Assembly (NCBI RefSeq): GCF_007752135.1
Contig: NZ_CP036298.1
Coordinates: 5,704,859-5,768,858, forward strand
Direction of reading: 5' to 3'
Length of the DNA: 64,000 bases
Source of the DNA: Aureliella helgolandensis
GTDB lineage: Bacteria; Planctomycetota; Planctomycetia; Pirellulales; Pirellulaceae
The notes below the pieces were generated by a model that had not been told where the DNA came from, did no database searches, and saw only the letters and a program-made list of their open reading frames with translations. A program made the position numbers and the translations under genes. Shown here piece by piece: positions 1-64,000 of this stretch; the first letter of the stretch is position 1, and the number at the start of each line of letters is the position of its first letter.

Positions 1-920
1 GAAATCAAAAGAACCTAAGTGGCGGTCTTATTAGGAGTTTCCCTCTACTTAGCCCATCGTTGCCGGAGCAAGAAGAAATTGTTTCTGTTTTTGTGACTAT
101 GGATCGACTAATCACATTGTCGGAAAGGTTGATTTCCGCAAAACAAAAACGCAAACAAGCCCTAATGCAGCAACTGCTTACAGGCGAAATTCGCCTCCAA
201 GCGTTCACTAATCGAAGGACGAAGAAACCAAGCCATGTCGTCCGAGTTCCCGCTGCCTTGCGACGCGGCATCTACCCTCCGAGCGTTCAGCCGGGCATCC
301 CAAAGCTCATCGAGAAGCCAGACGGTTGGGACGAAAAGACAATGGCGGAGCTGCTCAAGACAAAGAAGCGACGTGTGCAATTGGATGACGACACCGAGTA
401 TGACTTGGTGGTCGCCAAGCGAAATCGTGGCGGAATCGAACCGCGTGGAAAGTTGCGTGGCGAAGAAATCCGCACTAGCAGTCAGTTCAAAGTCAAAGCG
501 GGCGACTTCGTTATTTCCCGTCGGCAAATTATCCACGGTGCCTGTGGCATTGTACCGGCATCGCTTGACGGTGCCATCGTTTCCAATGAGTACTCTGTTT
601 TCACCGTCAACAAACATCTCGATCCCGGCTACCTGCGATTGCTAAGTCATTCGCTTTATTTCCAGCAAACGTGCTTTCACTCAAGCGTCGGCGTTGCAGT
701 CGAGAAGATGATTTTCAAGGTCGAGCAGTGGCTGAAATACCCGTTCCTGCTGCCGCCCGTCGAGGAACAACGAGCGATTACCAAAACGCTCGAAACCGCA
801 GAAGCGGAAATTGCCTTACTGAAACAGCGAGTTAAAAAGCTCAAGCAGCAAAAGAAGGGCCTGATGCAGCAAATGCTGACCGGCAAGACGCGTGTCAAAC
901 TTCCCAAGGGGGCCGCGTGA
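1..920 (+). CDS. hsdS: Type I restriction-modification specificity subunit HsdS (5' end outside window)
   Basis: The reading frame is open from base 3, before the first possible start, so this is the C-terminal part of a longer protein. The visible part begins with a conserved-region motif (SLPEQEEI) and a helix ending in KQALMQQLLTG. A target-recognition domain follows, and then a second copy of the motif (PPVEEQRAI) and helix (KKGLMQQMLTG). This two-copy TRD-plus-helix layout is typical of HsdS, which gives DNA sequence specificity to the HsdM2/HsdS/HsdR complex. hsdM should lie just left of the window. The stop overlaps the next start (TGATG), so the genes are probably co-transcribed. The family call is firm; the recognition site cannot be read from sequence. 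Confidence 0.9.
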   Translation, partial: NQKNLSGGLIRSFPLLSPSLPEQEEIVSVFVTMDRLITLSERLISAKQKRKQALMQQLLTGEIRLQAFTNRRTKKPSHVVRVPAALRRGIYPPSVQPGIPKLIEKPDGWDEKTMAELLKTKKRRVQLDDDTEYDLVVAKRNRGGIEPRGKLRGEEIRTSSQFKVKAGDFVISRRQIIHGACGIVPASLDGAIVSNEYSVFTVNKHLDPGYLRLLSHSLYFQQTCFHSSVGVAVEKMIFKVEQWLKYPFLLPPVEEQRAITKTLETAEAEIALLKQRVKKLKQQKKGLMQQMLTGKTRVKLPKGAA

Positions 921-2035
921 TGGCTAAGAAAAAAGGCGGAATGGCTCTCCCCGATGATTACGCGGAAGTGTTTGAGTCACTCAAAGCACGAGTGCGGCAA
1001 TCGCAAACCAAAGCGATGCTGTCCGTCAACCGCGAAATGATCCAGCTCTACTGGGATATCGGACGCCAAATCGCCCAGCGGCAACAGGACGTTGGCTGGG
1101 GGCGAAGCGTTGTCGATCGGCTATCGAAAGACTTGCGTTCCGCCTTCCCAGACGTGACCGGATTTTCCGCATCCAGTTTGTGGCGAATGCGGGCGTTTTG
1201 CCTTGCCTACCAAAATCTCGCACAGCCTGTGCGAGAATTGGACGAGCAGCCAAAGGAAGTAGAACTCGCACAGGCCGTGCGAGTTTCTGACCAGCCACCC
1301 GAAGCCTTGCTGGGAATCCCCTGGGGACACAACGTCGTTCTCTTTGAAAAGGTCAAAGGCAAATCAGAGCGACTTTGGTACGCAAGCAAAGCGATCGAAC
1401 ACGGCTGGAGCCGAGCTGTTTTGACGGTGCAGATTGATAGTGGTCTTTATCAGCGTCAAGGCAAGGCAATCACCAACTTTGTCGCGACCCTGCCTCCGCC
1501 GCAGTCAGATCTAGCTCAAGAGTCACTCAAAGATCCGTACCTGTTCGATTTCCTAACGCTCCATGAAGATGCTGTCGAGCGGGATCTCGAACAGGGTCTC
1601 ACCGACCATGTTCAGCGGTTCCTACTGGAACTCGGTGCTGGCTTCGCATTTGTTGGGCGGCAAGTGCCGATCTCCGTTGGCGACGAAGACGACTTTCTGG
1701 ATTTGCTGTTTTACCATCTAAAACTGCGATGCTTCGTCGTCATTGACTTGAAGATGAAAAAGTTCACGCCAGCCGATGCCGGGCAGATGAACTACTACCT
1801 ATCAGCCGTTGATGACCTGATGCGACATCCCACCGACCAGCCAACCATCGGTTTGATCCTATGCAAATCAAAGGAACGCATCAAAGCCGAATACGCACTG
1901 CGGGATATCAACAAACCGATTGGTGTCGCAGAATGGCAAACGAAATTAGTGGAATCGTTGCCGGAGCCACTCAAAGGGAGTTTGCCGAGTATCGAAGAGA
2001 TTGAAGCGGAATTTGAATCGGAGGATTCGCCATGA
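920..2035 (+). CDS. DUF1016 / YhcG-type PD-(D/E)XK nuclease
   Basis: The 371-residue protein has an N-terminal DUF1016 helical domain (REMIQLYWDIGRQI, FSASSLWRMRAF) and a C-terminal PD-(D/E)XK-like core. In that core an Asp in FLDLLFYH is followed by VVIDLKMKKF, giving D...D-x-K. Family members often sit inside type I RM operons, and this one lies between hsdS and hsdR. Its role there is not settled; it may be an accessory nuclease. The start at 920 is preferred over the GTG at 917 because ATG overlaps the hsdS stop and an AAGGGGG ribosome-binding site precedes it. Residues about 97-122 carry a duplicated LAQ(P/A)VR segment encoded by DNA palindromes. Confidence 0.85.
   Translation: MAKKKGGMALPDDYAEVFESLKARVRQSQTKAMLSVNREMIQLYWDIGRQIAQRQQDVGWGRSVVDRLSKDLRSAFPDVTGFSASSLWRMRAFCLAYQNLAQPVRELDEQPKEVELAQAVRVSDQPPEALLGIPWGHNVVLFEKVKGKSERLWYASKAIEHGWSRAVLTVQIDSGLYQRQGKAITNFVATLPPPQSDLAQESLKDPYLFDFLTLHEDAVERDLEQGLTDHVQRFLLELGAGFAFVGRQVPISVGDEDDFLDLLFYHLKLRCFVVIDLKMKKFTPADAGQMNYYLSAVDDLMRHPTDQPTIGLILCKSKERIKAEYALRDINKPIGVAEWQTKLVESLPEPLKGSLPSIEEIEAEFESEDSP
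1217..1283. repeat. Two intragenic palindromes inside the DUF1016 gene
   Basis: CTCGCACAGcCTGTGCGAG at 1217-1235 is a perfect inverted repeat around one base. CTCGCACAGGCCGTGCGAG at 1265-1283 is a near-perfect second copy. They lie 48 bp (16 codons) apart in the same reading frame and encode the two LAQ(P/A)VR repeats. They may be an inserted palindromic element tolerated in the coding frame, or simply a local duplication. Confidence 0.6.
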
Positions 2036-5000
2036 GCGATGAAATGCCTTCGTTCAAGGAAGATCATATCTCGCAGATTCCGGCGCTGCAGTTACTGCAA
2101 CAGCTCGGTTGGAAATATCTGTCGCCCGACGAAGCTGTGGCGGCTCGCGGCGGCAAGCTGTCGAGCGTCTTGCTGGACGCGGTGCTGGTCGATCAACTCA
2201 AGAAACTGAACCAAATCGAGTTCAAGGGCGAGTCGCATTTGTTCAGCGAATCGAATATTCACTCGGCGATCCTGGCGCTGAAGGATGTTGTTTACGACGG
2301 CTTGGTGCGGACGAACGAGAAAATTTATGATTTGCTGGTGCTGGGAAAGAGTCTGCCGCAGACGATGGCAGGCGACACGAAGAGCTTTCCGCTCAGCTAC
2401 ATCGACTGGAATCCAGAGACGTGGCTGAGGAACAATGTCTTTCACGTCACGGAAGAATTCGTGGTCGAGCGTGTTGGCTCGAAGAAGACCAGGCGTCCCG
2501 ACATCGTGCTCTTTGTAAACGGAATTCCGCTTTGCGTTATTGAATGCAAGCGACCTGATACAAAAGACGCCATTGGAAAGGCTGTTTCGCAACAGATCCG
2601 CAACCAACGCGACTACAGCCTTTCACCTGACCAAGCATCGGAAGCTGAGGACCTTGATCCTGAAGAACAGTCAGCGGGAAGCGGACCGGAAATTCCGCAG
2701 CTTTTCGTATTCGCTCAGTTGTTGGTCGGCGTCTCAAAAAATCACGCGATGTACGCAACGACAGGAACGCCTGCCAAGTTCTGGTCGGTGTGGAAAGAGA
2801 ACGTCGACAAGCCACTGGCCAAGATCATATCGAAGCCGCCCAAGAAGTTGGCGGACACGCGTTGGCTGATGGATCGGTTTACCTATGTCAGCGAAGAACA
2901 AGCCGCGTACTTCACCGGCTCGCGAGCGATCACGGACCAAGACCGAGCGCTGTATTGCCTGTGTCGCCCCGAACGGTTGCTGGACTTAGCGTACTCGTTC
3001 ACCGTCTTTGACGCCGGCGAAAAGAAGGTCGCCCGATACCAGCAATACTTCACCGTGAAAAACACGCTAGGTCGAATCGAGCAACGCGACGACAACGGTG
3101 CTCGCAAAGGCGGCGTTGTCTGGCACACGCAGGGGTCGGGCAAGTCCCTGACGATGGTAATGTTGGCGAAAGAGATCGCTCGCTTGCGGTTGCCTCAGTA
3201 CAAGATCGTACTGGTGACGGACCGCGTCGACTTGGACGATCAGATTTACAAAACCTTCACCCATTGTGACATGCAGCCACAACAGGCGGCCAGTGGCAAA
3301 GATCTGGCTTCGCTGATGCAGGGTTCTGTCGGCCGCGTCATCACGACGGTGATCGACAAGTTCGATAACGCTGTGACGCGCGGCAAGCTTCGCAACGAAA
3401 GCGACAATATTTTCGTGCTGGTCGACGAAAGCCACCGCGGACAGTACAAGACGATGCACGCCAAGATGCGGAAGGCGATGCCGCGAGGTTGCTTCATCGG
3501 CTTCACCGGCACGCCGGTTCGCAAGAAAGAAAAGGACACGATTAACAAATTCGGCGGCTTGATCCAACCGACGTACTCGATTCGCGACGCGGTCGAAGAC
3601 AAAGCCGTTGTGCCACTGTTGTACGAGGCCCGCGATGTCGAGCAACGAGTCGATCGCGAAACGATTGACCGCTGGTTTGAAATCATTACGACAAATCTCA
3701 CGAAAGAACAAAAAGCGGACTTAAAGAAGAAGTTCTCAACGACGGATCAATTGAACAAGGCCGAGCAGAAGGTTCGAGAGATCGCACTCGATATCAGTCT
3801 GCACTATCGCGACAATTGGCAGGGCACTAAGTACAAGGCTCAGCTTGTCACGCAAGACAAGAAAACGGCGCTGATGTACCAGCGGTTTCTAGAAGAGTTC
3901 GGCATGGTGTCGTCGGAGGTGTTAATTTCTGGTCCGGATGATCGCGAGGGCAATGAAGAGGTCGAAATCGACGAAGAGGATCTGCCGGAGATCCAGAAGT
4001 TCTGGCGCAAGATGATGAACAAGCACGGCAGCGAAGACCAGTACAACAAGAACGTTATCAACGGCTTCAAGGCTGGCGACAATCCCGAGATCATAGTCGT
4101 GGTCGACAAGTTGTTGACGGGGTTCGACGCGCCGCGAAACACGGTGCTCTATCTGACTCGGTCACTGAAGGATCACACCTTGCTGCAAGCGATCGCCCGC
4201 GTAAACCGATTGTGTGAGGGAAAGGACTTCGGGTACATCATCGACTACCGGGGCGTGCTGTCGAATTTGCAGAAGGCGTTTGAGTTTTATCGCGAGTTGG
4301 AAGAAGCCGACCAAGAAGAACTCGAAGCGGCGATGACCAACGTGGCCGTTGAGATAGAGAAGCTGCCACGCCGTCATACGGAACTGCTCAACTTGTTCCA
4401 AAACATTGCGAATAAACAAGATGAAGAGTTGTATGAGCGGAAACTGGCCGACCAAGAGCTGCGAGATCAGTTCTATGACGCGCTGCGTGATTTCGCTCGG
4501 TCGCTGTCGATGGCGTTCGGATCGCTGGCTTTCATGGAGCAGACCCCTGACGCCAAGGTTGAGCGCTATCGCAAAGACTTGAAGTTCTTCATGAATCTGC
4601 GTTCATCGGTCCGGCATCGCTACGCCGAAGTCGTCGACTTCAAGGAGTACGAAGAGAAGATTCAAAAGCTGATCGACACTCATGTGGCGACCGGCGAGGT
4701 GAAGAAGATGACATCGCTGGTCAATATTTTCGATCGGGAGGCGTTCGAAAAGGAATTGGAAGAACTGGCAGGCAAGAGCGCCGGATCCAAGGCGGACACT
4801 ATCGCCCACCGAACCAAACGCACGATTAACGAGCGGATGGATGACGACCCAGCGTTCTATGCCAAGTTCTCCAAGATGCTTGAGGACGCGATCGCTGCTT
4901 TCCAACAGAAACGCCTCGCCGACATCGAGTACTTGAACCAAGTTCAAGACATCGCTGAGAAAATCCGTACGCGTAGCGGTGATAATTTGCCCAGCGAATT

Positions 5001-5301
5001 GCGGGGGCACGAAGTCGCCGGGGCGTTGTATGGCGTGGTGAAAGAAGTGTTTCAATCACACTCGAGCAGTGATCTCGATTTGGCAACCATCGGCGCGGGG
5101 GCGGCTCTTCGGATTGACGACATTGTGAAGACCCACCGCATCGTGAACTGGACCAGCAATCCCGATGTCCAAAACCAGATGCAAACCTCTATCGAGGATT
5201 ACCTACATGAACTTGAAGGTGCTGGGCTGGACTTATCGTTCGATGAGATCGACTTGATCTTGGAGAAATGCCTGGACATTGCTCGTCGGAGGTATTCCTA
5301 A
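2032..5301 (+). CDS. hsdR: Type I restriction endonuclease subunit HsdR
   Basis: At 1089 residues the gene has normal length and all expected parts. There is an N-terminal PD-(D/E)XK nuclease core (RRPDIVLFVNG then VIECKRP, about residues 150-175). The SF2 translocase has Walker A THTQGSGKS-like sequence (WHTQGSGKS, about 363), a DESH Walker B (about 463), FTGTP (about 490), LLTGFDAP (about 693) and an AIARVNR arginine motif (about 720). A helical C-terminal region contacts the methylase core. The product translocates DNA using ATP and cuts at a distance from unmethylated sites. It starts four bases before the end of the DUF1016 gene (ATGA overlap) with GGAGG upstream. It appears intact. Confidence 0.95.
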   Translation: MSDEMPSFKEDHISQIPALQLLQQLGWKYLSPDEAVAARGGKLSSVLLDAVLVDQLKKLNQIEFKGESHLFSESNIHSAILALKDVVYDGLVRTNEKIYDLLVLGKSLPQTMAGDTKSFPLSYIDWNPETWLRNNVFHVTEEFVVERVGSKKTRRPDIVLFVNGIPLCVIECKRPDTKDAIGKAVSQQIRNQRDYSLSPDQASEAEDLDPEEQSAGSGPEIPQLFVFAQLLVGVSKNHAMYATTGTPAKFWSVWKENVDKPLAKIISKPPKKLADTRWLMDRFTYVSEEQAAYFTGSRAITDQDRALYCLCRPERLLDLAYSFTVFDAGEKKVARYQQYFTVKNTLGRIEQRDDNGARKGGVVWHTQGSGKSLTMVMLAKEIARLRLPQYKIVLVTDRVDLDDQIYKTFTHCDMQPQQAASGKDLASLMQGSVGRVITTVIDKFDNAVTRGKLRNESDNIFVLVDESHRGQYKTMHAKMRKAMPRGCFIGFTGTPVRKKEKDTINKFGGLIQPTYSIRDAVEDKAVVPLLYEARDVEQRVDRETIDRWFEIITTNLTKEQKADLKKKFSTTDQLNKAEQKVREIALDISLHYRDNWQGTKYKAQLVTQDKKTALMYQRFLEEFGMVSSEVLISGPDDREGNEEVEIDEEDLPEIQKFWRKMMNKHGSEDQYNKNVINGFKAGDNPEIIVVVDKLLTGFDAPRNTVLYLTRSLKDHTLLQAIARVNRLCEGKDFGYIIDYRGVLSNLQKAFEFYRELEEADQEELEAAMTNVAVEIEKLPRRHTELLNLFQNIANKQDEELYERKLADQELRDQFYDALRDFARSLSMAFGSLAFMEQTPDAKVERYRKDLKFFMNLRSSVRHRYAEVVDFKEYEEKIQKLIDTHVATGEVKKMTSLVNIFDREAFEKELEELAGKSAGSKADTIAHRTKRTINERMDDDPAFYAKFSKMLEDAIAAFQQKRLADIEYLNQVQDIAEKIRTRSGDNLPSELRGHEVAGALYGVVKEVFQSHSSSDLDLATIGAGAALRIDDIVKTHRIVNWTSNPDVQNQMQTSIEDYLHELEGAGLDLSFDEIDLILEKCLDIARRRYS

Positions 5302-6050
5302 TGTCGGTCAACACCGCAATCGATAATGGACAGCCTGGTGGTGGTTACTTGCTGAAGTACGGACGGCTCAACATACCGTTCAAGATCAGATTTCAGCCGC
5401 GATCGCAATTGACAATTCACGTCCATCCAGACCTACGTTTAGAGGTGCTGGCACCCGAACACCGCTCCCGCGAAGCGATCCTGCATCGAATCGAAGCAAA
5501 ATCAGCGTGGATCGCCAAGCAGTGGCGATACTTCGAACGTTACCAGCCCACGCAACCTGCCCGCGAATACTCGAGTGGCGAAACACATCGCTACCTCGGC
5601 CGACAGTATCGCCTGAAAGTCACGAGGTCACCTGAATGCGCCGCCAAGTTGTCCGGGAAATTCCTACACGTCTTCCAACCTGTTACATCGGATCAACAGG
5701 CAACAAGGAAGCTCGTCATCGACTGGTATCGCCAGCACGCTGACGCCACGTTCTCGCGCCGGTTGACCGAGTGCTTGCCAACGTGCAAATCACTCAAACT
5801 GAAATCACCGCCCAAAATATCCATTCGCCAGATGACACGGCGCTGGGGCAGTTGCACGAAGGCTGGCAACATCACGCTCAACCTTGATCTAATCCGCGTC
5901 CCAATCCACTGCATTGACTACGTCATCATTCACGAACTGTGCCACTTGAAAATCCACGACCATAGCCCCAGCTTTTACCGAATACTGACTCGCATTCTTC
6001 CTGACTGGGAATCGCGAAAAGAACGGTTGGAGTCACAGGATTGGTCGTGA
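5301..6050 (+). CDS. DUF45 / YgjP-like zinc metallopeptidase
   Basis: The family signature is clear: RRWGSCTKAGNITLN (about residue 180) followed by the zinc-binding helix HELCHLKIHDHS (about 210), an HExxH variant with a third His ligand. Proteins of this group are common last genes of type I RM operons; their substrate is unknown. The start at 5301 is chosen because ATG overlaps the hsdR stop (TAATG) and CGGAGG lies just upstream. The frame is open to 5268, but that extension lies inside hsdR. The 249-residue length is normal. Confidence 0.88.
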   Translation: MSVNTAIDNGQPGGGYLLKYGRLNIPFKIRFQPRSQLTIHVHPDLRLEVLAPEHRSREAILHRIEAKSAWIAKQWRYFERYQPTQPAREYSSGETHRYLGRQYRLKVTRSPECAAKLSGKFLHVFQPVTSDQQATRKLVIDWYRQHADATFSRRLTECLPTCKSLKLKSPPKISIRQMTRRWGSCTKAGNITLNLDLIRVPIHCIDYVIIHELCHLKIHDHSPSFYRILTRILPDWESRKERLESQDWS

Positions 6051-6080
6051 TTGCAATCCCCCTACGGCAATGATCTAAAC

Positions 6081-8075
6081 ATGAAGAAAGCTACGGAAAC
6101 CACCATGAAGCATCGAAAACGCAATCGCGCTCGCCAAAGTAATATCTTGTTTTTCCTTCTGCTTTGTCTCTGCTGCGGATTGGGCAACCTCCATGCTCAA
6201 CTACCAGAATTGCGGCCAAATCGATCTGAAGTCACTGCTGACATGGCTCTATCCGCACTTCAGATGGACCACTTGGCGTCTGGTAATGTGCTCGTTGAAC
6301 AGGGCGAACTGGATCCGTTGATTGCGAAGAGCGGCGGTGGAGCGTGCCCGACCGCTGCCGTTGGAATTGCGATGCAAGCACTTCGCGTCATGAGTGGGAT
6401 GAAACCGCATGCCAGTCCACATAGACTTGCGTTAGCGGCATTTCGAAACAACCCAGAGTTGCTCAACGGGCGGCTCAGCAACAAGCAAGTTGTTGACTTA
6501 ATGCTCCACTACCAGAAACACTTAGACAATTCCAAGCTCGCGATTCGAGTCCAATCGGCTCCTAATTCGCCGTACGCAACTGACGCCAATATCTGGGACA
6601 CTGCAGGGCTTCCGGACTTAATGCTTCAGCCTAACGAGATCAAGATTCTAAGCTATACGGTAAGCGAACCCAGTGGCCATGTACTGGGGAGGCATTTCGT
6701 CTTACTCAAAAAACTCGACGGCGACACTTTGTTCGTCGTAGATCCGCATTCGCCGGGAAACGACAGACACTATTTGCTCGAAGCGGGTGGCTCAGAAAGT
6801 TGTGGACGATACTTTCTGCGATACCCTCCTGAGTTTCAACGGCCGTACACCAACGAACTGAATACTGTGTTCACCGTGCGGATTGAACACGTCGACGCTA
6901 CCATTCCTGACTTCGAGCGGATAAAGAGTCATATCGATGCAACCGCCAGTACACTAAAAACCCAAGACAAATTGCGTTCTCCTCGCGATTGGCGGCGCGA
7001 GACAGCTAGCTTTGGCTTGCCAGCGCTTGACTTGCCAACGGATATCGGCGGATTCGAATGGTCGGCGGAACAGATGCTGGAAGTCTTTCGCTATGCAGGC
7101 CGTCATGATCTAAATCTACGCGATGTTGTTGGAGGGGCACATTCGCGGATTCTTCTACACGCAGATGCTCCCGAGGTGACAGAACTGCTGCGGGGAGTCG
7201 TTAAGGGTGAAAAATATTTTGCGATCACGATAACAGAGCCCGACTACGGTTCCGATTTCACTTCGATGGAATCGACATCAAGAAAGGTGGAGGGGGGGTA
7301 TGTACTCAACGGACAGAAGCGATTCAACGCACGTCTTGATCAAGCGACAGATGTTATCGTGATTACGAAAAACCCCGAAGGTCTGCGAGGAAAGTTGAAT
7401 GTGTTTGTCTTGCCTATCGATGCCAAGGGACTCAAGATCGAGACATTTGGTGCCCATGGGTTAACGGGAAACTCCTACGGCGGCCTGACGATGAGTGACG
7501 TGTTTGTGCCGGATCATTTCTTGATTGGCGAAGACGGCAAGGGCTACGATGTGTTTTCGAAACACTTTCTCTACTGGCGATTGATGCAAACTGCAGCCGC
7601 GATTGGGACCGCCGAGCAAGCCTTGCAGCAAATGGCTGATCGCTTGAAAACTCGCATCGTATTTGGCGGTCCGATTGGGCGTTTTACGCATTTACAGCAG
7701 CCAATGGGACAGCACACGACAGAGTTAAAGATGGCTCACGCATTGGCCGTTCAGGCGGCAAGGCTGATTGACCAAGATCGATACTCCGAAGCGGAGCCTT
7801 TAATTAACGGACTCAAGGCAGAGGGTGTTGAGATCGCGCTCAAGGCGGTTGATGCTGCTGCCCGTGCATTCGGTGGGGAAGGCTTTTCGGATCTCGTCGA
7901 TATTGGCGACCGTTTAAGAGATCTAAACGGTCTTCGAATTGCTGACGGAACCACGGATGTAATGCGATCCGCAGTCGTCCGCTCGCAATTCGGCCGAGAA
8001 TTCTGGGATATGGCTACCAAGGGTAATTTTGAACAGCCAAAATCCGAGTTGCCGCCGCCGGGTAAGCCCCAGTAA
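6081..8075 (+). CDS. Exported fusion: C39-like domain plus acyl-CoA dehydrogenase
   Basis: After a basic N terminus there is a hydrophobic stretch (NILFFLLLCLCCGLG, ending at LHA-Q), which looks like a signal peptide. Residues about 45-240 resemble a C39/papain-like fold, with GGGACPTAAVG (Cys89), GRHFVLL (His205) and VVDPHSP (Asp221) in triad order. Residues about 290-650 are an acyl-CoA dehydrogenase domain: FAITITEPDYGSD, LTGNSYGGLTMSDV, the C-terminal four-helix part with AFGGEGFSD, and IADGTTDVMRS, where the usual catalytic Glu of YEGT is Asp. An exported flavin dehydrogenase fused to a protease-like domain is unusual. The start may be ATG 6081 or ATG 6105; the frame also opens with TTG at 6051. 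Partner and substrate are unknown. Confidence 0.7.
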   Translation: MKKATETTMKHRKRNRARQSNILFFLLLCLCCGLGNLHAQLPELRPNRSEVTADMALSALQMDHLASGNVLVEQGELDPLIAKSGGGACPTAAVGIAMQALRVMSGMKPHASPHRLALAAFRNNPELLNGRLSNKQVVDLMLHYQKHLDNSKLAIRVQSAPNSPYATDANIWDTAGLPDLMLQPNEIKILSYTVSEPSGHVLGRHFVLLKKLDGDTLFVVDPHSPGNDRHYLLEAGGSESCGRYFLRYPPEFQRPYTNELNTVFTVRIEHVDATIPDFERIKSHIDATASTLKTQDKLRSPRDWRRETASFGLPALDLPTDIGGFEWSAEQMLEVFRYAGRHDLNLRDVVGGAHSRILLHADAPEVTELLRGVVKGEKYFAITITEPDYGSDFTSMESTSRKVEGGYVLNGQKRFNARLDQATDVIVITKNPEGLRGKLNVFVLPIDAKGLKIETFGAHGLTGNSYGGLTMSDVFVPDHFLIGEDGKGYDVFSKHFLYWRLMQTAAAIGTAEQALQQMADRLKTRIVFGGPIGRFTHLQQPMGQHTTELKMAHALAVQAARLIDQDRYSEAEPLINGLKAEGVEIALKAVDAAARAFGGEGFSDLVDIGDRLRDLNGLRIADGTTDVMRSAVVRSQFGREFWDMATKGNFEQPKSELPPPGKPQ

Positions 8076-8123
8076 TTCATTCTGGTGCTCGCGATTTGAT
8101 TTTGGTCAAGCTGGGCAGACTAC

Positions 8124-8147
8124 AACGTTCAAGGCTGGACGTTTTTG
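8124..8147 (+). terminator. Possible rho-independent terminator
   Basis: AACGTTC / GGACGTT can form a 7-bp stem (one G-T pair) with a 6-base loop, followed by TTTTT. It lies 49 bases after the stop of the fusion gene, in the right orientation to end it. Confidence 0.5.
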
Positions 8148-8400
8148 CGCCGCCGCCCGAAACAACTGCGAACGCTTGAACATTCGATGGACCGCAAACC
8201 TTAGAGAAAGACCGGGGGCATCGTAACGATGTCAACCTCGGGGCACCAAAAAGTAACAAGGACTCCTGGTGCGAGTCCTCACCGTCAGCCTCGAAACCAA
8301 CAATTGCGTCATTAATTTCCCCAAACCGGACATCGACTGAACCGCAGCGCGGCCGATGTGTCTATTCTCGAAGCAGCTAGTTTTGAATGGAACGACGTGC

Positions 8401-9465
8401 ATGGACTTTTCAAGTTTATCAGCGGAAGAAACGTTGATCATCTGTCCGGACAGCGAGGACGATCGTTGGGAGTTTAAAGCGGCATCATTACTTGAGCCGG
8501 GAAATAGAGGCGAATTAAAGAAAGAGCTCGGAAAGCAGGTCTCAGCGTTCGCAAATTCAGGTGGAGGAAACCTCGTTTTCGGTATAGGAGAACCACGTAT
8601 TTTGCAAGCGTGTCTGGAACGCGTTGGTCGACAGCCGATGCAGGACTACCTAGCCACGATGGTCGAGCAGTCAGTTGAATACCCTATCCGTTGCTCTCAG
8701 ATTTACCGAATCCCGTTTATGGTTTCGCGGAACGCCTCAATATTTCTGATTCATATCGAAGACAGTCCAGCGGCTCCTCATCAAGCCAAGGATGAACGGC
8801 AGTACTACTACCGCATCTCCGGTCATTCTAAACCCGCTCCTCATTTTCAGTTAGAGCTCCTACGCAACCGACAGGTCAAATGCATTGTCGACGCTGAAAT
8901 TGACGGTTTCCAATGGTCGATGCCCTGGTTGCAACTCAAAGAACGAAAGCTAACAGCGCAAATTTCGATTACCGTTACGAACCTTGCGCAGTTTGTCGCC
9001 AAACCCGTTGGGCTTTCGGTTCGAACGGATGTGCCATCCAGCCATTGGGCTGTACTTGCTCAAGATTCGACGGATTGCAACGAACTTGTGCTTGCCGAAC
9101 CATTCCTTTTTCCCGGGCTCAGGAAGACATTCCACATCAAGCTCGTATGCAAAGTAGAACAAGAAGAGAATCTTGCAGAAGTCGCATGCGCCGAATTCGC
9201 AAATGTGAGATTGCAAATCCAAACGTTTAGCCAGAATTTTGGCTCCGCGATTTTGAGTTTTCGATTGTCCGATTACTTGACGCGAGAAGCGATCCTCGAA
9301 AGAGAATCAGAAAATGCACTGGAAAGGGAACGTTCGAGTGCAGCATCCGAAAAGCTAGTAAAGGAATTTATTCCGAAACTGAAATCACAGATCGAGTTGA
9401 CTCAAAAGTCGATGCGCAGACCCGTGTTACCTCCGAATCTAAATCTTCCGGATGGCCATGACTGA
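8401..9465 (+). CDS. AlbA_2 (Schlafen-like) domain protein
   Basis: The N-terminal ~140 residues match the AlbA_2/Schlafen pattern: an early acidic WEFK strand (DDRWEFKAAS), then KELGKQVSAFANSGGGNLVFGIG. This is the putative nucleic-acid/nucleotide-binding core seen in many bacterial regulators and defence proteins. The remainder (about 150-354) is a beta-rich region of unknown type, ending in a charged helix rich in Glu and Lys (ERESENALERERSS). ATG 8401 is preferred because the AlbA_2 domain follows directly; the frame opens at ATG 8356. The gene heads a same-strand group with two unknown genes, suggesting a small operon, perhaps defensive. No enzyme activity can be assigned. Confidence 0.65.
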   Translation: MDFSSLSAEETLIICPDSEDDRWEFKAASLLEPGNRGELKKELGKQVSAFANSGGGNLVFGIGEPRILQACLERVGRQPMQDYLATMVEQSVEYPIRCSQIYRIPFMVSRNASIFLIHIEDSPAAPHQAKDERQYYYRISGHSKPAPHFQLELLRNRQVKCIVDAEIDGFQWSMPWLQLKERKLTAQISITVTNLAQFVAKPVGLSVRTDVPSSHWAVLAQDSTDCNELVLAEPFLFPGLRKTFHIKLVCKVEQEENLAEVACAEFANVRLQIQTFSQNFGSAILSFRLSDYLTREAILERESENALERERSSAASEKLVKEFIPKLKSQIELTQKSMRRPVLPPNLNLPDGHD

Positions 9466-9500
9466 CGTTTACATTCATTTTTTTTACCAGCTATCGTTCA

Positions 9501-9956
9501 ATGAACCCCTACTCTTATAACGATTTAAAGACACTTTGTCATGCGCCCGTCAGCGAGGCAGATTTTGGCATATGGATACAACAGCAGGACGTAATCGGAT
9601 TTTTGTCCCGCGATGCCATGGACGATGAGATCATCGTTCATGCTTCAATGCCGTACGCTTACCTGCACGCAGTGTTTGCGAATAAGTTTGATCTTGGCGC
9701 ATTGGTCGGCGAGCAGCTCGAAACATGGGATGTCGATGCGAGCGCGGGTTGGAGCGTGGTGTCCGACTCAACCGAGACATGGATCGAGGGCCCGCTCGAG
9801 CGCAGCAACAATCTTGTCTTCAGAGGAGGTGAAAAGATCGTTTTTGTTCGAGACTTCGAGGGGAGCACGGATTCCGCTTGCTACTACGAACTAAACCAGA
9901 AACTGGCGCATGTTCTGCGACTGCACTATATGCCGGAAAGAGGAGCTTGGTGCTGA
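9501..9956 (+). CDS. Unknown protein, 5' part of a gene cut by in-frame TGA
   Basis: The 151-codon frame ends at TGA 9954-9956. The same frame continues without another stop through 9957-10040 into the next ORF (LDEAGDIVEAFKT and so on). The two ORFs therefore look like one gene of about 550 codons interrupted once. The residues are acidic with several Trp; no known family is recognised. The alternative is two genuine genes, because the second has its own ATG with AAGGG eight bases upstream. Confidence 0.5.
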   Translation: MNPYSYNDLKTLCHAPVSEADFGIWIQQQDVIGFLSRDAMDDEIIVHASMPYAYLHAVFANKFDLGALVGEQLETWDVDASAGWSVVSDSTETWIEGPLERSNNLVFRGGEKIVFVRDFEGSTDSACYYELNQKLAHVLRLHYMPERGAWC

Positions 9957-10040
9957 CTCGATGAAGCCGGTGACATAGTAGAGGCGTTCAAAACTCGGGA
10001 AGTCAGTCTGTTAGACGGTAGTACGGCAAGGGTTGCAACT

Positions 10041-11162
10041 ATGCGCCAGGCCTATCTTCAGGAATTTTCAGAGTATAGCGGACTCATCCTTACTCGCATG
10101 TTTGACTTCACGCGTTTCAGATCTAACAAATCTGACGGATGGGGTGATTCGAGCGAGGAAACTCTAGTTAATCAGGACTTGATTCGTGGACGACTCAATG
10201 TTCAACAGACACTAGGAAGCTACTCGCGAGGTTTGCAAGTAATCCCGCTAAGTCAGTCGAGCGGAAGGGCGAAAAAGCGGTATGAGACGTTTATCGCTCA
10301 AGATCTGAGGCACCATGCGACCGGAGAGTTTTCCTGCGATCCCGACAAGCTGTCAAACTACTTTCTACCGACGGACAGCCCTCACGAGCTTTCACCAGCA
10401 TTTTTTCGCCCTGAAGTCCTGAGCAAGTACAAGGCTGATACTCAGAAGTACCGCATCGAGGAACGCAGAATCAACTGTCGCGGGGCCTGGACACTGGAGC
10501 ATTTCGGCATCAATGACGCCGGCCAAATTCATGCGTACTTGATGTATCTCGGTAGACTACCGCACAAAGAACAGCTTCATTGGAAGAGCTTCAACGAACC
10601 GCCCAAGACAGGCCTGACCGCGCACACGGTTGCCACAGACTTCGAAGGCGCATTCGTAGAAATTGACGACCCATTGCAAAATCTGAAGCGTCAACTCGCC
10701 AAGCTAGAACGGCATAGGGTTGGTTGGTGGAAACTTCGGGCGCTGGATCTTCCGAGATGCGCACAATACCCTGTAACGGATTCTCGCGACGAATGGGCAT
10801 CAGAATTGATGAACCTAGATAAACTTCTTGTAGAAGGGTTCGTTCATAAATGGCTACGTCGGATGGCGTGCAGCCTGGCGCGTGAACTGGATGAAAAGTG
10901 GCAGTCGCTACAACTTCTGCATGAATGTCTTGTCGGACAGGGCTTTGAAGAAGAGGCGTCGCGACAAATTACTGCTCCACTGCGACAGGTACACATGTAT
11001 CGGTCGAGGCTCAAGGGGCATGCGTCGGAGAGCGAGCCTCGTGAGCTCGAAGCCGCAGCTCGACGCGAGTTTGGCGACCTACGAAATCACTTCCGCGAAC
11101 TTTGTAGCAAGTGCGATGAGTCCATACGAGTGATAACTTCGGCATTCGCAGGCGGTCTATAA
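10041..11162 (+). CDS. Unknown protein, 3' part of the TGA-split gene
   Basis: The 373-codon ORF is in the same frame as 9501-9956. It begins at ATG 10041 with an AAGGG-like ribosome-binding site, but upstream in-frame codons back to the TGA are also open. The product is rich in Arg and Glu, with helical C-terminal segments (about residues 230-370) and no family I recognise. It is followed four bases later by the next ORF. Whether it is translated alone, as part of a recoded protein, or is a pseudogene fragment cannot be decided by eye. Confidence 0.5.
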   Translation: MRQAYLQEFSEYSGLILTRMFDFTRFRSNKSDGWGDSSEETLVNQDLIRGRLNVQQTLGSYSRGLQVIPLSQSSGRAKKRYETFIAQDLRHHATGEFSCDPDKLSNYFLPTDSPHELSPAFFRPEVLSKYKADTQKYRIEERRINCRGAWTLEHFGINDAGQIHAYLMYLGRLPHKEQLHWKSFNEPPKTGLTAHTVATDFEGAFVEIDDPLQNLKRQLAKLERHRVGWWKLRALDLPRCAQYPVTDSRDEWASELMNLDKLLVEGFVHKWLRRMACSLARELDEKWQSLQLLHECLVGQGFEEEASRQITAPLRQVHMYRSRLKGHASESEPRELEAAARREFGDLRNHFRELCSKCDESIRVITSAFAGGL

Positions 11163-11166
11163 TTAC

Positions 11167-11886
11167 TTGAAGCAAGATTGGAGTCTAACCTTGAACGCTG
11201 CTACACGATCAGAATCCAACTACGATCGCATTCTCCTAAATGCAGGAGTCACTGTCAAACCAATCAACGAAGCAAGAACGACAAGGCCGGATCGAGAACT
11301 TATTCTTCATGGCCAAAAAGTGGTAGCCGAATGGAAGGAGAAAATCAAAGGTGCTTTTGAATCGAACATGATTCAAAGTCGAACTCATTTCAGCTTCTGG
11401 GGATGTGAGGAAGGTTCTCAACAGATTCGTCCGAATGGAAGGGTGGACTGGTCGGGATGGGCAGGTCACCTCGCAAAAGCAATTCAGCAACTCAAGGACG
11501 CGTCAGAGGATGGCTTACCTACGTTGGCGGGACTCCAGTCCCACTCTATAAAAGCGGAGCTCGATCCAACGAGTTTGTTCATACTAATGTATGGGCACGG
11601 AGCGAGAGTCAACGAAAATCGGCTAATCGTTTCACAAAATGACTGTGCCGGAGAATTGCCTGTGGCAGCCGGATTCGCTGATTGGCCAGTATTGAGCGCC
11701 GTCGGTTATCTCGTCGGCGAGAAGATCAGTGTTTACGCGAACTGCTTTGCAAGAGTTCCACTCGATCCAGCCTGGTTTCAGTATGATTGTTTTGGCCCCG
11801 TGTACATTCCAGGTGGCAACCACAATTCGCCAACTTGGCAGGAGTGGCGAAGTGGAGAGATGCCTATCCGCGGAGTTGTTCGCTAG
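11167..11886 (+). CDS. Unknown protein with a possible PD-(D/E)XK motif
   Basis: The frame opens with TTG 11167. A second TTG at 11191 has GGAG seven bases upstream and may be the true start. Residues about 39-60 contain RPDRELILHG then VVAEWKEK, the spacing and strand pattern (PD, then ExK) of a PD-(D/E)XK nuclease core. The rest matches no family I know. The position behind the AlbA_2 gene and the split gene fits a nuclease partner in a defence operon, but this is inference from one short motif. Confidence 0.5.
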   Translation: MKQDWSLTLNAATRSESNYDRILLNAGVTVKPINEARTTRPDRELILHGQKVVAEWKEKIKGAFESNMIQSRTHFSFWGCEEGSQQIRPNGRVDWSGWAGHLAKAIQQLKDASEDGLPTLAGLQSHSIKAELDPTSLFILMYGHGARVNENRLIVSQNDCAGELPVAAGFADWPVLSAVGYLVGEKISVYANCFARVPLDPAWFQYDCFGPVYIPGGNHNSPTWQEWRSGEMPIRGVVR

Positions 11887-11944
11887 CTTGTGTAGCTAAT
11901 TTGGAGGGCAACCATGGAACAAATTAGGACCATTGATGGCGTAG

Positions 11945-12481
11945 ACGCTTGCCAATTCGCTGGAGCACATGGGCGTCGATCGAATTGATTCGTATCTCCT
12001 GCATGGCCCTAGTCGTGGCGCTGGGCTCGGCGTAGAAGACTGGGCGGCCTGGCAGGCAATGGAGCAGATCCATGAAAGCGGTCGTGCGCGGCTGCTGGGA
12101 GTGAGCAACGTTTCCCTCGATCAGCTTGAGATTTTGTGCAAGGACGCCAAGGTTAAACCGCGTTTTGTACAGAATCGGTGCTTTGCCGTGAGCGGCTGGG
12201 ATCGTGCTGTCCGCGTCTTTTGTAAAACCAACGGCATTGTCTATCAAGGATTCTCACTGTTGACTGCCAACCGCGGCGCGATGGCAAGCCGGCAGTTGGC
12301 GACGTTCGCTCAACGCCACGGTTGCTCACCAGCACAGATCATTTTCCGCTTTGCCATCGACGTAGGGATGATCCCGCTGACCGGCACGACGGACGCACAG
12401 CATATGCAGTCGGACTTAGGGGTACTCGCCATGCAACTACAGGCGGACGAAATTGAGGCTATTGAGTGCATGACGGGATAG
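11945..12481 (+). pseudogene. Aldo/keto reductase fragment (N-terminus missing)
   Basis: The frame encodes only the C-terminal two thirds of an aldo/keto reductase: SLEHMGVDRIDSYLLHG, then GVSNVS, then GMIPLTGTTD near the NADP-binding end. A stop at 11942 closes the frame on the left. The catalytic Asp, Tyr and Lys of the tetrad would lie before this point and are absent; only the His in YLLHG remains. A GGAGG-ATG at 11899-11916 reads only 24 codons in another frame. It is most likely a decayed gene truncated by a rearrangement. Confidence 0.75.
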
Positions 12482-12692
12482 CTCAAACGCCGCCGTTGTT
12501 TATTCTCCAATGGGCTAGTCTACTACGGCTGTTTCTAATCCATTGATTCGTGCGATTATTCGGGCGTTGCCCTGCGGGCCGGGCTGCTTCGGGCTTCGCT
12601 TTCGCTACGGTCTGCTGCCGAAGACTGCTTCGCACCCTACACATCCCTAACGCGTAGGAATTATCAAACCGGGAGTAGGTACTGTCTGTGGA

Positions 12693-12783
12693 CCTTCCGA
12701 TCATGCCACGGCGTTCAAGGTCCGCTTGCGAGGCGCTCGCTGCTGCTTTTGCTGTGCAAAAGGCTCCACCTTGACCTGCCGTG
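12693..12783 (+). ncRNA. Structured leader element, copy 1
   Basis: This stretch is repeated at 30866-30958. The ends pair: CACGGC (12707) with GCCGTG (12778), and CAAGGT (12716) with ACCTTG (12768). An inner hairpin is CTTTTGC-tgt-GCAAAAG (12746-12762). Copy 2 has CTTTCGC-tgc-GCGAAAG at the same place, so one T-A pair became C-G on both sides, which supports a conserved fold. Each copy ends 85-87 bases before the start codon of the following gene, suggesting a 5'-leader with a regulatory role. No named riboswitch class is recognised. The preceding bases 12482-12692 show no gene. Confidence 0.6.
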
Positions 12784-12868
12784 CCTCTCAGAGCTCGGGC
12801 CACCGACGGGCTCAGGAATTCTTGAACAATCGGCATCGGTCGGGATGCCAACCTAAGGAGATTGCAAA

Positions 12869-13414
12869 ATGTCAATCACAGTAAAAGAAAAGGAACATTG
12901 GAAAGAACGCATCGGACGCCGCATCGATCTTGCAATCGAGGAACTGGAATCTAAGGAAGATCCGGGTTTTCGAAAGCGAATCCAACAGTCCGCAGAAGAA
13001 CGTGCTTGGAAGTCACTGGGCTTGGACAAACTACGCGAAGAATACAAACGCCTTGCACAAGAGGTTTCGCAGATCGACGAAAAACGCGCACAGATTGCGG
13101 CCGAAATGATGAAGCAAGTTGGTAGCACTGCGGCACCTCATAGCTACCGCAATGATCCGCCGTTTGAAGTCCAGACTTGTGTTAGTCGCAGACGCGAGGT
13201 TCATGAGAAGGAGCTCTTGGCAGAGAATCCTCTGGGCCAGAAGATTCTTCATTTGCAACGTGAAAAGGACGAGCTCCTGGATACAGTTTGGCTCGCCACG
13301 TCCTCATCGCAGATCAAGGAGTTGTGGGGAAGCTTCGCTAAGTTGCTGAGCTGGGAGCCATCTGAGCTTCAGAAGTATGCTCTTTCCATCGCGCCTTCCA
13401 CCAGCGACGAATAG
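12869..13414 (+). CDS. Unknown charged helical protein
   Basis: The 181-residue product is very rich in Lys, Arg and Glu and is predicted mostly helical, with heptad-like stretches (residues about 45-85, LREEYKRLAQEVSQIDEKR, and 115-140). There is no signal peptide or known domain. The start is well supported by TAAGGAG nine bases upstream. The gene stands alone between the structured leader and a strong terminator, so it is a single-gene transcription unit. Sharing its leader with the ArdC-like gene at 31 kb suggests both belong to one mobile element and one control circuit; this is inference. Confidence 0.7.
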   Translation: MSITVKEKEHWKERIGRRIDLAIEELESKEDPGFRKRIQQSAEERAWKSLGLDKLREEYKRLAQEVSQIDEKRAQIAAEMMKQVGSTAAPHSYRNDPPFEVQTCVSRRREVHEKELLAENPLGQKILHLQREKDELLDTVWLATSSSQIKELWGSFAKLLSWEPSELQKYALSIAPSTSDE

Positions 13415-13434
13415 TCGATCGCCAATATCCAACG

Positions 13435-13460
13435 GCTGCCCGGTCCTCGGGCAGCTTTTT
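13435..13460 (+). terminator. Rho-independent terminator
   Basis: GCTGCCCG-gtcct-CGGGCAGC forms a perfect 8-bp stem followed by TTTTT. It lies 20 bases after the stop of the helical-protein gene. Confidence 0.85.
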
Positions 13461-13510
13461 CCAAACCAATCGCATTTTTACACGCATCTGCCAACCATCG
13501 CACGTTGGGT

Positions 13511-14851
13511 CTACCGAACATCCATCCGCTTCGCTCCGCGCAGTTCAGCGGTTGGGATACCACGCGTTTTCGCCAACGGATCGAGATACCAACGATAGTG
13601 CCCATAGTCAGTTGCAAATAGGTAGGCCTTGTTCTCCTCGTGCCATTTGACCCAAGAGGCAGACTCCATTGACGATGGTCCGTCGGGCACGTAACGAGTC
13701 AATAACTTTTTTGCCCGTTGAGCCACAACGGAGTCTGATGATGCCAGCTCTCCGATAACCACCGGCAGAAATTCAGGGTCGTCAAAGCCCATTTCTAAAC
13801 TAGCCAGATCTTGATCAATCTCGAGCTTGCTGTTGGCATCAGTCGTAAAATAGGATGTGTTCTCGCTCGCCCATTTTGCCTTGGCATCGGCATCGCCTTG
13901 AGCCTGAATCGTCTTCCAAAGCTCTGGTGTAACCATGTCCTCAACCCAACTGGCGCGGCTTGGATTATCCAGCCAAGCGGCGACGGTCGAACGAGGTCGC
14001 GCGCTGGGACCTACAAAGACTGAAGGCGTAATTGATATCGGTCGATCCTGACTGAAGTTGCTGATGTAGGCGATCGCGTTCAGCAGCATTTTGGTGCCGA
14101 TGTCATTCATCTCCTTCGGCGACTGTTGGAATCCGAAATGCAAGAGGTTGCCTTGCCGCCAAATGGCGGCGGCTGTTGGAGTCTTGTGATTGACGCCGCC
14201 GCAAAAAAACTCGACATCGGGATAGATGTCGAACGCTGTCGAGTAGGTGCACCAGCCAGCGCGCCAATTTTCCTTGAAGTCGTCGACAACCGGAATCACG
14301 CTGATCGTGCTGGCATCGAGGTCATCTTGGAATGCCTCAGGTGTTTCGATCTGAATGGTTGCGCTACGATCGATGTGAAACGGAGATTCGAAGATAGGAT
14401 GGTCCTTTAAGTCGTACGCCACTGGATCGAGGCAGGTACAGCCGGAACCGCCACCCAGTTGCCACACGCAGGCCAAGTTTAGCCCAGCGCTTCCCAGCAG
14501 CACCGTTGGACGGCTCCAGTTTTCCCGTTTCCCCAGCGGCGATTCGCCTGCGTTTCGCTCTAATCGGGCCTCCTCATTTTGCGGCCAGTCCAAGAGTACA
14601 ACATCAAACCTATCTGCCAAGGCGGGATCGAATGAATTACGGTCTGCGATTTCGATTGTCCCCACATGGCCCTTTAGAAAGTCGACGTACTCGTTGGAAC
14701 GCTCGGAGCCCACAAAAAGCACTCGCAACTGAGTAAGGTCCGCTGCGGCTGCTGTCCCTTGGTAAAGACTCGCGGCAAGCAATAACGCCACCACTCCGAG
14801 TCGCGGCAAGTTGTAGAGCAGATACGAATTGGAACCACGGCTTTTCATCAA
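13511..14851 (-). CDS. Exported protein of unknown function, possible GATase1/ThuA-like N-terminal fold
   Basis: The protein has 446 residues with a signal peptide (LGVVALLLAASLYQGTAAAA, cleavage near residue 36). The N-terminal half begins LRVLFVG and has FDVVLLDWPQ and WSRPTVLLGSAGLNL strands, recalling class I glutamine-amidotransferase-like folds such as ThuA, without a visible nucleophile elbow. The C-terminal half (about 300-446) is mostly helical and ends WYLDPLAKTRG. Such exported proteins are common in Planctomycetes and mostly uncharacterised. It lies 10 bases after the lipoprotein gene 14862-15491 on the same strand and is probably its operon partner. Confidence 0.65.
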   Translation of the reverse strand: MMKSRGSNSYLLYNLPRLGVVALLLAASLYQGTAAAADLTQLRVLFVGSERSNEYVDFLKGHVGTIEIADRNSFDPALADRFDVVLLDWPQNEEARLERNAGESPLGKRENWSRPTVLLGSAGLNLACVWQLGGGSGCTCLDPVAYDLKDHPIFESPFHIDRSATIQIETPEAFQDDLDASTISVIPVVDDFKENWRAGWCTYSTAFDIYPDVEFFCGGVNHKTPTAAAIWRQGNLLHFGFQQSPKEMNDIGTKMLLNAIAYISNFSQDRPISITPSVFVGPSARPRSTVAAWLDNPSRASWVEDMVTPELWKTIQAQGDADAKAKWASENTSYFTTDANSKLEIDQDLASLEMGFDDPEFLPVVIGELASSDSVVAQRAKKLLTRYVPDGPSSMESASWVKWHEENKAYLFATDYGHYRWYLDPLAKTRGIPTAELRGAKRMDVR

Positions 14852-14861
14852 TATCTCCTTG

Positions 14862-15491
14862 TTAAAGCGAAGTCGAACGTTCTACGCGTACGGGTAGTTG
14901 CATAACGACTTCTTCCGGGGGCAGGCAAGCCAGATCGTTGCAAACTTGGAACTTGACTCGAATGGTCAGCAAGAACGTCCCGTACTCCGGCGAAATCATT
15001 TTCAATGGCAGGTGAGCCGTGAACGAGTTGCGGAAAACCGGTTTTCCAACTTCGGTTTCGTCCGTGGCGGGTAAAATCGCTTCGCCCACATTCACTGATG
15101 ACACATCAACATCCCCTTGAATGGAAAGGGGCGTGAAAGGGCTCGATGACGGTACAGCACCATATACGTGCGATCCCCGCTTTATGCTGATATCCACGGC
15201 AACTTCAACTGGATGCTCGGTTGTTCCGCCGAGTTCAGTTACCGAAGCTTCGATATTGACATTGCCTGCCTGGTCCGTTGCGATTGCCGGGTCTACCAGG
15301 GAGATCTGCCAGCCGGTTTCGACCGTATTTGCATCGGAACCCGCTAGCGGTTGGTCACGTGACTGGCAGCCACCAAGAAAAAACAAAGTAAGAACGGCAA
15401 ATAGGGCGTTGTTCGGTCGCGGCCAATGCAGAGTGTGCTGGCTACGTGCGGCTTCCGTACGAATGGCTGTCGAGTCGGATGGAATTCTCAT
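14862..15491 (-). CDS. Lipoprotein with a DsbD N-terminal-like domain
   Basis: The N terminus carries a hydrophobic segment ending in a lipobox-like LFFLGGC (about residue 42), so the protein is probably lipid-anchored. Residues about 60-205 form a beta-sandwich typical of the DsbD N-terminal/DsbC-corrector domain: KRGSHVYGAVP near the start and FQVCNDLACLPPEEV at the end, with the characteristic C-x5-C-x-PP. In DsbD this domain passes electrons to periplasmic thiol proteins. Here no transmembrane DsbD core is present, so the role may be binding or electron relay. The start is uncertain because about 25 residues precede the hydrophobic segment. Confidence 0.65.
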   Translation of the reverse strand: MRIPSDSTAIRTEAARSQHTLHWPRPNNALFAVLTLFFLGGCQSRDQPLAGSDANTVETGWQISLVDPAIATDQAGNVNIEASVTELGGTTEHPVEVAVDISIKRGSHVYGAVPSSSPFTPLSIQGDVDVSSVNVGEAILPATDETEVGKPVFRNSFTAHLPLKMISPEYGTFLLTIRVKFQVCNDLACLPPEEVVMQLPVRVERSTSL

Positions 15492-15852
15492 AGCTGGCCC
15501 TGTCTGGACTGTACCGGGATAGAGATATTGTATCCTCTAACAGTAGATTCGTACGTGGCCGAGACCGATTGCTGGTTGAAACCGCTCTGGGGTCCAGCGC
15601 GAGAAAAAAGACCACTTTTGCACCGCTCAGACGCATCGGTTGATGCAATCAGACGACTTTGAGATCGCGCGAATCTGCTTCGGTCATTGGGACCGATGCA
15701 AACTGGATCGACAGTTAAATGCTCCGGTCACGCCCACATAAGTCACTCGGCTTGAGCTGCGTGGGATCATTTCGACTGCGCGTTGCTATGACGTGCAAGA
15801 GACTGCGTGAATCAGATTGATGCGACCTCGGTTTGACGGACCGAAGTGGGAG
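15492..15852. other. Intergenic stretch without a recognised gene
   Basis: About 360 bases separate the lipoprotein start from the end of the WYL regulator gene. I see no credible ORF, tRNA or strong terminator. It may hold the promoter of the minus-strand exported-protein operon. Confidence 0.5.
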
Positions 15853-16737
15853 TCAATCAGCCGATATCTTCGTTTTTGCACGAATTCGTTCCACTTCACC
15901 ACGGTTCACAAGCACGATCCTTTGCCGTTCTGGGCGGACGAGTTTTGGGTCCTGATCCAGACCAAGATGGCGTTCGAGGTAGAACGATAGAGAAACACGA
16001 GTTTCGATCGAGCTAATTCCGTTGACCATCCCAAAGTCAAGTTCCACCGCTTTCTTCGCCCCCGGACTTAACTCCGGGTTCGGCTCTAGGAGAAAAGTCA
16101 CTGATTTGTTCCATTCCGCATCAGTCGCTGCGTCGACTTCGACCGAGCGAGATTCCGCAACTTCCAATACACGAGTGAGTACAAAGTCTCGGAATTCCTC
16201 ATTGCGTTGGCACCAAGCGCGAGTGTGCCAACTGAACCCGTCGAATCCCAGTGCATGCGGCGCGATCCAGCGCCAGCGTGATGTATTCGACCCGGCGGAC
16301 TGATACTTAATCTTCAACTCAAACGAGCTGCGGATCGATGCGATTATCTTCCGAAGAATCTCGGGCTCGACCGTCCTGCGGAGAATCGGAACAATGGAGA
16401 ACTCGGGCATTCGCTGTGCCCACGTTTCGCCCTTGCCGACAAATCCCGATTCGCGAAGCCGCAAACGAGCCAAATAGGCATCGCCCGACGGTTCAAGTTG
16501 TAAAGGGGCAAATTTTTCGGTGGGCCGATACGTCTTGCCGTGACTGTCGTACTCTATGCTGTCCGGGGAAAGCTCTTGGTAACGCCGAAGGTCTGCAGAT
16601 GCCTGTGGGACAGAAATCCCGAAGGTGTCCACCAAGTCGGACCGGTTGATTTGCCCCTCCCAGTAAAGACGGAATTCAATGAATTCCAGCCGCCGCTGAA
16701 TGCTGTGTCGAATTTCACGGTTTTCTGGCTTGGCCAC
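15853..16737 (-). CDS. capW: WYL-domain transcriptional regulator, CapW-like
   Basis: The protein has 294 residues: an N-terminal winged helix (about 8-75, INRSDLVDTFGISVPQASADLRRYQ), a WYL domain (about 135-215, with WRWIAPHALGFDGFSWHTRAWC) and a C-terminal WCX-type domain. It is divergent from the CBASS operon across 123 bases. CapW/BrxR-type WYL repressors are known to sit in exactly this position, binding a palindrome in the shared promoter and keeping the defence operon low until a ligand signals infection. That role here is inferred from domain order and position. HTH/WYL assignment is firm. Confidence 0.88.
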   Translation of the reverse strand: MAKPENREIRHSIQRRLEFIEFRLYWEGQINRSDLVDTFGISVPQASADLRRYQELSPDSIEYDSHGKTYRPTEKFAPLQLEPSGDAYLARLRLRESGFVGKGETWAQRMPEFSIVPILRRTVEPEILRKIIASIRSSFELKIKYQSAGSNTSRWRWIAPHALGFDGFSWHTRAWCQRNEEFRDFVLTRVLEVAESRSVEVDAATDAEWNKSVTFLLEPNPELSPGAKKAVELDFGMVNGISSIETRVSLSFYLERHLGLDQDPKLVRPERQRIVLVNRGEVERIRAKTKISAD

Positions 16738-16777
16738 AGTTGCTAACCTGAGCAGGATGGGTATACTTTTCCGACGG

Positions 16778-16792
16778 GTAAAGAAACTTTAC
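16778..16792. promoter_or_regulatory. Candidate CapW operator palindrome
   Basis: GTAAAG-aaa-CTTTAC is a perfect 6+6 inverted repeat in the gap between the divergent regulator and the CBASS operon. It is followed by TTATATAGT (16795-16803), which could serve as a -10 element for the operon. A palindrome here is the expected target of a dimeric WYL repressor. Confidence 0.6.
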
Positions 16793-16860
16793 TCTTATAT
16801 AGTCAGTCATGGTCCCCTGTTTGTCAATCAAGAGAGTCCGCAAGACGGGAATTCGGCGAA

Positions 16861-18477
16861 ATGCACGATCCGATCGACATTGCAATTGTCACAGCCCTCA
16901 AAGTGGAACGTGAGGCCGTTGTTGCGCGCTTAAGCAATGTCGAAAAGCTGCAATTTCCCAACGAGCCCCTGACATTTTACGCCGGTTCGTTGCCGCTGTC
17001 TGGGACGGAATCCTATCGAATTGTAGTTGTTCAATGCCATGACATGGGAAACAACGACGCCGGAATCGCTACCACAAGGACGATTCAACGCTTCGAGCCT
17101 CAATGCGTTTTGATGGTTGGAATCGCGGGGGGGGTGTCTGGAAAGGCAAACCTTGGGGACGTCGTTGTTTCGCAGTACGCTCACTACTACGAATTTGCAA
17201 AACTGAAGGGGGAAGGTCGCGAGAATCGCCCGCAACAGTGGCCGTCGGATGTCCTGTTGTACGCTCGCGCTCAACACTATGACGAGGCCGACTGGCGGGG
17301 CGACATTCGTCAAAACTGCCCAGACTCGGATACGCCTGAGTTCCAGCCTGATGTGCGATTCGGCCCGATCGCATGCGGTGACAAGGTTGTAGAAAGTGAG
17401 GATGAGCTAAACGCGATTCGCAACCAATGCCCCAAAATGCTTGCTGTCGCGATGGAGGGGTGGGGAGTAGCCAAGGCGGTCGGAGCTGATGGCAGTTCGA
17501 TTCGGTACTTAGAGATCCGCGCGATTTCTGACCAAGCGGTTTCTGGAAAAAATGACGACTGGCACCTCTATGCAGCAAACGCTGCCGCCGCTTTTGCCAT
17601 CGGCTTACTCAAAACATCGCCGGTGAGACCAATTCAGGCCGTCGAGCGGGAGGCTGCATCCGGCGTCGCTCGTCCAACGCTGATCGTCACCGCGCAATCG
17701 TTACGCTCGATTTCGGGCGAGGAAGTCATTTCTGCACTTCCCTCGGCAATCCAAAACGGACGGCTCGATTTTTACGAGTTGGACTTCACTGATTTGGTTG
17801 ACAACAAACGACTGATCGACCCTCATGAAGCCGCCCGCCGTATCACTGCGCCCGAAGGTGATTTTCTTCAGACTCTAGCTGGCCATCCGCAGCATCAGCT
17901 TACATTCCACGGATTGTGTTCAATACCACCAGTCGTGCTTGCCGGCCATGTTGTGAGTGATCGACAGTCAGTGATGCTGTTTGACTTCCAGCCGGAGTCT
18001 GGCGACTGGATCTGGCCGGAAAGCAATGAGGAACATCCAGCGTTAGCTCTGGAGCAGCAGCCCGGACGGCGGGTTCTGAAGGCCGGTGATGTAATTATCC
18101 GAGTCTCGGTGAGTTACCCAGTATCCGCCGACGAAGTGGCGCGTCTCGACTTACCTGCTGTGGCCAGCTTTCATCTCTCTGTGCAGAATCCCGTTCGAGG
18201 CATTGTCCGAAGCCAAGAGCAAACGATTACTTACGGACGTCAGTTTCGGCAATTGCTCGATTCACTGAAGATGCAAGTTCCAAATGCGGAACGCATCCAT
18301 CTTTTCTACGCAGGGCCGATGGCGCTCGCATTCAACATCGGGCAGCAAGTATCCGAAAACATCCACCCACCGGTGGTCGTTTGGAATTTTTCACGCGGAT
18401 ATGACTGGGCGATTGACCTCAAGAAGGCGATCACCGGTGAAGCCTGCATTTTGACATCAGAGGATCTTCAACAGTGA
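16861..18477 (+). CDS. CBASS effector: nucleoside phosphorylase/nucleosidase fused to SAVED
   Basis: Residues 1 to about 245 are a PNP/MTAN-type phosphorylase-nucleosidase domain: IAIVTALKVEREAV at the start, GIAGGVSGKANLGDVVV, the AVAMEGWGV active-site segment and RAISDQAVSG. Residues about 300-538 are a SAVED sensor: RQFRQLLDSL, then ERIHLFYAGPMALAFNIGQ and PPVVVWNF. SAVED domains bind cyclic oligonucleotides made by CD-NTases; binding then activates the fused effector. The expected activity is cleavage of a nucleoside or nucleotide pool, causing abortive infection, but the true substrate is unknown. The stop overlaps the next gene (GTGA). Confidence 0.88.
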   Translation: MHDPIDIAIVTALKVEREAVVARLSNVEKLQFPNEPLTFYAGSLPLSGTESYRIVVVQCHDMGNNDAGIATTRTIQRFEPQCVLMVGIAGGVSGKANLGDVVVSQYAHYYEFAKLKGEGRENRPQQWPSDVLLYARAQHYDEADWRGDIRQNCPDSDTPEFQPDVRFGPIACGDKVVESEDELNAIRNQCPKMLAVAMEGWGVAKAVGADGSSIRYLEIRAISDQAVSGKNDDWHLYAANAAAAFAIGLLKTSPVRPIQAVEREAASGVARPTLIVTAQSLRSISGEEVISALPSAIQNGRLDFYELDFTDLVDNKRLIDPHEAARRITAPEGDFLQTLAGHPQHQLTFHGLCSIPPVVLAGHVVSDRQSVMLFDFQPESGDWIWPESNEEHPALALEQQPGRRVLKAGDVIIRVSVSYPVSADEVARLDLPAVASFHLSVQNPVRGIVRSQEQTITYGRQFRQLLDSLKMQVPNAERIHLFYAGPMALAFNIGQQVSENIHPPVVVWNFSRGYDWAIDLKKAITGEACILTSEDLQQ

Positions 18478-19463
18478 CCATCAAGCAACGATTTGAAAAT
18501 TTCACCACCAAAATTCGACCGAGTGACGATCATCTGAAAGAGGCGAGACGGCAAGTCGATCACATGGTCGACAAACTAAAAAACAAGGTTGCCAGTGACA
18601 AGAAGTTTACTCTCGAGAAGGTGCTCCGCGCCGGGTCCAATGCGAAGCATACCTCGCTATTGGTGACCGCCGACAACCGGTTCGATGTCGATTTGGGTGC
18701 ATATTACTCTGGCGAAGATGCCACAAAGTCTGAGCTCGACTCACTATTGCAGTTTACACGCGATCAAGTCGCATCGATCTACCCTCAAAAAAAGGCCTCA
18801 GATTTTGAAGTCCTGAAGAGCGCGGTGCGTGTGAAGTTCACGAGCGGAATCAAACTCTGGGTCGACATCGCCCCTATCGTCAAGGACGACTCACTGAATA
18901 TTGCAAATGGAGGGTACATCCCACGCGACGACGGATGGCGACTCACGTCGGTGACAGGGCACAACGACTTCGTCTCCAAGCGAACTGCGAACAGTAAATC
19001 TGTGTCTGGGCCCGTGAAGTTCAACCGACTCGTGCGAATGATCAAGTGGTGGAACAATCGACAAAGCGGTTTGGTTCAACCTGCAATTCTCTGTGAACTT
19101 GTTACAGCCGCCGCAATCGCTGATGAGGGCGTGACCACAGAGTGGCAGACCAGCCTTCGGCAGATATTTCAGTTTATACGGAAGCATGGCTTTGAATCGC
19201 CGATTGCCTTCGACGACAACTACGACACGTCTAAGTTGAAGTACCCCAACGACAACGTGGTGATCCTCGACTCTGTGAACTCAGACAACAACGTAGCGTC
19301 ACCGTGGACGGACTTCACTCGCAACGGCTACCTCGAAGCTGTGGAGGATGCATACGACGCGTCAACCGCCGCATGGAGCGCTGAGAAAGATGGCGAAGAA
19401 GACGAAGCCGTTGAGCATTGGTGCGAAATATTCGGCGACCAATTCAGAACATTATCGGAGTAG
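18474..19463 (+). CDS. CBASS CD-NTase (cyclic oligonucleotide synthase)
   Basis: This is a 329-residue nucleotidyltransferase of the DncV/cGAS-like group. It shows the helix turn RAGSNAKHTSL (about residue 51), the metal-binding DVDLG pair (about 71-73) and the third carboxylate in LWVDIAPIV (about 128). The OAS1-C-like helical domain follows (FNRLVRMIKWWNN). It makes the cyclic di- or trinucleotide that the SAVED effector senses; the product cannot be read from sequence. GTG is the start, overlapping the effector stop. The acidic C-terminal tail (EKDGEEDEAVEHW) may be the part handled by HORMA, as proposed for related systems. Confidence 0.92.
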   Translation: MTIKQRFENFTTKIRPSDDHLKEARRQVDHMVDKLKNKVASDKKFTLEKVLRAGSNAKHTSLLVTADNRFDVDLGAYYSGEDATKSELDSLLQFTRDQVASIYPQKKASDFEVLKSAVRVKFTSGIKLWVDIAPIVKDDSLNIANGGYIPRDDGWRLTSVTGHNDFVSKRTANSKSVSGPVKFNRLVRMIKWWNNRQSGLVQPAILCELVTAAAIADEGVTTEWQTSLRQIFQFIRKHGFESPIAFDDNYDTSKLKYPNDNVVILDSVNSDNNVASPWTDFTRNGYLEAVEDAYDASTAAWSAEKDGEEDEAVEHWCEIFGDQFRTLSE

Positions 19464-19469
19464 GATTAA

Positions 19470-19982
19470 ATGACAAGTCAAACCAGAACGGCAACACAGA
19501 CATCTACGTACGCGCGCGTCGTCTACGTTACGCGCAAGTTGCAGGCAGATCTGTTTAATATTGTTGACACCTACGGGCAGATTTCGGAGTCATACGCGTT
19601 GAACCTGATTAGTGACCTTCGAATGATGATGGATGAAGAGGTGCTTGAATGGGTGCGTCTACTTTGGAAGAAACACAATTCGAGTGAAGTGGAATTCGCT
19701 TACGAGTACAAAGTACTCGACGGAACTTCCGGCTTGGTAGATGATCGGTCCGGAGGGATTCGGTATCGTTCAGGTCTGCAGGATTGTGATTTCGGGGTCC
19801 GCATCTGCAACAGTAGTCGTTGGTACGACTTGACAGGGGCGGAGCGAAAAGAAATAGAAGACCGGCTTCATTTCCCGTGGGGGCCCGGCTCGACGCTGAG
19901 TTACACAAAAGGCGGATTCTCCTCTGACCGCACCTATGCGAAAGATGACTACGGATTTCGCAGAAGTTCATATGGAGCGTAA
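19470..19982 (+). CDS. cap7: Bacterial HORMA protein (Cap7-like), CBASS activator
   Basis: The 170-residue product follows the CD-NTase by six bases. It begins with a Thr/Ser-rich lead and YARVVYVTRKLQADLFNI, the start typical of bacterial HORMA1 proteins in type III CBASS. An acidic/aromatic core (EVLEWVRLLW, VEFAYEYKVL) and a Gly/Ser/Tyr-rich C-terminal tail that could act as the safety belt follow. In this class HORMA binds a peptide signal of infection, closes, and activates the CD-NTase. The single HORMA gene places the locus in the one-HORMA subtype. The call rests on context plus sequence character. Confidence 0.85.
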   Translation: MTSQTRTATQTSTYARVVYVTRKLQADLFNIVDTYGQISESYALNLISDLRMMMDEEVLEWVRLLWKKHNSSEVEFAYEYKVLDGTSGLVDDRSGGIRYRSGLQDCDFGVRICNSSRWYDLTGAERKEIEDRLHFPWGPGSTLSYTKGGFSSDRTYAKDDYGFRRSSYGA

Positions 19983-19986
19983 TTAA

Positions 19987-21243
19987 GTGACAAAAATCGT
20001 ACTGAACGATAAACAAGGCGGCGCTATTTGCGAGCTTCCGGAAACGGCGGAGGAGGTGGTTGTCAATGCAGAAGAGGATGCTCGTCGCACTGGGACGACC
20101 AAGCGACGTTCTCTTTTTGCAGCGTTTAAGTCTTCGGTTAAGACCGCAGGTTATGACATCACTGATTCCGACATGCAGACCGCGCTGAAGGCGGTTGACC
20201 AACTGCGGAGCGGTAAGGCTGTTCCAAGTATTCGATTCACCGTTCACGGCCGGATACCTGAAGGCTCCGCCGCGTCACCGAAGACAGCAAACACCCAAAT
20301 TAGGAATGAGCGACCGACGATGTCACAATCTAACAATACCACCGGACTTCGCTTCTTTGAGAACGAACAATTGTACCCCAACGACAACGCCGCTACCTGG
20401 TTCGGTCGACTTGTAGGCATTGAAGATCAAAAGCAAACCATGTTGCTGGAACTGGAATTGTTACTAAAACCCGAACTCGTCGAACAGTGGAGTAAAGAAC
20501 ACCACCAATCCATTCTTCCCGCATGTGAGATTATGTCATCCCGTGCCCCGTTGCTCGTGCTTGAGGGGGATGTTGGTTGCGGCAAGACAGTATTGGCTGA
20601 GTCCATCGGCGATCCACTTGCGAAGCGGCTTGGATGCCATGTCCATTTGATGAAGATAAACACTCAAGTGCGCGGTAGTGGCATGGTTGGAGAGATGACT
20701 GACCTAATCGCTAAGGCGTTCACTGCGATCGAGGACAAGGCGCGGCGAAACAGCGGAGAGCCGGTTCTCTTGTTGATTGACGAAGCGGATTCTCTTGCTT
20801 CAAAGCGAGCTGAACAGCACATGCATCATGAAGACAAAGCAGGTGTGAACACCTTGCTACAGCGGATCGATCGCCTACGAAGAGAAAACTTGCCGGTGGC
20901 CGTAATTTTCATTACTAATCGGCCTGAGGCATTGGACTCTGCAGTTCGTAGGCGAGCAGCCGTTTCGATTCGGTTTGAGCGCCCAAACGCCGAGGTGCGC
21001 GCAGAATTGTTTCACCGCAACTTTCCTGACCTTGCGTTAAGCGGTGCAAAGCTAGAGAAGCTGGTGAGCGCGACTGGCGAGTCGGGAAATGGACACGAAC
21101 GCTTTACAGCGTCGGACATCACTGATCGACTCATCCCTGCAGCGATCAAAATGTCTTACCTCAGCAAGACTGCAGTGACTGCGGATACTCTGATTGAGGC
21201 TGCTCAAGCGATGAAGCCGACTCCACGAATCGAGGATATTTAG
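19987..21243 (+). CDS. cap6: TRIP13/Pch2-like AAA+ ATPase (Cap6)
   Basis: The AAA+ core lies at about residues 135-410: Walker A LEGDVGCGKTVL (about 192), Walker B VLLLIDEADSLA (about 260), sensor-1 AVIFITNRPEAL (about 305), and arginines in AVRRRAAVSIRF (about 320). The N-terminal ~110 residues are a separate small domain of unknown type (RSLFAAFKSSVKTAGYDI). In type III CBASS this hexamer opens HORMA and switches the synthase off, preventing needless activation. GTG start four bases after the HORMA stop. An internal ATG at 20321 could give a shorter form, but the frame is continuous. Confidence 0.92.
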   Translation: MTKIVLNDKQGGAICELPETAEEVVVNAEEDARRTGTTKRRSLFAAFKSSVKTAGYDITDSDMQTALKAVDQLRSGKAVPSIRFTVHGRIPEGSAASPKTANTQIRNERPTMSQSNNTTGLRFFENEQLYPNDNAATWFGRLVGIEDQKQTMLLELELLLKPELVEQWSKEHHQSILPACEIMSSRAPLLVLEGDVGCGKTVLAESIGDPLAKRLGCHVHLMKINTQVRGSGMVGEMTDLIAKAFTAIEDKARRNSGEPVLLLIDEADSLASKRAEQHMHHEDKAGVNTLLQRIDRLRRENLPVAVIFITNRPEALDSAVRRRAAVSIRFERPNAEVRAELFHRNFPDLALSGAKLEKLVSATGESGNGHERFTASDITDRLIPAAIKMSYLSKTAVTADTLIEAAQAMKPTPRIEDI

Positions 21244-21244
21244 C

Positions 21245-21796
21245 ATGGCTACCGAATCTGATCTCATCATCTCTGTGGACGTTGAAACCTCCGGACCGAT
21301 TCCCGGCGAATACAGCATGTTGTCACTTGGGGCGTGGATATTGGGTTCCAACCACGAATTCTATGTTGAATTCCAGCCGCTCAATGACAATGCGGTTCCC
21401 GAAGCACTCTCCGTGACAGGGTTTTCACTTGACGCTCTACGAGAGTCGGGAAAGTCACCGAAAATTGCAATGGCTGAATTCGGCACATGGATTGAGGAGC
21501 ACGCGCGTGACCGCAAACCAGTTATGGCAGGATTCAATGTCGGCTTCGACTGGTCATTCGTGAATTGGTACTTTCACAGGTTCATGGGAGCAAACCCACT
21601 TGGATTCACCTCGATCGATATCAAGAGTCTTTTCATGGGGCTTGCGGGGTGTTCTTGGCCAGAGACGAAGTCCAGCAGAATTCCGGACCGCTTTCAGCCT
21701 ACGACGAAGGCGAACCACAACGCTCTCGACGACGCTAAGGCGCAAGGCGAGATGCTCGCTGCAATGATCTGTGCCTCACGACGAATTGCCGAATAG
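21245..21796 (+). CDS. cap18: DEDDh 3'-5' exonuclease (Cap18-like)
   Basis: All DEDDh residues are visible: IISVDVETSG (Asp and Glu, about 11-13), FNVGFDWSFV (Asp, about 100), and HNALDDAKAQG (His and Asp, about 158-163). A DEDDh exonuclease is a recurrent accessory gene of type III CBASS. A role in degrading the signal nucleotide or nucleic acid has been considered, but the function here is inference. It starts one base after the cap6 stop and closes the operon. The 183-residue length is normal for a single-domain member. Confidence 0.85.
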   Translation: MATESDLIISVDVETSGPIPGEYSMLSLGAWILGSNHEFYVEFQPLNDNAVPEALSVTGFSLDALRESGKSPKIAMAEFGTWIEEHARDRKPVMAGFNVGFDWSFVNWYFHRFMGANPLGFTSIDIKSLFMGLAGCSWPETKSSRIPDRFQPTTKANHNALDDAKAQGEMLAAMICASRRIAE

Positions 21797-22155
21797 CAGG
21801 TTGTTCTAAAACCAAAATATGGCGATCGATTGCATGCGTCGGTTTGATCGACCGAGAGCAGTTTTCGGCCACGAGATTGACCAGCCTTTGTCGTCACGTT
21901 GATAGCGCGGAAAAGCGTCTCCCAGCACAACCTCACCAATGCGCAAACTAACCGAGAGGCAGCAATCCCACCGCCCCCCCAGCGTGCCTAGCCTACCACA
22001 ATTTGGTGATCCCGAATCCGAGAGCGGTCTAGCTCATCGATACAAATTGCAGCAAGTAAGAAGCTGGTACTCAGGACGGCTGCCCCATCCGGAGCATCAA
22101 GGTGAAGTGGTATTCTTATTCCTCGTGGCTTGGCCCCTATGAACGCTGAATGGCG
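21797..22155. other. Intergenic stretch after the CBASS operon
   Basis: About 360 bases between convergent genes. No credible gene, tRNA or strong terminator is visible. Confidence 0.5.
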
Positions 22156-22860
22156 TCAGGTTTCGAATGGTCGCAGAATAACCCTGCGTAGGCTGAGGGC
22201 GGCAGCCGGAATTGAGTCAAAGCCAGCCGACTGTCGAGATTTGTTGACAGCGCGGAGGACAGTGAGTAGCTGGCGTCGGATAGGGGCGAAGCGGGTGTAG
22301 GGAATGTTTGCGAATTCTTGAGCAAGATTGTCGGTTGAGCGGCGGGTAGCTCGGTGCAGGAAATAGGCTTTGAGTTCGCGGTAGGTCTTGTTGTCGATAC
22401 GGACGCAGGAATGCCACTTGGGTTCTCTGCCGCCGGCAGGTGTTAGGCCGCTGCGGCGGTAACTGATGGAATAGCCGTTGAATTTGATGGGGTGGCGGCG
22501 GCAATCGCGGATTTGTTGCTTCTCTTCCTGCTTGAAGGGGTGATGGCCGTCGGTGATAAGAAGGATGAACCAACGCTCGAACCTGATGTATTGCATGTTG
22601 GCGAGCCCTTGCTGCTTGCGATAGGCACGCTGGCGCTCGGTGATGTCGATGTCGTATTTGGTGAGTAGTTTACGATCGACAGTTTCCGGATCTTTGCTCT
22701 CGGGGATTTGGCCGGTGACGTAGTACCAGTAGCCGTGGCGAAGGTAGCTAACTGCGACTTGCTGGACGAGTCCGGCAGGTGATGTTGCGACACAGCGATA
22801 GCTGGTTCTCCGATTGCGGACGCTTGTCGAAGGTGTTGTGCTAGCAGGCTGGCTTGCCAT
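22156..22860 (-). CDS. Unknown basic protein beside the giant RNA
   Basis: The 234-residue product is strongly basic, with aromatic-rich motifs HGYWYYVTGQIPESKDP, LANMQYIRFERWFILLITDG, HPIKFNGYSISYRR and RRQLLTVLRAVNKSR. I do not recognise the family. The composition would suit RNA or DNA binding. ATG 22860 is preferred over 22917 because GGAG lies seven bases upstream. This start overlaps the end of a 36-codon ORF (22841-22951), suggesting coupled translation. The gene lies 3' of the large structured region on the same strand and may act with it. Confidence 0.6.
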   Translation of the reverse strand: MASQPASTTPSTSVRNRRTSYRCVATSPAGLVQQVAVSYLRHGYWYYVTGQIPESKDPETVDRKLLTKYDIDITERQRAYRKQQGLANMQYIRFERWFILLITDGHHPFKQEEKQQIRDCRRHPIKFNGYSISYRRSGLTPAGGREPKWHSCVRIDNKTYRELKAYFLHRATRRSTDNLAQEFANIPYTRFAPIRRQLLTVLRAVNKSRQSAGFDSIPAAALSLRRVILRPFET

Positions 22861-22951
22861 CGAGTGACTCCAGCTTCGTACTGAGTTGAAACGCGTGACT
22901 CGAGGCTTGAACTGCAATCGACGTTCGTTTGTAGATGTTGGTGACGCTCAT
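22841..22951 (-). CDS. Short upstream ORF (36 codons)
   Basis: ATG 22951 follows an AAAGGAAA ribosome-binding site and reads MSVTNIYKRTS to a TAG at 22841. It overlaps the start of the basic protein by 20 bases in another frame. It could be a leader peptide coupling translation, or the true N terminus of the basic protein separated by a frameshift. Confidence 0.35.
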   Translation of the reverse strand: MSVTNIYKRTSIAVQASSHAFQLSTKLESLDGKPAC

Positions 22952-23084
22952 TGGCTGTTTTCCTTTTTGCTACGTTTTCCCTCGTATGTCCGCAATCGCG
23001 AATTGCACATGCCTAATTGAGAACCTAAAGAAACCGCGGCTAGCGCCAAAGCGGCTCAGTGCTATTCGGCTAGATGCAAAAGAT

Positions 23085-24800
23085 GGGGTTGTTAAGGCCA
23101 ACCCCAAGCCGTAGCGATTTTCGATCGACAAGCTGCTCTTCAAGCACAGTCGAAGGCGAAAGAAAACCCTGGTGAACGAATAATGATATTTCTACGCAGC
23201 GTGAGCGCGCGACCGACAGATGCCGCTCGCACTCTCAGGGTAGAATCTCACCAAACGCCTCGGAGCACGAATCACTAAGTCGCAGATGCACTGTTTTCCT
23301 CAGTGCACTTGCGTAATGCATAGTGCCCACAAAAATAACCTCAGCCGAACACACCGAAAGTCGCAAGACGCAACTCGGGTGTTCGTCGTCAGTCCGCCGC
23401 CAGAAGAGGCCACTCTCCCGAGTAGCCACCTCTGGCCGCATCGCTGCCTGCCAAGGACTAAAGCAATGCTGGTTGCCTTCACAGGGCGCAAGCCGTGCGA
23501 AGGCAACACGACTAAATCAGTCGCTGCATCACTCCATAGCAAATCTCTTAGCGGGGTCTTGGTTCGCGCTGGCCACTTACGCGGCTGCTCACGAAACCGA
23601 ATGCCCCTCAGCCCTTTCGTTCCTGCTTCCAGCCCACCCCAAAAGTAGAATGGCTGGTGACCGGGTCATCACTCCGGTCGTTTGCAGACGGGTCGCGACT
23701 GCCATGCCGCGCATCATGTGCCAGAATCTTTGGCACGCACATGTCTGAGCCTTCGCTCAAAACACCGTTGGCGCTTCCGCGCCAGTCCTAATCAGGCCAC
23801 ACTCCCCCACTACGGCTTTTCATGCGATTGCTCGCACTAATTCCACTCTGCTGACCAAGCAGAGCACCGAGTTGCTACACCCGGAGGCCGCAGTGGCTCC
23901 CGCGTTATCGTCAGGCTTCGATTCTAAGGTCACGTCGCTAGGACAAGTTACTGCCCGGTTCACTTAGGTATGTGCGGCCTTCCGGCCAGCCATACTCTCC
24001 GAACGATGCATTGCAGCGTTCGATTTCCCCCTACGAAAACAGAAGCTCGGGGTATCGCTCCCAAGTGAATGTTCACTGTTGGGCACCGTCTCCTTAGAAT
24101 CTTACTGGCAAGCCCTCCCTTACCTATTCGGTTGGGCCTTTCGTAGTTGAGCTTTTCACCGTCGAGTGTTTAGCTCGATCGCCGAGGCGGTCTGCCCCGG
24201 TGTCACCTGTCGCCAGATGACAGCTCCCCACGCCAGACGCGTTGAACGAACTCGCCGAAGCAAGCCCGGACCCCACGTGCAGGATTTGGCTAATCGCCGC
24301 ACCTGCTTTGTGCTTCATGCGCCGCAGCGCATGAAACAGAAGTCGAGCCGTACATAGGCTCTACTTCCCCGACGCGACCTCGCTCCCAAGCAATCAGCTT
24401 GGAGAACAAGGCATGTCCGCGTCGCCCGCACTTCCCAAACTCAGTTGTACCACTTTGCCTATTGGATAGAACGCCGGTATTACTTCGAGCTGGCTGTCTC
24501 AATACAAATGAAACAGCGAGTATTCGAGTTTACTCCGACGAGCCTCCATTGAACTGGACGAGCCACTCTCGTGGCAATCCAGCTCGAAGGGCCAGCTCAA
24601 CAGTTTTTCAACTGCGGGAAGTTAGCAAGACTTCCGGTTCTTATCCTCAGTTGATGAGACTGAGATTGGCGAACCTGCTGTCCCCGCCAAGAGACATCAG
24701 CTTTATTGCACTCTTATTCGCGACGGATTTAATGCCACGTGTTCGAGCGCATGCGTTTCTGCAAAAGCTTAACGACCGGCGAGCGGAGTAGCTCGCCTAC
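23085..24800 (-). ncRNA. Candidate giant structured RNA (unclassified)
   Basis: Some 1.7 kb holds no credible gene but many perfect or near-perfect hairpins. Examples (plus coordinates): 23287-23307 (7 bp), 23472-23507 (9 bp), 23718-23736, 23746-23759, 23769-23784 (6 bp), 23823-23836, 23846-23864, 23968-23994, 24314-24335 (9 bp), 24339-24367, 24601-24614, 24778-24797 (7 bp). Read on the minus strand the loops include GGAA (twice), GAAA and GCAA, all GNRA, and a UGCG loop; on the plus strand they are not stable tetraloops. So the RNA is probably minus-strand. GGGGTTG...CAACCCC followed by ATCTTTT at 23085-23105 may end it. It recalls the ornate large RNAs (GOLLD, ROOL, OLE) in style, but I cannot match it to any of them. 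Confidence 0.6.
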
Positions 24801-24894
24801 CCGACCATCCATAGCAGACGGGGAGAGTTTGTCACGCCTTATGAGCAATTTGTTGCAAACAGCAAAGGGTATCGTGAATTGAACTAGATTTAGG

Positions 24895-24967
24895 GTTAAG
24901 GGGTCAGGAGTCAATTGTGCGAAGCACCCGAAGGGCCGTTCCGGCAATTGACTCCTGACCCCTTAAC
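24895..24967. repeat. Long perfect palindrome, REP/MITE-like
   Basis: Arms 24895-24917 and 24945-24967 are a perfect 23-bp inverted repeat (GTTAAGGGGTCAGGAGTC... and its complement), separated by 27 bases that contain smaller hairpins. Such GGGGTCAGG hairpins occur with REP-associated Y1 transposases in many bacteria. No transposase is present here, so it would be a non-autonomous copy. It ends five bases from the repA stop and could also act as a terminator. Confidence 0.65.
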
Positions 24968-24971
24968 AATA

Positions 24972-26168
24972 CTACTTGCGTCGGAAGATCTGACGATCGG
25001 GTCGAAGCGATGAACTGTTGAACTCAGGTGAGGGCTGGTATCCCTCTTGTAACGCTTTCACGAGCCACTTGTCGGCGAAGCGGATCTGGACGCCACGTTG
25101 CCGCTGTTCGTCCATGGCCTTGAGTGCGCGAACGACAGGCTCAGCGGGATAGCCATTGATGGTTTGAATTGCCAGCATTGTCGAGATCCCGCGTTTTGAG
25201 AGTGCTTGTAAGAGTTGTAACTGTTGCGGGTTCTGCATTCCGTGCGAGGCCGCCACCTTTGCACCTCCGTAGCCGAAGGTTGCCGTCCATGTGCCGCGCC
25301 GGACCTTGGTAAAACGCGCATCGTGAGCGAGTGGCTTGAGATATCCCACCGCCTCTAGTTCTTCTGCGGCCGGGGCAATGTAGCGTTTTCTCGCCTTGTC
25401 CAATTCGATACCTGGGCTGACGCCAATGTGTTGGTAGGCTAGTCGAGCCAGGTCGAGCGTGACTTCCCGATGGTGCGGCGGATGGAAGTGCTTGTCGAGA
25501 TAGCGATACAGCCGACGGGCGGTAGCGCTCAGATCGCGAGCTAAACCGAAGTCAATGCGTTTCAAATAGCCGCTATCAAAACTTTGGAACAGCACGCTGC
25601 TCCAGCGAAACGTGGATTCCTGCTCTGTAAAGCTGCCTTTGCCTTTGCGAGCATCCAAAAAGCGAAACGAATCCAGGATGCCAAAAGCTCCCTGATCTCG
25701 AAACTGTTTTTCTTGGTTGTCACGCCACAGATTCTGATAGCTGAGCCGCACACCGACCAGACGCTGCATTCCGAGTGTGAGTCTCGCATAGGCCCAATCC
25801 GACTTGGGCCAGCCCATCAGGTCGAACAGTGCCGATCGTTGGAGGATGACTTTGGCGTCCGCGAATCCGTTGTAGTCGCTGGTGTACTTCATCAGGCCGA
25901 GGTAGATCTCTTCATCCTTGGCCGTTGGTAAGCCAAATTCTGGGTCGCCCTTGACCGTCAGCTTGCGGGAAACCGTTTGTTTCTCCTCTCGGTCATAGTC
26001 TTCGACCTCGAATTGGAGGTACTTGCGATTTCCCTGGCGTTCTGAAAGCAATGCGAATGGTAACTCGCACAGATTCATTTCGTCCCGTCCATTGGCTAGA
26101 TTATCCAGCCGCTGGGGCAACGCGACCTGTTTGGACTGAGTCTGCTTGGCTGCTTTCTTCAAAATCAC
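24972..26168 (-). CDS. repA: Plasmid replication initiator (RepA / RPA family)
   Basis: The 398-residue protein matches the replication initiator protein A group: MNLCELPFALLSERQGN near the N terminus, DREEKQTVSRKLTV, GLPTAKDEEIYLGLMKYT, then a second winged-helix-type region with LSATARRLYRYLDKHF. These proteins bind iterons and open the origin of low-copy plasmids. The gene points away from an iteron array (26248-26352) lying just upstream and from parAB beyond it, a standard plasmid arrangement. No frameshift is visible, so the replicon may still work. The C-terminal basic tail (RPDRQIFRRK) is normal. Confidence 0.85.
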   Translation of the reverse strand: MILKKAAKQTQSKQVALPQRLDNLANGRDEMNLCELPFALLSERQGNRKYLQFEVEDYDREEKQTVSRKLTVKGDPEFGLPTAKDEEIYLGLMKYTSDYNGFADAKVILQRSALFDLMGWPKSDWAYARLTLGMQRLVGVRLSYQNLWRDNQEKQFRDQGAFGILDSFRFLDARKGKGSFTEQESTFRWSSVLFQSFDSGYLKRIDFGLARDLSATARRLYRYLDKHFHPPHHREVTLDLARLAYQHIGVSPGIELDKARKRYIAPAAEELEAVGYLKPLAHDARFTKVRRGTWTATFGYGGAKVAASHGMQNPQQLQLLQALSKRGISTMLAIQTINGYPAEPVVRALKAMDEQRQRGVQIRFADKWLVKALQEGYQPSPEFNSSSLRPDRQIFRRK

Positions 26169-26247
26169 ACACAGTAGTTCTAAGTACCTTTAGTACAGTA
26201 GTAGCGTTTCGAATTCCCGAATGAGTCCTGCAACTTACCGAATTCAT

Positions 26248-26421
26248 CCGGTCTCATTTGGCGAGCCAATCGGTCTCAGTTGGCGTCCCAACCGGTTTCA
26301 TTTGATGCTCTGTTCCGGCCTCATTTCGCGTCGCAACCGGTTTCGTTTGGCGTCCTACTCAGGGCTTCGGTTCCTGTGCTACCTTTACTCAATGTGCTGT
26401 AGCAGATGAAAACGAGACCGG
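26248..26421. other. Iteron-type plasmid replication origin
   Basis: Five direct repeats of consensus CCGGTYTCATTTGGCG begin at 26248, 26270, 26292, 26315 and 26337, spaced 22-23 bp, or two helical turns. One inverted copy (ccggtctcgttttcat on the minus strand) lies at 26406-26421. The array sits between repA and parA. This is the pattern of an iteron-controlled origin; the inverted copy may serve repA or par autoregulation. Confidence 0.82.
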
Positions 26422-26566
26422 AAACTGTTTTCTTCTGAGGCTCATGAGAGCACGTTTTTTGTTGACGACCTTCGCGCTAACGTGCCACTGTATTACCAGA
26501 GAAATCAACCACTTGGCCGGAATTGCACGTCGCAATCGTTTCAAGTTGGCAGCAAGGAAGTCGATA

Positions 26567-27376
26567 ATGCCTACCACAATTTGCATGATTAATCAAAAAG
26601 GCGGATGCGGTAAGAGCTCCACTTGCTTTCATCTTGCCGGAGCGATGGCAGCCGCGGGCAAGCGAGTCTTGCTACTAGACCTGGACCCGCAGGGTTCGCT
26701 CAGTCAGGGATTCTTTGGATCCGCCGCCATTGAGACGGTCGATGGCAAAGACACCGTGGCGCGACTATTTGCCGACGGTGCCTATTTCGCTTCCATTGAC
26801 CAGTTGGCCATACCAACTCGCTATGACGGAATCTCAATCGTACTGGCCAATCAGTGCCTGGCGGAATTCAACACGCCCAAGCCTGAGAGCTCTGGTTTGC
26901 TGCAGTTCGCTGTTCGCGAGTTCCTACGGGAGGCTGTCGAATTCGATATGGTGCTCATCGACTGCCCGCCGAATCTCTACCGTTGCAGCTGGACAGCTTT
27001 GCTCGCATCGGACTTTGTCGTCATTCCCGTTCCACCGGAAGACTTTGGTACTCAGGGACTTAGAGCGGTTCACCAGACTATCGAACAGGCTCGGAAATTG
27101 AATCCTGGATTGCGGCGCCTTGGGCATCTCATCACTCGCAGCGATCGCCGTTTGTTGATCCATCGTGCCTATGAGCAGCGCGTGAGAGAGATTTATGGTG
27201 AGAATGTGTTGGAAACTGTAGTGCCGGAAGCCTCGGCATTCAAGGTTTCAGTCGCCGCTCGCACACCGGTTGAATTTGACCTGCCTCGATCGAGTGCAGC
27301 CAAGTTGACTCGTGAGCTCTGTCGTGAGATTCTCGACCGCATCGATGTGAAAACGGCAGCATTGAAGGTGGCCTAA
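26567..27376 (+). CDS. parA: ParA-type partition ATPase
   Basis: A deviant Walker A (NQKGGCGKSST, about residues 9-19), Walker A' LLDLDPQGSLSQ (about 35-46) and Walker B VLIDCPPN (about 128-135) identify a ParA/Soj MinD-superfamily ATPase. It lacks the N-terminal HTH of type Ia ParA. It partitions replicons with ParB and a parS site. Start 26567 is preferred over 26444 because AAGGAAG lies just upstream and the ParA fold begins immediately. parB follows after one base. The gene is near an iteron origin, so it serves the plasmid-like element and not the chromosome. Confidence 0.92.
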   Translation: MPTTICMINQKGGCGKSSTCFHLAGAMAAAGKRVLLLDLDPQGSLSQGFFGSAAIETVDGKDTVARLFADGAYFASIDQLAIPTRYDGISIVLANQCLAEFNTPKPESSGLLQFAVREFLREAVEFDMVLIDCPPNLYRCSWTALLASDFVVIPVPPEDFGTQGLRAVHQTIEQARKLNPGLRRLGHLITRSDRRLLIHRAYEQRVREIYGENVLETVVPEASAFKVSVAARTPVEFDLPRSSAAKLTRELCREILDRIDVKTAALKVA

Positions 27377-27377
27377 T

Positions 27378-28292
27378 ATGACAAGCACAAAACGCAAAAT
27401 CGAAGACCTAACCTCTCATCTCGACGAGTCGATGGGTAAGAGAAACGAAGGATTGCCTTTAGGGTTGGTTCCACAGTTCAGTCCGGTACCATCTCCGAAA
27501 GACATTGGGCGTCAGTCAGTTCGCGGATTCGGCGAAGTTCTCTTGGAACAGGTTGTTGTTGACCCGACACAGCCTCGAACCGTTTTTGAGCCAGCCGAAA
27601 TTGAACGCCTAGCTCAAAGCATTCGAGACAAAGGCCAGTTGCAGCCAATTCGCGTTCGCTGGGATAGCCAACTCGAAAAATGGGCGATCATTGCAGGCGA
27701 GCGTCGATTCAGAGCGACTCAGGCTGCGGGTCTGAAATCGATACAATGCTATTTCCATGAGGGCGAGATCTCAGAATCAGAAATCCTCGAGCAGCAAATG
27801 ATCGAGAACCTACTACGCGAAGACTTGCGTCCCATGGAAGAAGCCAACGCCTATGCAACGCTCATGAAACTCAACACGTGGAATGGCAAACAAGTTGCTT
27901 CCGCGTTGCGCGTTTCGCCATCACGCGTCAGTCGAGGGCTCGCTCTGCTCGATCTTCCCCAAGAGATGCAGCAGCAAATCGAGTCGGGCGAGCTACCGAA
28001 GTCGGTTGCCTACGAGCTTTCCAAGTTACCGAATGAACAGCAACAGTGGGCCGCGTATGCTCAAAAGGAGAGCCAGCCACTTTCAGTCAATAACACTAGA
28101 CGAAAAGTAAAGCAGCGACAAGGAAAAGCCCCCATTCCGCGAGGAGTGAAGCAGACCTTCTTGACCGAGGGAGAGTGGACAGTAACCGTTGCATCCAAGC
28201 GGAAGGGCAACTACCACGAAATCGAAGAAGCCCTACTGGAGGCACTTCAGGAAGTGCGCCTACGTATCGACAATAATGTGCATCTGGGATGA
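27378..28292 (+). CDS. parB: ParB-type partition protein
   Basis: A ParB N-terminal CTP-binding domain occupies about residues 50-145 (VDPTQPRTVFEP, LQPIRVRW, IIAGERRFRATQAAGL, EQQMIENLLREDL). The central HTH follows (GKQVASALRVSPSRVSRGLALLDLP, about 165-200). The C-terminal part is shorter and basic, with a helical dimerisation-like end (EIEEALLEALQEVRLRI). ParB loads at parS and stimulates ParA. I found no parS-like palindrome by eye. Length (304) and spacing from parA are normal. Confidence 0.92.
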   Translation: MTSTKRKIEDLTSHLDESMGKRNEGLPLGLVPQFSPVPSPKDIGRQSVRGFGEVLLEQVVVDPTQPRTVFEPAEIERLAQSIRDKGQLQPIRVRWDSQLEKWAIIAGERRFRATQAAGLKSIQCYFHEGEISESEILEQQMIENLLREDLRPMEEANAYATLMKLNTWNGKQVASALRVSPSRVSRGLALLDLPQEMQQQIESGELPKSVAYELSKLPNEQQQWAAYAQKESQPLSVNNTRRKVKQRQGKAPIPRGVKQTFLTEGEWTVTVASKRKGNYHEIEEALLEALQEVRLRIDNNVHLG

Positions 28293-28344
28293 GAAATGAC
28301 CTAGGTGCTTTACTTTGATGTTCAAGACGTGGTACATCTGATCC

Positions 28345-28578
28345 ATGTTAAAGTCATTTGTTGGATCATATAACGCAACTGGTTTGCATTCGCTTCACAC
28401 CGAAGACGGACTTCGACTAAAACACATATCGCGCGAGGGCGGTACCATTCCATTCTGGGCAATACTGGAATCGGACGTGGTACCTCACATTGAGCGTGCA
28501 TTGTGGATAGGAGACCGTAGGACTGCGCTTGCAATCCTCGCAAGAAACGCGAAGGATGCGGGGAGCATCCTCGACTGA
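28345..28578 (+). CDS. Small protein of unknown function
   Basis: A 77-codon ORF lies between parB and the membrane-protein gene on the same strand. The product reads like a folded small domain (GLRLKHISREGGTIPFWAIL, IERALWIGDRRTALAILARN), but no family is recognised. No strong ribosome-binding site is visible, so it is uncertain. Confidence 0.4.
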   Translation: MLKSFVGSYNATGLHSLHTEDGLRLKHISREGGTIPFWAILESDVVPHIERALWIGDRRTALAILARNAKDAGSILD

Positions 28579-28658
28579 GCAAACTTGCTCTTGCGCAACA
28601 GACTAAAAGGTGCTCAATTGGCGCCGTGGCATTCATTTGTGCATAGTTGGATTGAATC

Positions 28659-29549
28659 ATGCATCCAGTACTCGGGAAAAATAGCGTCCGGAGCGTTGTT
28701 GCGGCCGGTGGCGTAATACTCGCTGGTATTTGTGTGACCTGGTGGCTTGCGTCGCCGAGACTGCAGCTAGCCCTGGTCACAGTTCTTCTCTTGGTAAATA
28801 TTCTTCTGACATTACGTGGCACGGCCAGACTGCGCGAAGGTTCTACTCTGCCAGGCAGTGTAGAGACTCTTATGCAACTCGCCAAATCGCCAGGAATCGC
28901 CAGTATCCACGACTCGATAGCTTCTTCCTTACTGACCATCGCATCAAGAAAAGACCCAATTTATTGCCGTCTAGCAGTTCAGAGCCTTGAGACTCTGGCC
29001 TTAAATTGCCAGCGGCTGGCGATGGGCACCATCGAGTACCCGTCAACCGAATCCTGGCGGGTAGTCTACGAAGAGCTTCTCCGCAGCCCAGGACTGTATC
29101 TCTATCGAAGCGTATCTTTCGTCGAAACGCAGCACTACTGGCAAGACGGCCCCGGTCGCCAGAGTACGCTTCTGAACCTGGAGTTGCACGACAAGGGTAC
29201 CGTCAACATTGAACGGATAGTGATTGTCGCTGACCATCTCTGGGAAATGGACGGATTCATCAGCGACCCCATTCGCAATTGGTTGGACGAACAACACCAG
29301 CATGGCATTTGGCTCAGGGTCGTCCGGGAATCTGAGCTAGCTGGTGAAAGTGACTTAGTTTCTGATTTTGGAATCTATGGAACTCGAGCTGTTGGTACGC
29401 AATTGGCTGACGTGAGTGGACGTACGGCCCGGTTCGTTTTGTGTTTCGATTTCGAACGTGTTGAACAAGCCGAGGAGACCTGGAAGCGGCTCGAGGTTTT
29501 TTCCAAACCTTATCGAGACATACTGGATCGAACAAACGGATCACGCTAG
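28659..29549 (+). CDS. Unknown protein with two N-terminal membrane segments
   Basis: Two hydrophobic helices (VVAAGGVILAGICVTWWLA and LQLALVTVLLLVNILLTL, residues about 10-55) precede a soluble domain of about 235 residues. This has strands such as PGLYLYRSVSFVETQHYW, IERIVIVADHLWEMDGF and TARFVLCFDFERVEQAEE. No family is recognised. The gene is followed 24 bases later by an aminotransferase-like gene on the same strand; the pair probably forms one unit. The function is unknown. Confidence 0.6.
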   Translation: MHPVLGKNSVRSVVAAGGVILAGICVTWWLASPRLQLALVTVLLLVNILLTLRGTARLREGSTLPGSVETLMQLAKSPGIASIHDSIASSLLTIASRKDPIYCRLAVQSLETLALNCQRLAMGTIEYPSTESWRVVYEELLRSPGLYLYRSVSFVETQHYWQDGPGRQSTLLNLELHDKGTVNIERIVIVADHLWEMDGFISDPIRNWLDEQHQHGIWLRVVRESELAGESDLVSDFGIYGTRAVGTQLADVSGRTARFVLCFDFERVEQAEETWKRLEVFSKPYRDILDRTNGSR

Positions 29550-29573
29550 GATCAAAGGAGAAGTCAGAACTCT

Positions 29574-30797
29574 TTGAAAGGTTTCTTGACGTTGCAGAAC
29601 GTGCTGTATCTCGATACGGCACGGCTGGGGCGAATGTCACCTCGAGCTTGCCGTGCCACCATAGATTTTGCTCGTTTGTCTCACGAGCACGGCTCGACGC
29701 TGTACTCAGATGACTTCATCCAAAGCGGCTGTGAATCTCTTCCGAAAACAATCCGTGAACGATACCCCGGTCTTCGTGATTGGCACGGGCCGTCCAGGCT
29801 CGCAGATCGGCTTCAGTCGCTAGCCTCCGCAAAGGCTGACTGGCGAGTCCTACTTGCCGCACGGTCAGCCAACGTGATGAAGTTTGCGGCGCGCCTGCAG
29901 TTCGGGCAGTGTCGCAAAGTGTTGATCACCGATCTGACCTGGCCGTCCTACGAAGCCATACTTTGCCGTCAACAGAAGCGGTCTGGCAATGGGATTCACA
30001 AAGTTGCGGTGCTCGCGAGCCTGTTGCAAGACAAATGCAGTATGGATGAAGTATTCGACCGTCTAGCCGCGCAATATGCCGAACACAAGTGCGATGGATT
30101 GTTTTTGCCGTTGGTCGACAATCGTGGCATCCACCTTCCAATCCGGAAGTTGGTGGATCGTATTCGGAGGAACGCCGAAATCCGCTTCTGCGTAGTCGAT
30201 GCGGCGCAAGCACTACATCATGTCCCACTGAATCTGCACGAAGATTACTGCGACTTCGTTGTCGCTGGTTGCCACAAATGGCTTTGCGCCCACACACCTT
30301 TGGGACTGGGATTCTATGGGCGCCAGCGATCCCGAGAATTTATTGGGGAATCGCTCGATCGTTGGCTACAAGATGGATCGATGGATGACCCACTTCTGAG
30401 CTACTTTCGTGAGCTAACCACGGGAGAATCACATCCCTTTGGTGAAACCGTGCCTGTTCTACCGATGCTGACTGCCAACGGGGCCGCCATCGATGCTGAT
30501 GAGCAGACACACGAGCGATTCCAATCTCAGAATCGACGATCGATTGTTGAGTTGATCCAAGAATCAAATTGGGAACTCGTTCTGCCAACCTCCGAGTTTC
30601 AAAGTCAAATACTACTTGCAAGACCGAGAGGAAAAGCTCCATCGCGATCGGCAAACGGAATTCGCCAGGCTTTTTTGGTACGCGGTATCGCACTAACAGC
30701 TTATGACGATGGAACCGTTAGAGTTGCGATCCCCAAGCATGTACTCAGCCACGAAGTGCTGACGCATTTACATGACACGTTCAAGCAAATTGGCTGA
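29574..30797 (+). CDS. Class V aminotransferase-like PLP enzyme
   Basis: The 407-residue product has the fold-type I PLP signature of class V aminotransferases and cysteine-desulfurase relatives. It starts with VLYLDTARLGRMSP, has FCVVDAAQALHHVPLNL (the Asp binding the pyridine nitrogen, about 208) and VVAGCHKWLCAHTPLG (Lys, about 233, expected to bind PLP), then a C-terminal domain ending RVAIPKHVLS. Substrate unknown. The start is TTG (AAAGGAG about 13 bases upstream); no ATG fits better. Its presence on a plasmid-like segment next to a membrane protein suggests an accessory pathway, for example modification of a small molecule. Confidence 0.75.
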   Translation: MKGFLTLQNVLYLDTARLGRMSPRACRATIDFARLSHEHGSTLYSDDFIQSGCESLPKTIRERYPGLRDWHGPSRLADRLQSLASAKADWRVLLAARSANVMKFAARLQFGQCRKVLITDLTWPSYEAILCRQQKRSGNGIHKVAVLASLLQDKCSMDEVFDRLAAQYAEHKCDGLFLPLVDNRGIHLPIRKLVDRIRRNAEIRFCVVDAAQALHHVPLNLHEDYCDFVVAGCHKWLCAHTPLGLGFYGRQRSREFIGESLDRWLQDGSMDDPLLSYFRELTTGESHPFGETVPVLPMLTANGAAIDADEQTHERFQSQNRRSIVELIQESNWELVLPTSEFQSQILLARPRGKAPSRSANGIRQAFLVRGIALTAYDDGTVRVAIPKHVLSHEVLTHLHDTFKQIG

Positions 30798-30865
30798 GGA
30801 ACAGCTAGCAATCTGGCTTCTACTCCGAATTTCATCGGGGCAGGGAAATAGTTTTTCTCCGTCAG

Positions 30866-30958
30866 CCTTCTGATCATATCACGGCGTTCAAGGTCCGCTC
30901 CGTCTTCGCCGTCGCTGCTGCTTTCGCTGCGCGAAAGGCTCCACCTTGACCTGCCGTG
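30866..30958 (+). ncRNA. Structured leader element, copy 2
   Basis: This is the second copy of the element at 12693-12783. Outer helices (CACGGC/GCCGTG and CAAGGT/ACCTTG) are identical. The inner hairpin is CTTTCGC-tgc-GCGAAAG at 30921-30937, a compensatory change relative to copy 1. The part between (30899-30915) differs freely. The ATG of the ArdC-like gene is 87 bases downstream, almost the same spacing as copy 1. Confidence 0.6.
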
Positions 30959-31045
30959 TCACAAGAGATCTCGGCAACGGCATGCCACCTGAATGAACTA
31001 ACGGAAGCTGCAAGGCCGCAAGCGGCACAATCAAGGACGAACACT

Positions 31046-31837
31046 ATGAACAAGGAACAAGCACAGAAGGCAACAGAAACTGCATTGCAAGACTTAGTAA
31101 AGGCATTGGAACAAGGCAAGAGTGATGAACTGATTAAATACCTCACTTGCATGAGTCGGTTCCACCAATACTCACTTCGCAACTTGCTGCTCATTTCGCA
31201 CCAACAGCCCGACGCGACCCAGGTCGCGGGATTTCACACTTGGCGAAAACTCAAACGATCCGTTCGCAAGGGTGAGAAAGGAATCGCTATCCTCGCTCCA
31301 CTGGCGTTTCGCAAGAAGACGAAGGGATCGCCCAAAGATGAAAGCGAGCAAGCTATCGCTGGCTTTCGAGTTGTTCATGTTTTCGATATCAAACAAACAG
31401 ACGGGCCCCAGCTTCCAGAGCTTATAACACCGACAGGCGACCCCGGTATTGCACTTGCTCAATTGGAGGATGTGATTCGCGGTAATGGAATAGAGCTCGA
31501 CAGCCAGGATCTGCCGTCAGACACCCACGGCTGCTCAATGGGCGGAAAGATCATTGTCAACTGCAACCTGAGCGCTGCGGAAAGATTCAGTGTGCTGGCT
31601 CACGAGCTAGCGCACGAGTGGTTGGCACACCACTCGGCAAGGTGTCAGGACGTACGTATCCGCGAAACGGAAGCCGAGGCCGTGGCCTTTGTCGTGGGCA
31701 CTGCACATGGAATCAACTGCGAGCAGAGTTCGGCAGATTACATCCAGCTCTACCGAGGCGATTCAGAGGCACTCTCACGTTCGTTGAAAGAAATCCAGCG
31801 TGTGGCTAGTCGGATCCTGCAGGAAATCGCCAGTTAG
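31046..31837 (+). CDS. ArdC-like antirestriction protein with zinc-peptidase domain
   Basis: The N-terminal ~115 residues match the ArdC ssDNA-binding domain (FHQYSLRNLLLISHQQPDATQVAGFHTWRKL, RKGEKGIAILAPL, RVVHVFDIKQTDG). The C-terminal half is an ImmA/IrrE-like metallopeptidase with VLAHELAHEWLAHH (about residue 187) and a downstream Glu in ETEAEAVAFVV. ArdC proteins travel on conjugative plasmids and protect incoming DNA from restriction or assist its entry. ATG 31046 is preferred; the frame opens at GTG 30956, but those codons overlap the structured leader. Confidence 0.88.
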   Translation: MNKEQAQKATETALQDLVKALEQGKSDELIKYLTCMSRFHQYSLRNLLLISHQQPDATQVAGFHTWRKLKRSVRKGEKGIAILAPLAFRKKTKGSPKDESEQAIAGFRVVHVFDIKQTDGPQLPELITPTGDPGIALAQLEDVIRGNGIELDSQDLPSDTHGCSMGGKIIVNCNLSAAERFSVLAHELAHEWLAHHSARCQDVRIRETEAEAVAFVVGTAHGINCEQSSADYIQLYRGDSEALSRSLKEIQRVASRILQEIAS

Positions 31838-31929
31838 ACCGTAACGCTCAGGGGTTTGTACTCAGGTCCAGGGGAGGCATGTTGAATTCCTCTGGATTCT
31901 GAGTCGATTTCACCCTGGAGGTAGCCTAA

Positions 31930-33369
31930 ATGGTCAAGCACATTGAGAGTCATGATCGGCCAGCAGTGCTGGTCGACACTAGCCAACGGAATGCGTCCGC
32001 AGCCGACACGAATTCGCAGTCACCGTTCGAGCTCTCACCCAAGCAATTCAAACGGAATTTGACGAAAGCGTTGAAGGCGGCTCTGCCTTTTCAGGCCATT
32101 GGCGAAGGTCAGGCGGACGCGAAAGCCATGTTTGGCCAGTATGTCGACAGTCTCGCCAAACTCGAGGAATGTCAACAGGAGGTCCGGGGTTTTGTGAACC
32201 GCATGAAGTCGACCAATGTCAGTTACGAGGTTTTCGAAGGGCTAGATGATATCCGTGACAAGCTTGAGAGCGAAGTTACGTCGGATTTTAAAATTAGGCT
32301 CACCCAGCCTCTACACACAGGTACGGCAGAACTGGCGGCGAAATCAACAGCAGAGGTACGCCAGGAGTTGAACGAATCTTTGCACCGAGCGGTCGTCCGC
32401 ACCGTCGATCAATTGATCGCGGGACTCGACAATCTCGTGGACAAAAAGGTCGTGGGGTTGGTTACTTGGACCAGTCAAAACACAGTTCGGTACGACTTTT
32501 TTGAACGCCTTGTTTCTGTGGGTGGTCGCACGACGGAGTTTAGCCGAGGAGAAGCGGCATCGAGTGCGAACAGTCCTACGGGATGGGTACGCAGATTAAC
32601 AAAGCGCGATGAGTGCGATGTCACCTGTCGTCGACAACGCCATATTCATGAAGCGATTGATGCGTTCCAGACTGGCTTAGACAACACCCAGGTCATAATG
32701 CCGCCAAAAGTTGTGGCGCTCTGCGAGGCGGTACCTAACTGGCTGCGCTCGGAATTCGTAGTTCTTGATGGTTACCTGATCCGGCAAAATATCCATGAAG
32801 AAGTGATTATCCGGAGCAAAGTTGTCGCGGAAACGCACCAAGAAGTCGTCGTTCACGGCTTAGAGCCGGGTGTGGTTTGCGGCTACTACGTGTTCGCAGG
32901 ATGGGGTCCCGCCGAAATCGACGATGAGAAAGAGCGGCGAAGTATCGAGAAGGCAACTCGATTCGAACCTTTCTGGTTAGTCTCCGCCGCTGGTCTTCAG
33001 CTATTGGCGCTGGTTCTTGCTTCCTTTCAGCTGGCTCAATTTGCGACCCTTGTGTTTATGGCATCCGTAGGCTGCATGTTTGGGGCTGCGATTCAGATCG
33101 ACGCCATAGATTTCAAGAAATCGGTCCCATCAATCGGTAGCAACACTTATGTACCGCCCCGAGCAAGATGGCTCTCTCTGCTCGGCTTCAGTTTTGTCGC
33201 TTCTGCGTCGGTGACACTAGGCGGAATCCAACTCATGCTCGCGCCGGTCACTATTGGTATTAGGGTGGTCGCAGGAATACTGATACTTGCAGGTGCAATT
33301 TCAGTAGTGGCGCTTCGCGACTTTCCATTGCAGGTTCTCAAGCCATCTAGAAAAGGACCGAAGCAATGA
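31930..33369 (+). CDS. Unknown protein with C-terminal membrane segments
   Basis: The 479-residue product has a soluble helical N-terminal part of about 340 residues (SLAKLEECQQEVRGFVNRM, DKLESEV, LNESLHRAVVRTVDQLIAGLDNL). About four hydrophobic helices follow between residues 350 and 465 (LVSAAGLQLLALVLASF, ATLVFMASVGCMFGAA, SLLGFSFVASASVTLGG, VVAGILILAGAISVVAL). No family is recognised. GGAGG precedes the ATG. It opens a long operon in which most following genes overlap, and its last four bases are shared with the next gene (ATGA). Confidence 0.65.
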   Translation: MVKHIESHDRPAVLVDTSQRNASAADTNSQSPFELSPKQFKRNLTKALKAALPFQAIGEGQADAKAMFGQYVDSLAKLEECQQEVRGFVNRMKSTNVSYEVFEGLDDIRDKLESEVTSDFKIRLTQPLHTGTAELAAKSTAEVRQELNESLHRAVVRTVDQLIAGLDNLVDKKVVGLVTWTSQNTVRYDFFERLVSVGGRTTEFSRGEAASSANSPTGWVRRLTKRDECDVTCRRQRHIHEAIDAFQTGLDNTQVIMPPKVVALCEAVPNWLRSEFVVLDGYLIRQNIHEEVIIRSKVVAETHQEVVVHGLEPGVVCGYYVFAGWGPAEIDDEKERRSIEKATRFEPFWLVSAAGLQLLALVLASFQLAQFATLVFMASVGCMFGAAIQIDAIDFKKSVPSIGSNTYVPPRARWLSLLGFSFVASASVTLGGIQLMLAPVTIGIRVVAGILILAGAISVVALRDFPLQVLKPSRKGPKQ

Positions 33370-34724
33370 ACGAAGAAACGCAAAACGCACGCCGACTAAA
33401 ACTGCAGGCGATTTGGTCACTAGTGTCGCTAGCATTCATCCTTCCCATTGCTTACTACGTTGGTTACTACTGGGAGAGCTATGTCGAGTATCCGTATATC
33501 AAGAACATTTCATCAACGAAAGGGGGACGACCAGATGCGAGCGTGGTTTCCACGCCCCCCGCGCACACGCTGCTGCGATCGACGGAGGCCGGAGAGACGT
33601 CTTCCGAAGTACTTCTCGAAGCACAGCGTGCAGAGGCAGTTTCGGCCGAGACGAACCGCGCGTTGCGTCGGGCGCGGTTTGTGAAGCTACTTGCATTCGC
33701 AAGCAAGACACAGAACGAAGTGACCGAGGTCATCACGCAGGTGCGCTCGTTGGAAGAGTTAGAGAATCAGATTGAAAGCGGGGACGCCGGAAAGAGGATT
33801 TCTGCGGATGGCGCTTTGGTCAGCAGCTATGCAGCAATCAGCAAACTGCCAGTACCAAACTTGGTAGACGCTACCGAATGGCAGCGACAATGTTTGACGG
33901 CAGCCGCTCCGCTTAGGGATGCATCGGACGAGGATCAAGCGAACTTCGTTGTTCAACCAGAGCTTCAGTCCTTCCTCAGTGAACTTTACGAAAACGCGGT
34001 GAAGGCGAACGAGCAGATTCGAAATCGACGGGCGGAACTGCAATTGCTGGTCGAATCCAGTCGTAGCCTAAAACCTTCTGAGGTTCCGTTGCGGACACGC
34101 GTACTAAAGAACGAGCAAGACTTAATCGCCAAAGGAATGGAGATTGGAGCCAAGACACGCGAGGAGGCGATCGTCGATCAAGCTCGCCAGCATGCAGAAC
34201 ACCTAGGTCAGGAGCGGACCCTAACACTGGCGGCCATCAATACGGTCGAGGTGGAGAAAGAGCGGCTCAAACGGATGGCCGCTGATAAAGAACTAGCCGA
34301 CCTAACTCGCATTCAAGCGGTTGCTGAGAGTCAGCAGCTCGCGGAAAAGTTGCAATCGGAATACCAAGAGGACTTGCCAGAAATACAACAACTGCTGAAG
34401 CCATTCCTGGATACGGGCGACTCAACGCAACCAGGGGCAGTCAATTGGGACCCGGGTGTTCAGATGTTCGCAACCGATTCGTACCGTCCGATTTCCTATG
34501 GTTCTCTGTCGAGCTGTTCGGCTTTGGACGACAACGATGATTCTCTGCGTCGATTGCACTACATAGGTGGGTGTTTCTACAACCGCCGTAAGAAAGGCGC
34601 ATTTCCTACATATTCTGACCATGGCACTTTCGATCCATCGGTCAAGTCCAAGCTGGAGCGGGCTCGCGAGCTTCTCTTGAAATATGGCGACCTGTTGGTT
34701 CAGGAACGGAAACTTCGCGAGTGA
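33366..34724 (+). CDS. Unknown single-span membrane protein with long coiled coil
   Basis: One N-terminal membrane helix (IWSLVSLAFILPIAYYVGYYW, about residues 13-33) is followed by a long charged helical region (about 75-340) with coiled-coil character (EVLLEAQRAEAVSAETN, ELENQIESGD, KERLKRMAADKELADLTR). A globular tail of about 100 residues contains two Cys (SLSSCSALDD and YIGGCFYNRRK). ATGA overlap with the preceding gene implies coupled translation and joint function, perhaps a membrane-anchored scaffold. No family is recognised. Confidence 0.65.
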   Translation: MNEETQNARRLKLQAIWSLVSLAFILPIAYYVGYYWESYVEYPYIKNISSTKGGRPDASVVSTPPAHTLLRSTEAGETSSEVLLEAQRAEAVSAETNRALRRARFVKLLAFASKTQNEVTEVITQVRSLEELENQIESGDAGKRISADGALVSSYAAISKLPVPNLVDATEWQRQCLTAAAPLRDASDEDQANFVVQPELQSFLSELYENAVKANEQIRNRRAELQLLVESSRSLKPSEVPLRTRVLKNEQDLIAKGMEIGAKTREEAIVDQARQHAEHLGQERTLTLAAINTVEVEKERLKRMAADKELADLTRIQAVAESQQLAEKLQSEYQEDLPEIQQLLKPFLDTGDSTQPGAVNWDPGVQMFATDSYRPISYGSLSSCSALDDNDDSLRRLHYIGGCFYNRRKKGAFPTYSDHGTFDPSVKSKLERARELLLKYGDLLVQERKLRE

Positions 34725-34948
34725 GGCGAATCGCACGCATCGTTTTCCGCACTATGCATGCGGCCAGAGGTTCGTCCAGCGTGACAAGCGAACACGCACG
34801 TTCACCCGCACGCAAACTCCTGCACTACCAAGCAGTTAGCTGCAGTCTATGGACAGCGTTTTTTGTAACCGTAAGTCGACACACCCTGGCGCCGAAGCTG
34901 CGCGGATTGCCAGTGTCTTGGACTGAGTTATCGGAGATCCCGCTATGA
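34721..34948 (+). CDS. Small unknown ORF bridging two operon genes
   Basis: 75 codons, starting with GTG in a GTGA overlap with the upstream stop and ending in an ATGA overlap with the kinase start. This double overlap is the argument for a real gene; composition (Arg/Ser rich, one weakly hydrophobic stretch) is not convincing by itself. Confidence 0.4.
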   Translation: MRRIARIVFRTMHAARGSSSVTSEHARSPARKLLHYQAVSCSLWTAFFVTVSRHTLAPKLRGLPVSWTELSEIPL

Positions 34949-35952
34949 AAAAGCATCACAAAATAGTGCACGCGATGGGCCGGAAGATACGAATTCAAGG
35001 TAACACTCGCGTTCGTGGTCGCCGATATGACATCGTAGAAACACTCACGAGCAATGCTGCGCGACCACGCCTACTCTTGTTGGATCGAAACGCTGGTAGC
35101 GACGCATATCGCGTGCTTCTCACGCTCCCACGCAACTCGAACGCTGCCAATCTAATCGCAGTTTTGCGTGAGTTGCCCAAGTTTGGAGACTTACCGCGTA
35201 TCATCGACGTGGAACTTAGCCGCGACCGGGTCAGACTCGTTCTCGATTACGTGAGCGGGAGACCGCTGAGCGATTACCTGTCCGCGATCAAGTGCGGGCG
35301 CGTCGTTCGACCTTCTCCCTATGAAGTGGCAAGGCTAGTTCACCAGTTGGCTGGAAGTTTATGGAACCTCCATGAACGAGCAAACTTGGTGCACGGCGAT
35401 ATCAAACCGGCAAATTTGATCATTACTCGGAAAGCCACACGTATTTGTCTGATCGATTTCGGTAATGCTTTCCGCATTGAACAAATGGCGAGTCGCCCCG
35501 CTGGAGACGGCGTGACACCGGGTTACGCACCTCCCGAATTACAAGAGAAGCGCATTCGCGCGGATGGTCGAATTGATCAATTCTCAGCGTCAGTGCTGTT
35601 CTACGAGCTGCTAACTCTGCGATTGCCCTATGACGGACTGGGTGGCTTGGCGGGTTCGACTGCAAATTTTGCAGCATTTCGAAATTTCGAGCATTCCCTT
35701 GCTAGCGGCCACGAAGCGTATGATCTTCTGCCAAGCAGCTTGAGAGACAAATTGACCCAAGTCGTCGCGCGTGGCCTGCAATTGAATATCGAAGACCGTT
35801 TTCCCGACACGCATCAATGGCGAACAGCACTTGGAGAGCTTAGAAACAGCCTGGATTCCCAGCGGAATAGTTGGAAACAACTCAACCACTTGCGGCCGTC
35901 TGTATGGAGCATTTTCGCTCGGTTCCTGCTTCGACAGAGGCAGTCGCCATGA
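34945..35952 (+). CDS. Ser/Thr protein kinase-like protein
   Basis: The 335-residue product has the catalytic half of a Hanks-type kinase: NLVHGDIKPANLII (about residue 148; HGD in place of HRD), ICLIDFGNAFRI (about 168), then GVTPGYAPPEL as APE motif and DQFSASVLFYELLTLRLP. The N-lobe is degenerate: no Gly-rich loop or clear VAIK lysine is visible (YRVLLTLPRN lies at that position). ATP use is therefore plausible but not certain. No membrane helix or sensor domain is attached. It overlaps the HTH-pseudokinase gene by four bases, which suggests the two act together. Confidence 0.8.
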   Translation: MKKHHKIVHAMGRKIRIQGNTRVRGRRYDIVETLTSNAARPRLLLLDRNAGSDAYRVLLTLPRNSNAANLIAVLRELPKFGDLPRIIDVELSRDRVRLVLDYVSGRPLSDYLSAIKCGRVVRPSPYEVARLVHQLAGSLWNLHERANLVHGDIKPANLIITRKATRICLIDFGNAFRIEQMASRPAGDGVTPGYAPPELQEKRIRADGRIDQFSASVLFYELLTLRLPYDGLGGLAGSTANFAAFRNFEHSLASGHEAYDLLPSSLRDKLTQVVARGLQLNIEDRFPDTHQWRTALGELRNSLDSQRNSWKQLNHLRPSVWSIFARFLLRQRQSP

Positions 35953-37010
35953 GAAAACGCCGCATCGTGAAGGTTGTTGCAGAACGGCTGGAGTCATTCA
36001 TCCAGAGCAACTTTGAAACCCAAGCCCAATTCCTAGATGCCGCTGACATAGGTCGCACAACGCTGCATCGGATGCTAACGGGTGAATCAGTCAAGAGACA
36101 AACAATTCTCGAAATGGTCGCTCATCTGGCAGATTCAGGGAAGCCCTTGAGCTTGGATGATCTAGTTGACGACGAACGGCCTCAACCCAACTCGGTAGAG
36201 CTGGCGTCGGAATGGCAACAAGATGAATGGGAAGTCATAGCTTCGTCAATTGGACGGCTCCGAACAATGTCCAACGGAATCGTGATGCAACATGCGAAGG
36301 CCAGGCATCGCTTGCTGACTAACGAATTTGGCCGCATGAAGGTCTATGACATCCGAGGCCTAGGACGGGAAATGCGACTCCGATACCGAGATGCATTGAC
36401 CCGTCATGCAACGGTCTGCCGCAAGTTGTTCGAAACCCCACAGATCAGTACTAACATCACGCTGGTCGCACGCGACGATTATCGACTCTGGTCGGTTGTT
36501 GATCGTTGGGTGGAAGGATCGCCCCTGGATGAATACGTCGAGCAGAACAAACCAGATCTCCCAGGTTTGATTTCGGTTTGGCTCGACATTGCGAAGGGTA
36601 TTCAGGCATTGCACGAGCAGTCGATCATTGGACGAGAGATTCGACCAGAAAGCATTCTAATTTCCAGCGACGCCAAGCACTGCACGCTCACCGATCTTGA
36701 ACTAGCCAAGCTGCTCGAAGCAGAAACGACGGTTTCGTCCCATTGGCAGCCGAATCCTTATCGTGCTCCCGAGATTCTGGGCGGTGAATCCCGTGTACAG
36801 GCAGACATCTATTCCTTCGCGAAAATCGCCGCATTCACTCTTGCACGTAGCGTGCAAGAGGATGCCCAAGAAGCAATTGAATCAGCCGCTTTGCCAAATG
36901 GCATCCAATCGTTCTTAACGGAGTCACTTTCGCCAAGATGGCCCAAAAGACCCAAGTCGCTTGTTGAGCTGCTACCGCTGCTCGAAAGGGAAAAAAGAGA
37001 TGACTATTGA
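35949..37010 (+). CDS. HTH-pseudokinase fusion
   Basis: Residues 1 to about 65 look like an HTH (FETQAQFLDAADIGRTTLHRMLTG), followed by a kinase-fold domain. The key motifs are changed: the HRD loop reads IIGREIRPESILI (about 227), and the DFG motif is LTDLELAKL (about 246), while YRAPEIL (APE) remains. Both the catalytic base and the DFG pattern are altered, so this is probably a pseudokinase that controls a DNA-binding module or its partner kinase just upstream. ATG 35949 overlaps the kinase stop (ATGA); the frame opens at 35871, inside the kinase gene. Confidence 0.72.
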   Translation: MRKRRIVKVVAERLESFIQSNFETQAQFLDAADIGRTTLHRMLTGESVKRQTILEMVAHLADSGKPLSLDDLVDDERPQPNSVELASEWQQDEWEVIASSIGRLRTMSNGIVMQHAKARHRLLTNEFGRMKVYDIRGLGREMRLRYRDALTRHATVCRKLFETPQISTNITLVARDDYRLWSVVDRWVEGSPLDEYVEQNKPDLPGLISVWLDIAKGIQALHEQSIIGREIRPESILISSDAKHCTLTDLELAKLLEAETTVSSHWQPNPYRAPEILGGESRVQADIYSFAKIAAFTLARSVQEDAQEAIESAALPNGIQSFLTESLSPRWPKRPKSLVELLPLLEREKRDDY

Positions 37011-38091
37011 TCAAACAGACTCTTTGGCTACGGCGCGAGAATTCAGAGAACTCCAACAGGAGATGGCTGATTCGACAGCCGCAATGCTCGGTATTCATAC
37101 GTTAGGCGAGGCGGTCTTCTGCCAACGCGCCGCAGTACTGACTCTGGAGAAGCAAGAAGAGGATGTTGGGCTTGAGGAATCCGCTCTTCCAGTCTTAGGA
37201 GGCCTGCCGACGCACGACATCGACCGTATCCAGGCCAAGTTGGAATCACTGTGGAGGGAGTTGAGATTCTGGCCCCTGATTGTCGCCAGTTGTATTCTAC
37301 CGGCATTGATCGGACTTGCGCTGATGGGCAATTATTACATTGCCGTTCTGGTTAGCGTATCGCTCGTAGTATTCTCTCGATGGCCTTACGAGCTCTGGTG
37401 TGAAATTAAGTATCTCCAAGAACGGCTGATGATCGCCCAGGTAGCGATAAAGAGTGAGCCTGATTGGACGCAAGTGCGGACTCAAGCGGTCGATTGGTGG
37501 TCGCTAATTCGCGCAGGCTTTAATTCAGTTGAGAAGACTCGGGTTCTCATCGATGCAGAACTGAAGATACAGGGCAAGCCTTGGCGAGTCCTTCAACGGG
37601 GACAATATCAGTACCCCGTGATTCTGGTCAAGTGCGACTCCGAAGAACGACTCAACCAACTAAGGGATGGCAAGCTGCACCCCCAGCAAGTCGCACGCTT
37701 GGTGGCGTACAGTTGCCTCTTGACGTTACAGGAACGAACAAAATCAGAATGGGCGATTGTCCTATTCGCAGGCACCGACACAGGCATCGCCGTACCGATC
37801 GTCGAGAAGTACTTTGACTACTTCAAGTCTGGTCTGGCGACTGGACGGCGATTGATTTCGAACAAGGACCATGGTCATCGCGATATCGCGGAGAAACCGA
37901 CTAAGTTTAACCCGTGTGCGGGCTGCCGCTTTGGGGCCCCTGAAGTCTATAGGCTCCAGCAGGGTCTCGCTCAGACAACGCCCTACTTGACTAGAGGAAC
38001 GGACGGAAAGCTATACCACAGCCAATGTGGAGATCGATTTGGCGACGTCCCACTCCATCGTGCGAGCGAGGAACTTGGTCTTCACGGGTAG
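37000..38091 (+). CDS. Membrane protein with a Cas4/RecB-like C-terminal domain
   Basis: Two membrane helices (FWPLIVASCILPALIGLAL and YIAVLVSVSLVVFSRWP, about residues 90-130) lie between a helical N terminus and a C-terminal domain. The C-terminal domain has YPVILVKCDSEERL (about 205), HPQQVARLVAYSCLLTL and a Cys cluster (NPCAGCRFGAPEVY and YHSQCGD). The order resembles Cas4/RecB-type PD-(D/E)XK proteins, which have a lysine strand, a QxxxY-like helix and Fe-S cysteines, but the catalytic acid is unclear. The match is weak. The start overlaps the pseudokinase gene by 11 bases. Confidence 0.6.
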   Translation: MTIDQTDSLATAREFRELQQEMADSTAAMLGIHTLGEAVFCQRAAVLTLEKQEEDVGLEESALPVLGGLPTHDIDRIQAKLESLWRELRFWPLIVASCILPALIGLALMGNYYIAVLVSVSLVVFSRWPYELWCEIKYLQERLMIAQVAIKSEPDWTQVRTQAVDWWSLIRAGFNSVEKTRVLIDAELKIQGKPWRVLQRGQYQYPVILVKCDSEERLNQLRDGKLHPQQVARLVAYSCLLTLQERTKSEWAIVLFAGTDTGIAVPIVEKYFDYFKSGLATGRRLISNKDHGHRDIAEKPTKFNPCAGCRFGAPEVYRLQQGLAQTTPYLTRGTDGKLYHSQCGDRFGDVPLHRASEELGLHG

Positions 38092-38215
38092 CACGATAAT
38101 TGCAATTGGAACACTAACTGGAACAACCAATTATTGGCGCGGAACGTAGTAGACAACTTAAATACTCCTGTCTGGCAGAACACCCGAGTAACAGAAGCCG
38201 CACACGGAGTAACAA

Positions 38216-38602
38216 ATGGAAACTACGATTCACAAGATTCTTCGCGCCATCACCGAACGAGTGGTCGCAATCGTCGGAAGTGCAATTGGAACTGCTGCCT
38301 CGTCGTACCGAGCGGTCTATGAAGCAGAGCAACAGTGCCTACTGGAGGATATCGCCGCTCAATATGACACGGACGGTAAACACGCACTCGCCGAGAATCT
38401 GCGTAAGCGAGCGGCCGAAATTCAAACGGCCGATTCTAGCAAAGAAGCAGAGAATGTATTTCTACGCCTTTGCGATGGGAGCAATGTCCGTGAAGAACCT
38501 AACCAGAAGTTGATGGACAAGAGGCCTCCCTCCCGCAAGAACAGAAATCAAGATCGGAGACAAGCCCCCGCCAAGAATGCCGACTTAGGGGACTTGGAAT
38601 GA
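38216..38602 (+). CDS. Small helical protein of unknown function
   Basis: 128 residues: a short hydrophobic N-terminal stretch (VVAIVGSAIGTAASS), a charged helix (EAEQQCLLEDIAAQYD) and a basic disordered tail (RPPSRKNRNQDRRQAP). No family is recognised. It follows a 124-base gap and overlaps the next gene by four bases (ATGA), so it begins the second block of the operon. Confidence 0.6.
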   Translation: METTIHKILRAITERVVAIVGSAIGTAASSYRAVYEAEQQCLLEDIAAQYDTDGKHALAENLRKRAAEIQTADSSKEAENVFLRLCDGSNVREEPNQKLMDKRPPSRKNRNQDRRQAPAKNADLGDLE

Positions 38603-39255
38603 GCCACAGTCTCACGAGCCAAGGCACCTGCCGTCTTAGTGAACGGGACATGGCTATGCTCCAGGCGGCAAGTCTCGCCTGGCGTGGCATGACTTCTCGT
38701 CAGTGTGCCGAACACTGGTTTCACGGCGACCTTTCCAACGCTCGCCGGCGCCTGCGAAATTTGGTCACATCCGGATTTCTGAGTCGACTGACGATTCAAG
38801 CAAGAGCCTTACCACCGTTGCTTGGACCCTCCGCGCAGTGGTGTCCCAACGCACCTCTACCTGGGTTCGAAGCAGTGTCCTATCAACTGCGAAAGCGCTG
38901 GGCTCAACGGGCGGTGCGTGACTGTACTGCCTACATCGCGACGGCGGCTGCCGCTGAGATGTTTGGCGGCAAAGCCGGACAATTCAAAAACGAGGCTCAG
39001 GCTACCCATGACCTCGGCGTAACTCAAGTATGGATGCACTTTGACAAACACCAACCCGCACTTGCTCATGCATGGCGCGGTGAAGACGTCATGGCGAGCA
39101 CGCGGGTCGGACAAAAGCTTCCGGATGCATTTGTGATCGATCCATCCGATGAAGTGAAAATCGTAATCGAGTTCGGAGGCGCGTACAACGCTCAGCGACT
39201 TCGTGACTTCCACAGGGACTGTGAGCAACGCAATCTACCTTACCAAATTTGGTAA
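38599..39255 (+). CDS. Replic_Relax-like wHTH protein, A1
   Basis: The N-terminal ~75 residues form a winged helix (LSERDMAMLQAASLAWRGMT, RRRLRNLVTSGFLSRL). The C-terminal part has KLPDAFVIDPSDEVKIVIEFGG, the PDA...E strand pair of replication-relaxation (Replic_Relax) proteins, which share a decayed PD-(D/E)XK fold. It ends in LPYQIW. Members occur on plasmids and integrative elements near transfer genes and are thought to bind DNA at the origin of transfer or replication. It is similar in layout and ending to the gene at 42427-43095. Family assignment is by pattern only. Confidence 0.6.
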   Translation: MSHSLTSQGTCRLSERDMAMLQAASLAWRGMTSRQCAEHWFHGDLSNARRRLRNLVTSGFLSRLTIQARALPPLLGPSAQWCPNAPLPGFEAVSYQLRKRWAQRAVRDCTAYIATAAAAEMFGGKAGQFKNEAQATHDLGVTQVWMHFDKHQPALAHAWRGEDVMASTRVGQKLPDAFVIDPSDEVKIVIEFGGAYNAQRLRDFHRDCEQRNLPYQIW

Positions 39256-39257
39256 CC

Positions 39258-39941
39258 ATGAAAAACACAACTACAAGAATCGAAGAAGTCGTCGGGCACG
39301 CAGTTCGTTTCAACATGACTACGAACAGTGCTATCCACGTCATGACCTCGTTCTCACAGTCTCACATCTCTACGGTCGAAAAGTTTACGGCTGAACTATG
39401 CCGCACAAACTGGCTGACAGACTACACCTTTAGGCATCCATCCAAGTATTTCGTCCCTGGACCCAAAGCAGTCAAGCACTTTGGCTTGGCAAGACGAGCA
39501 TCGAATGCGCGTGGACCGCAAGCGTTTCCAATCGACTTTGCCACGCTGCTGTACTGTAGCCAGCATGAACGGGACGTTGTTCGCCTAAGGCGGGCGGAGA
39601 TCGGCGAGAAGTTTTCCTGGTATCGCCCAGAGTGGATGCCCCACGCCCATATCCTCTGCCGTAACGGACAGCGGTTAGCACTAGAGATGCTCAGACTTGC
39701 GCACGTGGGCCATCCCAACACGATCGTACGGAAATGCTGGGAGGCGATCGAGAAACGTTGTCAGTCGCCTGAGGCTAGGGCGGCAATCTCACGGCGTGAA
39801 TTTCGACTTGTGATTGTCGTAGGAACCCAGGCACGAGCGCGGTCTCTTCAAAATGATTTGGCGCGTCTGAACTGGACCGAGAGCGTCGAAATTAAATTCG
39901 CGGTTATCCCCGAAATGCTTACGCTAACTAACAGGTGCTGA
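39258..39941 (+). CDS. Unknown partner of A1 (B1)
   Basis: The 227-residue product starts at ATG 39258, two bases after A1. It has an N-terminal HTH-like part (FNMTTNSAIHVMTSFSQSHISTVEKF), a middle with WYRPEWMPHAHILC and LALEMLRLAHVG, and a C-terminal strand pair (RREFRLVIVVGTQARARSLQ, VEIKFAVIPEML). It is similar in length and plan to the gene at 43102-43821, which also follows an A-type gene. It may be another Replic_Relax-like or nuclease-fold protein. No firm family. Confidence 0.55.
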   Translation: MKNTTTRIEEVVGHAVRFNMTTNSAIHVMTSFSQSHISTVEKFTAELCRTNWLTDYTFRHPSKYFVPGPKAVKHFGLARRASNARGPQAFPIDFATLLYCSQHERDVVRLRRAEIGEKFSWYRPEWMPHAHILCRNGQRLALEMLRLAHVGHPNTIVRKCWEAIEKRCQSPEARAAISRREFRLVIVVGTQARARSLQNDLARLNWTESVEIKFAVIPEMLTLTNRC

Positions 39942-39944
39942 CTC

Positions 39945-42437
39945 ATGGTTCGATCTTCCTACTACAAGCCCGAGGGAAATCCCGTCAACGTTTCCCAGTT
40001 GCCAAAGCAACTGATGCCATTGGCGTTTCCAACCGTAAACAACAATCTTGTGAGCACGCGCGTCAACCGAAATCTTGCATTGGGAACAGCTCTAGTTATC
40101 GATCTTGGCGCAATAACACTGAGTTCGTTCGCGACCTCCACTACTGTAGTCCTATTTATTGGGTTCGCAACGCTGCTGGGGGGCACGATCTTACGCTGCT
40201 GGACCGCAGTGGCCAGTCTGTCGTTCCGAGACTTTGGGCTGTTGGCACTCTTGCTATTGAGCCACGCAGCCATGCTAACCATCAGCAATCGGTTCGTCAC
40301 GTTGGTGATAGTGACGACCTGGATTTCGTACACAACCTATCTAGTTGGCTTGCACTGGATCCATCGTTGCACTGTGTCGCCACTGCCGCGTGAGCAGGCG
40401 GCAATTCTCATCCAACAATGGCATCCCACACTTATCCTCTATAGCATATCGCCCTTTATACTTCTGCTGAGCTGTCTTCTGACTGGCTCCACCCATCTCT
40501 TTTTCGCGGGTACGTTGCTGATGCTCGCGTATCAAACCGTCAGTACAGCGTTCACTGAGCGCATGACCGTCCGTATGCTACTCAGGCCCTTCAATTCATT
40601 TCTCAGCTACAACATTCCAGATCACCATATTGCGGGAGCACAACTTAGCGCTGCTGGCGGATATTCCAAACGTCTCATTGTGTTGCTCGGCTCCATGTCT
40701 GTCGGCGCCGCTTGGTCGTACGGCTTCGCGGAATCGAACGGATTCCCGATTGCCCTACCTGCTGTTTTTTTTCTCGCATTCCCAGTTCTAGTGTTCTGCC
40801 CATTGGGGCTGGAAGCTGGAAAACTGTTTGCGAAGCGATTGGACGGTAACAACTGGCGAGAATTCATCCGTGACCTTCGTGTAAGTATCGATCCGCACGT
40901 TCGGGGATCGCTGTTTCTGGGGAGAGTCGCCCAAGATGGTATGCCCGTGTTGTATCCAATGGGAATTCTCAATGAACACATGCACATCCTGGGCTCGACT
41001 GGATCCAACAAATCCTCAAAGGGTCTGATGCCTCTGATCGAGCAAATCATTGAGTTTGGTTTCATTAGCGTCATTTGCCTAGACCTTAAGGGAGACAGGT
41101 TGGAATTGATGGCGTGCATGATGCGTGCCATCCGGGAGATAAATCGTCGACTGGGCCTGGACAAAATCCTCTCCTTATTTAGCACTGATTCGCAGGACGG
41201 ATCCCAGATCTTCAATCCCCTTGAGTCGCCAGTATTTCGGTCGTTGTCGCTGGATGAGCGCGTTTCGCTGATCGTAACGGCTACCAATCTGATCTACGGG
41301 GAAGACTACGGTACGGCGCACTTTGATGCCAAGAACATTCGTCAAATGCGAGCCCTGCTGTACTTAGTCCCGGAGGCACGATCGTTTCGTGAGCTCTATG
41401 ATGCGTTCACGGGTCTGTGTTCAAATCCAGCCACAAGAACTCACTTTAGCCGGGACAAGCACGACGACAGTCCTCACCTGGAAGAGACGCTCTATCGTCT
41501 CGCATCGATTGATGCAATGCAAGTGACCCAGGCAGATGATGTAAGTGACGTGGCCAAGGCTGCGGCGATCAACATTGAAACCTTCTTGAAGGAACCGTCC
41601 TATCTGTACATGCGTTTGGCATCTGCCGCATCCGCAAAGACACCTCCCACAATTGCCAGACTTTTACTGTACTTACTCATCGAAACTGCGCGGCGCACGC
41701 CTCAACGCATACCGGTGGTGGTCGTGATCGATGAATTTCAGCAGCTACTGTCACCAAGTATCAAGGGGCTGTTGCAGCAAGCCCGAAGTCTTGGAATCGG
41801 CATTGTTATGGCTAACCAGAGTATCCAAGACTTGCGTTCGATGAAAACGAACCTCATCCCCACGCTTGAACGCAATGTGCGCATCCGCCAGTGGTTCGAC
41901 TGCGGCGAAGACGACCGTGAGTACATCATTAAAGCAGTTGGCGAACGTGTAGAACACGTTAAGCAGTTATCTGCCGATAGCAACGGCACACGAGTCACCA
42001 CAGCTGAAGTGCTGCTCCCTCGACTAAGCGTAAACGAACTCAATGAGCTGAGCGACAACCCCATGCAAAGCGTCGTTCACATCAAACGAGGTCAAGGCTA
42101 TGCGAGATTCTCTGGAACGCCGTTTGTCATGGAAAGTGACTACCACATAACTCGGGACGAGTATCGCAAATACCAAGACACAGAATGGCCTGAAGGCGAA
42201 GCCAGACTGCTCAAGAACGGCGACCTAACAGCGAGGACGCCGCAGGGTGCTGGCTCAAAACCAGTCTTCACGAATGAGGAGGATGCTGATGATGGAGCCG
42301 TTCTCGATGAAACCCTTTCAGGTCTCTTTGGGAAGTTCACAGAGGGTGAAATCAGACCATGGCTAGAGTCTGACGACGACCAAACAGAGGCCGCCCGAGC
42401 AGACGATGACCACACGGAGGTCGACCATGAAGAGTAG
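39945..42437 (+). CDS. VirD4/TraG-like coupling ATPase
   Basis: The 830-residue protein has an N-terminal third with about seven hydrophobic helices and then an ATPase domain. The P-loop region is HILGSTGSNKSSKGLM (about residue 345; Asn occupies the usual Gly before Lys). VICLDLKGDRLEL follows, and Walker B is VVVVIDEFQQLLS (about 590), with the QARSLGIGIVMANQSIQDLR motif typical of type IV coupling proteins. The acidic C-terminal tail (DDDQTEAARADDDHTE) could bind partners. Coupling proteins link a relaxase-DNA complex to a secretion channel; no channel genes are visible here, so the element would be mobilised by another system or uses unknown ones. Confidence 0.82.
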   Translation: MVRSSYYKPEGNPVNVSQLPKQLMPLAFPTVNNNLVSTRVNRNLALGTALVIDLGAITLSSFATSTTVVLFIGFATLLGGTILRCWTAVASLSFRDFGLLALLLLSHAAMLTISNRFVTLVIVTTWISYTTYLVGLHWIHRCTVSPLPREQAAILIQQWHPTLILYSISPFILLLSCLLTGSTHLFFAGTLLMLAYQTVSTAFTERMTVRMLLRPFNSFLSYNIPDHHIAGAQLSAAGGYSKRLIVLLGSMSVGAAWSYGFAESNGFPIALPAVFFLAFPVLVFCPLGLEAGKLFAKRLDGNNWREFIRDLRVSIDPHVRGSLFLGRVAQDGMPVLYPMGILNEHMHILGSTGSNKSSKGLMPLIEQIIEFGFISVICLDLKGDRLELMACMMRAIREINRRLGLDKILSLFSTDSQDGSQIFNPLESPVFRSLSLDERVSLIVTATNLIYGEDYGTAHFDAKNIRQMRALLYLVPEARSFRELYDAFTGLCSNPATRTHFSRDKHDDSPHLEETLYRLASIDAMQVTQADDVSDVAKAAAINIETFLKEPSYLYMRLASAASAKTPPTIARLLLYLLIETARRTPQRIPVVVVIDEFQQLLSPSIKGLLQQARSLGIGIVMANQSIQDLRSMKTNLIPTLERNVRIRQWFDCGEDDREYIIKAVGERVEHVKQLSADSNGTRVTTAEVLLPRLSVNELNELSDNPMQSVVHIKRGQGYARFSGTPFVMESDYHITRDEYRKYQDTEWPEGEARLLKNGDLTARTPQGAGSKPVFTNEEDADDGAVLDETLSGLFGKFTEGEIRPWLESDDDQTEAARADDDHTEVDHEE

Positions 42438-43095
42438 GATCAAAACTAAGCGATCAGCAGTGAAGCGAATCATGCCAAGGCAGTGGCATGACTGGGACCG
42501 TTGCACACTCAATACACTGCGGCTCTTTTGCACGCAGGCATACCTGCTGTCCGATAACCAAATAGCGGCACTTGTAAACGAGCAGGGGACTGGTTTCGAC
42601 CTACTTGCGAGTATTGAACGACTTAAAAACGCTGGGTTGCTTAAAGACGGTGAACTACTCGCAAAGCCCTTTTCCAACTCCGCCCCGCTTTTTGAGTCAG
42701 GGCGTGGCTTGGCATCGATCGAAGACACCAACAGTCCACCGAACCGGAGAGAAAGCCATCTGCAACTAACGAAGATAACGGTGGCATCTCGCGTCGCTTG
42801 CAATCTATTCGGCATAGACTTCCGTACAAGTGACGACCATGACCAGCTTCAACGAGCATTCAATCTGAGCGAGATCTTCGTCAAGTGCTCGCTCGCGAAT
42901 CTCGGGCAACGCTGGCATTGGTTGAGAGGCGATCAAATTGAATGGAAGTTCGCAGTTGTTCCAGATGCCATTGCCTCCTGGCCTGAAAGTAAAAAAGGTT
43001 CCTTTATCTATCTGAGGCGACCCAGTCTCTGGTCAAGAATCGACGTTTTGGTTTCTCAGTGTCGCGCGCAGCGATGCGACTTGCAGATTTGGTGA
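42427..43095 (+). CDS. Replic_Relax-like wHTH protein, A2
   Basis: It starts inside the end of the ATPase gene (11-base overlap, GGAGG before ATG 42427). A winged helix (LLSDNQIAALVNEQGTGFDLLASIERLKNAG, residues about 30-65) is followed by a C-terminal region with WKFAVVPDAIASWP and the ending CDLQIW. Plan, the PDA motif and the QIW ending match A1 at 38599-39255. It is probably a paralogue with a different target. Function inferred only from family resemblance. Confidence 0.58.
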   Translation: MKSRIKTKRSAVKRIMPRQWHDWDRCTLNTLRLFCTQAYLLSDNQIAALVNEQGTGFDLLASIERLKNAGLLKDGELLAKPFSNSAPLFESGRGLASIEDTNSPPNRRESHLQLTKITVASRVACNLFGIDFRTSDDHDQLQRAFNLSEIFVKCSLANLGQRWHWLRGDQIEWKFAVVPDAIASWPESKKGSFIYLRRPSLWSRIDVLVSQCRAQRCDLQIW

Positions 43096-43101
43096 CTATT
43101 C

Positions 43102-43821
43102 ATGATTGATAAATGCTTTGCTACAAAGCGCAACAGCGACAGCGAAATTCGCGCGCTAAAGCAAGCCGTTCTCTACGGTTTGACATCGGCGAAAGCGATC
43201 GCCTGCGACTGTTTCGGCACTGACATGATTGACGAACGAACCGATGAGGTGATCGCACGGCTCCTATCGGATTCGTTAATCTACGAATTTTGGATCACAA
43301 GCAAGACGCGAGTCTTTCTTGCCACTCCGGGTGGACATGCTTTGGTATGCGAACCGGAACCAGTGCACGATCGTCGCACGTCTTTCCGATCACTGGTCAG
43401 CGGAATCGCCATGCTCAACTTTTGCTGCGTCATGAATGAGCATTGCCAGCTCACGCGGCGCGAAGACATCAAACGTTTGCTACCGGGACTTGATCGGATG
43501 GGTGCACCAGGTAGCCAGTATATCAAGAGCGTTAAGGTCGCTCGCGTTTTTGGAATCGCCAAGATCGACTTTGGCGGGGCTGGTAACTGGGAACACATCG
43601 TCCGCAAGACGGTTGCAAAAGCGCATCAACTTGTTGAGATTCCAGACTATCTGCGGCTAGCGAAAGCAAAGCGTTTCGAGCTAACCGTCCTAACAGCGAT
43701 GCCAGAAAAGGCTCGAAGAATCAACTTGCGCTTTGCAGAATACGGAGCAACTACTCCAGTTCGTATGCAAGCAGTGCCTATTCCAGACCTACTTCCGTTA
43801 GTAGCTCCACTGCTTTGCTGA
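43102..43821 (+). CDS. Unknown partner of A2 (B2)
   Basis: 239 residues, six bases after A2. An HTH-like N terminus (LTSAKAIACDCFGTDMIDERTDEVIARLL), a middle rich in basic residues (HCQLTRREDIKRLLPGL) and a C-terminal strand pair (RFELTVLTAMPEKARRINL, VRMQAVPIPDLLPLV). The closing part parallels B1 (VIVVGTQARARSLQ then FAVIPEML), supporting an A-B pair duplicated on both sides of the ATPase. It closes the operon begun at 31930. Confidence 0.55.
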   Translation: MIDKCFATKRNSDSEIRALKQAVLYGLTSAKAIACDCFGTDMIDERTDEVIARLLSDSLIYEFWITSKTRVFLATPGGHALVCEPEPVHDRRTSFRSLVSGIAMLNFCCVMNEHCQLTRREDIKRLLPGLDRMGAPGSQYIKSVKVARVFGIAKIDFGGAGNWEHIVRKTVAKAHQLVEIPDYLRLAKAKRFELTVLTAMPEKARRINLRFAEYGATTPVRMQAVPIPDLLPLVAPLLC

Positions 43822-43958
43822 TCGCTTTCTTTTCTTTGGAAAAGACAACCGCTCCTTGCCCGGGAGTAAGCACAAAGAATGGGCTTTCACTTGACATGGT
43901 TAACTGAGGTTGCTGGCATCTTTCGGGAGCAGCAATCGATTAACTGGGAGTTCCAGTT

Positions 43959-44327
43959 ATGAAACGCAAGAAGCGTTACGTCCCCCTAAAACAGGGCGTA
44001 GCTATATCACCACTCGCTAGGTTACTTAGGCGAAAAGCAGGTCTTGAAACAGTGTGTCAACGCTGCTCAGGGCTTTTCCTCGAAGAACCTGCTCCTGTCT
44101 CGGGAAATCAGATTCCTTACGGCTCCGCCGTGGTTTCGATCTTCGTTGATGAGAGGTTTGGTCGTCAGCACTATTATTTGAAACTTGGTCGTTATCGTGC
44201 GGCAGGCGCTCAAATAAGAACATCTGAGTACCTCAACGCAAGCGACATTGACGATGCGATTGAGGCTCTCTGGATGTCCAAAGCATGTCTGACGGAACCT
44301 TACGAAAAGGTTCGGGCTAAACGTTAA
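43959..44327 (+). CDS. Small unknown protein
   Basis: 122 residues with a basic N terminus (MKRKKRYVPLKQG), a CQRC pair (VCQRCSGLFL) and a small alpha/beta body. No family recognised. A strong terminator follows six bases after the stop, so it is probably a single-gene unit with the accessory genes of this region. Confidence 0.55.
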   Translation: MKRKKRYVPLKQGVAISPLARLLRRKAGLETVCQRCSGLFLEEPAPVSGNQIPYGSAVVSIFVDERFGRQHYYLKLGRYRAAGAQIRTSEYLNASDIDDAIEALWMSKACLTEPYEKVRAKR

Positions 44328-44344
44328 CCAAAGTCTTTTTTCCT

Positions 44345-44375
44345 GGGGAAGTTGCATTTGCAACTTCCCCTTTTT
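44345..44375 (+). terminator. Rho-independent terminator
   Basis: GGGGAAGTTGC-attt-GCAACTTCCCC is a perfect 11-bp stem followed by TTTTT. Confidence 0.9.
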
Positions 44376-44458
44376 GACATGTGGAATGGTCCACGTGTTT
44401 TGTAAACCAGTATTGCCGTGCGAATGGTCGCCAGCAATGCGCATTGAAAGGAGGACTT

Positions 44459-44722
44459 ATGGAAAGAAAGGACAAAGAGCCTATCCATACAGTCGAGAGA
44501 GGACGCATCCAACTACCTATCTGGGAGAACCAGAGGGAAGACGGGAGCGCGTGGTTTAACGTTACAGTGAAGCGGTTGTTCAAATCCGGTGGGGAATGGC
44601 AGGAGTCCCAAACTTTCGGGCGCGAAGATTTACTCGCGTTGTCGGAGGGAGTGACTGAGGCCTACCGCTGGATTTGGGAACAGCGAAACACAGCACGCAA
44701 ATCCACAAAACGAACGGCATAG
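44459..44722 (+). CDS. Small accessory protein, paralogue of 46202-46450
   Basis: 87 residues starting at ATG 44459 after AAAGGAGG. The core reads IQLPIWENQ, then VTVKRLFKSGGEW, FGREDLLAL and YRWIWEQ. The same pattern recurs in the gene at 46202 (IWQN, VTIVRLYKNGDTW, FGRDDLPLV, WIFEH), so both are one small family. Proteins of this pattern are frequent near plasmid genes in Planctomycetes; role unknown. Confidence 0.7.
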   Translation: MERKDKEPIHTVERGRIQLPIWENQREDGSAWFNVTVKRLFKSGGEWQESQTFGREDLLALSEGVTEAYRWIWEQRNTARKSTKRTA

Positions 44723-44743
44723 TGGCGTTCAATAAGAACAACT

Positions 44744-44768
44744 GTCAGCCGACTGCAAGTCGGCTGAC
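44744..44768 (+). other. Perfect 10-bp hairpin before a small gene
   Basis: GTCAGCCGAC-tgcaa-GTCGGCTGAC, with no T-run after it, ends 17 bases before ATG 44786. It may be an RNA processing or stability element and not a terminator. Confidence 0.6.
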
Positions 44769-44785
44769 CTCAAAGGATTGGGACT

Positions 44786-45076
44786 ATGAAAAATGCAACA
44801 AGGCAGCCAGTGACAACGTTGTTAATTGGCACACTGCGGATCACACCCGCAGCTTGGGAAAAGGTCGAAATGGAAGCACTATTCGAGAGTTTCATTCGAC
44901 ACCTGAACGGCAATTGGGGCGACTTGGACGAACACGACTGGAAGGCAAATGATGATGCCATCGAGTATGGCGGACGAGTGCTCTCCTCTTACTCGGACAG
45001 GAACGATACTCGGTTCTGGATTATCACGGAAGCAGATCGCTCGGCAACGACGATTCTGCTCCCGAGTGAATACTAA
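44786..45076 (+). CDS. DUF3768-like small plasmid-associated protein
   Basis: 96 residues. The C-terminal half shows the typical sequence run WGDLDEHDWKANDDAIEYGG, RVLSSYSD and RFWIITEADRSATTILLP-EY, which matches a widespread family of small plasmid and integrative-element proteins (DUF3768-like). Function unknown. It has AAAGG ahead of the ATG and a hairpin just upstream. Confidence 0.75.
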   Translation: MKNATRQPVTTLLIGTLRITPAAWEKVEMEALFESFIRHLNGNWGDLDEHDWKANDDAIEYGGRVLSSYSDRNDTRFWIITEADRSATTILLPSEY

Positions 45077-45124
45077 CTGAGTACAGGTAGGTTCTTTATC
45101 TTGCGTCATTAATGAAGGTTCAGT

Positions 45125-45150
45125 CGTGGAGAGCCAGCACGCTCTCCACG
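45125..45150 (+). terminator. Perfect 10-bp hairpin, weak terminator
   Basis: CGTGGAGAGC-cagcac-GCTCTCCACG, followed by CTTTAGGTTTT. It lies 49 bases after the DUF3768-like gene. Confidence 0.5.
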
Positions 45151-45239
45151 CTTTAGGTTTTGCAACGTCATTTTTGCTAGGCATTCACTTGGTTGTTTTC
45201 GCGGTGATGGTTTCGGCCATGATCGGGGAAACAACGGGT

Positions 45240-45275
45240 GGCGTACGGTCCCCAACGAAGTCCCGTACGCCTTTT
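45240..45275 (+). terminator. Hairpin with T-run ahead of gene 45302
   Basis: GGCGTACGG / CCGTACGCC (9-bp perfect stem, 14-base loop) followed by TTTT. It lies 26 bases before the next start codon, close enough to act as an attenuator. Confidence 0.55.
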
Positions 45276-45301
45276 AACAACCACCAAGAGGAGGTTATCT
45301 C

Positions 45302-45601
45302 ATGAATGAGATGAACAAAGCAAGCAATTTGACCTTTGGGATGAGCGGCGCTCGTTCCAGGGTTCAGGAAGATGAAGCACGGCCAAAGAAGGCGAACGTT
45401 ATTCGGCACTTACCATCTGTGCTCCATGATGTTTCGCCTGAAGTCGAGAAGCTAACCACGGAGCAATTCGTGGGTCTCATTCTCGTCATTGCCGATCTGA
45501 TCGACTCGATCAGCGGAGAGGTCTTTATCGCGAGAGAATTAGGCGATGACCTTTCGTGTCTTTCACATTGCCTTCGGCGAACAGTTACGGAGGTGAAGTA
45601 A
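45302..45601 (+). CDS. Small unknown helical protein
   Basis: 99 residues with AGAGGAGG upstream. The body is helical (LTTEQFVGLILVIADLIDSISGEVF). No family recognised. Its TAA overlaps the ATG of the next gene (TAATG), so the two are coupled. Confidence 0.6.
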   Translation: MNEMNKASNLTFGMSGARSRVQEDEARPKKANVIRHLPSVLHDVSPEVEKLTTEQFVGLILVIADLIDSISGEVFIARELGDDLSCLSHCLRRTVTEVK

Positions 45602-46128
45602 TGGGAAAGACAATCGTTAATGGCAATGCAGAACCAACACGGAGGTTTGTCAACGCCGACAGGCATCAGTGCCAGTGTGGCGGTCAACTTCAGAAGTTCG
45701 ACGAAAATTCATCAAGCCAAACTGCATATTGCAGCCGGTGCAATGAGTATTCGTTGATACTTCGGCCCGCGTATGAAACCCAAGTGATTCATTTGAATCT
45801 CTTTGGGACCATTCGTGGAAACGCTGCTTATCAGCGGCCTTATAGCGACATGGAACGAGCAGAAGAGCTTGTAGTCTGTTTGGTGATGGACGTGTGGCCT
45901 AATTGGGCAACGATCGACCAATTCAGTATCTACAGCTCTGACCACCTAGGAGCGCTACAACACGCGCTACGAAGCGGTTGCACTGCTTACGATTTTGATC
46001 GAGTCCAAGGGGACGGTAGTGCCATTACAAATTTGGTGCGATGCGTCTCAACACAACCATACGGTCGTGTTGACTTCGATCACGGATTGGCGTTTGCCAA
46101 GTCGTCAAGGCTGCACAAGCGGCGTTAA
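45601..46128 (+). CDS. Zinc-ribbon protein of unknown function
   Basis: 175 residues starting at ATG 45601. The N terminus has a four-Cys ribbon (HQCQCGGQLQKF then YCSRCNEYSL, residues about 23-50), and the remainder is an uncharacterised alpha/beta domain. It is translationally coupled to 45302-45601. Confidence 0.62.
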   Translation: MGKTIVNGNAEPTRRFVNADRHQCQCGGQLQKFDENSSSQTAYCSRCNEYSLILRPAYETQVIHLNLFGTIRGNAAYQRPYSDMERAEELVVCLVMDVWPNWATIDQFSIYSSDHLGALQHALRSGCTAYDFDRVQGDGSAITNLVRCVSTQPYGRVDFDHGLAFAKSSRLHKRR

Positions 46129-46130
46129 TA

Positions 46131-46180
46131 CCCTTGCTCTTGGTAACCGGATCTTCCCGGTTGCCAAGGGCTTTTTCTTT
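46131..46180 (+). terminator. Long hairpin with T-run
   Basis: CCCTTG...CAAGGG encloses GGTAACCGG-atctt-(c)CCGGTTGCC (one G-T pair), followed by CTTTTTC. It ends about 22 bases before ATG 46202, so it may also regulate the next gene. Confidence 0.7.
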
Positions 46181-46201
46181 CTAATCATCCGGAGACCAAC
46201 C

Positions 46202-46450
46202 ATGGCCCAGCCAGCTCACACTATTCGGTTTGGACTAATCAAAGCCAGCATCTGGCAGAATCACACCCGCGTTGGCGATCGGCACAGCGTGACGATCGTT
46301 CGACTTTACAAGAACGGAGATACCTGGAAAGAGTCGCTGCGATTCGGTCGAGACGATTTGCCGCTAGTCTGCAAAGTCAGCGATTTGGCACATTCATGGA
46401 TCTTCGAGCACAGCCAAGAAGAGCGGGCCGCCAATTCCCCAGTCGCGTAG
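46202..46450 (+). CDS. Small accessory protein, paralogue of 44459-44722
   Basis: 82 residues starting at ATG 46202. Shares IW-N, VT--RL-K-G--W-ES and FGR-DL with the 44459 gene, and ends WIFEHSQEE. Function unknown. A weak ribosome-binding site only is seen. Confidence 0.68.
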   Translation: MAQPAHTIRFGLIKASIWQNHTRVGDRHSVTIVRLYKNGDTWKESLRFGRDDLPLVCKVSDLAHSWIFEHSQEERAANSPVA

Positions 46451-46482
46451 TTCCTGATGCCCCAAATTTGCATTGAAAGGCA

Positions 46483-46692
46483 TTGAGCTTGCACGATTCA
46501 TCCAATGAAACTGAAAAACCACCAGAGGCGGAATTGTCCAATTGGTGGTATTCCGCCTGTGAGCACTGCACCGCCAAGTGGTTTGCGCCGTTTCAGCCGG
46601 TGGTTTGTCCGCGCTGCGGCTCGCCCGTATTGCAGCCCGAGCGCAAGCTTCCGCCATGGCTCGACAGTGCACCAGCCAGGAAGCTGACATAG
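46483..46692 (+). CDS. Tiny zinc-ribbon protein
   Basis: About 69 residues with a clear two-knuckle ribbon (CEHCTAKW and VCPRCGSPVL). The start is a TTG (46483 after GAAAGG, or 46492). No wider family recognised. Confidence 0.5.
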   Translation: MSLHDSSNETEKPPEAELSNWWYSACEHCTAKWFAPFQPVVCPRCGSPVLQPERKLPPWLDSAPARKLT

Positions 46693-46729
46693 TTGCCTAG
46701 ACATTTGCAGCATTCATCAGAAAGTTCCA

Positions 46730-47365
46730 GTGAGCAAATTGACCTCCAGCGAATCCCAACACGATCTCGGTCCACAGGCAGCAAGCTTGGACGGCGGCGC
46801 AAGCGAGCTGATCCTGCCCACGATCGTGGGCGACTTGCAATTGTTGGTTGATCGCGGCGCCAAATTCTCAACCATTTATGCCGATCCACCGTGGCCTTAT
46901 AGCAACACTGCGGCTCGCGGTGCTGCAGAGAACCACTACAAGACAATGACTATGGAAGACATTTTACGGGAACCGGTGAATCTTCTTGCTGCCACCCAGT
47001 CACACCTGCACTTATGGACCACAAATGCATTCTTGCGAGAAGCATTCGACGTGATGAATGCTTGGGGATTTCAATACAAGTCGTGCTTGCTGTGGGTAAA
47101 GCCACAGATGGGGATGGGCAACTACTGGCGAGTTTCGCACGAGTTTCTGTTACTGGGAGTGCGCGGAAGCTTGCCATTCCAAGACAACAAATGCCGAAGC
47201 TGGATTTCGGCCCGCCGCACCGTGCACAGCCGCAAGCCGTTCGCATTTCGGGAACTCGTTGAACGCGTCAGTCCAGGTCCCTATTTGGAGCTGTATGGCC
47301 GAGTAGAGCAGCCCAACACCACATGGACCGTCTACGGAAACCAAGTTGAAAGACGATTGTTCTGA
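46730..47365 (+). CDS. MT-A70 family adenine-N6 methyltransferase
   Basis: 211 residues with the MT-A70 signature FSTIYADPPWPYSN (DPPW catalytic motif, about residue 48), HLHLWTTNAFLREAF, SCLLWVKPQMGMGNYWR and PYLELYGRVEQP. Phage and plasmid members methylate adenine in DNA, often giving protection from restriction. GTG start. No cognate nuclease is adjacent, so it is probably an orphan methylase of the element, relevant to the type I and other restriction systems it may meet. Confidence 0.88.
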   Translation: MSKLTSSESQHDLGPQAASLDGGASELILPTIVGDLQLLVDRGAKFSTIYADPPWPYSNTAARGAAENHYKTMTMEDILREPVNLLAATQSHLHLWTTNAFLREAFDVMNAWGFQYKSCLLWVKPQMGMGNYWRVSHEFLLLGVRGSLPFQDNKCRSWISARRTVHSRKPFAFRELVERVSPGPYLELYGRVEQPNTTWTVYGNQVERRLF

Positions 47366-47418
47366 GACGTTTTTATTTGTAGTCGATGTTGATTTCACTC
47401 CAAGAACGAGAATTACCA

Positions 47419-47739
47419 ATGCTAAAATCAAATACCGGAAAAACCGGTCCGCGCGAAGCAGTCGATGAAAGCGACGTGCTTCAGATATTGCTACGGCGGC
47501 TCGACCAAATCGAAGCCAAGCTGCAAATAGATCCGAAAGGGGAGCGTGAGTACTTCTCGGTATCCGAGGCAGCCGAGCTTCTCGGCAAGGCAACGTTTAC
47601 CGTTCGCGAGTGGTGCCGTCTTGAGCGCATCAACGCCCGCAAACGTCCCTCTGGTCGAGGCCGAAGCCTCGAGTGGATGATCTCAGCCAAAGAAATTCAA
47701 CGCATCATCGATCAAGGACTACTGCCACGAGACCTTTGA
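47419..47739 (+). CDS. Excisionase / MerR-like HTH protein
   Basis: About 106 residues (ATG 47419; an in-frame ATG at 47386 is possible). The C-terminal half is an HTH_17-type fold: YFSVSEAAELLGKATFTVREWCRLERINARK. Such small proteins direct excision or control integrases of integrative elements. It lies 2 kb from the integrase gene on the opposite strand. Gene regulation of the island end is the likely job. Confidence 0.72.
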   Translation: MLKSNTGKTGPREAVDESDVLQILLRRLDQIEAKLQIDPKGEREYFSVSEAAELLGKATFTVREWCRLERINARKRPSGRGRSLEWMISAKEIQRIIDQGLLPRDL

Positions 47740-47813
47740 GCACATCGCCTCACCGCTGCAGAAATTCACGATTGCACGCGAGTCAGAGGCAAACGAAACT
47801 CGTCGACCGGAGT

Positions 47814-49148
47814 TTATTTCAAGCATTCAATCTCAGCTAGTTTCGAGCCAGAATCATGGCGGCCTGGGCGAGCGCTCAATCGGCCGTCGGAGTGTTGATG
47901 GAACGTGCCACCGTTAGATTGCCATTGGCGGAGGGCCTTGGTACTTCGCACTGCTTCAAAATGCACCCATTCGCGAATGTACTCGCGCAATGCTGGTGGC
48001 ACCAAGGCCATCGGTCCGCGCGGGTCGCAGACAGGAGCCCCGATAGATCTGTGCAGAATCGCCCGAAACTCTTGAGCGAGCGCTGCAGTGTCAGCAGGTT
48101 GACCATCGATTGAGGACCAGAGGCGATTGATCAATTCGTTGTCAAATGGAGGCCGTTGTTCGCCGCGCGTCGGGTTCACCTGCGGTGCTGCGTCGGCCAA
48201 AGCCCAGGGCGACAATACCGCGTACTGCTCTACACGGCTAATACTGTCAACCTTTCGCTGATGCCTGAATAGGTCTGGAGCCCACGTAACCTGGATTCGA
48301 GCCCCACGTTTGCGATGCAACTCTGGGTAACGGACGCGGATATCCGTTTTTTGACAGTAATCCTCCGTCAATCGCGTTAGCTGAGCTTTATTCGAATCCT
48401 CATTTAGAACGTCCACAATCAGCTGTTCCAGAGCGCGTCCACAACTCGGAGCCACCAACCGTGGAAATCGGCTTGGCTCGGCTTGTAGAATTCGAGGAAG
48501 CATCATCGCTAAATCGTTCAGATCGCACACGAGGCTTCGCATCGAGTGCCGCACATTGAGTGTGGCCAGACAATCCGTCTCATGTTTGTCAAAGAATACA
48601 AATCCAATGCCCCAACTCCTAGCTTCAATAAGCTGATCAGTCCGTAAGAAAACTTTCTCACCGTTAGTGCTAGTCGCCAGGTATCGGTAGCGGGTAAGCT
48701 TCGGGCTGCCGCCATCGGGTTCAAGTTCATCGGGCCGGTACTCCACTTTGTCTGCGTGAAACCAGGTGTGCATACCCAACAGCTGATCACGTGTTCGTTC
48801 AAGCAGTGCAAATACCGTCTCGATGCGACGCCCTTGTGTATCCTTGATTGATGGATAACGGACCAAACGCCTGTAAACGTTCAAAAGGTCTGTCCCGAAG
48901 TGTCCTTCAAGATCAACTCGAGCAAGGTAAACTGGGAGTACACCCTTTTGATAAGCGTTCTCGAGGTTCACGATAGTCTGTCGAAGCTCACGAAAGAATC
49001 TATCGACCTCCGTGGCGCCGACCACGGGCTCATATCTTGTCCTAACTGTATTTCCGGTAATCATTGTTAGTCGCTCCGCAATTTGTTGACTTCGTTCTCG
49101 CGCCGCGACAAATCTAATGACGTTGCCGTTGCCTTCGCGAATGATCAA
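47814..49148 (-). CDS. Unknown protein
   Basis: 444 residues, soluble, mixed alpha/beta, no signal peptide. Features visible: a helical N terminus (VDRFFRELRQTIVNLENAYQ), VFLRTDQLIEARSWGIGFVFF and DLNDLAMMLPRILQ in the middle, and a basic C-terminal tail. I recognise no family. It is oriented toward the excisionase-like gene (convergent). Confidence 0.6.
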   Translation of the reverse strand: MIIREGNGNVIRFVAARERSQQIAERLTMITGNTVRTRYEPVVGATEVDRFFRELRQTIVNLENAYQKGVLPVYLARVDLEGHFGTDLLNVYRRLVRYPSIKDTQGRRIETVFALLERTRDQLLGMHTWFHADKVEYRPDELEPDGGSPKLTRYRYLATSTNGEKVFLRTDQLIEARSWGIGFVFFDKHETDCLATLNVRHSMRSLVCDLNDLAMMLPRILQAEPSRFPRLVAPSCGRALEQLIVDVLNEDSNKAQLTRLTEDYCQKTDIRVRYPELHRKRGARIQVTWAPDLFRHQRKVDSISRVEQYAVLSPWALADAAPQVNPTRGEQRPPFDNELINRLWSSIDGQPADTAALAQEFRAILHRSIGAPVCDPRGPMALVPPALREYIREWVHFEAVRSTKALRQWQSNGGTFHQHSDGRLSARPGRHDSGSKLAEIECLK

Positions 49149-49293
49149 ACACGTGAGCGTTACGCGACCAGAACTCTGTGGACAAGAACCAAACTGTGGG
49201 TGGGCGGTTTAAAGAATGTGTATCCTAAGTCGTCGTCGCGATTGGGAGGGAGATTTCGACTGCAGAGCTGGGTACTGAGCGGAAAACAACACG

Positions 49294-49674
49294 ATGAATA
49301 AAGTACGTTGCAACCTAGTCGTCATTCGCTCCAAGCAGCTTGACGCCGCTGCGCGCTTCTATGGCGCACTTGGACTTCGACTTATCAAGCATCGACATGG
49401 GAGTGGTCCAGAGCACTTTGCCTCGGAAATTGACACCCCGACTTTTGAAATCTATCCTTTAACAAATGAAGCCACTGCCACCACAGGAGTCCGCATTGGT
49501 TTCGCAGTTGAAAGCGTGGATCAAGTCTTTGAGCATCTCCTGAGCGTGGGTGGACAAGCGGTCAGTGCCCCAAAAAATTCGCCATGGGGTCGTCGCGCCG
49601 TGATTGCAGATACCGACGGTCATCGAGTTGAGTTAACGTCCGCGATTGAGCCTGAGGAAGCGGCGGGGGGCTGA
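49294..49674 (+). CDS. Glyoxalase/VOC-superfamily protein
   Basis: 126 residues with the paired beta-alpha-beta-beta-beta plan of vicinal oxygen chelate proteins: NLVVIRSKQLDAAARFYGALGL at the start, VRIGFAVESVDQVFEHLL in the second half, and a closing VIADTDGHRVELTSAI with the metal-ligand-type Glu. Such small single-domain members are often annotated as bleomycin/glyoxalase proteins without known substrate. Confidence 0.85.
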   Translation: MNKVRCNLVVIRSKQLDAAARFYGALGLRLIKHRHGSGPEHFASEIDTPTFEIYPLTNEATATTGVRIGFAVESVDQVFEHLLSVGGQAVSAPKNSPWGRRAVIADTDGHRVELTSAIEPEEAAGG

Positions 49675-49692
49675 TAGACCTGCTTCTACAAC

Positions 49693-50949
49693 TTAGCCAA
49701 AGACTTTCGCCAGCTCACGACGCTGTGAACTTGGAAACAGGTGCCGGTAGCGGCGGCGCATCTCTTCGGTTTGGTGCCCGACCCAGGCGTCGATCATACG
49801 TTGATCGACTGCGGCTGAAGCGCAGTTGCTAATAAAGCTATGGCGAAAAACGTGCCAGCCGCGTATGTGCTTCCACTTGCTGCCCGACAAGACCGCGTCC
49901 AAATGATCACTGGCCTCGTCGGGAGCAACGCTCTCCCAGTTCTCGCGGCGCTCGGCATTGCGAGACCGCCGGACGCGGTGATCGAGCGGAAATGTATACG
50001 AGGTGTTGCCGCATTGCTTGCACCACTGGCGAAGCGTCTCTTTGAGAAAGGGACTAAGCGGGACGTGGCGAAAAGACTGCTTGCCGCGGATTCGCTTCTT
50101 TTCGCGGATCATTAATATGTCGCTCTCGAAGTCGATGTCCTCAGTACGGGAGCGACAAATTTCACTGCGGCGGGCGCCAGTGTGGGAAGCGAGCACCGTC
50201 ATGGGATAGAGGAAGCCGTACGTCGAGTTCTGCTTGACGTAGGTTAGCAGCTCGTCTAACTCCTTGGTACTCAAATAGAGCGAGTCCCAAAGTTCAAGCT
50301 GGCTGATTTTACCGGTGACCATTCCTCGATCGATGCGGCGCTGGATTTCTTCCAAAGTGAGAAAAGGCGATGCCTCGGTTTGAAGTGGGTAGTGCAAGCC
50401 TTGATTCGGAAAGTCAGAGCTGACGTGATCGAAGCGTTTCGCCCAGCGCCAGAGCGTTCGGAAAGTGGCCATCTCTTTGCGAATCGTGCCTGTCGATACT
50501 TTCTTTCCGCGGTGCCCGTCCTCTTCGGAGCGCTTTGAGATATATCGCTGGAGGTCACCAGCCGTGATCGTAACTAAACGCGTGTTCTGCCCCAAGATTC
50601 GAGCAACATGTCTCATGTGGACTTTGGTAATACGGAGCGACTCAGGCGCGTGCGAATCTCTGGGGAGACTCTCGCGGTACTTGTCATAGATGCACCCCAA
50701 CTGCATTTGGCCGGTGGGCTGCGGCTTGCCACTGAGCCGACCGTCCGAGACGAGAAAGCTCATGAGGTCCGCACCTGGGGGAACTTCGAGGCGACCGCGC
50801 TCCACCAATTCGATATTCTCCTGGATGCGAAGTCGAATGCCTTCCGCCTTGTTGGCTTCGTTCGTCTTCGTAGATCGCTTGAGCCGTGCTCCAGCGTACC
50901 GAAAGCAAACCAAGTAGATTCCAGATTTTTGTTGTTCCAGCCAAGCCAT
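49693..50949 (-). CDS. Tyrosine recombinase / integrase
   Basis: 418 residues with an N-terminal SAM-like DNA-binding domain and a catalytic domain carrying all expected residues: SHTGARRSEICRS (first Arg), HVFRHSFISN (His-x-x-Arg), WVGHQTEEMRRRYRHLFP (second His and Tyr nucleophile near residue 403). The gene starts about 195 bases from a tRNA-Asn gene. It is probably the integrase that brought in DNA to its left, with its gene next to the attachment site. It appears intact. Confidence 0.92.
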   Translation of the reverse strand: MAWLEQQKSGIYLVCFRYAGARLKRSTKTNEANKAEGIRLRIQENIELVERGRLEVPPGADLMSFLVSDGRLSGKPQPTGQMQLGCIYDKYRESLPRDSHAPESLRITKVHMRHVARILGQNTRLVTITAGDLQRYISKRSEEDGHRGKKVSTGTIRKEMATFRTLWRWAKRFDHVSSDFPNQGLHYPLQTEASPFLTLEEIQRRIDRGMVTGKISQLELWDSLYLSTKELDELLTYVKQNSTYGFLYPMTVLASHTGARRSEICRSRTEDIDFESDILMIREKKRIRGKQSFRHVPLSPFLKETLRQWCKQCGNTSYTFPLDHRVRRSRNAERRENWESVAPDEASDHLDAVLSGSKWKHIRGWHVFRHSFISNCASAAVDQRMIDAWVGHQTEEMRRRYRHLFPSSQRRELAKVFG

Positions 50950-51064
50950 ATGCGTTGAACTCCTTGTTGTAAATTGTGGCGATTGACCGGTGAAACGGCC
51001 ATCGATACAAATTCAACACAAGCTCAACGCTGCCCCGTTTTTGCCCCGTAAACGGTTAGGATAC

Positions 51065-51101
51065 GAAAAAAGGACTTAGAGCTGATTGCCCTAAGTCCTT
51101 T
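51065..51101 (-). terminator. Terminator downstream of tRNA-Asn
   Basis: On the minus strand AAAGGACTTAG...CTAAGTCCTTT forms an 11-bp stem followed by TTT more, giving a T6 run. It lies 43 bases after the tRNA 3' end. Confidence 0.82.
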
Positions 51102-51143
51102 GTTTGAAAGCGTTTGTGCGATTTCAAATTGTGGAAAACTAAG

Positions 51144-51216
51144 CTCCTCCGGTAGGACTCGAACCTACGACCCGGCGGTTAACAGCCGCCTGCTCTACCA
51201 ACTGAGCTACAGAGGA
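51144..51216 (-). tRNA. tRNA-Asn (anticodon GTT)
   Basis: On the minus strand the cloverleaf is clear: acceptor TCCTCTG/CGGAGGA, D arm GCTC-AGTTGGTA-GAGC, anticodon stem GGCGG/CCGCC around CTGTTAA with anticodon GTT, and T arm GTAGG-TTCGAGT-CCTAC. The discriminator is G, as expected for Asn. CCA is not encoded. Confidence 0.95.
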
Positions 51217-51219
51217 ATA

Positions 51220-51950
51220 TGGGTTGCAGCCTAACAAGCCTTCAGCTCGCAGGATGCCTGGTCTCATTAAAGCGGAACCGGGGCAGAAGGACTGGAAAAG
51301 GGCCGCGAAGCTCTCAACCAAAGAATAATGTATCTGTCGGTTCCAATGATGCGTCTAGATTACCTTGATCCTGGCAGACTCGCAAGTCCGATTTGATGGC
51401 TAAAGACAGATCTTTTGACTCTGAACTTTTTCGGCCTCTTTCGCGCCGATGTTGAACGTTTTCCTGTGAAATGGACCAAGTTAATAACAAGGACGGGCGG
51501 AATCTTAAGCGACGAATCAGAAATTTCTAGGTCCGACTTGCCGACTGGTCTAGCCAGCCTGCATGGGCGGACCAATGCGCCCGCTAGCACTTGCCCCAAA
51601 TGGTTCCCAACCTACTCCACTATCGGGGCATCGACCCTCGACACTCTGACCAGAACTACTCAGACCTGATCCGATGGGAACGAAAGTCGCTAGCTCAGCT
51701 CGGGTAACACTGCACCGTCCATCCTGGAACTCCACAAGTCAGGGTCAGCAGCACGAAACAGCAAGGAGGCATATGTGGGTGCCAACCTGAAGGCGCCCGG
51801 AGACGATTACAACTGGCGGAATTGCTGCCTATCGGACGCCACCTGCAACTGGCTCAGGGAGTAGTGCCAGGGAAACTGCGATGAGGCCCCAATAGCGTCT
51901 TGCCGTGCTCCGCCCCACTACGCATTACCGAGTAGGGAGCGTTTTCAGCG
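51220..51950. other. Intergenic stretch without a recognised gene
   Basis: Short ORFs on both strands overlap with no shared support (no ribosome-binding site, no family). I see no gene. This is probably backbone spacer between tRNA-Asn and the repeat cluster. Confidence 0.5.
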
Positions 51951-52325
51951 TTGACGCATAGATAGCATCTCTAATCAGCCTGTAGCGGCGACCACCTGTC
52001 CTTGCTGACGCGGCGGGTTGCAATGAAATGGTGCCGATTCGACGGACAGTCGAGACTCTTAGTTCAGCGGAGCAAGTTTGCGTCGAATTGGGTAGGTGAA
52101 AGATATCCGATCGAAGAGTGCTTGCAGGCTTGACGCAATAGTAGCATCTCTAATCAGCCTGTAGCGGCGACCAACTTTCCTTGCTGACCGGGCTGTTGAT
52201 TTAATCGCAATTTGAATTTTAATGCGGAGGTAGCATCCTTAATTGACTTGCAGCGGAGGTTACCTTTCCTTGCTCACGCGGCGGGTTGCAATTTCAACAG
52301 CCCGTTACGGGGCGGGTTGCAATGT
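51951..52325. repeat. Cluster of dispersed GC-rich repeats
   Basis: Copies begin near 51961, 52141 and 52229, with a partial copy at about 52301. Consensus: GTAGCATCTCTAATC, then CCTGTAGCGGCGACCA, then CCTTGCTGACGCGGCGGG and TTGCAAT. The ends can pair (for example TTGCA with TGCAA around the core). The CCTTGCTCACGCGGCGGGTT core is shared with the 159-bp units at 62.3-63.6 kb. It belongs to a dispersed family of this genome. Confidence 0.78.
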
Positions 52326-52500
52326 GATCAAGCTTCCACAGTGGCTTCGTCTTCCTTAGCCCGGTTGCGACTCCGTTTCGTGGCACCGCGCTGTAGCACC
52401 GTGCACTGCGATAGGCCCCGTTGTCGTGGTCCCCTGTCCGATAGAAAAATGAGGCGGACCACGACCATGTGGGAATTGGGAATAGGGAAATGTCCTAGGA

Positions 52501-54324
52501 CTAATTGATCAGACCATCGAGCTGTTCCACGAGATTAGAAAAATGCTTGAGGGCCGTTTCGACCGGCTCGGGACTGGCCATGTCGACACCGGCACCACGC
52601 AGAAGATCTAGAGGATCTTGCGAACAGCCACCACTTAGGAACCCTAAGTAATCTTGCAATTCTTGCGGCCCTCCCTCAAGGACTCGGCGCGATAAGGCGA
52701 TGGCGGCGGACAATCCCGTGGCGTATTTGTAAACGTAAAAGCCGCGGTAGAAATGTGGAATCCGCAAGCACTCCAGCTCGAGTTGCTCATCGATCACGAA
52801 TTCGGGGCCAAAGTAGGCTTCCAACAATTCGCGATAAACCCGCTTGAGCGACTCGACGGTCAAAGGATCCCCCGCTTCGGTCATCGCGTGGGTAATCTTC
52901 TCGAACTCAGCGAACATCGTCTGTCGAATGATGGTAGCTCGCACACTGTCCACTTCGTGATTCAGCAGGAAAGCCTTGAGTCGCACATCGTCGGTCGACT
53001 TCAGTAGGTGGTGGGTCAACAATTGCTCGTTGAAGGTACTGGCTACTTCTGCCACGAAGATCGTGTAGTTGTAGTATTGGTAGGGCTGATTTTTTGCGGA
53101 ATAGTGGCTGTGCATTGAGTGCCCGGCCTCGTGGGTCAACGTGAAGAGATCGTTGAGCACCTTGGGCTTGTAGTTCATGAGGATGTAGGGAGCACCGGTG
53201 AAAGTGCCACAACTGAAGGCCCCACTTTGCTTGCCCTTGTTGGGATAGCGATCACACCACCGCTGAGTTGTTAATCCGGCCCGCAAGACGGAGGTGTACT
53301 CTTCCCCCAACGGCGCCAACGACTCAATCACCGACTCGACCGCTTGCTCCCAATCGCAGTGATGCTCGATATCAGCCACCATAGGAACGTAGGTGTCGTA
53401 GTGATGGATGTCGTCCAGCCCCATGTTCCGTCGCCGCATGTCGAAGTAGCGGTGGACGGCAGGCAGGTGTTTGCGAACCGAACCGATCAAGTTGTCGTAG
53501 ACGCTGCGAGGCACATTGTCGGGGAACAGGGCCGCATCGAGACTCGAGGGATATTTGCGAGCCTTGGCATAGTAGACTTCGCCATGAATGCTGCCCGCCA
53601 GAGTGGCTGCCAGGGTGTTCTCGTGGGCCTGGAACTGCTCGTAATACTGATGGAAGGCATTTTTGCGAACCTCCCGCGAGGGCGAAATCAAAAACTGACT
53701 GAATGTGGAGTTGGTAAGCTCGACAGTCTCACCATCCTCGTTTTCCAGATTTCCAAATTTTAGATCGGCATCATTCAACTGCCCAAAGACTTTACTGGCG
53801 GTGCCGGCCATTTCGCCCTGCATGGCCAGCAAATTCTCTTCCGAGTTTGAGAGTGTGTGCTCGCGATAGCGGACGATGCGCTGCAGAACGAGTTGATACT
53901 CGGCCAACTCCTCGGAAGCTAGGTAGGCATCCATCTGTTCAGCAGGAATCGCCAAGAGTTCTGGGCGGATGTAGCTAGCGAGCTGACCAGCCTTGACGGC
54001 CACGTTTTGAAAACGTCCCACGAGGGCTTGGTAAGTATTGTTGGCTTGGTCCTCGGTAGTTTTCAGGAAGGCGTAGGTACCGAGCCGCTCGGCCAGCAAG
54101 TCCATTTCCTGATCAAAACGAAAGCACTCGGCGAGAACCGCAGGGCCTTCGGAGAGACGTCCCTGAAAAGTTGCGTACTTTTCGATTCCTTGCTCGAACT
54201 TCTTAAAATCTTCGTTCCAGGCGGTGTCCGAGGCCTGCAGACTCGACAGATCCCAACAATCCTGCTCGGGTACTTCGCTGCGAGCCGGTACATGTTTGAC
54301 TGCATTCATCGTGTTCAACTTCAT
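52501..54324 (-). CDS. pepF: Oligoendopeptidase F (M3 metallopeptidase)
   Basis: 607 residues, normal for PepF. The zinc helix is THEAGHSMHSHYS (about residue 387), with the downstream Glu in AEVASTFNEQLL. N-terminal helical region as in M3 oligopeptidases; IRPELLAIP and YAKARKYPSSLDAAL are family-typical. It cleaves short peptides in the cytoplasm. The start is set at ATG 54324 or ATG 54309. The frame opens at 54525, but that stretch is unlike PepF and overlaps the divergent gene's upstream region. Confidence 0.92.
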   Translation of the reverse strand: MKLNTMNAVKHVPARSEVPEQDCWDLSSLQASDTAWNEDFKKFEQGIEKYATFQGRLSEGPAVLAECFRFDQEMDLLAERLGTYAFLKTTEDQANNTYQALVGRFQNVAVKAGQLASYIRPELLAIPAEQMDAYLASEELAEYQLVLQRIVRYREHTLSNSEENLLAMQGEMAGTASKVFGQLNDADLKFGNLENEDGETVELTNSTFSQFLISPSREVRKNAFHQYYEQFQAHENTLAATLAGSIHGEVYYAKARKYPSSLDAALFPDNVPRSVYDNLIGSVRKHLPAVHRYFDMRRRNMGLDDIHHYDTYVPMVADIEHHCDWEQAVESVIESLAPLGEEYTSVLRAGLTTQRWCDRYPNKGKQSGAFSCGTFTGAPYILMNYKPKVLNDLFTLTHEAGHSMHSHYSAKNQPYQYYNYTIFVAEVASTFNEQLLTHHLLKSTDDVRLKAFLLNHEVDSVRATIIRQTMFAEFEKITHAMTEAGDPLTVESLKRVYRELLEAYFGPEFVIDEQLELECLRIPHFYRGFYVYKYATGLSAAIALSRRVLEGGPQELQDYLGFLSGGCSQDPLDLLRGAGVDMASPEPVETALKHFSNLVEQLDGLIN

Positions 54325-54554
54325 CCTGAATTGGGTTTGCAATATGCGGTAGCCCCTAGGGTAGGTAAACAAGGAAGGTAGCGGCAAGGGGAGAACCGCC
54401 CCACTTTGTGCAATTGCTAGTATCGATGGAACGCTGGGCGCGGCGTCTAGGCCCCGCAGACGTGAGTAATGACAGCGCAGTTTGTGATACAATGGGCCGG
54501 TTTCCTCGTAGTTCCTTGCTCGCATTCAGACTCTTTCGGCAGGTAATCAAACTG

Positions 54555-56516
<1,962 letters not shown>

Positions 56517-56618
56517 GGGAGTAAGCGAGAGCAGGGGAAGAAGGCCGAAGGCAAGTTGCCGCCTCTGCAACCGGTTTCGATTTCAGTTTACTTTTTTCAC
56601 CTATTGAAGAACGGTCGT

Positions 56619-58682
56619 ATGAGAGAATTTCAGAATAGCAGGCGCGCAGCTTGGACGCTTGGTTTGATGGGTTTGACGATGCTAATGAGTGGGGCAGGGG
56701 AGTGCCCGCGAGCCCATGCACAACCAGCGGGCCGAGCTAGCATGGATGCGTACTTAGAGCAGCGTGTCGAAGCACTGGAAGAAAATTGTTTGGCCGGCAT
56801 CGATACGGATGAGCAGTGGAACGCGGCGCGGCCTGGGCTGGAGTTGCAATTGCGCGAGATGCTGGGACTTGCCCCCTGGCCTGAGCGCACCGAACTGCAT
56901 CCGACTATTGTTCAGACGCAGCGGCACGAGGGCTTTACGGTTGAGAACCTTCACTTCCAATCGCTTCCTGGGCTCTATGTCGCGGCCAATCTGTACCTGC
57001 CTGCCGATACTGAAGCCGGTCCGTTTCCCACCATCCTCTACGTTTGCGGGCATGCCAGCGTCCAAGAAGATGGCGTCCGCATGGGCAATAAGACGGCCTA
57101 CCATCACCATGGCATCTGGTTTGCGAAACATGGCTACGCGTGCATGATTATCGACACTGTCCAACTTGGTGAATTCGACGGCAAGCACCATGGCACCTAT
57201 CGGCACGGTCGCTGGTGGTGGAATTCGCGAGGTTACACACCAGCCGGTGTTGAAGCTTGGAATTCGATGCGGGCCCTGGACTACCTCGAGACGCGTCAAG
57301 AAGTGGACGCCTCTCGATTTGGGATCACAGGACGCAGTGGTGGCGGCGTCTACTCCTGGTGGACGACCGCTATCGACCCCCGAATCAAAGTGGCGGTACC
57401 GGTGGCTGGGATTACTGATGTGCGAAATCATGTGGTGGACGGCTGCATCGAAGGGCATTGCGATTGTATGTACATGGTCAACAACTACGGCTGGGATTTT
57501 GCCACGGTTGCTGCATTGGTTGCGCCACGTCCATTGTTGATATCGAACTCGGATCAGGACAGCATTTTTCCGCTCGACGGAGTCATGCGTGTCCACGAAA
57601 AAACGGCAAAAATCTACAAATTATTGCAGGCCGAAGAGTCCTTGGGGATCCACATTACCGAGGGGCCTCATAAGGATACACAAATGTTGCGAGTCGGCGC
57701 ATTTGCCTGGTTTGAAAAGCACTTCAAAAAGTCGGTTGCAGAATTCGATTCGCGAGCACCGAAGGCACTTGAACCAGCCGAGCTGAGAGTCTTCACCGAT
57801 GGACTTCCTAGCAATGAACGCGTCACCACGGTCGACGAGTGGTTTGTACCGCAAGTAGTCGATCAAGCGATTACCGATGGTGGAACGACGTCCGAAGCTC
57901 GCGAACCAGGCTGGCAAGATAGGCTGTCCAAAGTGCCTGGCGCGATTCGCGACGTGGAAGGATTTTCAATTACCAGTGCCGAACAAACCGAGATGAAGTC
58001 CATCGCGGGAGTGGAACTCCACAAGCTGGTCCTCGACACGGCATCGGCCCTAAAGAGTTACGCAATTCTTGCTTTACCAGCCAAGTCACCGACCACGGAA
58101 GCACGGTTATGCGTCGGATCAACGCGCGACAGTTCTGCCTCGGGCGACTCGCAGAGTGCGCATCGGGTCGAGTTCGTGCTCGAGGGTGAAGTCGTCACCT
58201 TTGATGCGTCATCGGGTCAGTTTGAAGATGCAGAACGAGTAGCAAGTTTAGTTTCTGAGGGTCAAACCAACGTTCTCTTCCTAATGTTGCAAGGGACGGG
58301 CGATTCGGCCTGGCATGAAAACGAGCGTGAAACCACGCATCTCAAACGCAGAATTTTTCTGGTTGGCCAATCACTGGATGCGATTCGTGCGTCTGAGATC
58401 CGCGGCGTCTTGCGACTGCTGGAGGCTGGTGAGCTGGCCAATTTGAAACCAGCAACGGTGCGACTTGAGGCCTCGGGCCCAGCGACTTGCTTGGCAATGT
58501 TGGCGGTGTTGGATTTTCCGGAAGTAGGCTTGGTACTGCACGCGGTCCCAGCCGATCTAGCAGAACAACCCATTCTGCTGGGTCTGTCCAAGGTCACCAA
58601 CATTCCTCAACTGCTACGACTCGCCTCAGCAAGCGGTCGGACTATCAGCTTGCGCGAGAGTTCCACGGAAGTTGCCGAGTAA
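56619..58682 (+). CDS. Exported alpha/beta-hydrolase (acetyl-xylan-esterase-like)
   Basis: 687 residues with a signal peptide (LGLMGLTMLMSGAGECPRAHA). The hydrolase domain shows FPTILYVCGHAS, the nucleophile elbow GITGRSGGGVYSWW (Ser near residue 237), an acid at LLISNSDQDSIFP and a His in EGPHKDTQ. The family is close to planctomycete acetyl-xylan-esterase/dienelactone-hydrolase-like proteins. A C-terminal part of about 250 residues is a separate uncharacterised domain. Periplasmic or cell-surface polysaccharide ester hydrolysis is likely but unproven. Start at ATG 56619 gives the signal peptide. Confidence 0.8.
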   Translation: MREFQNSRRAAWTLGLMGLTMLMSGAGECPRAHAQPAGRASMDAYLEQRVEALEENCLAGIDTDEQWNAARPGLELQLREMLGLAPWPERTELHPTIVQTQRHEGFTVENLHFQSLPGLYVAANLYLPADTEAGPFPTILYVCGHASVQEDGVRMGNKTAYHHHGIWFAKHGYACMIIDTVQLGEFDGKHHGTYRHGRWWWNSRGYTPAGVEAWNSMRALDYLETRQEVDASRFGITGRSGGGVYSWWTTAIDPRIKVAVPVAGITDVRNHVVDGCIEGHCDCMYMVNNYGWDFATVAALVAPRPLLISNSDQDSIFPLDGVMRVHEKTAKIYKLLQAEESLGIHITEGPHKDTQMLRVGAFAWFEKHFKKSVAEFDSRAPKALEPAELRVFTDGLPSNERVTTVDEWFVPQVVDQAITDGGTTSEAREPGWQDRLSKVPGAIRDVEGFSITSAEQTEMKSIAGVELHKLVLDTASALKSYAILALPAKSPTTEARLCVGSTRDSSASGDSQSAHRVEFVLEGEVVTFDASSGQFEDAERVASLVSEGQTNVLFLMLQGTGDSAWHENERETTHLKRRIFLVGQSLDAIRASEIRGVLRLLEAGELANLKPATVRLEASGPATCLAMLAVLDFPEVGLVLHAVPADLAEQPILLGLSKVTNIPQLLRLASASGRTISLRESSTEVAE

Positions 58683-58691
58683 CCAATCAAG

Positions 58692-60122
58692 ATGTGGTTT
58701 ACCGCTCGCAACAAAATCTCGACAGCGTTTCGCTTAAAGCATCGCCTGGGAATCTCGGGAAATCGACGACCGCCAAGAGGACGAGGTGCACTTTCCTCCT
58801 CTAAGCTGTTCGTCGGTTCGTTTCTCCTGTTGACGCTGGCCGGTACGGTGGGACTGAAAGTTATACCAGGGCTCTACCAGGAGCAATCCTTGACGTGGCA
58901 CGAAGCGGCCTTTACCGCTACGAGCGCAGTCTGCGTTACGGGATTGATCGTGGTCGATACTGCGACTTATTTCACCTGGGAGGGGCAGGCCTTTTTGCTA
59001 CTACTGATCCAGCTGGGAGGTCTCGGAATGTTGACCCTCACCAGCATGGTGATCACCGCCCTGGGTGGCCGCCCCTCGTTGCGAGCGGAATCGGCAACCG
59101 CGACCGTGCGGCCAGCCATGCCGTACATTCCGCCACGCAAATTGATTATTAGCGTTGTCAAATTCACAATTCTTTTTGAGGCCATCGGTGCCATCCTGCT
59201 GTATGCAATTTGGTCGCCTCAAATGGGCTGGAGTGAGGCGATCTGGCCGGCGGTCTTCCACTCGGTGAGCGCCTTTTGCAACGCGGGCTTTTCTACGAAC
59301 TCTAACTCACTCGTCGATTTCCAGCACTCGCCAGCAACCCTGCTGGCAATCTCCTTCCTGGTCGTGACGGGTGGTCTAGGGTTTGTCACGATGGAAGAGT
59401 TTTCTGAGCGATTATGGCGCAAGAAACGTGCGCGGCGTCTGAGTGTTCACACCAGTTTGGTAATTGTCACCACCATCGTGTTGTTGCTCGGGGGCTGGTT
59501 CCTATTTGCGTTGTTTGAATGGCGGGGCTGCATGGCTAGCATGCCACTGGTCGATAAACTCAGCAATTCGTTGTTCATGAGCGTTACATCCCGAACGGCG
59601 GGATTCAATTCGATTGACTATGGGGCAGCATCGGATAGTAGCAACTTCCTGACGATTCTGTTGATGATGATCGGCGGCTCTCCGGGTTCAACAGCTGGTG
59701 GAATGAAAACGACAACCTTCGCGCTGCTGGGGCTAGTCGCCTGGTCCCGTCTCCGTTCGCGACCAACGGTGACTTTTGCCGATCGCTCGATTCCTGAAGA
59801 AACCATTCAGCATTCGGTTGGATTGACTGTGATCTATACGGCAATTGTCATGATCGGCATTTTGTTGATAACGTCCATTGGAGATCTGCTGGGGGATCAT
59901 GGAACATTGTTGCCTAGAATGTTTGAAGTGGTCAGCGCGTTCAATACCGTTGGCCTCTCAATGGGCCTTACCGATACGCTCTCCCCGATTTCACGATGGA
60001 TCCTTATTGGACTCATGTTCGTGGGGCGAACCGGGCCTTTAGCAGTTGCAGCAGCGTTGGTGGTGCGTCGAGCCGGCAACACCACATACCGCCTGGCTTA
60101 TGAAGATGTCAACGTGGGTTAA
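58692..60122 (+). CDS. ktrB: Potassium uptake channel KtrB (TrkH family)
   Basis: 476 residues with the four selectivity-filter pore loops: [34 protein letters not shown] and [11 protein letters not shown], each with the conserved Gly, and [13 protein letters not shown] in the gating-loop region. About eight to ten membrane helices. It forms the K+ (Na+-coupled) channel regulated by the KtrA ring encoded next. A basic N terminus of 40 residues is an addition. The 19-base gap to ktrA supports an operon. Confidence 0.94.
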
Positions 60123-60140
60123 CCCAGGAAAGAAGATCTA

Positions 60141-60797
60141 ATGCGACGTTTCGTAGTTGTCGGACTGGGCAATTTCGGTTTTACCGTTGCCCAAACTCTA
60201 GCCGACAAGGGACATGATGTGATTGCGCTCGATACCCAAGGAACATTGGTAGACCGCATCTCAGCATACGTATCTCGAGCAGCGGTTGGTGATGCCACAG
60301 ATATTGACACTCTTCGTCGCATTGGAGCACACGAGGCCGACGCTGCCATCATCTCAACCGGCAGCGATATCACCTCCAGTATCCTGGCCTCGATGGCCAT
60401 GCATGATCTGGAGGTTAAAGATCTGTATGTCAAAGTGATCTCCAACGACCATGCGCGTGTGATCCAACGGATCGGCGTAACCGAAATTGTCTTCCCAGAA
60501 CGAGATTCGGCGATAGGATTAGCAACTCGCATCACGGGATCAGCACTGCTCAATTACGTCAGCCTCGGTAGAGGGTTTAGCATTCAAGAGATGGCCGTTC
60601 CCAGCGTGTGGCATGGAAAATCTATTCGCGAATTGAGCTTACGGCAGGAGTACAACGTTTCGATCGTCGCTTTACATGATGTCTTGACAGACACCATCCA
60701 TCCCAACCCCGATCCCAATCATCCCTTGAAAGACTCGGACACCCTCCTGGTTGCTGGAAGCGACGAAGCGCTCTCCAGGGCAGCCAAGCTCAAGTAA
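60141..60797 (+). CDS. ktrA: KtrA/TrkA RCK subunit
   Basis: 218 residues: an RCK-N Rossmann domain ([18 protein letters not shown] with GxGxxG, VIALDTQ ending strand 2) and an RCK-C domain ([27 protein letters not shown]). It binds ATP/ADP or NAD(H) and gates KtrB. Start has AAAGAAG upstream. Full length. Confidence 0.94.
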
Positions 60798-60831
60798 TCA
60801 ACCGGGCTTCCGCCTATAGACTAGAGAGCTC

Positions 60832-61983
60832 TCACTCCCCCGCTTCCTCCGAGAGGGGGTCGGACGCTGTTTTGGTAAGGGACATCGTATAAGCCACCAA
60901 GTCCACTAGTTGGTCGGCAGTCATTTGCCGCTGTAGGTCTTGAGGCATTAAGGAGGTCGTCTGCTTCTTGAAGTCTTCAATCGACTCCTTAACAACTTTT
61001 TTGTCGATTCCCTCAGCAGTGCGTAAGGTCATGGCGGCAGCGGTGTCACTCACCAACAGCCCCGTGACGGTCGAACCATCATCGGTCAGTAGCGTGTAGG
61101 TTTCATAGTTGTGACTGATGGCGGCACTTGGATCGAGGATGGCTACGAACATGGCGTCGCGAGAGAGTTTGCTACCAATTTCGGATAGGTCAGGGCCGAC
61201 ATCCTTTCCTTCACCGCGAACCTTATGACAGGCGATGCAGGTTCCTTGCGTGCGAAATACCACCGCTCCCGCAGCTATATCTCCAGTGCGCTTCACCAAC
61301 TCCGATAGAGGAGGAAGCGGTTGACTGTCTGCTGTTGCCGGAAGCTCAAGGTACTTCGCCGCTTCGGCCTCGATGCGTGCGTCACCGGAGCCCAACAGCG
61401 CGTTGGCTGCCGCAAATTTCAAATCGTCCGGAAGCTTGCTGGAAGCCACCAACTTCAGTAGGGCCTTCTGCCCGTCTGCTCGGCGTCCGACAGCGACGAG
61501 GCAAGCGGTGCGGACTGCCACCGGAAGCTTGCGATCATCTAACGACGGAAGCAACCAATTCACCGTGTGTTCGCCCGCCACATGTCCCAGTAGAGTCGCC
61601 GCCGCCAATGCATCCGGGTCGTCCGCAGTTAAGCGTGCCCGGAGGAGGTTGAGTTGCCCAAGCTTTCCAAGCACTCCAGCTCCGCGAACTCCCGTAGATT
61701 CGTCAGCATGCTGCAACACAAAGCTCACCAGTTCACCGGAAAAATCCGTGATCTTGAATCGCTCGATGAGCTCAAAGTATTGGTCCGTCCCCGGTTGAGC
61801 GCGTAGGTACCGCATCAACGCAGCCTTAGCCTTGACTGAGCTATCCAGATCAAATTCATCGAGACGCAATAGCGTTTCAACGATCAGTTTGTCCTTGGAG
61901 TTCAACGCAGGAGGCTCGTCCGACAACAAGGGCCCCGCGAGTGTAGCGACTAGACATAGGCTCAGAAGGCTGAAACGGAACAT
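60832..61983 (-). CDS. Exported HEAT-repeat CxxCH heme protein (TIGR02603-type)
   Basis: 383 residues with a signal peptide (FSLLSLCLVATLAGPLLS). HEAT-like helices (about 25-225) are followed by a c-type cytochrome domain: GAVVFRTQGTCIACHKVRGEG (CIACH, about 265), DVGPDLSEIG, and Met ligand candidates after the heme (SLMPQDL). This is the planctomycete TIGR02603 'putative heme-binding' pattern, which in many relatives is the C-terminal part of a PVC-type dehydrogenase. Here it stands alone with its own signal peptide; the related N-terminal gene lies beyond a tandem repeat to the right on the same strand. Confidence 0.88.
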   Translation of the reverse strand: MFRFSLLSLCLVATLAGPLLSDEPPALNSKDKLIVETLLRLDEFDLDSSVKAKAALMRYLRAQPGTDQYFELIERFKITDFSGELVSFVLQHADESTGVRGAGVLGKLGQLNLLRARLTADDPDALAAATLLGHVAGEHTVNWLLPSLDDRKLPVAVRTACLVAVGRRADGQKALLKLVASSKLPDDLKFAAANALLGSGDARIEAEAAKYLELPATADSQPLPPLSELVKRTGDIAAGAVVFRTQGTCIACHKVRGEGKDVGPDLSEIGSKLSRDAMFVAILDPSAAISHNYETYTLLTDDGSTVTGLLVSDTAAAMTLRTAEGIDKKVVKESIEDFKKQTTSLMPQDLQRQMTADQLVDLVAYTMSLTKTASDPLSEEAGE

Positions 61984-62290
61984 AGGCAGGTCAAAGCTCG
62001 AAAGAGGTTGGGATGTTGTTGTCGGGATTCGGGAGATAAGGAGGACGTTGGTTTACCCAAAGTCGTCGTTCGAATCCCAACAAGGCATCAGGAGGAATGA
62101 ATGGAATGGAGCCGTGTTGGCATTTGCAAGTTGCTAACCTGTCCCCTTGCGATCGATCAAGAAAGAAGTTGCAGGTGCGCGATCACCAGCGGGAAACTAC
62201 CGATTGAAGCTTGCTTGCTGGGAGTGGAATCATGAGGTCTCAATGCTATGCCGAAGTTCAATCGGCTTGAAGTGCAATTGCTCCAGTGTT
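61984..62290. other. Spacer before tandem array
   Basis: About 300 bases with no credible gene. The last part shows degenerate similarity to the repeat unit (GGGAAGGGCTGTGAGTGGTG), so the array probably once extended further left. Confidence 0.5.
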
Positions 62291-63560
62291 GTCTAGGTAG
62301 CGGGAAGGGCTGTGAGTGGTGTTGATGTTACTGGGGAGACGGTGCCTCGAATCGCTCTGTAGCCACGGCAACTCTGCCTTGCTCACGCGGCGGGTTACGA
62401 TTTCAATGGTCAAAGTTCAGTCGTATTGAGGTGCAGGTGCTCCTGTGGTGGGCATGAGACGGGAGAGGCTGTGAATGGTGTTAGTCTTACTGGGGAGGCA
62501 GTGCCTCGAATCGCTCTGTAGCCACGGCAACTCTGCCTTGCTCACGCGGCGGGTTACGTTTTCAATGGTCGAAGTTCAGTCGTATTGAGGTGCAGGTGCT
62601 CCTGTGGTGGGCAGGAGACGGGAGAGGCTGTGAATGGTGTTAGTCTTACTGGGGAGGCAGTGCCTCGAATCGCTCTGTAGCCACGGCAACTCTGCCTTGC
62701 TCACCGGCGGGTTACGTTTTCAATTGGTCGAAGTTCAGTCGTATTGAGGTGCAGGTGCTCCTGTGGTGCGCAGGAGACGGGAGAGGCTGTGAATGGTGTT
62801 AATCTTACTGGGGAGGCAGTGCTTCGAATCGCTCTGTAGCCACGGCAACTCTACCTTGCTCACGCGGCGGGTTACGATTTCAATGGTCAAAGTTCAGTCG
62901 TATTGAGGTGCAGGTGCTCCTGTGGTGGGCATGAGACGGGAGAGGCTGTGAATGGTGTTAGTCTCACTGGGGAGGCAGTGCCTCGAATCGCTCTGTAGCC
63001 ACGGCAACTCTGCCTTGCTCACGCGGCGGGTTACGATTTCAATGGTCAAAGTTCAGTCGGCTTGAGGTGCAGGTGCTCCTGTGGTGGGCATGAGACGGGA
63101 GAGGCTGTGAATGGTGTTAGTCTTACTGGGGAGGCAGTGCCTCGAATCGCTCTGTAGCTACGGCAACTCTGCCTTGCTCACGCGGCGGGTTACGATTTCA
63201 ATGGTCAAAGTTCAGTCGGCTTGAGGTGCAGGTGCTCCTGTGGTGGGCATGAGACGGGAGAGGCTGTGAATGGTGTTAGTCTTACTGGGGAGGCAGTGCC
63301 TCGAATCGCTCTGTAGCTACGGCAACTCTGCCTTGCTCACGCGGCGGGTTACGATTTCAATGGTCAAAGTTCAGTCGTATTGAGGTGCAGGTGCTCCTGT
63401 GGTGGGCATGAGACGGGAGAGGCTGTGAATGGTGTTAGTCTTACTGGGGAGGCAGTGCCTCGAATCGCTCTGTAGCCACGGCAATTCTGCCTTGCTCACG
63501 CGGCGGGTTACGATTTCAATTGGTCGAAGTTCAGTCGTATTGAGGTGCAGGTGCTCCTGC
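62291..63560. repeat. Eight-copy 159-bp tandem repeat
   Basis: The landmark GTGC(C/T)TCGAATCGCTCTG begins at 62342, 62501, 62660, 62819, 62978, 63137, 63296 and 63455, exactly 159 bp apart each time. Each unit carries GAGGCAGTGCCTC (palindrome), a GTAGCC...GGGTTAC closable core and CTTGCTCACGCGGCGGGTTAC. Units differ by single bases; one copy loses a C (TCACCGGCGG) and regains a base nearby (CAATTGGTCG), keeping the period. No CRISPR-type spacers and no open frame. Confidence 0.93.
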
Positions 63561-63674
63561 GGTGGGCGCGTAGCAGGTTACGGATTGGGCGGGTCGGTGC
63601 TGCGCGACGGGTTACGGTTGGCGTGATTCAGATCTCGCGACAAAGGTGGATGCTGGCAGAGCCAAGTGCTTTCC

Positions 63675-64000
63675 TTAGAAGCCGAGTAGACTCTTCAGGG
63701 CGGCATCTTTTTCGGGACCTTGATGGAAGTCGAAGGCGCGCATGAAGTGATCTTGCTGGCTCGACGGAAGCTCTGGATCCTCGAGGATCTTGGCGAGATA
63801 CGTTGAAGCCTGGTCGGCTCGACTGCGCCACACGATCTCCCTGCCGGCTGGAGTATTCCATGCATCTCCCACTTTGTCCAACCAGGCGGCGAAGCACTGA
63901 TTAGCCTGACTTCGTTCGCCAATTCCCAATGCTTCCAGGTACCAGCGGTCTTTTCCATCGTACTGGCTAGCCAATTCGGCCCACAGAGATGCAGCGTCTG
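63675..64000 (-). CDS. C-terminus of PVC-type dehydrogenase (5' end outside window)
   Basis: The minus-strand frame is open to the right window edge (DAASLWAELASQYDGKDRWY), so only the C-terminal ~108 residues are visible. The pattern RWYLEALGIG, CFAAWLDKVGDAWNTPAGREIVWRSRA and FDFHQGPEKDAALKSLL is typical of the end of the dehydrogenase portion of planctomycete TIGR02604-type proteins, where a HEAT plus CxxCH part usually continues. Here the frame stops at LLGF, and the related heme protein is a separate gene 1.7 kb away. Confidence 0.75.
   Translation of the reverse strand, partial: DAASLWAELASQYDGKDRWYLEALGIGERSQANQCFAAWLDKVGDAWNTPAGREIVWRSRADQASTYLAKILEDPELPSSQQDHFMRAFDFHQGPEKDAALKSLLGF

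Follow-up and report, generated by a model that had tools for sequence, protein, structure and literature searches.

We analysed a window of 64,000 nucleotides, that is, the whole stretch at positions 5704859-5768858 of the 8.44 Mb single-contig genome of Aureliella helgolandensis (G000, contig C1). ParA (26444-27376) and ParB (27378-28292), both assigned by Pfam, lie on its plus strand, and the minus strand carries in succession a replication initiator-like gene, F1 (24972-26168), the conserved span of an RNA (23263-24778) and a gene for an AcpG-like protein, F2 (22156-22917; conserved core 22159-22794), whose relatives adjoin the RNA. The initiator role of F1 is suggested by its position upstream of the RNA; it had no match in Pfam, NCBIfam or PDB and matched two PHROGs without assigned function (E 4e-5 to 7e-5). 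Together with 31 fetched stretches the window gave 32 loci, some ending at contig edges, among which the order ParA, F1, RNA, F2 was recurrent, with relatives of ParA at 26 loci, of F1 at 25 (the window included) and of F2 at 25. Positions 28659-30797 encode a protein without Pfam match (F7) and a class V aminotransferase-like protein (F9), with relatives at 7 and 6 of the 32 loci, respectively, sometimes on the opposite side of the RNA. Between F1 and the RNA lies a long inverted repeat around GGGGTCAGGAGTCAATTG (24895-24967), which is separate from the RNA; the 200-nt step that holds it has strongly negative fold scores on either strand (z -6.1 and -4.8), and its miRNA match in a 3-kb Rfam search was judged to be chance.

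Folding in steps of 200 nt gave minus-strand z scores of -2.2 to -6.0 in all nine steps of 23200-24999 and of -2.8 to +1.0 in the flanks (21000-23199 and 25000-26999), and the plus strand folded more weakly than the minus strand in each of the nine steps except 24800-24999. The GGAA (twice), GCAA and UGCG loops with stems that had been noticed from the sequence alone are readable in the minus-strand sequence. Coding was unsupported: the largest listed ORF between the genes at 22156-22917 and 24972-26168 has at most 141 aa, mismatches against two homologues showed no codon phase (70/78/73 and 158/160/168), and 2 of 12 and 6 of 26 indels, respectively, were multiples of three. The window RNA can be read for at most 165 aa without a stop, an ordinary length for shuffles (136 +/- 30), and in 75 homologues the longest such run had a median of 176 and a maximum of 401. 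ORFs overlapping the RNA (families F4, F8 and F11) are mutually similar at up to 10 of the 32 loci, which we take to be a by-product of conserved nucleotides. The minus strand from about 24780 to 23260 is a gene for a strongly structured and apparently non-coding RNA, and the giant ornate RNA proposed on this strand by the sequence-only reading was borne out by the fold scores and the lack of coding support. A consensus scan placed a terminator-like hairpin on the same strand at 23084-23106, where a terminator had been suspected (23085-23105); blastn pieces cover this site at two places in genome G013 and weakly in G080. On Halomonas plasmid pHaKG2_3, an annotated hypothetical protein (L180:2384-3208) overlaps the RNA match and is possibly a false gene call within structured RNA.

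A search with nhmmer returned 93 rows, or 87 loci when split rows of one locus were merged; 80 loci, each filling more than 60% of columns, were retained, and removal of every column with at least 50% gaps (3718 to 1218) yielded a profile-HMM alignment, not fitted to structure, of 80 sequences by 1218 columns with a mean identity of 0.61. Mapped onto the window, this alignment and its RNAalifold structure place the 5' end of the RNA near 24778 and its conserved 3' end near 23263. Sixty column pairs exceeded every pair in 12 null alignments simulated on the tree; each was canonical in 75% or more of sequences, compared with 13% for random pairs, and 55 fell in the RNAalifold structure of 273 pairs. 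Stems of this RNA thus covary among homologues. Three of the five remaining pairs are the middle pairs of an 8-bp pseudoknot on the minus strand between the hairpin loop CUNNNUUC (24035-24042) and GAANNNAG near the 3' end (23291-23298). They show the strongest covariation outside the nested structure and are canonical in 77/78, 78/78 and 79/79 sequences. By its position the pseudoknot is probably D3-D1, one of three published (D3-D1, P1-3' end and D2-P2). The idea that the three pairs form an incompatibility code between copies in the same genome was not supported, as both copies in G068 have the same triplet and two of the three copies in G013 also agree.

The 5' part of the RNA holds elements of a group II ribozyme on the minus strand. 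First, domain 5 (24551-24585), the catalytic hairpin GAGC...GAGA...GUUC, is identified by a match to RF00029 and by conservation. The match (24522-24587, 23.4 bits, E 0.0074) came from a cmscan search of 181 bases placed knowing the location and lies below the gathering score of 40; an earlier 3-kb Rfam search did not report the hairpin. GAGC is conserved in 73, 66, 73 and 72 of 73 sequences at its four positions. In a search of eight distant members, domain 5 of a Leptolyngbya homologue cleared the Rfam group II threshold (L143 4916-5011, 47.6 bits), and this match falls inside the aligned RNA. Second, domain 6 (24463-24548) is a long hairpin with a 20-bp helix and six significantly covarying pairs, and its A at 24467, invariant in 77/77, is by position the proposed branch point, a putative bulged nucleophile. 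Third, a proposed 3' splice site AU (24461-24462; 77/77) is followed by a linker, or 'exon' (24303-24460), of 158 nt, for which 77 homologues have 65-337 nt (median 94), and then by a proposed 5' splice site GUGCG (24298-24302), whose GUG (24302-24300) is present in 77/77 and whose full GUGYG form in only 13/77. Fourth, a conserved D1-like core junction with the motif (A/U)AGCUCAAC lies at 24105-24236.

The order along the RNA is therefore D5-D6-linker-D1. The same order, in which D5-D6 lead, reversed splice sites flank a linker and D1-D4 come last, is given for the circularly permuted (CP) group II RNAs (PMC8637638), a rare class of large ribozymes, formerly T-large RNA, reported by Roth, Weinberg, Vanderschuren, Murdock and Breaker in 2021; this paper was the only description of the class among the literature matches listed. 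Its available passages count about 290 sequences, name Deinococcus-Thermus, Firmicutes and Proteobacteria, and describe the RNAs as often plasmid-borne and often beside AcpG in varying orientation, with the biological role given as unknown; in Polaromonas, RT-PCR showed expression and no processing (PMC8637638).

Two models of the core were used, R1 from 48 of the 80 aligned sequences (length and identity cuts) and R2 from 11 proteobacterial plasmid cores of a 14-sequence alignment, near-duplicates and one poorly ended sequence being left out. R2 found the published, expressed locus on pPNAP05 of Polaromonas, which is absent from the model, at E 5.8e-25. In a search of 16 kb it also matched pTT8 of Thermus (E 9.4e-4, 20.9 bits), on a strand that runs divergently from a neighbouring 259-aa ORF, in agreement with what the available part of PMC8637638 says of that plasmid. 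Over 32 sources (460 kb), R2 gave 26 matches with E <= 1 in 25 sources, with 15 sources below 0.01 (best E 1.5e-4) and none at 7 of the 32 loci; 20 matches agreed with the R1-core coordinates, three of them by start only, and the other six lay at a similar distance before F2. In the window the R2 match, again at 24105-24236, is weak (E 0.44). R1 found the Calothrix (two copies) and Leptolyngbya plasmids, both outside its training set (4.5e-24 and 5.9e-16), and gave no match on pTT8 or on a pPNAP05 stretch that misses the RNA side of the record. We assign the RNA to CP group II because D5, D6, AU, GUG and the linker are conserved and because R2 matches both pPNAP05 and pTT8. It is a member of this class by models of sequence and structure, and its catalysis is predicted from the class. 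An initial view of the RNA as a novel class was dropped when the RF00029 match in the Leptolyngbya homologue pointed to the permuted ribozymes. We are highly confident that the region encodes a CP group II ribozyme beside a partner gene that is probably acpG, and that the two belong to a plasmid-type replicon or to an element of plasmid origin now in the chromosome.

Other known RNAs were compared with the locus. Canonical group II introns likewise have a D5-like catalytic hairpin, a D6 with an invariant A, and AU and GUG boundaries; unlike them, the window RNA is permuted, shows no exon interruption and has no RT ORF in D4, and a canonical intron (D1 to D6 with an intron-encoded protein in D4) was rejected because D5-D6 precede the D1-like core. 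GOLLD, ROOL and OLE are also large, ornate, conserved bacterial RNAs, and GOLLD and ROOL occur on phages and prophages (PMC12286853). An unrelated giant RNA of this style, forming RNA-only complexes, would suit the size, the mobile-element context and the many tetraloops, and the covarying loop-tail pairing might join separate molecules, as it does in ROOL and GOLLD. Yet none of these families matched at E <= 5 in 22500-25500, the RNA has a linked protein gene, and R2 homology to CP group II together with conservation of D5 and the splice sites makes it a group II relative, so that we give this explanation very little credence. At gathering threshold Rfam called only a tRNA in the 64-kb window and nothing in the RNA region. 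The sequence-only reading, which had called for such a search, had likened the RNA to these families without matching any of them, and had named a known intron class as the finding that would speak against it; the class found is of that kind. CP group II loci like this one go unannotated because Rfam calls nothing above threshold here.

With the CP group II class the locus shares the D5-D6-linker-D1 order, AU and GUG boundary segments inside the RNA and a covariance model, as well as a long-range pseudoknot, plasmid residence, a neighbouring AcpG-type ORF whose orientation varies, and the lack of an internal ORF. It differs in size, as the conserved span of the window is about 1.5 kb and the available passages give a class average near 900 nt (PMC8637638). 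It also differs in spread, being found here mostly in Planctomycetota and in addition in Acidobacteria-labelled MAGs and cyanobacterial plasmids, set against the phyla named in those passages.

The distribution of the RNA is patchy. With blastn the window RNA has one copy in its own genome and no match in PLSDB plasmids or INPHARED phages. Counting that genome, 36 of 98 genomes gave matches at E <= 0.1, of which many are short and weak. With a strict filter, the core was found in 39 of 296 genomes of the order and 3 of 199 genomes of the phylum. Some planctomycete genomes carry at least two copies (L033/L034 in G068 C80; L031/L032/L045 in G013), and in one planctomycete genome two copies lie 14 kb apart on one contig. 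Calothrix plasmid5 has two equal-scoring cores 2.1 kb apart (L144:2853-2971 and L144:4994-5112), one of them directly before AcpG.

The RNA usually accompanies F2. Iterated nhmmer found it in 87 of 95 distinct stretches upstream of F2, a fraction biased by loci that were chosen by RNA match. Among the eight misses, L119 and L125 have the RNA farther upstream, two Paraburkholderia and the Pandoraea carry a diverged form, and R1 gives a weak match (E 0.0055) in the gap of Planococcus; this leaves L086 and the second F2 of L071 with no RNA match. Averaged over the 40 loci analysed of 66 eligible ones (9 shuffles each), sense z scores were -1.7 to -4.1 from -1600 to the start of F2 and -0.4 to 0 inside and after F2; antisense means upstream were also negative (-1.3 to -3.2), and individual loci such as L119, L125 and L144 showed little signal. 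All seven plasmids first inspected had a gene-free stretch just upstream of F2, in gene tables that are incomplete, and on the Pandoraea plasmid an IS256 gene interrupts it. In 78 homologues the RNA lies on the same strand as AcpG, 110-1086 nt (median 225) upstream of its core, and this arrangement, like the pairing at 87 of 95 loci, would suit an RNA that acts in cis on the AcpG-like gene, as its long 5' leader or its regulator. However, the RNA strand is opposite AcpG in E. coli, Azotobacter, Burkholderia, Gluconacetobacter and Paraburkholderia plasmids (the core motif itself in the E. coli, Azotobacter, Gluconacetobacter and B. glumae plasmids); L119 and L125, with no RNA directly before F2, have it over 5 kb upstream; a terminator-like hairpin lies 3' of the window RNA; and 3-kb E. 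coli plasmids have the RNA and no annotated AcpG. A leader function is thus most improbable in our judgement.

In E. coli the RNA occurred in 21 of 5426 genomes and 22 plasmid records, of which 15 (27-35 kb) carry RNA and F2, while 7 (2.9-3.08 kb) match only the RNA part of the query; by annotation, the three 3-kb plasmids inspected encode RepL and a few short ORFs, none AcpG-sized except RepL. The RNA also occurs on small plasmids together with AcpG. On pMtBL the RNA lies at about 2996-3883; the available parts of two papers report that OriR (1918-2759) is the basis of replicating vectors and that almost the whole plasmid is transcribed (PMC10033558), and that a vector with the origin alone was lost while the whole plasmid was stable, which was ascribed to ParAB (PMC6848147). 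A replication-control or priming RNA would agree with the position beside rep and parAB in planctomycetes and with RepL in the three minimal E. coli plasmids. Nevertheless, the pMtBL RNA is outside OriR, for which reason a replication origin is disfavoured, and we consider a replication-control or priming RNA a very unlikely reading of the locus. As the RNA occurs on mini-plasmids without annotated AcpG and outside the pMtBL origin, the CP group II ribozyme looks like an independent plasmid gene, neither origin nor AcpG leader; the mobile-element link suggested earlier has held in the sense that the RNA is tied to plasmid biology.

F2 is probably AcpG, the protein reported beside CP group II RNAs, judging from its place and from the pPNAP05 protein. 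In a search of six sequences with a 77-member AcpG profile, the neighbour protein on pPNAP05 scored 28.8 bits and the 259-aa pTT8 ORF, which we take to be TTHC007, the founding member of AcpG, scored 0.3 bits; since the profile does not detect the pTT8 protein, the identification of F2 draws on the pPNAP05 protein and on position. Searches of Pfam, NCBIfam, PHROGs and PADLOC gave no match to F2 that was consistent. The best 80 of 131 relatives in genome contigs were kept; most come from MAGs of Planctomycetota, and some carry the label Acidobacteria, Bdellovibrionales or Calditrichota, although MAG labels may be binning errors. A tblastn search placed F2 on 11 plasmid records, among them those of Leptolyngbya, Calothrix, Planococcus and Paraburkholderia, and with a Pandoraea query on 27, 10 of them of E. 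coli; IMG/VR contigs and INPHARED gave none. Acetobacteraceae plasmids encode longer relatives of 388 aa (L182:6192-7358 and L187:4986-6152), possibly with an extra domain.

The available part of PMC8637638 states that no homologue of AcpG was found. The AlphaFold2 model of F2 has a pLDDT of 94.1, and Foldseek gave no match at E 0.001 in the PDB or in a viral library, where several RNA polymerases were among the weak matches. The best PDB match was 8h2h_D, which belongs to a complex of a group II intron with its RT (E 2.2e-3, probability 0.84, TM 0.32), followed by a retron complex chain (E 0.07) and then unrelated folds. The model runs helix, strand, two helices, hairpin, helix, strand, hairpin and three helices, an order which we take to follow the RT palm and thumb. 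Comparison of 77 AcpG with nine group II RT sequences was not significant, the reversed control scoring slightly higher. With 15 distant relatives added, the 92-sequence profile matched RT locally with E 0.0011 and a score of 33.3 (hhalign probability 20%), against 18.3 for the reversed control and at most 20.2 for 20 column-shuffled ones; AcpG 69-161 aligned to RT 279-379, starting just before YADD (291-294). Global alignment of this profile to the palm-thumb piece of RT failed, and YADD was absent at the aligned place in 24 rows of the AcpG alignment. Tentatively, and leaning slightly against it, we consider that AcpG may be a degenerate, dead group II intron RT (palm and thumb, YADD lost) that split off from the intron and now assists the permuted ribozyme in trans, acting much as a maturase would to scaffold it. 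The pair would parallel eukaryotic spliceosomal RNA and Prp8, and, if AcpG is a worn-down RT, the locus would be another natural case in which a group II-type RNA has retained an RT that is dead.

Following the in vitro chemistry published for the class, the transcript would fold and the D6 adenosine would attack the 5' splice site that lies within it; the predicted products are a large branched RNA and a small circle of 158 nt. Less certainly, AcpG may bind the RNA like a maturase, and our best guess is that the resulting RNP might aid plasmid persistence, not acting as a replication origin. Beyond the published passages of PMC8637638, what is new here is the wider spread, the large number of planctomycete members, covariation in excess of a tree-based null, the mini-plasmids on which no AcpG was seen and the possibility that AcpG derives from an RT. 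For comparative work the planctomycete branch offers over 80 aligned RNA loci, and the small RepL and RNA plasmids of E. coli and the pMtBL system with its cured host make function testable in tractable strains.

Two further observations concern other RNAs and introns. The 10-kb Azotobacter plasmid pAcX50a carries an RsmZ-like sRNA (RF00166; L188:729-872, E 1.9e-11). In addition, the window genome has three matches to GIIM, the maturase domain of canonical group II introns (C1:3938178, 6518319 and 6874830), and both kinds of intron may coexist in it.
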